Of a stretch of 31,964 nucleotides of DNA, positions 1 through 31,964 are shown in pieces; the first letter of the stretch is position 1, and the number at the start of each line of letters is the position of its first letter. Below the pieces are notes generated by a model. That model saw only the letters and a program-made list of their open reading frames with translations. It was not told the DNA's origin and did not search any database. Origin of the DNA: a virus; the IMG/VR virus record IMGVR_UViG_3300042343_000286, positions 1 to 31,964 of that record; one strand, 5' to 3'. Position numbers and translations under genes: made by a program.

Positions 1-262
1 CACTGAGCATAGTAGTATTACGCATTTGTAAATAACCACGAATGTTCATTTTACTTGCCGCATGTACAGTAGTATCTTTTTCTTTTTTAGCAGCGCCTGT
101 TTCTCCACTGTGTCCTTTGTTTAATAATGCGCCTTCTTCTTCTGTAAGTACACCTTTCATAACTAGTGCGTTAACAATGTCAGTGGTGCTGTCTGCGTAT
201 GCCGGTGCAGCAATTAATGTTAGTGCTACAAATAACCCTGTGAAAATATTTTTTAATGTCAT
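1..262 (-). CDS. Phosphate-selective porin (OprO/OprP-type), N-terminal fragment
   Basis: The 5' end of a gene that runs off the left edge; about 87 codons are present. It begins with a signal peptide (hydrophobic stretch ending AYA, cleavage before DS). A segment follows that is typical of the porin O/P family of betaproteobacteria: IVNALVMKGVLTEEEGALL, a Lys/Glu-rich spacer, then the first beta strand (NIRGYLQMRNTTML). Such porins form anion- or phosphate-selective channels in the outer membrane. The ATG lies 9 bases after the pstS stop with an AAGGAAA ribosome site, so it is the second gene of a pstS-porin operon. The partner PstS supports phosphate as substrate. Only the N-terminus is visible, so family membership is likely but selectivity is inferred. 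Confidence 0.68.
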   Translation of the reverse strand, partial: MTLKNIFTGLFVALTLIAAPAYADSTTDIVNALVMKGVLTEEEGALLNKGHSGETGAAKKEKDTTVHAASKMNIRGYLQMRNTTMLS

Positions 263-271
263 AATGTTTCC

Positions 272-1273
272 TTATTTGATTCGTTTAATTAAGTCTTTAA
301 TTTTAATGCCTACTTCTGGAGTACCGTTAAATCCTGTACCTGGTTTTAGTGCTTTGAAATGTTCTGTTACTGCCGCATAGTCATCATTTGGTAGCGGAAC
401 ATACTGTACTTCTTTTACTAACTTGGGCGCATTTTCTAAATAGAAATTTACAAATGCTTTTACTTCTGGTCTGAACGCAGCCGCTGTTGCGTTTACATAG
501 ATAAACAATGGACGACTTAATGGTTGATATGTACCGTTCATAACTGTTTCCGGACTTGGTATTACCGGTGTTGCTGTTCCTTTAGCGATAATAGGAATAG
601 CACGTAATTTGTCTTGGTTAGATTCGTAATAAGCATAACCAAAGTAACCCAAACTACCCGGATTGCCTGCTACCCCTGTTACTAGAACATTGTCATCTTC
701 ACTTGGGGTATAGTCACTGCGACTTGATTTAGCTTTACCGTTGACCGCTTCAGTGAAGTAGTCGAATGTACCAGAAGCCGTACCTGGGCCGTATAAAGCT
801 AAGGCTTTGTCTGGGTAAGCTGAATTAACTTGTTTCCAGTTTTTAACTGAGCTGCCCGGTGCCCAAATTTTGTTTAGTTCTGCTACTGTTAAACTTTTCA
901 CCCAGTCATTTTTACTGTTTACTACTACAGTAAGCGCATCGTAGGCAATTGGTAATTCAATGTACTGTACACCTGCTTCTTTACAAGCATCCATTTCTTT
1001 TTGTGAAATAGGACGGCTAGCATCACTGATGTCAGTTTCGCCACGGCAGAATTTTTTGAAACCGCCACCTGTGCCACTTTCACCTACAGTTACTTTGACA
1101 CCTGTTTTCTTTTGGAATTCTTCTGCTACTGCTTCTGATATTGGATAGACAGTTGAACTGCCATCTATTTTGATCATTTTGTCTGCGGCTTGAACTTGTT
1201 TTAATCCGGCCATTGTTACAGCAAATGCTATTACTACATAATACATTATTGATTTAACCTGTTGTATGGTCAT
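272..1273 (-). CDS. pstS: Periplasmic phosphate-binding protein PstS
   Basis: A 333-residue substrate-binding protein of the high-affinity phosphate ABC importer, acting in the periplasm. It has an N-terminal hydrophobic signal sequence (about residues 1-29, ending VQA). PstS phosphate-site motifs follow: GSSTVYP (38-44), GESGTGGGF (64-72), DISDASRPI (81-89) and GTASGTF in the second lobe. Two cysteines (about 76 and 97) are placed as in other PstS proteins that form a disulfide. No pstC, pstA or pstB is present here, so the protein must work with the host transporter. pstS is a well-known auxiliary gene of marine T4-like cyanophages. It is first in an operon with a phosphate-type porin and sits behind a Pho-box-like site. 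The ribosome site AAGGGG precedes the ATG. Confidence 0.93.
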   Translation of the reverse strand: MTIQQVKSIMYYVVIAFAVTMAGLKQVQAADKMIKIDGSSTVYPISEAVAEEFQKKTGVKVTVGESGTGGGFKKFCRGETDISDASRPISQKEMDACKEAGVQYIELPIAYDALTVVVNSKNDWVKSLTVAELNKIWAPGSSVKNWKQVNSAYPDKALALYGPGTASGTFDYFTEAVNGKAKSSRSDYTPSEDDNVLVTGVAGNPGSLGYFGYAYYESNQDKLRAIPIIAKGTATPVIPSPETVMNGTYQPLSRPLFIYVNATAAAFRPEVKAFVNFYLENAPKLVKEVQYVPLPNDDYAAVTEHFKALKPGTGFNGTPEVGIKIKDLIKRIK

Positions 1274-1311
1274 TAATATTCCCCTTATATGTATTATTTA
1301 AACACACAAAG

Positions 1312-1329
1312 ATTACAGTAATGTTACAA
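1312..1329 (-). promoter_or_regulatory. Probable Pho box in front of pstS
   Basis: On the minus strand the site reads TTGTAAC-ATTA-CTGTAAT: two 7-base direct repeats with an 11-base period. This matches the PhoB box layout (CTGTCAT, 4-base AT spacer, CTGTCAT). About 10 bases downstream is an AT-rich -10-like stretch (TTTAAATA, 1295-1302), the spacing expected when PhoB replaces a -35 element. The location, 40-55 bases before pstS, fits. Regulation by the host PhoB is inferred. Confidence 0.65.
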
Positions 1330-1357
1330 ATAGATTAAATTTTTAATACACTTAATC

Positions 1358-1389
1358 AAAAAAAAAAGCCCGCCGAAGCGAGCTTTTTT
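1358..1389 (-). terminator. Rho-independent terminator after the general porin gene
   Basis: The stem AAAAAAGC/GCTTTTTT continues as CGC/GCG around a CGAA tetraloop with one mismatch. On the minus strand it is followed by a run of T, 25 bases after the porin stop codon. The flanking A and T runs mean it could work in both directions. Confidence 0.85.
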
Positions 1390-1413
1390 AATTATTAAAC
1401 TAAGAAGTTAATC

Positions 1414-2622
1414 TTAGAAGAATAAGATAGCACCTGCTGATACCGAACGTGATTTACCTTCTGCACCGTTTTGTGCTTCTGATTTAACGTCTGAGTATTC
1501 AGCTACTAAGTTTACGTGTTTTGTAAGTGGGTGATAAGCACCAACAGTCCACATTTCGTTTTTCGAAACTAAAGCTGTAGCTGTTTCGCTACTGTTACGA
1601 TCTAATTTACTTTGACCATAACTTACACCAAGTTTAGTTGCTGTAGGCAATGTGTATGTACCTTGCACGTAACCGCCGTTTGAATCACGACGTTTACCTG
1701 TAGCATCAAAGCCGTCTAGCAATTGAATTGTACGACCAATACCTTTACCATCATAGTAGTAAGCAGTCAAGCCATACGGACCAGCAGCTAAGTTTGTACC
1801 AACGTCCCAAGCATAAGCGCGATCATCTGCACTAGCACCAGTTACGCCTTCAACTTTTTGTGTGATAGCTGATGACCAAACTTTGGCAGCGATAGGGCCT
1901 TCTAATGAGTATGATACTTTACCTTCAAATGCTGGCTGAGCACCGCCACGTCCTGTTGAAGTGGCTGAAGCGTTAGTTACTGCGCTAGTAGCATTTAAGT
2001 CAGCTGATTGAGCATTCCATGCTTGCGTTACGCCAGCTGTGAAGCTAAAGCCATTGAAGTTTGGTGACGTGTAAGCAATTTGTGATTTCCAGTCAGCGTA
2101 CATATAGCCTGTACCAATACGACCTAGTGTAGTTGTATTACCTGCTAAGGCACCAGCACCTGCACCAACGCCTAATAATGTCATGTCGTTTAAGATAGCA
2201 TCGCTAGCAAAAATACCTAAGTCTTTACCTAGTTTTACACTGCCCCATGATTTGTCACCGATGGTTAAGAATGCTTGACGATTTTCTTGATTAGCGCCTT
2301 GATCGCCGCCCTGTGTTGTAGAAGCACCAGGATTGATAGCGATCGTAAAACCAATGTCTAGATCATTTTGACGTGATTTACCGGAAATTGATAATACGTT
2401 TGGTAATAAACCAGTTGTAATATTTGATTCGTTACGTTGACCATTGGCATTAGGACCGCCAAGGCCACCAACCACTGCACTGCCTGTGCCACGTGTGTTT
2501 GTGTAGTAAGCGTTAACTACGCCACCGATGTCTAGAGTCCAATCACCTGCTGGAATTACGATGCCAGCGTGGGCAGTTGAATACATACTTGCTAATAATG
2601 TTGCTAATAATAATTTCTTCAT
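1414..2622 (-). CDS. Outer-membrane general porin (Gram-negative porin family)
   Basis: A 402-residue trimeric-porin-type protein. It has a 19-residue signal peptide (ends AHA), then a first beta strand (GDWTLDIGGVVNAYYTN), a loop-3-like acidic and glycine-rich segment, alternating amphipathic strands, and the C-terminal phenylalanine (AILFF) needed for outer-membrane insertion. The pattern resembles betaproteobacterial porins. It is a complete gene with a good AAGGAG ribosome site, its own promoter and its own terminator. Porins are rarely carried by phages. Possible roles are nutrient entry during infection, replacing a host porin, or masking the receptor against superinfection; none is shown by the sequence. 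Origin by transfer from a host is likely. A chimeric assembly is made less likely by the T4-late-type promoter in front and the common strand. Confidence 0.9.
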   Translation of the reverse strand: MKKLLLATLLASMYSTAHAGIVIPAGDWTLDIGGVVNAYYTNTRGTGSAVVGGLGGPNANGQRNESNITTGLLPNVLSISGKSRQNDLDIGFTIAINPGASTTQGGDQGANQENRQAFLTIGDKSWGSVKLGKDLGIFASDAILNDMTLLGVGAGAGALAGNTTTLGRIGTGYMYADWKSQIAYTSPNFNGFSFTAGVTQAWNAQSADLNATSAVTNASATSTGRGGAQPAFEGKVSYSLEGPIAAKVWSSAITQKVEGVTGASADDRAYAWDVGTNLAAGPYGLTAYYYDGKGIGRTIQLLDGFDATGKRRDSNGGYVQGTYTLPTATKLGVSYGQSKLDRNSSETATALVSKNEMWTVGAYHPLTKHVNLVAEYSDVKSEAQNGAEGKSRSVSAGAILFF

Positions 2623-2647
2623 TACTTTACTTCTCCTTAAATTGGAT

Positions 2648-2666
2648 TAACACAGTTGTAGTGTTA
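2648..2666 (-). other. Inverted repeat in the porin leader
   Basis: TAACAC and GTGTTA are separated by 7 bases, lying between the promoter and the porin ribosome site. It could be an operator or an mRNA stem. There is no direct evidence of function. Confidence 0.3.
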
Positions 2667-2674
2667 TACTACTC

Positions 2675-2703
2675 AGTGTAATTTATTTATAACAAGAAGT
2701 CAA
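2675..2703 (-). promoter_or_regulatory. Promoter of the general porin: sigma-70-like, overlapping a TATAAATA late octamer
   Basis: The minus strand has TTGACT, 17 bases, TACACT, a good sigma-70-type pair with ideal spacing. Inside the spacer lies TATAAATA (2684-2691), a perfect match to the T4 late promoter octamer. The gene may therefore be read both by unmodified host polymerase and by the phage-modified late polymerase. The start codon is about 53 bases downstream of the -10. Confidence 0.6.
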
Positions 2704-2704
2704 G

Positions 2705-2730
2705 AAAATGTTGCCTTTTGACAACATTTT
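2705..2730 (-). repeat. Perfect 9-base inverted repeat upstream of the porin promoter
   Basis: AAAATGTTG, an 8-base loop and CAACATTTT. On the minus strand it is followed by TTCTTG, so it could be a second terminator for the upstream operon. Its position directly upstream of the -35 also suits an operator. Confidence 0.4.
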
Positions 2731-2744
2731 TGGTAAAATTGATA

Positions 2745-2768
2745 AGAAAGTGTGGCAGAAATGCCACA
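2745..2768 (-). terminator. Probable terminator after the SAH hydrolase gene
   Basis: The stem TGTGGCA/TGCCACA closes on a GAAA-type tetraloop 8 bases after the stop codon. On the minus strand it is followed by CTTTCTT, a weak T run. It closes the five-gene metabolic operon. Confidence 0.6.
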
Positions 2769-2775
2769 CATTTGC

Positions 2776-4062
2776 TTAGTAACGATAAGTATCTGACTTA
2801 TATGGGCCTTCAACTCTAACACCAATATACTTGGCTTGATCAGCTGACAACTCTGTTAGTTGCGCACCAATCTGTGCCAGGTGTAACTTGGCTACTTTTT
2901 CATCTAGATGTTTTGGCAACAAATGAATACTACCTGTATTGTAATCTTCCCAATTTTGGAACATTTCAATTTGTGCTAACACTTGATTAGTAAAACTGTT
3001 TGACATAACAAAACTAGGATGTCCTGTGCCGCACCCTAAGTTTACTAGACGACCTTTGGCTAAAATAATAAGTTTATTACCGCTAGGCATGGTAACGTGA
3101 TCAACTTGTGGTTTAATTTCATCCCACTCGTAGTTAGCTAAACTAGCAATGTCAATCTCACTGTCGAAATGTCCAATATTACACACAATAGCATTGTGCT
3201 TCATCGTATTCATATGGTCATGTGTGATAACATTGATATTACCTGTAGCTGTTACAAAAATGTCTGCTTTATCTGCGGCATAGTCCATAGTAACCACACG
3301 ATAGCCTTCCATGGCCGCTTGTAAGGCACAAATTGGATCTACTTCAGTTACCCAGACCTGCGCACTTAGAGCACGCAATGCGGCGGCACTACCTTTACCC
3401 ACATCACCAAAACCTGCTACTACTGTTACTTTACCAGCAATCATCACGTCAGTGGCACGTTTGATTCCGTCCACTAAACTTTCACGGCAACCATATAGAT
3501 TATCAAACTTAGTTTTAGTTACGCTATCGTTTACATTAATAGCACGTAAGTGGAATTCTCCATTGGCGATCGCTTCATTGATTTTATGAATGCCAGTGGT
3601 TGTTTCTTCAGTAACACCACGGATTTCATTTATCAAATCTGGACGGTTATGGTGCACCCAATATGTTAGATCATGCCCGTCATCTAGCAGCATGTTGGGA
3701 CGCCAATTATCAGGGCCACTAAGTGTTTTCTCAATACACCACCAGTATTCTTCTTCTGTTTCGCCCTTCCACGCAAACACAGGAATGCCCAAGTCTGCTA
3801 ACGCGGCCGCGGCGTGGTCTTGTGTACTAAAAATGTTACAGCTAGACCAGCGCACTTCTGCGCCCAAGGCAACTAGTGTCTGCACTAATACCGCAGTTTG
3901 AATAGTCATATGTAGACTACCTGCAATACGAGCGCCTTTGAGTGGTTGTGTTAGTTTGTACTCTTCTCTGACTGCAATTAATCCGGGCATTTCCGTTTCT
4001 GCAATGGCTATTTCTTTGTGCCCCCAGGCTGCTAGACTGATATCTTTTACTTTGAAATCCAT
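2776..4062 (-). CDS. ahcY: S-adenosylhomocysteine hydrolase
   Basis: A 428-residue cytosolic NAD-dependent enzyme that splits S-adenosylhomocysteine (SAH) into adenosine and homocysteine, relieving product inhibition of methyltransferases. It is complete. Visible family features are the substrate-domain segment [11 protein letters not shown] (49-59), the Rossmann NAD site [12 protein letters not shown] (about 215-226), [10 protein letters not shown] and the C-terminal KSDTYRY. The usual bacterial DDGGD segment reads DDGHD here. It is the last gene of an operon with a 2-oxoglutarate dioxygenase, desaturase, B12-type radical SAM protein and quinone reductase, 33 bases after the last of these. 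A nearby SAM-methyltransferase gene (8755-9450) and the radical SAM enzyme are plausible SAH sources. SAH hydrolase genes are unusual in phages. Function is confident; the reason for carriage is inferred. Confidence 0.95.
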
Positions 4063-4095
4063 GTTTTATCCTATAATTAATATAATATATACTTA

Positions 4096-4782
4096 TTAAA
4101 CTACCTGTTCTAGTAAATGTTTTTCTAAATTATCTATTAGATAGTTTGAATTTTTTTCTTTTTTTGCATTTAATACTGTATGGGCACCGACTGACCAGGT
4201 GAAATATGGGTTCATAAATTCGTACCCAACTAACCCAAATTGCACTTTCATATGTCGGGTTAAATTCTCTTCGTTATCAAAGTAACTTTCCATAAATTCT
4301 CGACTACCGCCCGTGGTCATTGACATCATTACCCGACGGCCTGTTAAAAATTTATTATGCTCTTGCTTGCCGCCTTTGGTTTCTACGTTGTTTAATGTAA
4401 ATAATGCATCGTACGCAAATACATTTTCAATGTATGCTTTAAGCAACGATGGGTACGTCCACCACCACAAGGGGCACTGTATATAAAGTAAGTCTGCCTC
4501 TTTTAATTTTTCTATTTCTTGCAGTGCAAACTTAGGCAATAATCCGGCTTTATTTGCTAGTAACCATTTGTCAGTAAAACTGCGTATCTTGCTAGTAATA
4601 CCCGGTAAACAAAAGTCACGTTTAAAATTATTCTCCAATCCTCTTGGATCAAAATTTGACCTATACAAGTCTAGTATATTAACTTCGTGCCCGTTGGATT
4701 TAAAACAGCCAACTGCACGTTCAAATAGTGCATGATTTAGGCTTGTTTTTGCTGGGTGCACCAGCATGGCATAAATTTTCAT
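4096..4782 (-). CDS. Flavodoxin-2-family NAD(P)H:quinone oxidoreductase-like protein
   Basis: A 228-residue protein of the flavodoxin-like fold (NQO1/MdaB/KefF group), which uses FAD or FMN and NAD(P)H. The first strand is MKIYAMLVHPAKTSLNHALF, the typical start where HP...SLNHAL binds the flavin phosphate. Next come DILDLYRSNFDP, QCPLWWWTYPSLLKAYIENVF (the PLWW-P-LK motif) and a GG-containing loop (MSMTTGGSREF). The start codon overlaps the stop of the upstream radical SAM gene (ATGA, 4779-4782), so translation is likely coupled. In context it could supply electrons to the desaturase, the dioxygenase or reactivation of the cobalamin of the radical SAM enzyme; that is inference. The family call is good, the substrate unknown. 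Confidence 0.82.
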   Translation of the reverse strand: MKIYAMLVHPAKTSLNHALFERAVGCFKSNGHEVNILDLYRSNFDPRGLENNFKRDFCLPGITSKIRSFTDKWLLANKAGLLPKFALQEIEKLKEADLLYIQCPLWWWTYPSLLKAYIENVFAYDALFTLNNVETKGGKQEHNKFLTGRRVMMSMTTGGSREFMESYFDNEENLTRHMKVQFGLVGYEFMNPYFTWSVGAHTVLNAKKEKNSNYLIDNLEKHLLEQVV

Positions 4783-6665
4783 TTTACAAATACCCCTAAT
4801 AGTTGTTTTTTACCTCGCATGATATTTCCTGTATCTAAAAATAATTTATACATTGATATCACCGAATTTATATTATATCTTTTAGTTTTTTTAAAACTTA
4901 TCTTATTCATCCCTTGCCATAGTGTTTTTCCTATGTTATTTTTATTAACATAAAGTTTTTGTTCACCAGTGATGATTTCATAAGGTATGTTGTATTTTTC
5001 CTTTATGTATTCTAAAATATCCGATCGAAATCTATTATCAAGAAATACCAAGGCAACAAAATAATATCCACCATAGATATTATTATTGTCAATATCAAAC
5101 GTACAGTCTAATTTAGGATCATTAAGAATTTCCTGCCATCTGTTGTATATCGTTTGATAGTAGTTGCTAGATTTGAAGAAATTATTAAAAATATCTCGTA
5201 TAATCACGCCGTGACGACGGCCCGCATGCTTCTGTCTTATCCAATCTAATGTATTACTAAAATAGCCGCCTTGCACAAATAGATTATATAGACTAGTAGA
5301 CAACAACATTTCTAAATATTCGTCGGTGGTATAAGTATCACAGCCCACAACTATCTCATGTTGTGCATGAGTCTCCGGATAACTCCACCCGTTGGTCTTG
5401 GCTACTGTTTTTATACCCCATGTTTTCCTATATTCTATTCCATAACTAGGGGCTTCGGGCAGCAAGATCCATTCAAACCACTGGACAGATAATCTATAAT
5501 TGCCAAATACATCTAGCTCATGATAGAATTTATCTAAGGTCATGCCAGGTAATCCCATAATGATTTCTACATACAAAGGTAATTTAGTATTTTTAGCAAT
5601 AGGTTCAAATACAGATAATTGCTTTTCAAAGGGAATATTTTTTCGATCGATATTTTTTAATATATCGTTGTCTAACGTCTGCAGACTTAGTTTGATTTCT
5701 TTATTGTGGCTAAGATTATTATGTATGTCTGTTTCTAATATCGATTTAATAGCATCAAGTCTATTTTCAGTTTTAGCAAATCCACCATAGCCCATCCTAA
5801 ACGTAGCACGTGATTCTTTTTTGCGTTTAACAATATAGTTGATAATATCTATGTCTCGATCACCAAATATACCAAAATTAGCATCGGCTAGATATAGATA
5901 GGTAAGATCAAATGTAACCAATGCATCTATATCTTTTTTAACTGAGTCAGGGCTCTTTTGTATCACAGTTGTTCCAATGCCGCCACCCCAATCACAGTAT
6001 GTGCAGCCGTACGGGCAACCGCGGGTAGTTTCAACAATACTTAACAACATAGAGTCGTTGAAGTTGATTTTTTTAAACGTTTCAAATTCTTTAAGGGCCG
6101 ATTGCTGTGCCAAAAATGCACTGTAGTCATAGTGAAATTCTTTACGCTGACTTCGAGTCATAGACTGGTTGCTGGACAACATAGCTCTAGATTTACTTGG
6201 ATATCTGGTATCTGTTAATAATTTCCAATCAACAACACCGCTGTCATAATTGTCTAGTAGTTCTTTGAAAAATACTTCGCCGTAACAGTCCCCTAGGTGA
6301 CTAGCATCTAAATAAGGATGTTTCTTAAACCAATCAATATCATGCTTAAGATATTGATGCGGGCCGCCACTAACTACTAGGCATTTAGGAAATGTTTCTT
6401 TAACCCATGTGGCTATTTCATGTGCCAGGCCAAAATTCCACACATACAAACTAACAGCAAACACATCTGGTTTAGTGCGTAGTAGTTCGTGTTTAATTTT
6501 ATTAATATCAGTAGCATCATAGCAGTCAAGATAACACGGATGCCAGATCCATTCATCTTTATGTTTGCCATGCATCTCATAATAGGTTTTGGCACTGGCC
6601 CACAATGCTGGCAACCATATCTCACTGCTAAATCTAGGAAAGTTTGCTATGACAATGGTTTTCAT
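4779..6665 (-). CDS. B12-binding-domain radical SAM protein
   Basis: A 628-residue protein. Residues 1-140 form a Rossmann-like domain of the cobalamin-binding type (TIVIANFPRF, DVFAVSLYVWN, VSGGPHQYL), though the classic DxHxxG histidine motif is not evident. The radical SAM core follows, with the 4Fe-4S cluster motif CPYGCTYC (Cys 217, 221, 224) in ETTRGCPYGCTYCDWGGG. A long C-terminal region of unknown type completes it. Enzymes of this architecture methylate unactivated carbons or rearrange substrates. It overlaps both neighbours (6662-6665 and 4779-4782) in a four-gene translationally coupled string. A class B methylase would release SAH, which the downstream SAH hydrolase could remove. 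Substrate cannot be read from the sequence. Confidence 0.85.
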   Translation of the reverse strand: MKTIVIANFPRFSSEIWLPALWASAKTYYEMHGKHKDEWIWHPCYLDCYDATDINKIKHELLRTKPDVFAVSLYVWNFGLAHEIATWVKETFPKCLVVSGGPHQYLKHDIDWFKKHPYLDASHLGDCYGEVFFKELLDNYDSGVVDWKLLTDTRYPSKSRAMLSSNQSMTRSQRKEFHYDYSAFLAQQSALKEFETFKKINFNDSMLLSIVETTRGCPYGCTYCDWGGGIGTTVIQKSPDSVKKDIDALVTFDLTYLYLADANFGIFGDRDIDIINYIVKRKKESRATFRMGYGGFAKTENRLDAIKSILETDIHNNLSHNKEIKLSLQTLDNDILKNIDRKNIPFEKQLSVFEPIAKNTKLPLYVEIIMGLPGMTLDKFYHELDVFGNYRLSVQWFEWILLPEAPSYGIEYRKTWGIKTVAKTNGWSYPETHAQHEIVVGCDTYTTDEYLEMLLSTSLYNLFVQGGYFSNTLDWIRQKHAGRRHGVIIRDIFNNFFKSSNYYQTIYNRWQEILNDPKLDCTFDIDNNNIYGGYYFVALVFLDNRFRSDILEYIKEKYNIPYEIITGEQKLYVNKNNIGKTLWQGMNKISFKKTKRYNINSVISMYKLFLDTGNIMRGKKQLLGVFVK

Positions 6666-7516
6666 TTAGCCATTCCTAATTTTAGCAATTTAATTATATA
6701 ACCACCAAGATCTATTTCAAACCAACGATAACTATGGCTTTGTTGCTGTATCCAACGATGTGTGTGATGATTGTTGTGCAACAACGAACTAAAAAGGCCG
6801 CATCCTAACAAATAATGCGTTATCAATCTATTGTTGCTGTTATTGGGGACATCTTCATTTCTATACCCTAACAATTTACTGTGCCCTAAACTAGTAGTAA
6901 GGAACGTAATTATACTAATGATGATACGGCCCATAAACACAATTTTAAACAATACCACCGGCATTACTAACCATAACACAAGCCAATATAATAATGTTAA
7001 CGGTATTTTAAATTCTTCACAGAAAAACGTCCAGTTGTCTTCTAATATATCTTTATGTATAATAGATTGTCTTGTCACATAAGTGTCTCTATTAGAATAG
7101 TCTGTTAGAGTTTGATATAAAAACATAATAGGACTCAGACTACAAACCGTATACCAATGTAGAGGAAAGTACAAATTATCTCTGCCGGATTGATCTGTTT
7201 GACTGTGATGATTTCCGTGATTAATACAGATATTGGTTAACGGTCCGTTGGCATGATCAACTGTGATTAGGAATGTTAATATTTTGTAGGTTAAACTTTT
7301 TGTATTAATCTTAAATAAGTAGTGTGAACAAATAAGATGACCGAATAACTCATTGATTGTAACGGTATAAAATGTCGCAAGGACATACCAATACCATTCA
7401 GTATTAATATGTTTCAAAGTTACTGCTAGTTCGTTAACACCAGCGACCCAAGCCACTGATGTTAAGACAAACAGTATAACATTGCTAGGATTAAGCGTGA
7501 ACATACTTTTTAGCAA
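6662..7516 (-). CDS. Membrane fatty-acid desaturase-like di-iron enzyme
   Basis: A 284-residue integral membrane protein with several hydrophobic segments (about 12-28, 42-57, 78-88, 123-136, 172-212). It has the three histidine boxes of the membrane desaturase/hydroxylase superfamily: HLICSH (60-65, HX4H), HGNHH (100-104) and HNNHH (247-251). This is the layout of delta-9-type acyl desaturases, which put a double bond into acyl chains using O2 and an electron donor. Relatives in the same superfamily also make terminal alkenes or acetylenes, so the product is open. The ATG lies inside the end of the upstream dioxygenase gene (26-base overlap) and its stop overlaps the next start, so it belongs to the coupled operon. 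The host inner membrane is the expected location. Confidence 0.87.
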   Translation of the reverse strand: MLKSMFTLNPSNVILFVLTSVAWVAGVNELAVTLKHINTEWYWYVLATFYTVTINELFGHLICSHYLFKINTKSLTYKILTFLITVDHANGPLTNICINHGNHHSQTDQSGRDNLYFPLHWYTVCSLSPIMFLYQTLTDYSNRDTYVTRQSIIHKDILEDNWTFFCEEFKIPLTLLYWLVLWLVMPVVLFKIVFMGRIIISIITFLTTSLGHSKLLGYRNEDVPNNSNNRLITHYLLGCGLFSSLLHNNHHTHRWIQQQSHSYRWFEIDLGGYIIKLLKLGMAK

Positions 7517-8606
7517 ATGCTTTAAAATACCCTAATAAATCACGAGGGGGGAGTTTAAAGTTTTTAATGCCAGCAATCTTAACGATATGGCGTATTTCGT
7601 TAGCGTACTCGTTGGCATAGGGTTGCTGTAGGTATGGCTGGTATGCACCATCTTGAAGATTGGTATAATCATGAGCAATACGATAACATAGTCGACCTTC
7701 AATATTGCCCAATCTGCGATGTAGGGTGATTGAATTGTCAAACAACATTAAATCATTATTGTTCTTATACCAATGGTCATACATATATTTTTCAACAAAT
7801 AGTTCTTTATTGATACGTTTAAATACCTTATCGCTTTCTTTCTTAGTAAGGCCTTTGATACTGTAAGCAGTATTGATACTATAATGCAATCCTGTAATAC
7901 CGCCTGGGCTACGGATAACCATTGGGATTTCTCTGTCCTCTTCTGGACACATGTTGGCGTGCATGATAGCATCTTGTTCTTTATTCAATCCGGGATTAAT
8001 TTTACCAGGAGTAAAGCGATGCAAGATAATCATGTCATCTAGCTCTCTACGGAAACTATCATTTACATTTTCATAATAGTCTGGTGTTGTGACAAATCCC
8101 GTAGCACTACCAACAACATTTTGTTGTGCAAACAATGCAACACCCGGAGTCCAAGTTAAGGTACCGCTTTCGTTGCTGTGCCACAATAGTTCGCCTTCGG
8201 CGAACAGTCCTTTAGGATTACCGTCTTCATCATAGCCGCCAGTCACACGACTAACATCATAACCGCTGGCTGTGCGTTCTTGTGTTTTAAACAATGATCG
8301 AATCGCCACTGCATCTTCTGCATCTAAATAGTCAGCACTTTCTTGTGCATCATTGACAATGATAGGCCAAGGTCTATCATATTTTTTAACTAGATAGTTT
8401 TTAAGACCGTACCGTGTTTCGCCAAATTTAAGAACACGATCTACAAAGTGGTCTTTAGTTAAATTGGTATTACGAATAACAGTAACAAGTCCCTGCATAT
8501 GAATCTTGCCTATTTCTAACCATTCATCATCTGACAAATGATTAAAATCTACATCATCGACGTAAGTGCCAAATCGGCCAAGACCAGGAATCTTTGATAA
8601 TTTCAT
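7491..8606 (-). CDS. TauD/TfdA-family 2-oxoglutarate Fe(II) dioxygenase-like protein
   Basis: A 371-residue protein of the clavaminate synthase/TauD-like fold. The first iron-ligand region reads LLWHSNESGTLTW (His 143, Asn 145), where typical members have HxD or HxE. The distal His is in DNSITLHRRLGN (His 296), followed 13 residues later by the 2-oxoglutarate-binding Arg (309) in RLCYRIAHDY. The N-terminus (IPGLGRFGTYVDDVDFNHLSDD) resembles the usual start of these oxygenases. It is the first gene of the metabolic operon, with an AGGAG ribosome site and a late-type promoter 140 bases upstream. The substitution of the metal-binding carboxylate may change chemistry or mean that Glu 146 takes over. 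Family call is firm; reaction unknown. Confidence 0.85.
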   Translation of the reverse strand: MKLSKIPGLGRFGTYVDDVDFNHLSDDEWLEIGKIHMQGLVTVIRNTNLTKDHFVDRVLKFGETRYGLKNYLVKKYDRPWPIIVNDAQESADYLDAEDAVAIRSLFKTQERTASGYDVSRVTGGYDEDGNPKGLFAEGELLWHSNESGTLTWTPGVALFAQQNVVGSATGFVTTPDYYENVNDSFRRELDDMIILHRFTPGKINPGLNKEQDAIMHANMCPEEDREIPMVIRSPGGITGLHYSINTAYSIKGLTKKESDKVFKRINKELFVEKYMYDHWYKNNNDLMLFDNSITLHRRLGNIEGRLCYRIAHDYTNLQDGAYQPYLQQPYANEYANEIRHIVKIAGIKNFKLPPRDLLGYFKAFAKKYVHA

Positions 8607-8744
8607 AGAAAATTCTCCTCAATATTTTAATAGTATAACAGATTTATTTTAATATTGCTAGTGAAGAATTTCACATACGACATAGAGGGCCCATTTCGAA
8701 GGTCATCTACTCGACGTCAACACTGAAGGTTGGCGTTGCATTAA

Positions 8745-8752
8745 TATTTATA
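8745..8752 (-). promoter_or_regulatory. T4-type late promoter octamer (TATAAATA) before the metabolic operon
   Basis: This is a perfect TATAAATA on the minus strand, directly after the stop codon of the upstream methyltransferase gene. It would give a leader of about 130 bases before the dioxygenase start. The leader contains an imperfect hairpin around 8713-8740 (ACG-CAAC pairing with GTTG-CGT) without a T run, so a structured 5' leader is possible. Confidence 0.6.
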
Positions 8753-8754
8753 CG

Positions 8755-9450
8755 TTAGCGTTGTTTAGTGAAAATATATAGAACCAACCCACCATTTTCA
8801 CTATTAAACCAAGCTAAAAAGTCTACAAATTTGTTAGAAATGCTAGGGTTCGCTGATTGAAATTCTAAGTCACTACACATGTTGCGTACTTGCTTATTAC
8901 TAAAACTTAACTCAAATGGATTATTCTCTTGATCTTGATACAACGTATCACAATTGTAGTTAATGTTAAAGAACCTTTTGAGTATTTTACCGTTTGGGTT
9001 ATACAGTGCCAACAGTAACTTTCCACCAGGTTTAAGTAACTGTTTAATTTTAGCCAAGGCTTTTTCATATTGTGGAATATGGTGTAACACTCCGCAACAG
9101 ATAATTACATCATATTTCTTGCTAGTTTTAAAATTTAAAAAATCTGTTTTAACCCATTTAACATTATTGATTCCGTTAGTTGTAGCAAAGTTACTAGCAT
9201 AATCAATGCTATCACTAAAGTCAACTGCGGTGAATCTACTATTCTTGTATTTGTCAGCGAACAGATTCGATACTAATCCTGTCCCACAACCAACATCTAA
9301 TACATCCATATTATCATTTAACATTAGATCGATCTCACGTAAATAGATATTGTGTATGCCTTGTTCTTCATAGAACTTCAAATCTTCCAAACTATAGCGG
9401 CCGGGAAAATGTAGATTACTATAAAATTGTTTAATTTGTTCAGTGATCAT
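8755..9450 (-). CDS. SAM-dependent methyltransferase (class I)
   Basis: A 231-residue Rossmann-fold methyltransferase. Motif I is VLDVGCGTGLVS (50-61), the acidic loop is AVDFSDS, motif IV is CCGVLHHIP and the post-motif is LLKPGGKLLLALYNP. The N-terminal segment HFPGRYSLEDLKFYEEQG is a cap that probably selects the substrate, which I cannot identify. Its start overlaps the stop of the upstream SGNH-type gene by ATGA, so the two are translationally coupled. It ends just before the late promoter of the metabolic operon, whose SAH hydrolase could dispose of its SAH product. Methyltransferases of this type act on small molecules, lipids or sugars; DNA-methylase motifs are absent. Confidence 0.83.
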   Translation of the reverse strand: MITEQIKQFYSNLHFPGRYSLEDLKFYEEQGIHNIYLREIDLMLNDNMDVLDVGCGTGLVSNLFADKYKNSRFTAVDFSDSIDYASNFATTNGINNVKWVKTDFLNFKTSKKYDVIICCGVLHHIPQYEKALAKIKQLLKPGGKLLLALYNPNGKILKRFFNINYNCDTLYQDQENNPFELSFSNKQVRNMCSDLEFQSANPSISNKFVDFLAWFNSENGGLVLYIFTKQR

Positions 9451-10361
9451 CTAAGACTTTCTAGTAATTCTTTATATTTTGCTGATAACAGATCTTCTGT
9501 TGAATCAATAATAAAATCGTTAGGTGAAAATTCTGGTATTGGCATATTAATGGTTTCTTGGGATATCTTTTTAGCAAGTTCTCTATGCTTACCTAATTTA
9601 GGATTTTGATTTAAAATTAGTTCTAAGGCATAGTCATGATGTGCTAGACTGTTAGGATGATGATCTGTTTCATGCTTTAATACAACATATTCTTTATTGT
9701 TAATAAAGTATTCCCAAATACCAGAAAACTCCTTGGGATTAAATGGATTTTTTGGCGGATTAATAAATTTTGTCCAGTCTATTAAATTTATTAGATTTTT
9801 TATAGGCGACAACTCTGTTATTTGTTTAATTGTTTGTATTTCACCAGCAGAGATATCATCTTTTTCTTGATAGACAGTTTTATATCTAGGATAAAATTTA
9901 GGTCTCCCATCTGCCCATATATTTTTAGAAGAATGCATAGTATATGAGCATCCTATTTTTTCTAACAACAACTGAGTCTGATAAATGATCTGCAACTGAT
10001 CAACTATCATGTTTGTAAAACTCGAGTACAGGTCTGGGTGTGTTCTGTATAATCCCATGTATGGATTATCCTTGCTAAACCAAATTTTTCCCTCTGTGGC
10101 AGGGAAAAATCCTGCTACTTGTTTGTTTTTGACCCATTCTTCGTCGTACCATAAACCAATTCGATGATTCTCGGCCCACATAATATTAATATGATCTTTT
10201 TCTGTAAATGAATTTATTTTATCAAGCAAGATCCAATAGATATTTTGATTACCGTATCCTTTATTAGCCAAATTTGTCACAGGTTGATCGTAGACTTGTA
10301 GCCAATCAGCCCACGTAGGCCAATACCATTTAGTCATACTACACCCAAGTGTATAAATCAT
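9447..10361 (-). CDS. SGNH/GDSL-hydrolase-like protein
   Basis: A 304-residue protein. The start MIYTLGCSMTKWYWPTWADWL has GCS at residues 6-8 in the block I position, with Ser 8 as possible nucleophile. NKGYGNQNIYW follows, and a DHHPNSLAHH segment near the C-terminus matches the DxxH/DxH block V. Proteins of this kind occur in T4-like environmental phages and are esterase- or acyltransferase-like. No signal peptide is seen, so it should act in the cytoplasm, perhaps on a sugar or lipid intermediate made with the glycosyltransferase and methyltransferases nearby. It lies 3 bases after the 65-residue gene and overlaps the next gene. Fold call moderate, substrate unknown. Confidence 0.6.
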   Translation of the reverse strand: MIYTLGCSMTKWYWPTWADWLQVYDQPVTNLANKGYGNQNIYWILLDKINSFTEKDHINIMWAENHRIGLWYDEEWVKNKQVAGFFPATEGKIWFSKDNPYMGLYRTHPDLYSSFTNMIVDQLQIIYQTQLLLEKIGCSYTMHSSKNIWADGRPKFYPRYKTVYQEKDDISAGEIQTIKQITELSPIKNLINLIDWTKFINPPKNPFNPKEFSGIWEYFINNKEYVVLKHETDHHPNSLAHHDYALELILNQNPKLGKHRELAKKISQETINMPIPEFSPNDFIIDSTEDLLSAKYKELLESLR

Positions 10362-10364
10362 TGA

Positions 10365-10562
10365 TTAGTCCTTGGGGGCTTCTCTATTAGGTTTTTGTGC
10401 CATTGCTGGATCACTAAATTTGCGACCTTTGTTGGCTACATACGTTGATTGAGCATCAATCATTGCTCGTTTAAAAATGCCACGTGCTACAGGATCAATG
10501 ATATTAGCAAGTTTAATCTTATTCATCTTGCCAAATTTAAATGTTGAGTTTGTTTTTGCCAT
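10365..10562 (-). CDS. Small basic protein of unknown function
   Basis: 65 residues, rich in Lys and Arg, with a central helix-prone segment (IKLANIIDPVARGIFKRAMID) and a disordered basic tail. I do not recognise it. It sits 9 bases behind the omega-like gene with an AGGAGA ribosome site and 3 bases before the next gene, so it belongs to the same operon. A role as a polymerase-binding or nucleic-acid-binding partner of the omega-like protein is only a guess from position and charge. Confidence 0.6.
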   Translation of the reverse strand: MAKTNSTFKFGKMNKIKLANIIDPVARGIFKRAMIDAQSTYVANKGRKFSDPAMAQKPNREAPKD

Positions 10563-10571
10563 GCTGTTCTC

Positions 10572-10817
10572 CTATCGAATTTTATCTAAATATTCTTTAC
10601 CAATTGTACCAGTAGCGATCTCATACAATGCTGTTACGTTGGATTTATTTTCATATGTTATTTTAACTCCGTTGCGTTCTTGGAATGTGCGTTGAGTAGC
10701 AATTTCTCTAGAACGTGTTGCTGCCGCTAAAATTAATTTAAATTGATTATTGTCAAATACTGCTAACGCATCATCAATGTTATAAACTTCTATGGAACTT
10801 TTTACTCGTGCTTTCAT
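10572..10817 (-). CDS. RNA polymerase omega-subunit-like protein
   Basis: 81 residues. It aligns with bacterial RpoZ over its core: NNQFKLILAAATRSREI against the E. coli pattern N-F-L-L-AA-R-R-Q, then ENKSNVTALYEIATGTIG against NDKTTVIALREIEEGLI. Omega (the counterpart of RPB6) wraps the C-terminus of beta-prime and helps assembly of RNA polymerase. A phage copy could displace or replace the host omega when the phage turns the polymerase to late promoters. Length is close to the 91 of E. coli, with the C-terminal tail missing. It is the first gene of a four-gene run ending with the methyltransferase. Homology is strong by eye; role inferred. Confidence 0.8.
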   Translation of the reverse strand: MKARVKSSIEVYNIDDALAVFDNNQFKLILAAATRSREIATQRTFQERNGVKITYENKSNVTALYEIATGTIGKEYLDKIR

Positions 10818-10856
10818 AATAAATCCTATATAGGTGGGTAGTTGTTTTAGTATACA

Positions 10857-11672
10857 CTAACTGTTAGATTTAGTCAAGTCTTTTATGTGTTTAATTACAG
10901 TATTGGCGCTTTTAATATTCATGTATTTTAACGGCTGTGTCAGAAACTTCATTGATTGATTCTGTGTCCAATCGTATGCATAGAATTCCTGCCAAGTGTC
11001 TATATGTGGTTGTAGATGCATTTGACTTAATGCCCAATTATCTGTTTTTGCTGTTATATACATACCGAGCAATTCGTACTCACTTAGCCACTTGTTATGA
11101 TCGAACGGTCTGGCTCGTTCTATAGCCTGCAGCCAAGTACATTGATTACGTTCTTCTAATAGTTGTTTTAAATCTTTCCAGTAAGCTCGAGTAAATGGCA
11201 TCAGCTCATTTACCAAACTATATTTGACTGTTTGAGCTAATCCGGTTATTTGTGTGATCATTTCTACATATATTTTTTGATAAGGATTCCACAAGTTCTC
11301 AGCTCGCAATATTAGTTTATTGTCTTCGAGCCAAGTAAATGGTTTTAGCAGTACTTGGTCGCAGTCTTGTATTAGATAATAGTCGCTGTCAAAGTGATCT
11401 ATAGCACAAAGTTTTAAGGCCTGTTGATAAAACCAATGATCGTGCTTCCACGCAGATAAATCATAGTAATCTTCAAAATAAAGATCGTCGAGTAATGTGT
11501 AAGTAGAAGTGTTCAATCCGTATTCTGCAAACACACTGTCTATTTTATGTTGGGGATAGGGACTGATGATATAAGTTACATCGGGTTTAGGATTTATATA
11601 GTTGTCAAACGTCAGAGTAACAGCAGCTTCATTAATCCTACTAGGACCAATAAGTAAAATGCGTGTTATCAT
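10857..11672 (-). CDS. Glycosyltransferase-like protein (DUF6492-type)
   Basis: A 271-residue protein with the GT-A-like layout: an N-terminal nucleotide-sugar strand, WFYQQALKLCAIDHF (helix preceding the DxD), then YYLIQDCDQVLLKPFTWL where DCD is the metal-binding DxD motif, and a C-terminal EYELLGMYITAK segment (E-GxY) usual for this group. It probably transfers a sugar within the cell; acceptor unknown. It starts 1 base after the 156-residue gene and is followed by a short gap and the omega-like gene. Together with the nucleotidyltransferase-cupin, SGNH protein and methyltransferases it suggests modification of a glycan or virion surface. Confidence 0.65.
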   Translation of the reverse strand: MITRILLIGPSRINEAAVTLTFDNYINPKPDVTYIISPYPQHKIDSVFAEYGLNTSTYTLLDDLYFEDYYDLSAWKHDHWFYQQALKLCAIDHFDSDYYLIQDCDQVLLKPFTWLEDNKLILRAENLWNPYQKIYVEMITQITGLAQTVKYSLVNELMPFTRAYWKDLKQLLEERNQCTWLQAIERARPFDHNKWLSEYELLGMYITAKTDNWALSQMHLQPHIDTWQEFYAYDWTQNQSMKFLTQPLKYMNIKSANTVIKHIKDLTKSNS

Positions 11673-11673
11673 C

Positions 11674-12144
11674 TTATTCCGTTGGATGTGCTGGTACTAA
11701 ATCTGCCAGGCCCCAAGTAATACTCATGCCAGGGCTTATGTCGGGTACTGAGCACCATCCATTGAATTTAGGATCATCTATGTGCGGATTGGTGATAGTT
11801 ACGTTCGGCTGTCCGCCAAATCGTAACGGTTTGACTTTAGCAGCCTGTTGCCAATTTAGATTAATCTGCTGACCATCTAAATAGAATTCAACAGTATATG
11901 TTTGGATTGGGCCAATTGATTCCGGGTGGTTAAGCACTGTTAATGTTAGATGGGTTGTACCGTCCCAAGTATCTGTCACTACTTCAATTTTGTTTGGATC
12001 TACCAGATTAGGATCGCTATTAAACGGTGCTGTTACTTCTGCTCGCTCAACTATTTTATCTGCGCCTAATGATATGTCCACCCAGGCATTACCTGTTAGC
12101 GGACTACCTTTACTTACATTAACTACTACTTTGAGTTCTGACAT
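11674..12144 (-). CDS. Beta-rich protein of unknown function, possibly virion-associated
   Basis: 156 residues with alternating beta strands and Asp/Asn/Pro-rich turns (ELKVVVNVSKGSPLTGNAWV, THLTLTVLNHPES, YTVEFYLDGQQINLNW, NVTITNPHIDD). The look is that of an Ig-like or carbohydrate-binding-like beta sandwich; no specific family recognised. There is no signal peptide or membrane segment. It lies 13 bases downstream of the capsid-targeted-type protein and 1 base before the glycosyltransferase. A decoration or ligand-binding protein is possible, but this is inference. Confidence 0.6.
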   Translation of the reverse strand: MSELKVVVNVSKGSPLTGNAWVDISLGADKIVERAEVTAPFNSDPNLVDPNKIEVVTDTWDGTTHLTLTVLNHPESIGPIQTYTVEFYLDGQQINLNWQQAAKVKPLRFGGQPNVTITNPHIDDPKFNGWCSVPDISPGMSITWGLADLVPAHPTE

Positions 12145-12157
12145 AATTGAATACCTT

Positions 12158-13519
12158 TTATTTAAAGAAAAATGCTAGTTTACCACCAATACGCGAGCTA
12201 TAGTAATTCTTGCCGCCATCCATCATAATATGACCTTCAAAATTTGGAGGATACACTGCGGTAAATCCTTGCAAGACTGCATCTTCACCTTTCTTGGCCA
12301 TCTTAGTATATATCTGTACAATACTAGATTGGTTTAATAATGCAAGTGCGCCTTGACTAAATTCTTCGTTCATATTTACTGCATTGGCTACAGTTTTGGC
12401 GGCGGCAGCCATAATTGCATAACCTGTATTAAATCCTACTACGTTAGGTTTAACTGTGTATGGTTCCAATATTGTGCGAGCATTTTTAGTTATACCATCA
12501 AACGTTGTTTTTCCTGTTTTAATATATAACGTTACTTCGTCAAATAACTCATTAGTAATACCAGGAACACCCAATGCTATACCTAATTCAAATGGTCCTG
12601 TTAATGCTGAATTTTCTGCAATAATAGTTACTACGTCAATGGCGAATTTAGCTGTGTTTATTAACTCAGTATTACCTTCACGTTCTGCTTTTTTGTAAGC
12701 ATCGTGTAGATTTTTAGCACTAGCTTTGGCCCCGCTACCACCTTTACTACTAATGCCAATTTGTTGTCCATTTGGAGCAGTTAAGAAACTGTCGCATAAG
12801 GCGGCATTCATTGCCATTGGAAATTGTACTTTACATTTGCTCCACGGTGCACCATCAGCTAGTGCCAGGCGTGCCTCGTCTGCTTGTCCGCCCACTACAC
12901 CACCAGCAAGTGCTACAGGTTGCATAATCTCGCCAAAGTAATCACGGATAGCTTCCATTTGTGGTGCCATACCTGGGAATATAATGGCGCCTTGGCCTTG
13001 TGCTAGTGCAGTAAGATTTTGTGTGAATATTTCTTTAACAGGATCAGGACTGTTTGCTGTTACTGTTTGAATAAGCTGTCCCACGTCATTAAATACGTTT
13101 TCCGTTTTAATAAGATTTTGTGGGTCATAACCTGCTTGTAATTTTTTGGCACCTTTAGTTGCTAATTTCCAACCGGGGGGAATTTGATTGTTATTCCAAA
13201 TTCCTAACATATTATGTTTAGTTTGTTGTAGATACCTGCCCCAATACACGCGACCGCCATCTTCGTCGTCGAGCTCTGCTACAGCAAATGCGCCGCCGCC
13301 TGGATTATTAGTCCACTCAATCTTAGCGTTGGCTTCTTGCTCAAATTGTGCAATTGCTTGATCTCGTTCTTGTGGGGTGGCAAACTTTGCTTGCTCTGGG
13401 TCGGGATATGATATAGCTGTTACAAAATTAAATGTTTTACCATCCTGATTTGCAAAGGAATCGCCAGGAAGGCGACCAAATATACCCTTAGCTTCTGTTA
13501 CTAAATCATAAAATCTCAT
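12158..13519 (-). CDS. Large protein with a capsid-targeting-like N-terminus; function unknown
   Basis: 453 residues. The start MRFYDLVTEAKG closely resembles the T4 capsid-targeting sequence (MKTYQEFIAEA), which directs internal proteins into the prohead and is then removed by the gp21 protease. The mid-part contains GISSKGGSGAKASAKNL (about 260-276), a Gly/Lys-rich segment; the S-S-K within it is faintly like the catalytic lysine strand of PD-(D/E)XK nucleases, but I cannot complete the acidic residues. The C-terminus is amphipathic and ends with FEGHIMMDGGKNYYSSRIGGKL. It has its own late-type promoter (13541-13548), fitting a late virion protein. It could be an internal protein ejected with the DNA. 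I do not recognise a named family. Confidence 0.7.
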   Translation of the reverse strand: MRFYDLVTEAKGIFGRLPGDSFANQDGKTFNFVTAISYPDPEQAKFATPQERDQAIAQFEQEANAKIEWTNNPGGGAFAVAELDDEDGGRVYWGRYLQQTKHNMLGIWNNNQIPPGWKLATKGAKKLQAGYDPQNLIKTENVFNDVGQLIQTVTANSPDPVKEIFTQNLTALAQGQGAIIFPGMAPQMEAIRDYFGEIMQPVALAGGVVGGQADEARLALADGAPWSKCKVQFPMAMNAALCDSFLTAPNGQQIGISSKGGSGAKASAKNLHDAYKKAEREGNTELINTAKFAIDVVTIIAENSALTGPFELGIALGVPGITNELFDEVTLYIKTGKTTFDGITKNARTILEPYTVKPNVVGFNTGYAIMAAAAKTVANAVNMNEEFSQGALALLNQSSIVQIYTKMAKKGEDAVLQGFTAVYPPNFEGHIMMDGGKNYYSSRIGGKLAFFFK

Positions 13520-13521
13520 AT

Positions 13522-14304
13522 CTACACCTTATTATTAGTGTATTTATCCTGACGTTCAATGTCATCCTCCGAACAACGTGCGCCGTATTGTATTTCCACA
13601 ATGCGACATGGTTGATCGTATGGATTGTGTAGTTGGTGCCACGATTCTAAACACACATGTAATCGTTGATGTCTAACTAATCGTTGTTCAATTAATTGGC
13701 CAGAGACCCGCTCAAATTGGCGCACTGCACACTTGCCCTCTGTAATTAACCAATCTTCAGTACGATACAAGTGCCGTTGCATTGATAAGCTCTGACCAGG
13801 GTCAATGGTTAATTCCTTTACTTTTGTGCCAGAAACGTCATGTAATACACGATAATATCCCCAAGGACGAACGATTTTAGGCGCTTTCCACTCCTCTAAT
13901 ATCCAACTGCTACTGTTGAGTTTATTTTGGCCACCTACACCAAACACGAACTCTACATCTTTGACTTTCATTTCTGGAATATTTTTAGCAGTGCGGTCGC
14001 CGCCGTTGGCAAATACTATTTGACTATTAGGGTACATCATTCTAACGTTGTTGATTGCTTCAATCGCAGTATCGTCGTTGTCGTCAAAGAGGATACAATG
14101 ATCTATCATCTTTAGGTTCTGTATAATATTGATACGTTCTGTGCTGGGCATAAACGCACGGCCTTTCTTGCGTTCTAACCAACTATCACTGTTAACCCCA
14201 ACAACAAGTATATTACCTAATGCTTCAGCGGCTTTAAAGTATTCTATATGGCCGCTGTGTAACGGGTCAAATCCGCCCGTTACTAATACAACACGATTAA
14301 TCAT
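13522..14304 (-). CDS. Cytidylyltransferase-like nucleotidyltransferase fused to a mannose-6-phosphate-isomerase-type cupin
   Basis: 260 residues in two parts. Residues 1-125 are an HxGH nucleotidyltransferase: GGFDPLHSGHIEYF (HSGH 16-19), VGVNSD and MPSTERINII in the position of the RTEGIST-like motif; this group activates glycerol-3-phosphate, heptose or similar as CDP/ADP forms. Residues about 140-250 are a cupin of the PMI type II/ManC C-terminal kind: RPWGYYRVL, VKELTIDPGQSLSMQRH, RTEDWLITEGKC. The combination suggests making or isomerising an activated polyol or sugar phosphate. Its start overlaps the end of the upstream methyltransferase by 8 bases. The pairing in one chain is unusual compared with the separate enzymes. 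Confidence 0.82.
   Translation of the reverse strand: MINRVVLVTGGFDPLHSGHIEYFKAAEALGNILVVGVNSDSWLERKKGRAFMPSTERINIIQNLKMIDHCILFDDNDDTAIEAINNVRMMYPNSQIVFANGGDRTAKNIPEMKVKDVEFVFGVGGQNKLNSSSWILEEWKAPKIVRPWGYYRVLHDVSGTKVKELTIDPGQSLSMQRHLYRTEDWLITEGKCAVRQFERVSGQLIEQRLVRHQRLHVCLESWHQLHNPYDQPCRIVEIQYGARCSEDDIERQDKYTNNKV
13541..13548 (-). promoter_or_regulatory. Late promoter octamer GATAAATA
   Basis: Minus-strand GATAAATA, inside the last codons of the nucleotidyltransferase-cupin gene, with 21 bases to the start of the 453-residue protein. It matches the T4 late octamer at 7 of 8 bases and the same variant recurs before other late-type genes in the window. Confidence 0.6.
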
Positions 14305-15214
14305 TTTTATAACTTTTTCTAGTAGGTGGTTTGCTTTTTAGTGGCATCGGTTTAAACGTTTTTGTTTTGACTTCAGTAGCGGCCGGCTGTTCTATAGTAT
14401 GGTCAGACGATTGAACTACTTCACCTGGTATCACCCCCGCATCTGCTGTAGCCGAAGGTATTTCTGTCTGCTGACTAACGTAGTCAATAAAGTATAGTTC
14501 TTTATCTAACCATGGCATGACAATTTCTTCTTGTTTGAGGAATCCGTTTGCATTAATGCTATTAACAATACTAGGATGTAACAAGTTTTTATCTATTAGA
14601 TCAAACCACGTAGTGGTCTTAGGATTCATTGGCTCTACATCTGTTTTATATACCGCCATGTTAATCCACGGGTCTTGAAACTGTTTTAACAAATACGCAT
14701 CACGACAGTCAAATCCGTTAACGGCTAACATGTAAATTAGCATAATAGGGTTGTAATGGAAAATACAACCGTTATAGCCCCTGCTGTATTGTCTGCCGTA
14801 TTCTATGCCTGTATGTTGCGGCACACTTAATGCTAGCATACCGTTTACATTAAGATATCCGTTCCATTTACGCAAGGTATATAATGGATCAGTGCTATAT
14901 TGCAGACTATCATGCGCCCAGATAAAGTCAACTGGTACTGGAAACAAGTAGTCGGCATCAAAACTATTATTAACTTTATGAATATTCTTAAGATTGGGCA
15001 GTTGTGCTAGTTTACTAGAATCAGTATCCACAGCATGGCAGGCAAAGTTATAGGGTTGTGGCGGATCTTCGTTGTTCATTAAAGTAGCCCACCAAGTAGT
15101 ATCTTCACCGGCACCACAACCCATGTCAGCTACATGATGAATACTTTCTAAAAATATATCGTATTGCTGTATTAGGTCAAGGATACGTAAACTATGTCTA
15201 GCCAATTGAAGCAT
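14297..15214 (-). CDS. SAM-dependent methyltransferase-like protein with disordered tail
   Basis: 305 residues. Motif I is ADMGCGAGEDTTWW (29-42), the acidic residue is in AVDTDSSKLAQL, WAHDSLQYSTDPLYTLRKW sits at motif IV and LNVNGMLALSVP at the post-motif, all typical of class I methyltransferases. Residues after about 235 are Pro/Thr/Lys-rich and probably disordered, ending with a basic stretch. It follows uvsY with a 17-base overlap and overlaps the next gene, so it is in the recombination operon. Target unknown; no DNA-methylase DPPY-type motif is seen. Association with uvsX-uvsY could be positional only. Confidence 0.78.
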   Translation of the reverse strand: MLQLARHSLRILDLIQQYDIFLESIHHVADMGCGAGEDTTWWATLMNNEDPPQPYNFACHAVDTDSSKLAQLPNLKNIHKVNNSFDADYLFPVPVDFIWAHDSLQYSTDPLYTLRKWNGYLNVNGMLALSVPQHTGIEYGRQYSRGYNGCIFHYNPIMLIYMLAVNGFDCRDAYLLKQFQDPWINMAVYKTDVEPMNPKTTTWFDLIDKNLLHPSIVNSINANGFLKQEEIVMPWLDKELYFIDYVSQQTEIPSATADAGVIPGEVVQSSDHTIEQPAATEVKTKTFKPMPLKSKPPTRKSYKND

Positions 15215-15653
15215 CCTCCATACCTGCTGTACGCAAGCGGGTAATATGCCCTAGCATAAAGTTTTTACTTTCTAAGCCTTTCATAATACCTAGCCATTTG
15301 TTACGCAATAGGGCAACTTCGTTAATAATAGTTTCCATATCAATAACGTCATCCTCTGCTTCTGCATACTTTTCAGCATCGCGACTAGTTAGCGCACGTG
15401 CATAGGCTTCGAGATATTTCTTATAATGAGTTTGTCGAATTTTTCGTAGCTGTATGTTAAGATAATTGAGCACTGCTTCAATCTCTTGTAGTTGATTAAA
15501 GCGTTGCTCTGTAATACCTGGTAAATTTGCCAGATTTTTTTCAATATTACCATAGGTTCCAACTTCTTTTTTAGCCTGTAATAGTTCGTTTTCATAATGG
15601 GTTATGAAATCTGGAATATTTCCTAGACTAGAAACTACTCGACTATACCACAT
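15198..15653 (-). CDS. uvsY: UvsY-like recombination mediator
   Basis: 151 residues, mostly helical. In T4, UvsY helps load the UvsX recombinase onto gp32-covered single-stranded DNA. The C-terminal half fits the UvsY pattern: a long Lys/Tyr/Arg helix (LRKIRQTHYKKYLEAYARALTSRD), DAEKYAEAEDDVIDMETIINE, then WLGIMKGLESKNFMLGHITRLRTAG, corresponding to the T4 region where W, the DAIKSRGFAIKHIQDMR helix and AG end occur. It sits two genes after uvsX, within the same overlapping operon. The N-terminus is less similar, and length slightly exceeds the T4 protein (137). Confidence 0.78.
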   Translation of the reverse strand: MWYSRVVSSLGNIPDFITHYENELLQAKKEVGTYGNIEKNLANLPGITEQRFNQLQEIEAVLNYLNIQLRKIRQTHYKKYLEAYARALTSRDAEKYAEAEDDVIDMETIINEVALLRNKWLGIMKGLESKNFMLGHITRLRTAGMEDASIG

Positions 15654-15898
15654 TAGTAGTCATCGCTTCCGTCGAGATCTTCTTCTTCGTCGGCATCGAC
15701 TTCTTCACCTAGATATTCTTCAACTGCACGTTTCAGATAGCTATCAGTGCCACCAAATGTTTTAAGATCTGCTTCGGTGATATTGTGATCAGCTACTACG
15801 CTAATTACATGGTCAGCAGCTGCTTGTTTATCTTTAGGGTTGATGTATTCCCTGCAGGTTAACCATATTTCACCTAATACATCCAATTCTACATTCAT
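15653..15898 (-). CDS. Small acidic protein between uvsX and uvsY, unknown function
   Basis: 81 residues with a helical core (LGEIWLTCREYINPKDKQAAADHVISVV, then ADLKTFGGTDSYLKRAVEEYLGEE) and a strongly acidic tail (DADEEEDLDGSDDY). It overlaps uvsX by ATGA and its stop shares a base with the uvsY start, so all three are co-translated. Similar small proteins follow uvsX in environmental T4-like phages as far as I recall; I do not know a function. An acidic tail is compatible with binding gp32, UvsX or polymerase, but this is a guess. Confidence 0.7.
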   Translation of the reverse strand: MNVELDVLGEIWLTCREYINPKDKQAAADHVISVVADHNITEADLKTFGGTDSYLKRAVEEYLGEEVDADEEEDLDGSDDY

Positions 15899-17001
15899 TC
15901 TTCTTGTCCTTGTTCTAATACTTGATTTTCACTTAAGTCTTCATCTGCAACTTCAGCAGTTTCAGTACTTAGCAAAGGGTTAACATTAGATGAAATTTCT
16001 TTCATTACTTTGTCTAATGATCCGTCTTCGTTTCGTTCCCATGCTTTGCGGAATTGTTTAATAGTTTTTCCGTCTGCTAGTGTATAAACTAAACTGTTAC
16101 CTTCTTTCTTAAGCAAGTTCTTAGCTTCTAACATGTCTGTTAATCCTGAGTAAGGACTCATACCAGTTTCATATGGAATCTCTACTTGTACTGACTCAAA
16201 CGGTTTAGCATAACGAGTTTTCATAATCTTACAAGCAGCACGGATACCGTTAACTGTTGTAGTCTTGTTACCGTCTGCATCTGTTTTAAGTTTAAGTTTA
16301 CGCATGGCTACAACAATACTCGAAGCGTAGATAAAGCCCTGACCACCTGAAATCTTGTCATCTGGATCAAACATATCTTGGCTTGCGTATGTATGATTAG
16401 TTGCCACTAGACCTAAGTTTAATGTACCAAACATGTTTACACAGTTACGTACAAGTGCTGTAAGTGCTTTAGGTTTACGACCCATATCACCCTTCATTTC
16501 ACCTGCTTCAAACTGGTTAACGTCTGTTGGAGTAAGCATCATACCCAAGCTGTCTAGAACAAACAATACTTTTGGACGGTCTTCTTCTGGAAGTGTACGA
16601 TACTCTTTAACAAAGTCACTGATAACTTTAGCCACATCATCAATCATAGCCATGTTAAGTTTAAGTAACTTGCTTTCGTCTGTGTCTACACCTAATGCGT
16701 GTAACCATGCTTCGTCAAGTGCGTTTTCTGTATCAATTAAGATTACATAGATACCTTGCTCTTGCGCATGACGTACAATGTTGCCTGAACAGATAAATGA
16801 TTTACCTGCGCCGGATTCACCAGCAAACACAGTTACCTTACCCATTGGGATACCTTTGTTAAAGTCTCCGCTTAATAGATAGTTTAATGTGTAGTTGCCT
16901 GTTGAGATCCAATCAGTTGGATCGTTAAAGCCAATACCTAAGCCTTCAATGCTTTTAGTAATTGACTTTCTAAATTTACTAATGTCGAATGGTTTCGCCA
17001 T
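15895..17001 (-). CDS. uvsX: UvsX RecA-like recombinase
   Basis: A 368-residue RecA/UvsX family ATPase that forms filaments on single-stranded DNA for strand invasion and recombination-dependent replication. Walker A is GESGAGKS (61-68), the Walker-B-type strand is KVLFVLD (Asp 150), followed by SLGMM, and the Gly-rich DNA-binding loop ISGGQGF occurs near 220. Other RecA-core segments are DTENALDEAWL and MKTRYAKPF. The C-terminus is acidic (VADEDLSENQVLEQGQEE), a usual regulatory tail. The length is near the T4 protein (about 390). It is separated from gp32 by a strong terminator, so it needs read-through or its own promoter; a GATAAATC octamer lies right before the ATG but too close for a usual leader. 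Confidence 0.95.
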   Translation of the reverse strand: MAKPFDISKFRKSITKSIEGLGIGFNDPTDWISTGNYTLNYLLSGDFNKGIPMGKVTVFAGESGAGKSFICSGNIVRHAQEQGIYVILIDTENALDEAWLHALGVDTDESKLLKLNMAMIDDVAKVISDFVKEYRTLPEEDRPKVLFVLDSLGMMLTPTDVNQFEAGEMKGDMGRKPKALTALVRNCVNMFGTLNLGLVATNHTYASQDMFDPDDKISGGQGFIYASSIVVAMRKLKLKTDADGNKTTTVNGIRAACKIMKTRYAKPFESVQVEIPYETGMSPYSGLTDMLEAKNLLKKEGNSLVYTLADGKTIKQFRKAWERNEDGSLDKVMKEISSNVNPLLSTETAEVADEDLSENQVLEQGQEE

Positions 17002-17016
17002 GATTTATCCTTATTG

Positions 17017-17045
17017 AAAAAAGGGTAGAGCATTAGACTCTACCC
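17017..17045 (-). terminator. Rho-independent terminator between gp32 and uvsX
   Basis: The perfect 8-base stem GGGTAGAG/CTCTACCC has a 7-base loop and is followed on the minus strand by TTTTTT. It begins 16 bases after the gp32 stop. It would let gp32 be made in large amounts without equal expression of uvsX. Confidence 0.9.
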
Positions 17046-17060
17046 CAATCTTATACTAAA

Positions 17061-18086
17061 TTAAGATGTTTTTTGACGATTGCGAATCATTGCAAGGATG
17101 TCTTCAGCACGTTGGCCGCCACCTGCTGGTGCCGTTACTGGTGCTGTAGGTGCAACGTCGTCTGTTTCAAACGGTACATCTACTGATTCAACATGCTCAC
17201 TAACTGGCGCACTAGCCGCCGGAGTTGATGCCGCAGGTGCTGATTGTGCTACAGCTTGTGCCGCAGGAGCCGCTGTTGCGCCGCCTGCTGGTGCACTAAC
17301 ACCACGTGGACGGTAGTAGCTACCCCAACGCTCTGTGTCATACGCCTGACCATCAACTGATGCTTCAAACATCTCTTTGATAACTTTAAGCTCAACATCA
17401 CTTGGTTTCTTAGGAAGGAATTCGCTAAGATTGTACAAGCCATGTTTCTCAATGGCTTCTGCTTCGTCTGCTGTTAATGCAGATTCTTTACGTGACCATT
17501 TTGAAGTTGAGTAGTCAGCATAACCACCTTTTGATGTTTTGCTAACTGTAAAGTCCAAACCACCTTGGTAGTCTGTTGGTAAGTTTTCTAACTCAGGATC
17601 AAGCAAGGCTGCTTTAATTAAGTTGAAAATTTGTGGGCTGATGATGAAACGACGAATTGGATTCGCTGGTGTTGTATCATCTGCAATTGGGTTTTCATGT
17701 ACAAAGCCTTGGAACAAGTATGATTTCTTTTTCCAATATTTACGACCCATCTCTTCTAATGATGCGTCTTTAAACCATGTACGTACTTCTGCAAGCACTG
17801 GACAAGCTTCGCCATACATTTCTACGCATGGTACTTGAACTGTAACTGGTTTACTATCTGCTTGGCCTTTTACACCAGCAAATGTTAAGTTGATCATTAA
17901 ACGCTCTGCCCAGAAGAAGTCATTCTTTGGATTTGCGTCTGGTAAAAAACGGATTCTTGCGTTTGTGCCTTCTGGAATGTTCCAGTGGGCGTAGATAGCG
18001 TTATCGCCTTGTTGTTGACTACCGCCTGAACTGCGGTTTTCTTGTGCTTGTAATTTTGCACGAATTTCTGCTAATGATGTTGCCAT
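17061..18086 (-). CDS. 32: Single-stranded DNA-binding protein, T4 gp32 type
   Basis: 341 residues. The basic N-terminus (LAEIRAKLQAQENR) corresponds to the gp32 cooperativity domain. The OB-fold core includes ARIRFLPDANPKNDFFWAERL and CVEMYGEACPVLAEV (87-101), aligned with the T4 zinc segment ending CPVC, then YLFQGFVHENP and FIISPQIFNLIKAAL. Of the T4 zinc ligands only two Cys (87, 95) remain: the last Cys is Leu here and no His is seen at the first site, so zinc is probably not bound in the T4 way. The tail is Ala/Pro-rich, then acidic (ESVDVPFETDD), but ends basic (RNRQKTS), unlike T4. It has a structured leader with a late-type promoter and its own terminator. Confidence 0.93.
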   Translation of the reverse strand: MATSLAEIRAKLQAQENRSSGGSQQQGDNAIYAHWNIPEGTNARIRFLPDANPKNDFFWAERLMINLTFAGVKGQADSKPVTVQVPCVEMYGEACPVLAEVRTWFKDASLEEMGRKYWKKKSYLFQGFVHENPIADDTTPANPIRRFIISPQIFNLIKAALLDPELENLPTDYQGGLDFTVSKTSKGGYADYSTSKWSRKESALTADEAEAIEKHGLYNLSEFLPKKPSDVELKVIKEMFEASVDGQAYDTERWGSYYRPRGVSAPAGGATAAPAAQAVAQSAPAASTPAASAPVSEHVESVDVPFETDDVAPTAPVTAPAGGGQRAEDILAMIRNRQKTS

Positions 18087-18121
18087 GGTATAACTCCTTG
18101 TGTTTTAAGTTGGTCTTTTAA

Positions 18122-18159
18122 ATGCCTAATAACGTAAGCATATATATACTATACGTTAT
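18122..18159 (-). promoter_or_regulatory. Predicted hairpin/pseudoknot in the gp32 leader
   Basis: The perfect stem ATAACGTA (18159-18152) / TACGTTAT (18136-18129) has a 15-base loop. The loop end ATGCT can pair with GGCAT just 3' of the stem (18122-18126), giving an H-type pseudoknot. It lies about 36-73 bases before the ATG and is followed by an A-rich unstructured stretch. T4 gp32 represses its own translation by nucleating on a pseudoknot at a similar distance. The function here is inferred by analogy. Confidence 0.55.
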
Positions 18160-18162
18160 AAT

Positions 18163-18170
18163 TATTTATC
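18163..18170 (-). promoter_or_regulatory. Late promoter octamer GATAAATA before gp32
   Basis: Minus-strand GATAAATA, 76 bases upstream of the gp32 ATG. The expected start point lies within the 5' arm of the leader hairpin, so transcripts from here may form a slightly shorter stem than those from promoters further upstream. Confidence 0.5.
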
Positions 18171-18273
18171 TTACAAGAGAAATATTTAAATATTTTAACC
18201 AAACTTGTTAAAGTTATTTTAATTGAGTTTAATAGTTTATAAGTTTGAAATTGTATAATATTTGTTAATTAGC

Positions 18274-19632
18274 TTATGCTCGTTGTTTTTCTATTAGATT
18301 AATTAAGTTAATATTAGACGTATACGCACGGTTTGAATCTAATAATGATTCGTGATTGTCAAATCCCAATTGGTAACCAAGTTCTATCAATTTATCTGCT
18401 AGCAGTTGACGTCTTGCAATACGTTCAGCAAATGTCAAGGTTGGATTTTTTTTATTAAACCAAATTGTAGGATCCTTAGTTAATACTATGTCTGTATTCT
18501 TTTTACTTTGGTCGTATATCGGAGTACCCAGGGCTATGCTCATACTATAACCCAATGTAACTTCTTTGATAATTTTATTAGCCAAAGATGCATACTTTTC
18601 AAACATCAATACTGTATCATTGATATCGTCTGTTGTTTCTGTTGGATAACCCACAAATAATAAAAATATACATGATATATTAAATTTTTCCATAAACTCA
18701 AGTGAGTGGGTTAAATCTGCATTGTAAAAATTCTTCTTCATTTCGAGACGGAGTTTGTCGCTACCGGTTTCGACTCCAATTTCCAATCTTGCGGCTCCTG
18801 AATCAGCGATCTTTTTCCAATATTTCTCGCCTGATTGTTTTAGATTTCTAATAATAAACTGGCCGCCCCAGGTAAATGTTGGATATTGTTTGCGTATTCT
18901 AATTAAATAATCTAATAATTCATCAAACGCTAGCAGTGATCCGTTAACCAAACTATCAGTGAAGTGTATGTGTGCATTGGGTAACATTTCTAAAATTTTT
19001 AATATTTCGCTTGCAATATGCGAAGGAGATCTTTGTACAAAATCCCATCGTTTAGGCACTTCGCAAAATGTACAACGTCGCACACATCCTCTTGACCCTG
19101 TTATCGGAACGTATGGTCTTAGATTGTTTGCACTAGCTTGTTGTTGATAAAATACAACATCGTAGCGTGAGTAATCAGGTGCGTATGGTATATCTAGTCC
19201 AGCAATTTTTATATCACGCTGTATATTAAAATATTTAATAAGAAATTCAGGCCATTGAGCTTCACCATCGCCAACAATATAATAATCAATTATATCTGAC
19301 TGCATCAACGACCCGTTTATACTATCTTTTATACCACTGCCGCCGGCCACTATCTTAATTGTTGGGTTTATTTTTTTCAACTCTTGACTCAGACTGACTG
19401 CCAATTTTTGACTTTTATAAGAGAATACACTTAACGCTACTAGCTTAGGATTTTTTTGATTTATTATAGATGCCCACTCTACTATATCAGAACACGACTT
19501 AAAGTCTAATATATTTAGATCTATAAAATCAGATTCTAAATCGAGCCATTTACAAGCACCCATTAATATTGCTGGTGCAGCTGGTAAATACCAAGTTGGC
19601 ATTGGAGGGAAATTACAGATTAGTACATCCAT
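18274..19632 (-). CDS. Radical SAM protein with N-terminal B12-binding-like domain
   Basis: 452 residues. Residues 1-130 form a Rossmann-like cobalamin-type domain (VLICNFPPMPTWYLPAAP, KLVALSVFSYKSQ, IVAGGSGIKDS, YIVGDGEAQWPEF). The radical SAM cluster motif is CVRRCTFC (Cys 183, 187, 190), followed by HFTDSLVNGS and IEVGVETGSDKLR-like strands typical of the TIM-barrel core (LEIGVETGSDKLRLEMKK). It is a second, distinct member beside the one at 4779-6665 and is only distantly alike. It stands alone between structural and replication genes, with a terminator and GATAAATA octamer just upstream, as expected of an inserted accessory gene. Substrate unknown. Confidence 0.83.
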   Translation of the reverse strand: MDVLICNFPPMPTWYLPAAPAILMGACKWLDLESDFIDLNILDFKSCSDIVEWASIINQKNPKLVALSVFSYKSQKLAVSLSQELKKINPTIKIVAGGSGIKDSINGSLMQSDIIDYYIVGDGEAQWPEFLIKYFNIQRDIKIAGLDIPYAPDYSRYDVVFYQQQASANNLRPYVPITGSRGCVRRCTFCEVPKRWDFVQRSPSHIASEILKILEMLPNAHIHFTDSLVNGSLLAFDELLDYLIRIRKQYPTFTWGGQFIIRNLKQSGEKYWKKIADSGAARLEIGVETGSDKLRLEMKKNFYNADLTHSLEFMEKFNISCIFLLFVGYPTETTDDINDTVLMFEKYASLANKIIKEVTLGYSMSIALGTPIYDQSKKNTDIVLTKDPTIWFNKKNPTLTFAERIARRQLLADKLIELGYQLGFDNHESLLDSNRAYTSNINLINLIEKQRA

Positions 19633-19637
19633 AGCTC

Positions 19638-19645
19638 TATTTATC
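19638..19645 (-). promoter_or_regulatory. Late promoter octamer GATAAATA 5 bases before a start codon
   Basis: Minus-strand GATAAATA-GAGCT-ATG. With the usual T4 late geometry (octamer about -13 to -6) transcription would begin at or next to the ATG, leaving no room for a ribosome site. Confidence 0.5.
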
Positions 19646-19652
19646 GGCCAAT

Positions 19653-19679
19653 AAAAAAGGCACTAAAAAAGTGCCTTTT
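19653..19679 (-). terminator. Rho-independent terminator after the 742-residue gene
   Basis: The perfect 9-base stem AAAAGGCAC/GTGCCTTTT has a 7-base loop and is followed on the minus strand by a T run (TTTTTTAT). It lies 22 bases past the stop codon and directly before the next promoter octamer. Confidence 0.9.
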
Positions 19680-19700
19680 AATTGATTTATTATTGTTATT

Positions 19701-21929
19701 TTACTTGAGTCCTGCTATTCTGCGCATTTGTTCAATGTCTTCATCAAACTGTTTGTTATATAACGACACATCGTCTTCTGGTTCATCTTTAGCTATTGCC
19801 TTGATACCCCGAGGAATAGTTTTTAGTTTGTCTAAGAAGTTTAATGGTTTTGCTCCCATACGCTTTAGTTTTTCATCTTTGTTAACGTGATCGTCACCTG
19901 CAACTGATTCACCCAGTGCTGCTTTGATTTCTTCTTTGGTTTTGTTGTATTTTGCTACGAACTCTGCGTCTGATAATTCTTCTAAATCAATAGCAACGTC
20001 TTTCATACGACCTTCTTCTAATTCATCACAATACTCTTCTTGAGCGTGTGATAATGGACTAGCACTGTCTGCCGGTGCCATTGCTTCTAATGCTTCGCCC
20101 AGTGTTCTTGCTAGGTAGTCATAGTATTTTGCATTCTGGCGTTTTTTACTTGGTGCTTCTTTTTTATATGTTAAAGGTTTTTCTTCGCGTGGCTTATATT
20201 CTTCTGCAACTTCATTACTGCCTTCTAACTGATTAACAACTTGTTGAACATAAGCACTAATGTCACTAGAGCCAATTTCTTCAACTTCGCCAACCCATTC
20301 AGCAACATCTCTAGCCGCGTCCATAATTGCTTGTGGACCGTGTTTAACTAATAAGTCTTTGTGTTGGTTGATGATACGACGAATAATTGCTGACTGTATA
20401 GCTTCACAGCAATCGCTTTCATCTTCTTCATACACAGTACCGTCCATACCGCCATCGCCCGAACCGTATGTATCACCTTCTGTCATATCTTGTGATTTTT
20501 CTTCAGCTTTAGCACGTAGTTTTTCATTTGGAATATGTTGTGCTATCAGTGGGTCTAAATGTAAGTAGTCTAATAATTCACTTCTAGACATTTTGTTGTG
20601 CGGGGTATCACCTGTATCAGACTCTTCTAATCCTTGATCAGCAGATTCTACGTCGCCAATCTCGTTCATTAGTTCTTGGTATACTTCGGGTACATTGTTG
20701 TACACCCAATCCATAATAATATCACGTGCATCTGCTTCTGAATTTTCTTTTGAAGCATGTAACAATATTTCTTCTAATTTATTACTGTTAATAATACCGC
20801 TAATTGCGTTAATAGCATTAACAGCATCAATACCTAACGGCAATTCTTCAGCAAATACGTCAGCTAGGTCATCAACATTAATAGGTTCTTCGTCCCAGCT
20901 TTCTGCTACAGTGTTAGCCCAGCTTTCGAAGCTCTCGGCAAATTTATTAGTTTTCTTCATATTATAGGCCTTATAAACTATTGGTAACGCATCGCTCATG
21001 CGTTCATTAAATGTACGTTTAACAAATCTTTCTTTAAGAGCGTCAACGTCAAAATCTTCTTCTGGGATAAAACTTGTACTAGTTGCAGCAAATTGTTCTT
21101 TGCACTGTTGGTAACCTTTACGGCCACTCATTTTACCTAGAGTATTTTTTAGCAAGCTGTGATATTCAAATGCAGCTTCAACCATGCTTTTTGTTTCTTC
21201 ATCTTCAAAAACACGGCGTACCATTGCGGCTTTAAATGGGCGCAATTTGCCACACTCTTGCGCAACTTCGGTAATATGTTGCCCAAACTCATCATTGATT
21301 TGACCGCCTTCGCTGACATGGCGTGCCATAGCACGTGCATAGCGTAGATTGTTTTCTGATAGTTTGAAGCGTTCACCATCTGCGGTTTCAAGATACATAG
21401 CACGAATTTTACGGCTACGACTACCACGTTGTTCTGGATCTATATGATCACTGTGGCGGATGATGATCTTTACAGGACCGTCATTTTCGTAACTGCTACG
21501 ACTGGTGCCGTACATACGGCTTTCGCCGATAACGTCATCTTTGTCGTAGGTATCATCTGACCTGCTTACCTGTTTAACATCACGATGTTTAAGTGTTGAA
21601 CGTGTAATATCACGAGGCTCAAAACTTAGTAGGTTGCGTTTGGCAAATTCACGTAGCTCTTTTAAGAATGCATACCATTCTTTACGTTGCTCGTCATCTA
21701 GATCATGGCTGATGTTCTTGCTAAAATATACCTTTAGGCTAGTTTCGTCAATGATACTAAGTGTAATGTTGCCGTAATTTTTACCGTCAACTACGTAGTC
21801 AAAGTTGAAAAAACGTGCATCTTCGGGATTCTGTGTAGCGTTGGCTTTATCATCGCCCAAGCTAACATCTTCGTAACGATCACGAATTTTTTCAAATAGA
21901 CCTTCTGCAATTTTGTTAATTTCTCTCAT
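19701..21929 (-). CDS. Long acidic protein of T4-like environmental phages, probably virion-associated
   Basis: 742 residues, no enzymatic motif. The N-terminus MREINKIAEGLF fits the capsid-targeting-like pattern with a possible IAE cleavage site. Residues about 40-130 form a compact alpha/beta domain (YGNITLSIIDETSLKVYFSK, WYAFLKELREFAKRNLLSF) that I associate with a conserved protein next to the terminase in environmental T4-like phages. The middle is helical and acidic; the end carries DIEQMRRIAGLK, a motif shared with two other proteins of the window. It is flanked by a GATAAATA octamer and a strong terminator, so it forms a single-gene late unit. A prohead or internal head protein is my best guess. 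Confidence 0.72.
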   Translation of the reverse strand: MREINKIAEGLFEKIRDRYEDVSLGDDKANATQNPEDARFFNFDYVVDGKNYGNITLSIIDETSLKVYFSKNISHDLDDEQRKEWYAFLKELREFAKRNLLSFEPRDITRSTLKHRDVKQVSRSDDTYDKDDVIGESRMYGTSRSSYENDGPVKIIIRHSDHIDPEQRGSRSRKIRAMYLETADGERFKLSENNLRYARAMARHVSEGGQINDEFGQHITEVAQECGKLRPFKAAMVRRVFEDEETKSMVEAAFEYHSLLKNTLGKMSGRKGYQQCKEQFAATSTSFIPEEDFDVDALKERFVKRTFNERMSDALPIVYKAYNMKKTNKFAESFESWANTVAESWDEEPINVDDLADVFAEELPLGIDAVNAINAISGIINSNKLEEILLHASKENSEADARDIIMDWVYNNVPEVYQELMNEIGDVESADQGLEESDTGDTPHNKMSRSELLDYLHLDPLIAQHIPNEKLRAKAEEKSQDMTEGDTYGSGDGGMDGTVYEEDESDCCEAIQSAIIRRIINQHKDLLVKHGPQAIMDAARDVAEWVGEVEEIGSSDISAYVQQVVNQLEGSNEVAEEYKPREEKPLTYKKEAPSKKRQNAKYYDYLARTLGEALEAMAPADSASPLSHAQEEYCDELEEGRMKDVAIDLEELSDAEFVAKYNKTKEEIKAALGESVAGDDHVNKDEKLKRMGAKPLNFLDKLKTIPRGIKAIAKDEPEDDVSLYNKQFDEDIEQMRRIAGLK

Positions 21930-21934
21930 AACAA

Positions 21935-21942
21935 TATTTATC
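21935..21942 (-). promoter_or_regulatory. Late promoter octamer GATAAATA 5 bases before a start codon
   Basis: Minus-strand GATAAATA-TTGTT-ATG. It has the same 5-base spacing as the octamer before the radical SAM gene at 19632. It overlaps the stop codon region of the terminase gene. Confidence 0.5.
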
Positions 21943-23510
21943 TAGAATATAAAGAATGGCATGGGCTCGACTATGTCTTCCAAGCTATCTTTCATATTAT
22001 AATCAATTTGACTGTCGAAACTCTGTAGTAACATAGCCATGCGCACTACTAGGATAAGTGCCATAACTAAATCATCTGTTTCACCTGGTTTAGCAGCATA
22101 GCTAGGACCATTGGCTACAAACGTTTTAAGTTCTGATATAAGTGGTTTACTTACAATGGTCATACGCTTGCTTTCAATTAAGTTCTTTAATTTAGCGCAT
22201 GCGGAGATTTTGGTTGAGTTAGTTGTGTTAAAGCCCTTGCGATATCTACGACCACTACCCGGACGTTTAGGTTCACTTAGGAATATACCTTTAAGATTTT
22301 CCTCGCCAATTTCACTAATGGATATAAGTGCAGCTTCACCTAAGGTGTTGTTTTCAACGCTGTAGTAGATATTGTTTTGGTTAACTGTTTCGTTTAGGTA
22401 GCGTAGGATTTCAGCTAGGATACCTACTTGTTGCTGTACAGGTGTACGATTGTGTTGCCATTCACCTACTTGTTTAAACGTGGGTAACTCAAAGATCTGT
22501 ATACCAGCGGGGTCGCCGCCAGTACCCAGGCTTGGGTCTAAACTGACTACATAGGTATACTGCGGTTCTGGCTTTTTATACCAGCGTACCTGTCCTTGAC
22601 GTTCTATAGGGTCTAGACCTGCAAGCTCAACTAGCATACTAGGATTAATTAGAGTTTCATCCCAGATGATAAATTCACAATCCATTTCACGTCGGAAACG
22701 TTCATCACCTAGCTGTGCCCGTTGTTGGCTAGCCCACTTTTCATCGCGGTCTGGATGTTCTGCCCAATAGCTACGGAATGATTTAAACCCGTTAACACCA
22801 ACTTCTGTTGGATTACCAAACTCATCAAAGCACTTGTTAGCACCTTTCCATAGGGTAGCAAACTGGTCTTCATCGCTGTTAGGCGTTGAAGTAATAATAC
22901 ACTTACCACCAGTTGCTAGTGTGGGACTTATAGCAGTCCAAAATTCTCGTCCTATGGTAGGGCGAACGAATGCAAACTCATCTGCATATAGTAATGATAT
23001 AGACATACCACGACCAGTGTTTTCAGTTGTTGTGGCTGAAACTATTCGACTACCATTATCAAAATCAATACTACCTTTGTTGTAACTCACAGCACCTGCA
23101 CGTATAAAGTCGGGTACGCTTTCGTAAGCGTAGCGAATACGTTGCATGATTTCTTGTGAGCCTGTGTATTTGTGTGCGGCAATTAGGATAGTACTATCCG
23201 GTACGAACATAGCGTACCATAACAAGTAACCAGCGGCACTTGTTGACTTACCTGTTTGTCGGGGCATTAGCGATATGCTAAAGCGATAGTTATGATATGT
23301 ATGGATTAAGCGTTTTTGATAGTCAAACGGGGCATATAGCATACGTCCTTGGGTAGGATGTTGTATATAGAAGTAGTTACTCATAAAGTATTCCGGTCCG
23401 TCTATAGGATCTGAGCATTTTACGAATTCTTGTAGCTGTTCATGTGTAAAAGACGTTTGTTGATGCGGCTTTTTTACTAGAACGTTATCTGTACCTTTTG
23501 CTGTTGCCAT
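21942..23510 (-). CDS. 17: Large terminase subunit (T4 gp17 type)
   Basis: 522 residues. It is the DNA-packaging motor ATPase plus headful nuclease that docks on the portal. The ATPase has Walker A in MPRQTGKSTSAAG (about 82-94), Walker B plus catalytic Glu in ISLLYADEFAFV (Glu 178) and the coupling motif STPNSDEDQF (208-217). The nuclease has VSLDPSLGTGGDPAG (first Asp 325) and a late DDLVMALIL segment with metal-binding Asp. T4 gp17 is about 610 residues; the shorter length fits the environmental T4-like group. The small terminase lies about 3.8 kb upstream instead of adjacent as in T4. A TATAAGTA octamer lies 5 bases before the ATG. Confidence 0.96.
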   Translation of the reverse strand: MATAKGTDNVLVKKPHQQTSFTHEQLQEFVKCSDPIDGPEYFMSNYFYIQHPTQGRMLYAPFDYQKRLIHTYHNYRFSISLMPRQTGKSTSAAGYLLWYAMFVPDSTILIAAHKYTGSQEIMQRIRYAYESVPDFIRAGAVSYNKGSIDFDNGSRIVSATTTENTGRGMSISLLYADEFAFVRPTIGREFWTAISPTLATGGKCIITSTPNSDEDQFATLWKGANKCFDEFGNPTEVGVNGFKSFRSYWAEHPDRDEKWASQQRAQLGDERFRREMDCEFIIWDETLINPSMLVELAGLDPIERQGQVRWYKKPEPQYTYVVSLDPSLGTGGDPAGIQIFELPTFKQVGEWQHNRTPVQQQVGILAEILRYLNETVNQNNIYYSVENNTLGEAALISISEIGEENLKGIFLSEPKRPGSGRRYRKGFNTTNSTKISACAKLKNLIESKRMTIVSKPLISELKTFVANGPSYAAKPGETDDLVMALILVVRMAMLLQSFDSQIDYNMKDSLEDIVEPMPFFIF

Positions 23511-23515
23511 ACTAT

Positions 23516-23523
23516 TACTTATA
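23516..23523 (-). promoter_or_regulatory. Late-promoter-like octamer TATAAGTA before the large terminase
   Basis: Minus-strand TATAAGTA (7 of 8 to the T4 octamer) with 5 bases to the ATG, the same spacing as at 21935 and 19638. Confidence 0.4.
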
Positions 23524-23545
23524 CTAGTATGCTAGTGTAGGTTAA

Positions 23546-23776
23546 TTACCAAGGCTTTTCGCCTGTTAGATATGGTTTACTAAACCATAATTGAAACCAT
23601 TCCGGAGTTCCGGGTTGAACGTTGTTGTTGTTTTGATAGTTGATTTTTTCTACTGCGGTGATGCTAGGATTACTGCCTTCTATTCTAGTAGGAGTATCGT
23701 ATCCTTTGTATTCAGCTAGTTTACCTGCATTACCAGATATACCTGCTAATCGTTTGATTTGATCTAGATCATCCAT
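23546..23776 (-). CDS. Small conserved-type phage protein upstream of the large terminase
   Basis: 76 residues. The N-terminus MDDLDQIKRLAGIS carries the short LAG motif also found in other proteins of this window. The rest is polar and ends with GTPEWFQLWFSKPYLTGEKPW, an aromatic-rich segment that I associate with small proteins near the terminase in T4-like environmental phages. Its ATG overlaps the stop of the preceding gene at 23776. No enzymatic motif is seen. A structural or packaging-accessory role is inferred from place only. Confidence 0.65.
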   Translation of the reverse strand: MDDLDQIKRLAGISGNAGKLAEYKGYDTPTRIEGSNPSITAVEKINYQNNNNVQPGTPEWFQLWFSKPYLTGEKPW

Positions 23777-24159
23777 TATTTTGATTTTCTTTTAATGGGG
23801 CCACGATCACGCATAGGACTTACTTTATGCACATCATCCGCTTCGCAACTTTTATGATCGTGTTCTGTTTCTGCGTATTCGCTGTCTACAGTTTTAAATG
23901 CACTTTTCATCATTTTATGTTCAGCTTCACTGTAAGGACGAGCAACATTATATTTCTCAACCCAACTACTCTGCGGCATATCAACAGCACCGTCACTCTT
24001 GCCGTCAGCCATAGCAGTTGCCATCATAATACGATTTAAGTTGTAGGCACGGTCGTAACCGCCTTGATCACGGAATTTCCACTCGCCGGTGTCAGCCTGT
24101 GTTTGATCTTTGGGCTTAGTGCCGTCGTATCCTTCAATGATGATTTCGTTAATTTTCAT
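23776..24159 (-). CDS. Small protein with a capsid-targeting-like N-terminus
   Basis: 127 residues. MKINEIIIEG resembles the T4 capsid-targeting sequence, with a possible IIE cleavage site for a gp21-type protease. The remainder is hydrophilic (WKFRDQGGYDRAYNLNRIMMATAMADGKSDGAVD, then a His/Asp-rich stretch and a basic end PIKRKSK). A small, basic-ended internal head protein fits. Its last base overlaps the next gene. I do not recognise a named family. Confidence 0.62.
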   Translation of the reverse strand: MKINEIIIEGYDGTKPKDQTQADTGEWKFRDQGGYDRAYNLNRIMMATAMADGKSDGAVDMPQSSWVEKYNVARPYSEAEHKMMKSAFKTVDSEYAETEHDHKSCEADDVHKVSPMRDRGPIKRKSK

Positions 24160-24203
24160 ATTTTGATAATTTTCTAATGATGCAACGTGTGCTTTTGACT
24201 ACA

Positions 24204-24242
24204 GCTACGCATAGGCATACTAATTTGTATTCTATACGTAGC
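24204..24242 (-). other. Long RNA hairpin between two virion-type genes
   Basis: GCTACGTATAG pairs with CTATGCGTAGC over 11 positions (one G-T), with an inner ATAC/GTAT extension and a 6-base apical loop. No T run follows, so it is not a classical terminator. It sits in the 95-base gap between the 786- and 127-residue genes and may protect or process the mRNA. Confidence 0.5.
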
Positions 24243-24254
24243 CTAAGACTCATA

Positions 24255-26615
24255 CTACCCTTTTACATCATTGATCAAACTTTCGTATGATTTCCAAAGC
24301 TGTTCTTCTTTAACAGCCATTGGGTTATCACCACGATATGGTTTATCACTGTATGAACGTTTAGCACGGTGCATATCATTACCACTTGGAATAGCAGTAT
24401 CAAGCCCACCAATTTTTTCATTTGGTGTATTTGTATATTCAATATCACGTTCTTCAGCAACTTCTAATTCAACAGGCTCAACCATACCTTGTGCAATAGC
24501 CGATGCTGCATCTTGTGGTAATTCAACTGCTTGTACTGTTGGGGCAACTTCGTCCATGCCGGCTAATTTACGGAACAAGTTAAGTGCATCTTCTTGGCCG
24601 TTAGCTGTAATGTTTACATTGATATCTTCTTTAACAGTATATTTCTTACCGTCAACTTCAAACTCTTTACTACCACTTGCTTTAGCTGCCGCTAGTGCGC
24701 CCGAGAATTCGTTGCCTTCTTCCATTTCTTCTTCTTCAATGGCACTGGTATCTTTGTATGATTTATCACCTAATTTAAATGTATCACCAGCGGGTGTATC
24801 TGCTAGTTTGCCAGTGAATGCATTACCTTCAACAACACCTGCAGCAGCATAGAATTTATCATGGCTAAAACGTGGATTTTGTTGTTTAAATATATCAGCG
24901 TGATGTTGTGCTAACTCTTTACGTTTAGCTTCATCTGGAATATTTTTAATTAGGTTTGCTACCATTCTAAAGTCTTTACGACTGGCAGCTTCGTTGATCG
25001 AACTTTCATCTAATGCGTCTTCGTGTTGGCAAGCGCATGATGACTCTAACATGCCACAGCTTTCACATGATGCTTGTTTAGTCGGCAAGCCTGCTAGTTT
25101 AGCAATTTCATCCAATTCTTGGCCTACCGGTGATGTTACTGGATTGGCATTTGTTGGAGAAGGAATATTTGATTGATTAATATCTTCAGCTACTTCTTTA
25201 CAGTAGTGACCATATGATGTAGCTACATCACTTAAAAAGTCTTCATCCATTAAAAGAATATTTCTAGCTTTATTTGGTGTAATACCTTGTGCTACCATTT
25301 CTTGGCGCACTGCGGTAACAAATTCGTTGCCAGCTGTGTCTAGATTAGGATTCTTATCACATAATGCTTTGGCAATTGACTCATAGAAATAGTCGCCTTC
25401 TTGTAGCATACGACTTTCTTTTAGTTTCATTGGCGTAACGTTGGTCAGTTTCGGAGTAGAGTTTTTAACTGTATCACCAAATGCAATACCTTCTTCAACT
25501 TGACCTTTGTTATGTGCTTTCCATGCTGTAGCATAAGCAATACCTTTTTCTTTCTTAGATAGTTTGCCGTCTTTAGCATAACCTTTCTTAATATGTTTAA
25601 CCATACGTTCGGCTTTCTTACCCGGAGGTGCTACTTCATCTAAATCACTAACATCATCTTTTTGTGCTGCACCGCCGTAGGCTTTACCAGCAACTTTACG
25701 GATTGGTGTATTAGCATTGTTGCTGCCACGTTCTGCACGTTCATCTTCTTGACGATCTTTTAATGCTTGTAAACGTTTACGTTTAGCAATAGCATCTGCG
25801 TTAGGTGCTTCTGGCTCATCGTATTTGCCTTCATGTAGACTATTGTGTATAGCTGTGTGTACTTCAGCACCGTATTTGCTTTCTAATTGATTAAGTTCGA
25901 CTTCTGACAGTGGAGTGCCGTCAACAAACGTTGCCGCAACACAATAAGCATCTGAGTAATCAGGTGCGTCCCATTGGTGTACGTCTTCAAAGTCCAAACT
26001 ATTCATGTTAACTTCTTTGCCACCAATAACAACTGCTTGACTTTCATTTAGGCTGTGTTCACGTTTCTTCATAGCTTCAATAAAGTCTGCTAGTTTACAA
26101 TCAGGATGTTTAGCTTTGTATTTGTCATAGTTAGCTTTGAATTTAGGATGTTTAGGGTTATATAGCTCGTACGGACCTTGGCCTTCTTTAATTTTTAATT
26201 TGCTTGTTAGATCTTTTGCGTCACCACCAAACATATCTTTAAACGCACCTTTGGCATTGTTTTTATCTTTAACTGCTTTCTTAGGTGGTTGATTAAAAGA
26301 TGAGGAGTGACGTACACCGTATTCATCGTAGTCGTCGCTACTAAACGGTTTAGCTTTTTTTTCCTTAGCAGCTTTCTTCATTGGCTCTTTTTTATCGCCA
26401 TCTTTATCTAGGTCTAAGAAGTCCGGTTTGGCAGATTCGTTAAATTTAGCAAATTTACCTGCTAGGCTTTTAACAGCATTCATAATAGAACCTTTAGGCT
26501 CTACATTTTCATATACTGTTGGTTGGTTAACGCTTTCGTTTAACTGTTCTGATTTTGCGTTGTCATTCAGGCCTTTCATTACACCTAAAATATTATACAT
26601 TCTCATGTCGCTCAT
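24255..26615 (-). CDS. Long modular hydrophilic protein, probably virion-associated
   Basis: 786 residues built from short modules joined by polar linkers. In order: an EF-hand-like loop (DLDLDKDGDKKE, about 42-53); a Lys-rich part; FKANYDKYKAKHPDCKLADF; the helix KKAERMVKHIKKGY with KGIAYATAWKAHNKG (about 335-370); LDEIAKLAGLPTK followed by a Cys cluster (CESCGMLESSCAC); then two related blocks EGNAFTGKLAD and EGNEFSGALAAAKASG; and FRKLAGMDEV. Such modules recur in proteins of environmental T4-like phages as far as I know. There is no catalytic motif. The ribosome site and start are 1 base downstream of the previous stop. A scaffold, internal or decoration role is possible. Confidence 0.68.
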   Translation of the reverse strand: MSDMRMYNILGVMKGLNDNAKSEQLNESVNQPTVYENVEPKGSIMNAVKSLAGKFAKFNESAKPDFLDLDKDGDKKEPMKKAAKEKKAKPFSSDDYDEYGVRHSSSFNQPPKKAVKDKNNAKGAFKDMFGGDAKDLTSKLKIKEGQGPYELYNPKHPKFKANYDKYKAKHPDCKLADFIEAMKKREHSLNESQAVVIGGKEVNMNSLDFEDVHQWDAPDYSDAYCVAATFVDGTPLSEVELNQLESKYGAEVHTAIHNSLHEGKYDEPEAPNADAIAKRKRLQALKDRQEDERAERGSNNANTPIRKVAGKAYGGAAQKDDVSDLDEVAPPGKKAERMVKHIKKGYAKDGKLSKKEKGIAYATAWKAHNKGQVEEGIAFGDTVKNSTPKLTNVTPMKLKESRMLQEGDYFYESIAKALCDKNPNLDTAGNEFVTAVRQEMVAQGITPNKARNILLMDEDFLSDVATSYGHYCKEVAEDINQSNIPSPTNANPVTSPVGQELDEIAKLAGLPTKQASCESCGMLESSCACQHEDALDESSINEAASRKDFRMVANLIKNIPDEAKRKELAQHHADIFKQQNPRFSHDKFYAAAGVVEGNAFTGKLADTPAGDTFKLGDKSYKDTSAIEEEEMEEGNEFSGALAAAKASGSKEFEVDGKKYTVKEDINVNITANGQEDALNLFRKLAGMDEVAPTVQAVELPQDAASAIAQGMVEPVELEVAEERDIEYTNTPNEKIGGLDTAIPSGNDMHRAKRSYSDKPYRGDNPMAVKEEQLWKSYESLINDVKG

Positions 26616-26616
26616 T

Positions 26617-27255
26617 TTATGCTCGTCCTTTATTTGTAGTTGGGATCTTATTTTGTTTGCTACCTACTGGACTTACTTGTCCTTGAGCAACATCATTGGT
26701 TGTTTTACCGTATGCTGGATCTTTCGCCCCACCTACAGTTTTGTCAGTGCCGTCAATTTCAAACTTAGCTGGTTTTTCTAATTCTTTAAGAATTGTACCA
26801 GCTTCACTATAGAACTTGCTAGCAGCTTTTTGGTCTTCTGACGCTTCTGGCAAAGGTTGTGTTAACACATCTTCACCTTTCTTAAATTCACGTAATTCAC
26901 TTTGGCCATCAATGTTCCAGCGCCAAATTTCTTCTGGATTGTTTTTAGCTACAACCACAACCTGTGATTGCGGGCAACCTAAACGTTCAGCAACGATAGC
27001 ACGTAATTGAGCATCGTTTACTGGATATTTAAGACTAGCATCCATTAAAAAGATTTCGCAGTTTTGAATACTTGGGAAATCAATGTCGTTAGCTTTGATT
27101 GGTAGATGTTTGATTGCACCCAAGCTCTCAACTTCATAACTAGCTAATCCTATTTTTAGTCCGTCTAGCTTGTCTGCGGGATCGCAGTTGGCTACTTTGA
27201 TACGGAATTCATAAATTTTTTGGTTTTCACCAAGATATTGTAAAAAGTTTTTCAT
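26617..27255 (-). CDS. Protein with a capsid-targeting-like N-terminus and an alpha/beta domain
   Basis: 212 residues. MKNFLQYLGENQK fits the M-K-x-(F/Y)-x-x-(hydrophobic)-x-x-E pattern of the T4 capsid-targeting sequence (possible LGE cleavage). Residues about 13-110 alternate strands and helices (YEFRIKVANCDPADKLDGLKIGLASYEV, NCEIFLMDASLKYPVNDAQLRAIVAERLG, SQVVVVAKN) like a ferredoxin-type fold. The remainder is polar and disordered. It has a GATAAATA octamer 25 bases upstream. I recall similar proteins in T4-like cyanophages without known function. A head-internal protein is suggested. Confidence 0.66.
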   Translation of the reverse strand: MKNFLQYLGENQKIYEFRIKVANCDPADKLDGLKIGLASYEVESLGAIKHLPIKANDIDFPSIQNCEIFLMDASLKYPVNDAQLRAIVAERLGCPQSQVVVVAKNNPEEIWRWNIDGQSELREFKKGEDVLTQPLPEASEDQKAASKFYSEAGTILKELEKPAKFEIDGTDKTVGGAKDPAYGKTTNDVAQGQVSPVGSKQNKIPTTNKGRA

Positions 27256-27280
27256 AATTGTAAAAGATCCACTATAGTGT

Positions 27281-27288
27281 TATTTATC
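27281..27288 (-). promoter_or_regulatory. Late promoter octamer GATAAATA
   Basis: Minus-strand GATAAATA, 25 bases upstream of the 212-residue gene, in the 40-base gap after the small terminase. The spacing allows a normal short leader. Confidence 0.6.
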
Positions 27289-27295
27289 AAGAACA

Positions 27296-27793
27296 CTATG
27301 TTTTTTTGTTAAGTAGTTGCTTAAGTAGTTCGTTACGGTCAATAACTACACCTTGCCCGTCTTCTGCATCGATGAGCTTATCACCGTCTGTTTTCTTGCT
27401 TGCTTGGTCAATTTGCCAGTCTAAACGAGCTTTTTTCAGCTGTAAATCAATCGTTCTGAGCTTTTTATCTAACTTGGCTTGTTTGGCTGTAATAGCATGC
27501 CCTAGGAGTGTACCTGCGGTTGCAAGTATATGCCCACTGAAGCGTGCTTCTACGTTCATGCCCAGATCGATCAAGTCGTTAAACTTATCTTTGGCTAGGT
27601 CGCTTAGTTCATCTAGCTCTTTATCGCTAGTGTCTAGGTCATTGACCATTGGTAGGGCAGCATCAATCTTGTCAATGGCAAGATCAACCGCGGTAATCAT
27701 TTCACGATTTTCTTCAATGGTGTGCTCTGCTTCTTCAGCAGTAACATCATCTGTTGGGGGTAGATTAAATAATTCTGATAATTTTTGTGTCAT
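27296..27793 (-). CDS. 16: Small terminase subunit (T4 gp16-like)
   Basis: 165 residues, almost the length of T4 gp16 (164). The N-terminus LSELFNLPPTDD is like the usual gp16 start (short helix, LP, acidic). Long helices follow (DKFNDLIDLGMNVEARFSGHILATAGTLLGHAITAKQAKLDKKLRTIDLQLKKARLDWQ, a central coiled-coil oligomerisation pattern) and a variable C-terminus. In T4 it forms rings that regulate gp17 and recognise concatemeric DNA. It lies 24 bases behind gp4; a weak TGTAAATA octamer is at 27802-27809. Identification rests on length, helical pattern and context. Confidence 0.68.
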   Translation of the reverse strand: MTQKLSELFNLPPTDDVTAEEAEHTIEENREMITAVDLAIDKIDAALPMVNDLDTSDKELDELSDLAKDKFNDLIDLGMNVEARFSGHILATAGTLLGHAITAKQAKLDKKLRTIDLQLKKARLDWQIDQASKKTDGDKLIDAEDGQGVVIDRNELLKQLLNKKT

Positions 27794-27816
27794 AGTAATA
27801 CTATTTACACTAGAGA

Positions 27817-28248
27817 TTATCGTTTAAGATTTTTAAATATGTCGTGTTCTGTTACCACACGGAAACGCATGTTATTAGCTTTACACCAAGCATCTGCAGC
27901 GGCCCACTTGGCCATGTTAATTGCCACGCTGTATTTGTCTTTAACTGACCTAGCACTTTCCATAGTAGTCTGCGCTAGAGGTTTAATTTCTACTACTTCT
28001 ACGTGTCGTTTTTTACCTGCATCTTGATATACTATAACAAAATCTGGTACATAGATAGTTTGTTTGCCTAGTACGGGATTGTAATAAGGTATTTGTATAC
28101 TTTCGCTGGCCCACTGTGTAACTGCTGGATTATTATCACAAAAGTTCATAAATGCAAATTCCCAACTGCTACGGTATGTAGGAACTTTCTTTCCTATATA
28201 CTTTTCTGCATTCTTAATTGTAAATTTACCGTTAGCGTACTTGGCCAT
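27817..28248 (-). CDS. 4: Head completion protein gp4 (nuclease-fold)
   Basis: 143 residues matching the T4 gp4 (gp50/gp4) family, needed to finish DNA-filled heads before tail joining. It has YRSSWEFAFMNFCDNNPAVTQWASESIQIPYYNP, then VPDFVIVYQ and VEVVEIKP, giving the PD-(D/E)XK/TnsA-like set: Glu in SWEFAF, Asp in PDF, and ExK in VEIKP. A helix (VAINMAKWAAADAWCKANN) and a final strand complete the fold. Its start shares a base with the stop of the upstream gene, so it is co-translated with it. All catalytic positions appear intact, which is the basis for suspecting nuclease activity. Confidence 0.9.
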   Translation of the reverse strand: MAKYANGKFTIKNAEKYIGKKVPTYRSSWEFAFMNFCDNNPAVTQWASESIQIPYYNPVLGKQTIYVPDFVIVYQDAGKKRHVEVVEIKPLAQTTMESARSVKDKYSVAINMAKWAAADAWCKANNMRFRVVTEHDIFKNLKR

Positions 28249-28769
28249 TATGCTAAAATCATTCGTTCTACATATGGGCTAGTTCTAGGACTGTTACTAA
28301 TACCCAATAGGCTAGTGCCAACTCTGTTTAAATTAAGCAACATTATTAGATACGCATCTAATTCTGTTACATAGGCATAGGCAGTACTGGGACCTGGTTT
28401 AGCATACTGTTTAGTTCCAGTAGTCCAGGTACCTGTTTGGCTGTCAAACACATAATCATCTTGTGCTTGATCATTAGTTTCATGTGAGTAATATGTTTCT
28501 GGAGAGTTTAATCTATTTTTATCGTTTAAGGCTTTTAATTGATCAACTATACTCATTGGATCAATGCCTTGTTGTAGTGCTGTATAGATCACTGCCGCGG
28601 CTAGATTTTTACCTGTGTCTGCATTGCCTGTGATTTTTTGAAAGAACGCAACCACAGCATCGTTAATCATCGGACTTGTGGTTTGTGGTAAGTCGTAAAA
28701 ATTATTAAAATATGCACTAGTACTTGCACTGTTGTTTGTTTGATTGGGTAAATTTCCGTTGATTGCCAT
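28248..28769 (-). CDS. Structural-type protein between a tail-tube-like protein and gp4
   Basis: 173 residues with no enzymatic motif. The N-terminus is polar and Asn/Ser-rich; the centre is helical (DAVVAFFQKITGNADTGKNLAAAVIYTALQQGIDPMSIVDQLK); the end is AYLIMLLNLNRVGTSLLGISNSP followed by YVERMIL, which I associate with a conserved virion protein of environmental T4-like phages. Position between tail and head-completion genes suggests a neck or tail-tip role, which is inference. It follows the tube-like gene by 10 bases. Confidence 0.65.
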   Translation of the reverse strand: MAINGNLPNQTNNSASTSAYFNNFYDLPQTTSPMINDAVVAFFQKITGNADTGKNLAAAVIYTALQQGIDPMSIVDQLKALNDKNRLNSPETYYSHETNDQAQDDYVFDSQTGTWTTGTKQYAKPGPSTAYAYVTELDAYLIMLLNLNRVGTSLLGISNSPRTSPYVERMILA

Positions 28770-28779
28770 AGTGTTATTC

Positions 28780-29790
28780 CTATCTGTTAATCAGGCCACC
28801 GCCGCCGGTAGCACGTTTAATACCTTGTTGCACTGACGAACTAGTGGGTGCAAACACGGTACTAAATGGATTTTGCCCTTTAAGTATGCTGTTGCCAATT
28901 TTACTCAAATCAAGTGCAGGTGCTTGTTTAAGTTGAATATTAGTACCTGTGAGAATATTAACTGAATTTATACCGCCTTGAATTATTGATCCCAAGTCGC
29001 CGTTTTCGATCCCTTTAATGACTCCCTTGACTGCACCGATTGCTGCGCCAGCGTTACGTAGTGGACTTGGGGTATTATCATAATGTATTTGATCAAAGCC
29101 CATTACAGTGCCTGCTTCAACTGGTCCTGATTCATATAATACTGACTCAAATGCCACAGTCATCTGATGCTCTAACGGAGTATATTCGCCTGCAGAGTGC
29201 TGACCGTGTGCAAACGATGTAATCATTGGTTTAACTAGATAGTATGCACTAAAACGCTTTTGATGTAGGCTATAAATTCTAATTGCATTTATATAAGGTT
29301 GATTTTTATCGTCTACTGTAGGGCTATATCCCCACATTTGTTGCTGACGTTGTTTATACTTGCTGTCATAGGTATATGTTGACTCATTACCTAAGTAGTC
29401 ACTATCTCTATAGTAGTATGAGAAATAGTTTTGCCAAAACATACTTACAATATCAGCACTGTCATCGTGGAATGTTATGTTAACAGGATCGTAGTTAACT
29501 CGTTCTTGCTGTACCATTTTACGATTATATGCATTATAAACTTTGTTTTGTACGTTAAATTTAGGTAGGTTAACAGACTTGGCCATTAAGCCCATTTCTA
29601 TTAGACTGTTTTGATCTGTTCCTGCTATATTTTGATTTAGGTCGATGAATACATGGTACAGGTTGCTAAGTTTGGGACTTAGTCTGTATAAGCCGTCAAC
29701 AAATGTACGGGCGGCGTGTTGATAGTCGCGTATGTTTTGTTCTGGTGCTATGGATTGGAGCAGGTCGCCCCAAATATTATTCTGACTCAT
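28780..29790 (-). CDS. Tail-tube-fold baseplate protein (gp48/gp54-like)
   Basis: 336 residues. Residues about 30-215 look like the tail-tube fold: LYHVFIDLNQ, SVNLPKFNVQNKVYNAYNRK, VNYDPVNITFHDDSADIVSMFWQNYFSYYY, then INAIRIYSLHQKRFSAYYLVKPMIT and LEHQMTVAFESVLYE. The pattern of an extracted strand (PKF.V..K.YNAYNRK) and a strand with ITFHDD is usual for gp19 relatives such as the tube initiators gp54 and gp48 of the baseplate. The C-terminal 100 residues are Gly/Ser-rich and flexible. It has its own late-type promoter and is separated from gp19 by a terminator. Which of gp48 or gp54 it matches cannot be decided here. Confidence 0.7.
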   Translation of the reverse strand: MSQNNIWGDLLQSIAPEQNIRDYQHAARTFVDGLYRLSPKLSNLYHVFIDLNQNIAGTDQNSLIEMGLMAKSVNLPKFNVQNKVYNAYNRKMVQQERVNYDPVNITFHDDSADIVSMFWQNYFSYYYRDSDYLGNESTYTYDSKYKQRQQQMWGYSPTVDDKNQPYINAIRIYSLHQKRFSAYYLVKPMITSFAHGQHSAGEYTPLEHQMTVAFESVLYESGPVEAGTVMGFDQIHYDNTPSPLRNAGAAIGAVKGVIKGIENGDLGSIIQGGINSVNILTGTNIQLKQAPALDLSKIGNSILKGQNPFSTVFAPTSSSVQQGIKRATGGGGLINR

Positions 29791-29808
29791 AACTTATCCT
29801 ATATACAT

Positions 29809-29816
29809 TATTTATC
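29809..29816 (-). promoter_or_regulatory. Late promoter octamer GATAAATA
   Basis: Minus-strand GATAAATA, 18 bases upstream of the gp48/54-like gene, directly after the gp19 terminator. Terminator followed at once by a late octamer repeats the arrangement at 19638-19679. Confidence 0.65.
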
Positions 29817-29821
29817 GAGAT

Positions 29822-29847
29822 AAAAAAGCCCGGATTTTAACCGGGCT
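29822..29847 (-). terminator. Rho-independent terminator after gp19
   Basis: The perfect 7-base GC-rich stem AGCCCGG/CCGGGCT has a 7-base loop and is followed on the minus strand by TTTTTT, 25 bases past the gp19 stop. Confidence 0.92.
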
Positions 29848-29872
29848 TGTATTAGTTTAATTTTCGTCTGGA

Positions 29873-30490
29873 TTAACCAGTAATTACGGTACCAAATGTT
29901 CTTGTTACAGAAGCACCAATACCTGAACCTGTAGGTGTTTGTAATGCATTATCATAACGAATTGTTAGAGCAATTGTCATTGGTTCATTAGTTGCATAGT
30001 TATTATCGGCATAATCTGCTGCAGATAAGTAACAACCTTGCAGTTCCCAAGTTTCTAAGATGTTTGGAGTACTTGCACCATTACCACCATCAAGAATTTC
30101 TAGAATAGTTTGGAATTTATAATCAATGCCAGAACTTGCACTAGCCTGTTCAAAGAAATCAAACTGTTTCTGCATCTGTTCACCGACACGTTTAGTAACT
30201 TCGCCACTGGCGTCATCACGCAGGTTGCATGAGCATTCTGCCCAGGTTGGTTTACCAGCTAGATAAACCTTACTGTTGTAGATTGGGATTTCAATTGGGT
30301 CAAAAGTTACCTGCGGACGTTTAAAATCAATAACCTGTTTAGTTAACTCAGTTGACGGTTGTGTAACACCAAAATTTAAGAACGTTACGCGAAAGCGGAA
30401 CTTTAATTTTGGCATTAACAAACCCTGTGAGCTGGCACTTTGGTTTGTTGATAACGGCACTGTAAAATTGCTTAATGATGATGTTGCCAT
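29873..30490 (-). CDS. 19: Tail tube protein gp19
   Basis: 205 residues forming the inner tube of the contractile tail. Recognisable tube segments are LKFRFRVTFLNFG, LTKQVIDFKRPQVTFDPIEIPIYNSKVYLAGKPTW (the strand hairpin typical of gp19), EQMQKQFDFFEQA and ILETWELQGCYLSAADY, followed by MTIALTIRYDNAL. T4 gp19 has 163 residues; the extra length is in the N-terminus and in a loop. It follows the sheath gene directly, as in T4, and is closed by a strong terminator, fitting high-level late expression. A GGTAAATA octamer (30517-30524) may be its promoter. Confidence 0.92.
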   Translation of the reverse strand: MATSSLSNFTVPLSTNQSASSQGLLMPKLKFRFRVTFLNFGVTQPSTELTKQVIDFKRPQVTFDPIEIPIYNSKVYLAGKPTWAECSCNLRDDASGEVTKRVGEQMQKQFDFFEQASASSGIDYKFQTILEILDGGNGASTPNILETWELQGCYLSAADYADNNYATNEPMTIALTIRYDNALQTPTGSGIGASVTRTFGTVITG

Positions 30491-30539
30491 CTTATTTTCC
30501 TTTTAATACTTTATAGTATTTACCATTTTTTCTATTGCA

Positions 30540-30561
30540 AACTGGGAGAGTTACCTCTCCC
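30540..30561 (-). terminator. Probable terminator after the sheath gene
   Basis: The perfect stem GGGAGAG/CTCTCCC has a TTAC-type tetraloop, 15 bases past the sheath stop. The following T content is modest (AGTTTGC), so some read-through into gp19 is likely. Confidence 0.65.
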
Positions 30562-30575
30562 ATTATATGCGTATA

Positions 30576-31964
30576 TTAATTAATTGTTAACGCTGCGCCA
30601 GTGTTTTGTAAACGTACTGGAATATAAATGAACTCAATTGCTTTAACTGGTTGAATTGCAATATCAATCCACAACTCGTTAGAATCAATACGTAACGGAG
30701 TGTTGTTGGTTGTATCGCAAACTACCAAGAAATCATAGATACCACGTTTAGCAACTAAGTCATTAAACACTGAATCAAATGCCGCTTTAACTTGGCTACG
30801 TGTAATAGTATCATTTGGTTCAAATATAAACGGTGCAGCTAGTTTTGCTAATACTGTACGTAAGTACACCACTAAACGAGCTACGTTAATACGATCCATT
30901 GCACTTGCTGATGCTGAACGTGTTTTTTGACCGTATGCAACTAAGCCTACGCCCGGAAGTACTGTTAATGGGTTAATGCTGTTTCTGTAAAGAACATCAC
31001 GTAGACCATTTGTAACTCCGATACTTACATATACGTTGTCATTGTTACGATCAACATAACCAATGCTTGATACGTTATCAATTAAGCCACGACGTACACC
31101 AGCTGGTGCAAACCACGGATAGCTAACTGCATCACTACGGATTATTGTACGCAACATCATATGACTTGGCGGAACAACTACTGAGTTACCATCTAAGTTA
31201 GTTGCTAAACCACTTGGATAGTAAACACCTAGATATTCACTACGGCTTACTAGGCCAGTTTCGCCATTGTCTGCAGCAAGGTTAACATTACGTGCCCAAT
31301 TGTCAATCGATGTACTGTCTGATGGTAAATCAATTGGACTATCACCAATAATGAACGCTGTGTTTACACGATCGTTATTTAAAGTGATCATGTCTTGGAT
31401 TAATTCTGTGTAACCCGGGCAGCAAATTAAGTTAAACTGTGTTTGGTCTTCACGTAATGTTGTGCTTGATGCAATAGCAGCTTTCAATGCTTCTGTAACT
31501 ACGCTACGTTGTGCTTTGTAACCAAAATATGGAATACCTGTAGTCGGATCTTCACCGCTAGCACTTACCCATGCATCAGCTTCTGTACTACCGACTGCGA
31601 CTAATTCTGCACTTGTAAAGTAATCTGTCTTAAATGATTTTACATTATAACCACTGCGACGTGTATTAAACAATAATGTACCACGTGCATATAGTTGATA
31701 ATCAGGAGCATCTGGATCTAAATGATCGCTAGTTAGTAAACCAACAATACTCGGTAGTGTATCTGTAATAACATTTACATTGCCAGTTGCTGACCAACGT
31801 GCATCTGCAAATAAAATACCGTCTGCATCAACATTATCTGTATTGTCAATTAGCACCCATGATATGCCATTGTAGCGATATAGTGCTGGGAAGTTAGCCA
31901 AATCGCTTGTGTTAATCCACAAGTCGCCTGCTACTAGTTGACTAGCGCCGTCACTTTGTGTTGT
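30576..31964 (-). CDS. 18: Tail sheath protein gp18 (3' part)
   Basis: 462 codons of the C-terminal portion; the frame stays open to the right edge of the window, so the start lies outside. The part seen includes GDLWINTSDLANFPALYRYNGISWVLID (a domain usual in T4-like sheaths), PGVGLVAYGQKTR, RINVARLVVYLRTVLAKLAAPFIFEPND and the C-terminal WIDIAIQPVKAIEFIYIPVRLQNTGAAL. These last helices and strands form the conserved sheath core that contracts. The full T4 protein is 659 residues. An in-frame TTG at 31920-31922 is not the start, since coding continues upstream. It is followed by gp19 as in T4. Confidence 0.93.
   Translation of the reverse strand, partial: TTQSDGASQLVAGDLWINTSDLANFPALYRYNGISWVLIDNTDNVDADGILFADARWSATGNVNVITDTLPSIVGLLTSDHLDPDAPDYQLYARGTLLFNTRRSGYNVKSFKTDYFTSAELVAVGSTEADAWVSASGEDPTTGIPYFGYKAQRSVVTEALKAAIASSTTLREDQTQFNLICCPGYTELIQDMITLNNDRVNTAFIIGDSPIDLPSDSTSIDNWARNVNLAADNGETGLVSRSEYLGVYYPSGLATNLDGNSVVVPPSHMMLRTIIRSDAVSYPWFAPAGVRRGLIDNVSSIGYVDRNNDNVYVSIGVTNGLRDVLYRNSINPLTVLPGVGLVAYGQKTRSASASAMDRINVARLVVYLRTVLAKLAAPFIFEPNDTITRSQVKAAFDSVFNDLVAKRGIYDFLVVCDTTNNTPLRIDSNELWIDIAIQPVKAIEFIYIPVRLQNTGAALTIN

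Follow-up and report, generated by a model that had tools for sequence, protein, structure and literature searches.

A hotspot of T4-like freshwater phages holds an exchangeable cassette with a predicted cobalamin-dependent radical-SAM methylase

Results

A six-gene cassette sits in an exchange hotspot

The window analysed here is the whole 31,964-nt stretch of viral DNA in record IMGVR_UViG_3300042343_000286. It carries a six-gene cassette at a hotspot of T4-like freshwater phages, with the small conserved ORF orf65 on one side and a block formed by the S-adenosylhomocysteine (SAH) hydrolase and porin genes on the other. We propose that the cassette is exchangeable and that its enzymes make or transfer a desaturated, C-methylated group, presumably of acyl type and probably on an envelope lipid or glycolipid, a reading to which we give a probability of about 45%. 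The features of the locus, all on the minus strand, are as follows.

10365..10562, minus: orf65, upstream boundary of the hotspot
9447..10361, minus: SGNH-hydrolase-like protein, 304 aa, opening the cassette
8755..9450, minus: class I SAM-dependent methyltransferase, 231 aa
8745..8752, minus: TATAAATA octamer, T4-late-promoter-like, 138 nt upstream of the TauD-like gene
7491..8606, minus: TauD/TfdA-family 2OG-Fe(II) oxygenase-like protein, 371 aa
6662..7516, minus: membrane di-iron desaturase, 284 aa
4779..6665, minus: predicted cobalamin-dependent radical-SAM methylase of TokK/CysS/KedN5 type, 628 aa
4096..4782, minus: flavodoxin-fold NAD(P)H:quinone reductase, NQO1/MdaB-like, 228 aa
2776..4062, minus: SAH hydrolase, 428 aa, hotspot flank and not part of the cassette
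2750..2769, minus: terminator-like hairpin 3' of the SAH hydrolase gene
1414..2622, minus: porin (Porin_4), constant downstream flank that follows the SAH hydrolase gene in many slot loci

A first-pass annotation had read the genes from the TauD-like oxygenase to the SAH hydrolase as a five-gene operon. All five ORFs were found intact, co-directional and closely packed on the minus strand, and the overlaps of 26, 4 and 4 nt and the 33-nt gap before the SAH hydrolase gene were reproduced. The 26-nt overlap presumes that the desaturase starts at TTG; in most relatives the start is an ATG 12 nt further in, which shortens the overlap to 14 nt, and the start is probably this ATG, at 7504. Every gene is under strong purifying selection (dN/dS 0.03-0.08) and none is broken in the relatives L002 or L004. 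The head of the unit had been misplaced, however, as the methyltransferase gene (9450-8755) and the SGNH-like gene (10361-9447), which overlap by 4 nt, lie further upstream. A fixed five-gene operon was ruled out because the SAH hydrolase, TauD-like and reductase genes each vary independently. The annotated genes are conserved and phage-borne, but their boundary was drawn wrongly: the true unit is a cassette of SGNH-like protein, class I methyltransferase, TauD-like oxygenase, di-iron membrane desaturase, cobalamin radical-SAM methylase and NQO-type flavoprotein.

The identity of the SAH hydrolase is secure (TIGR00936, 7.8e-181; 601 bits against a cut-off of 498), but it was removed from the gene set since it is present next to a different cassette or none. 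It has at least 155 viral matches, and among the best 80 only 10 lie near a radical-SAM gene of the window type. At three cassette-free sites (L344, L359 and L368) orf65 abuts or overlaps the SAH hydrolase gene, with a gap of -1 to 3 nt, and at sites holding only QueF the gap is exactly 405 nt. Other sites carry alternative cassettes, consisting of PglD-like/desaturase/B12-type radical-SAM/desaturase genes (L339, L345), desaturase/hexapeptide genes (L346, L356, L363) or TauD/hexapeptide genes (L337, L353). Among the 15 slots that hold more than QueF, an SGNH or hexapeptide transferase-like gene is present in 13, a desaturase in 12 and a B12-type radical-SAM protein in 10. The resident block beyond the slot comprises SAH hydrolase, porin and sugar-nucleotide genes. 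Collectively, these observations strongly support a hotspot of which the SAH hydrolase gene is the resident flank.

Two candidate signals had been assigned to the ends of the proposed operon. The octamer TATAAATA does sit at 8752-8745, but two cassette genes lie upstream of it and it is not enriched, with 2 copies in the window against 5 expected; as copies are below chance expectation, a role as general late promoter here was rejected. The copy at the TauD-like gene is kept in L004, again 138 nt upstream, and is missing from L002. One further copy is present in the window, ahead of the porin gene, and both L002 and L005 retain it. Likewise, the hairpin at 2769-2750 has 8 pairs and a T-rich tail, but hairpins of this type are about as frequent in shuffled sequence (9 in the window against 6.9 +/- 2.5).

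The radical-SAM protein has the signature residues of a TokK-type methylase

The radical-SAM protein matches TokK with an E-value of 6e-61. Its CxxxCxxC motif (C217-x3-C221-x2-C224) is invariant in 16 of 16 homologues, as are W76, which aligns with W76 of TokK, the lower axial residue under the cobalt of cobalamin, and W226, which lies two positions past the last Cys and matches W215 of TokK, the residue bridging SAM and cobalamin. The roles of the two TokK residues are from published work (PMC9692996). The Pfam B12-binding match falls under its cut-off and the score for the KedN5 subfamily model NF033712 is 134 bits, below the curated cut-off of 700. The signature residues strongly suggest a TokK-type (class B) cobalamin-dependent C-methylase, in line with the B12-type assignment made at first pass. 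With TokK (the carbapenem C6 methylase, PDB 7kdx/7kdy), CysS and KedN5 it has in common a Rossmann cobalamin domain and the CxxxCxxC motif; unlike TokK, it is virus-borne, lies outside any antibiotic cluster and differs in its C-terminal third.

The desaturase is genuine but diverged

The histidine pattern HX4H, HXXHH, HXXHH is complete in the window protein, as HLICSH (H60-H65), HGNHH (H100-HH104) and HNNHH (H247-HH251), with a further H212; the third box reads QXXHH in several relatives. There was no direct Pfam match (PF00487 superfamily), and tblastn against 50,697 phage records returned no match. hhalign against Pfam-positive phage fatty-acid desaturases gave 98.8% (E 1e-16). These alignments and the His boxes identify the protein as a genuine but diverged relative of FA_desaturase, so the original call of a membrane desaturase stands. 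A fold search on the predicted structure was meaningless because the mean pLDDT was 67 and the region of the third His box fell below 50.

The remaining cassette genes

The TauD-like protein belongs to its family (PF02668, 1.8e-17; 64.5 bits against a cut-off of 27; phrog_24590, 2.6e-103), as annotated, but the canonical HxD is missing. Its candidate active-site residues are H143-S-N145-E146, H296 and R305/R309, and H-S-N-E replaces HxD in 59 of the 61 distinct homologues from phages, the position being judged from motif spacing and not from structure. Oxygenase activity of the TauD-like enzymes is hence unproven, and the HSNE motif may mean that the protein has none. A 'taurine catabolism dioxygenase' of cyanophages P-HM1, P-HM2 and MED4-213 is 45% identical to it, and the aligned P-HM1 copy has the same HSNE motif; in P-HM1 and MED4-213 the gene stands alone, whereas the window copy lies within the cassette, for which it is dispensable.

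The methyltransferase (Pfam Methyltransf_31, 4.9e-22) is near 10 of 51 distinct radical-SAM loci and near none of 57 loci that have only the SAH hydrolase (Fisher p=3e-4). It is the steadiest neighbour of the radical-SAM gene, above the TauD-like, reductase or SAH hydrolase genes. An SGNH-like gene adjoins it in 9 of 13 loci with both radical-SAM and methyltransferase genes. The SGNH-like protein has conserved motif-like blocks (GCS, NLANKGYGNQ and DHHPNSLAHHDY), and the top fold matches of its low-confidence AF2 model were the SGNH esterases 1deo (E 0.011, probability 0.99) and YxiM. The reductase was confirmed as a flavodoxin-like quinone reductase (PF02525, 2.2e-29, 103 bits against a cut-off of 27; PDB NQO1, 9e-17) and is an optional, dispensable cassette gene.

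Distribution of the gene set

By synteny, the radical-SAM gene is found together with its partners in 10 distinct lineages. The full gene set was found in no phage-isolate record and no cellular genome among those searched, which agrees with the earlier statement that no phage operon of this composition was known, and no paper describing the combination was found in the openly licensed literature. A generic desaturase was not significantly commoner near radical-SAM genes (12 of 51 loci) than at SAH-hydrolase-only loci (7 of 57; p=0.14) because these control loci also carry desaturase cassettes. Independent clusters elsewhere combine these families with acyl-activating parts. L279 and L280 carry radical-SAM, TauD and methyltransferase genes in series, and an AMP-binding gene, accompanied by two desaturase-family genes in L279 and by Trp_halogenase in L280, and L133 has an acyl-carrier protein (ACP), several desaturases, a fatty-acid hydroxylase and Rieske. 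A search for a cellular source (80 loci, one-genome-per-species collection) gave at best 28% identity and no operon. When the porin was compared with 369 genomes drawn from the class of a Halioglobus MAG, the best match reached 47%, too weak to name a host.

Discussion

We propose that the cassette enzymes would act one after another on a substrate of acyl type, in or at the membrane. A double bond would come from the desaturase, and the TokK-like enzyme would place a methyl group on an unactivated carbon, spending two SAM on each. Capping or transfer of the product may fall to the class I methyltransferase and the SGNH-like protein, and the TauD-like enzyme, if active, would oxidise it. The NQO-like flavoprotein would presumably supply or balance reducing equivalents, and the resident SAH hydrolase would remove SAH from both methylases. 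Two features make an envelope lipid or glycolipid the likely destination: the slot has porin, phosphate porin, NDP-sugar, glycosyltransferase and sugar C-methyltransferase-like genes around it, and an acyl- or acetyl-transferase-like gene is present in most of the occupied slots. A bolder version, which we consider doubtful, is that the slot serves large phages as a docking site for acyl-tailoring cassettes, and that cobalamin-dependent C-methylation by the present one yields an unsaturated acyl product with a methyl branch, either an envelope lipid or a small metabolite, which the host does not make and which no known phage makes.

The same sugar-nucleotide and glycosyltransferase surroundings could point to surface glycan, with an NDP-sugar or LPS sugar being C-/O-methylated, oxidised and O-acylated while the desaturase merely adjusts the membrane. 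Glycans are commonly tailored by SGNH and hexapeptide transferases, and 13 of the 15 slots have a gene of one or the other kind, but the desaturases found in most slots are not sugar enzymes, and the ACP and AMP-binding parts in other clusters of these families also argue against this reading, which we regard as unlikely. Relatives of the radical-SAM gene suggest a family able to act on further substrates: a sister clade sits among GTP cyclohydrolase I, QueD-like, QueE-like, phosphoribosyltransferase and SAM synthetase genes, and in marine relatives the gene lies between primase and helicase. In many relatives, moreover, the slot is filled by QueF, which adjoins the module in L022. The enzyme might thus help to make a hypermodified base, such as one derived from 7-deazaguanine. 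Yet window-type slots are free of those genes save for QueF in L022, QueF is also common where the radical-SAM gene is absent, and a membrane desaturase would have no role, making nucleic-acid modification improbable.

Auxiliary metabolism that chiefly drives host one-carbon and SAM flux is likewise improbable. It would fit the SAH hydrolase fixed in the flank and the SAM synthetase beside the sister clade. A closely similar gene mix, consisting of SAH hydrolase, SAM synthetase, radical SAM and methyltransferases, is reported in the Baikal methylotroph phage VP_139, for which a SAM-flux role was proposed (PMC7678222). As far as the passages on VP_139 and VP_266 in that report extend, these are T4-like freshwater phages that, like the window, have SAH hydrolase, radical SAM, methyltransferases and a cytidylyltransferase, but they are described with neither a desaturase, TauD-like or B12-type methylase cassette nor a hotspot. 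SAM flux leaves unexplained the desaturase, TauD and acyltransferase-like genes and the exchange of cassettes while the SAH hydrolase remains. Least probable is that the radical-SAM and oxygenase enzymes post-translationally modify a protein of phage or host: in other phages, TauD homologues often have radical-SAM genes and repeat proteins of GDVTGNV type (n10) as neighbours, but the slot has no such repeat protein and the desaturase is again unaccounted for.

Parts of the acyl-type chemistry that we favour have known counterparts. In JamABC-type tailoring, which comprises an acyl-ACP ligase, a desaturase and an ACP, the membrane desaturase works with the ACP and an AMP ligase. L133 and L279 suggest such an arrangement; the window, in contrast, contains no ACP or acyl-activating enzyme. 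Acyl or lipid desaturases are known in aquatic phages, cyanophages among them, and are of the membrane di-iron type, as in the window, but the window desaturase is Pfam-negative, diverged and placed inside a methylase/oxygenase cassette. Published examples are the stearoyl-CoA desaturase of a Fonsibacter phage (PMC7029224) and, in a passage of the Baikal report, the acyl-CoA desaturase of a Nitrospirota virus (PMC7678222).

Phage metabolic genes are usually interpreted singly, as host look-alikes. Here one defined slot exchanges whole enzyme sets of similar chemistry, B12-dependent methylases included, and the SAH hydrolase that would serve the methylases remains in the flank during this exchange. 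The cassette-free, QueF-only and variously filled versions of the slot form a comparative system for asking what the cassettes are for. If the proposed function is correct, infection would rewrite envelope or acyl chemistry and put a B12 demand on it.

Gene content and boundaries of the cassette

The window comprises 31,964 bp of viral sequence from IMG/VR. The same genes, with 100% protein identity, occur on a longer contig, L003/G001 (62,450 bp). Genes for terminase, tail sheath, tail tube, UvsX and SSB identify a T4-like phage with a contractile tail; its terminase and that of the Pseudomonas jumbo phage PA5oct share 55% identity. The first-pass annotation had described an operon of 2-oxoglutarate dioxygenase-like (here TauD-like), desaturase, B12 radical-SAM (rSAM), quinone reductase and SAH hydrolase genes. 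All five are present, intact and on the minus strand, with the spacing claimed. The 26-nt overlap holds only if the desaturase starts at a TTG, and falls to 14 nt from an ATG 12 nt downstream, where the majority of its relatives start. The TATAAATA octamer and the terminator-like hairpin are both there, but neither motif is enriched over shuffled sequences. As a unit, the five genes did not stand: SAH hydrolase belongs to the flank rather than the cassette, and two upstream genes had been overlooked:

9450-8755, minus strand: class I methyltransferase
10361-9447, minus strand: SGNH-like protein, overlapping the methyltransferase by 4 nt

Pairwise comparison of the window with the related loci L002 and L004 gave dN/dS of 0.03-0.08 wherever computable, with some synonymous sites saturated, and no premature stops were seen in this comparison.

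Predicted activities of the cassette enzymes

The rSAM protein matched TokK (E 6e-61) and CysS (E 1e-46) and fell below the KedN5 subfamily cut-off. In TokK, W76 lies under the cobalt and W215 bridges SAM and cobalamin (PMC9692996); these align to W76 and W226 of the phage protein, which are invariant, together with three cysteines, in 16/16 rSAM homologues. These matches give good support to its being a cobalamin-dependent C-methylase, despite the KedN5 result. The desaturase had no direct Pfam match, retains the HX4H, HXXHH and HXXHH boxes plus H212, and was linked by hhalign to Pfam-positive phage desaturases (98.8%). The flavoprotein is NQO1-like, SAH hydrolase is canonical, and the SGNH assignment comes from motifs and a weak fold match. 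The TauD-like protein retains H143, H296 and R305/R309. HSNE occupies TauD's HxD position in 59 of 61 distinct homologues, so the proposed scheme should not hinge on its iron ligation or activity. In many lake phages, a TauD-like gene directly follows a GDVTGNV-repeat protein (L175, L176, L179, L188 and L204), in neighbourhoods that include several radical-SAM, GNAT-like and Asp-hydroxylase-like genes.

Partner genes of the rSAM

Searching IMG/VR with the rSAM protein retrieved 23 loci, and a profile search 67. The methyltransferase adjoined the rSAM gene or lay at most two genes away in 13 loci from ten lineages, in two different gene arrangements; these also held desaturase (11/13), SAH hydrolase (11/13), SGNH (9/13), TauD (8/13) and reductase (8/13). 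Close homologues of the desaturase are few (15 loci); 10 of these loci have rSAM within 8 kb and 10 have TauD. TauD (279 stretches) and SAH hydrolase (at least 155) are common in aquatic phages, and the window's rSAM family was nearby in only 13 of the 79 best TauD loci and 10 of the best 80 SAH hydrolase loci. Compared with SAH-hydrolase-only control loci, rSAM loci were enriched for the methyltransferase alone (10/51 versus 0/57, p=3e-4); a generic desaturase was not enriched (12/51 versus 7/57, p=0.14). GenBank phage records yielded no cassette desaturase, SGNH or methyltransferase and, for the rSAM protein, nothing beyond a 20%-identity trace. In a cellular collection with one genome per species, the best match was 28% and the operon was not seen.

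An exchangeable slot before SAH hydrolase

The slot, between the small conserved orf65 and the SAH hydrolase-porin block, was recognised from SAH-hydrolase neighbourhoods without the rSAM gene, where the same flanks enclose differing contents. In L344, L359 and L368, orf65 overlaps or abuts SAH hydrolase (gap -1 to 3 nt). A gap of exactly 405 nt, containing a QueF-like gene, separates the two in L335, L338, L341, L342, L348 and L366; in these loci and L350, that gene lies in the slot immediately upstream of SAH hydrolase. The window slot spans 6.3 kb. Other contents were:

L339, L345: hexapeptide transferase, desaturase, second B12-type radical-SAM, desaturase
L346, L356, L363: desaturase, hexapeptide transferase
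L337, L353: TauD, hexapeptide transferase
Further slots: window-type cassette, in L022 together with QueF

Counted from the slot table, the 15 slots with content beyond QueF held a desaturase in 12, a B12-type radical-SAM in 10, TauD in 7 and an SGNH or hexapeptide transferase in 13. Relatives of a further window protein make up the alternative desaturase cassette of L339/L345:

19632-18274, minus strand: second B12-binding-type radical-SAM, 452 aa, between a 742-aa gene and SSB

Cassette genes have 32-38% GC, against mostly 38-44% in structural and flank genes of the window. Divergence was mosaic: identity to L004 was 97% for TauD, 75% for the rSAM protein and 63% for SGNH, while identity to L002 was 76-87% across the cassette and lower (55-78%) in its upstream neighbours. 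Constant flanks around differing contents, together with this mosaic divergence, show that SAH hydrolase is a flank resident and the cassette exchangeable. A general porin, PstS and a phosphate-selective porin are phage-borne and consecutive (window 2622-272; L003 16402-17811). The porin shares 97% identity with its L004 counterpart and 93% with that of L005, against about 50% for L002, and may thus have been recently exchanged.

Interpretation

The best reading of the cassette is an exchangeable acyl-tailoring set, with SAH hydrolase in the flank plausibly serving both methylases. Porins, a phosphate porin, a metallophosphoesterase, NDP-sugar genes, glycosyltransferases and a sugar C-methyltransferase-like gene surround the slot, and most occupied slots encode a transferase-like protein; an envelope lipid or glycolipid is therefore the probable destination of the product. 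Other, unrelated viral clusters combine the cassette's enzyme families with acyl-activating partners, which lends indirect support to acyl chemistry. In L279/L280, radical-SAM, TauD and methyltransferase genes overlap serially and an AMP-binding protein is also encoded, with two desaturase-family genes in L279 and a tryptophan-halogenase-family protein in L280; L133 (228 kb) encodes a phosphopantetheine carrier protein, several desaturases, a fatty-acid hydroxylase, a Rieske protein and several radical-SAM proteins. As a group, L279, L280, L133/L134 and L130 are natural-product-like, with acyl-carrier protein, AMP-binding, several desaturase, fatty-acid hydroxylase, Rieske oxygenase, tryptophan halogenase, GNAT-like and B12-type radical-SAM genes among them.

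Rival readings are base modification, glycan modification and general SAM-cycle support. A sister rSAM clade (L024, L110-L121, L123) sits among GTP cyclohydrolase I, QueD-like, QueE-like and phosphoribosyltransferase genes, hinting at 7-deazaguanine modification, and several of these loci also have a SAM synthetase gene nearby. In a marine clade (L011-L016, L023, L107), a DnaB-type helicase follows the rSAM and, in several loci, a Toprim primase precedes it. Both settings count against the acyl reading, and the substrate cannot be read from the rSAM fold alone. Elsewhere, the window encodes, at 14304-13522 (minus strand), a cytidylyltransferase-like domain fused to a mannose-6-phosphate isomerase C-terminal domain.

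Two papers note desaturases, 2OG oxygenases and radical-SAM cassettes, each separately, in aquatic phages (PMC7678222, PMC7029224), and the former reports SAH hydrolase, SAM synthetase, radical-SAM and methyltransferase genes in Baikal methylotroph phages. Among openly licensed papers, none was found that describes these genes together or an exchangeable slot ahead of SAH hydrolase.
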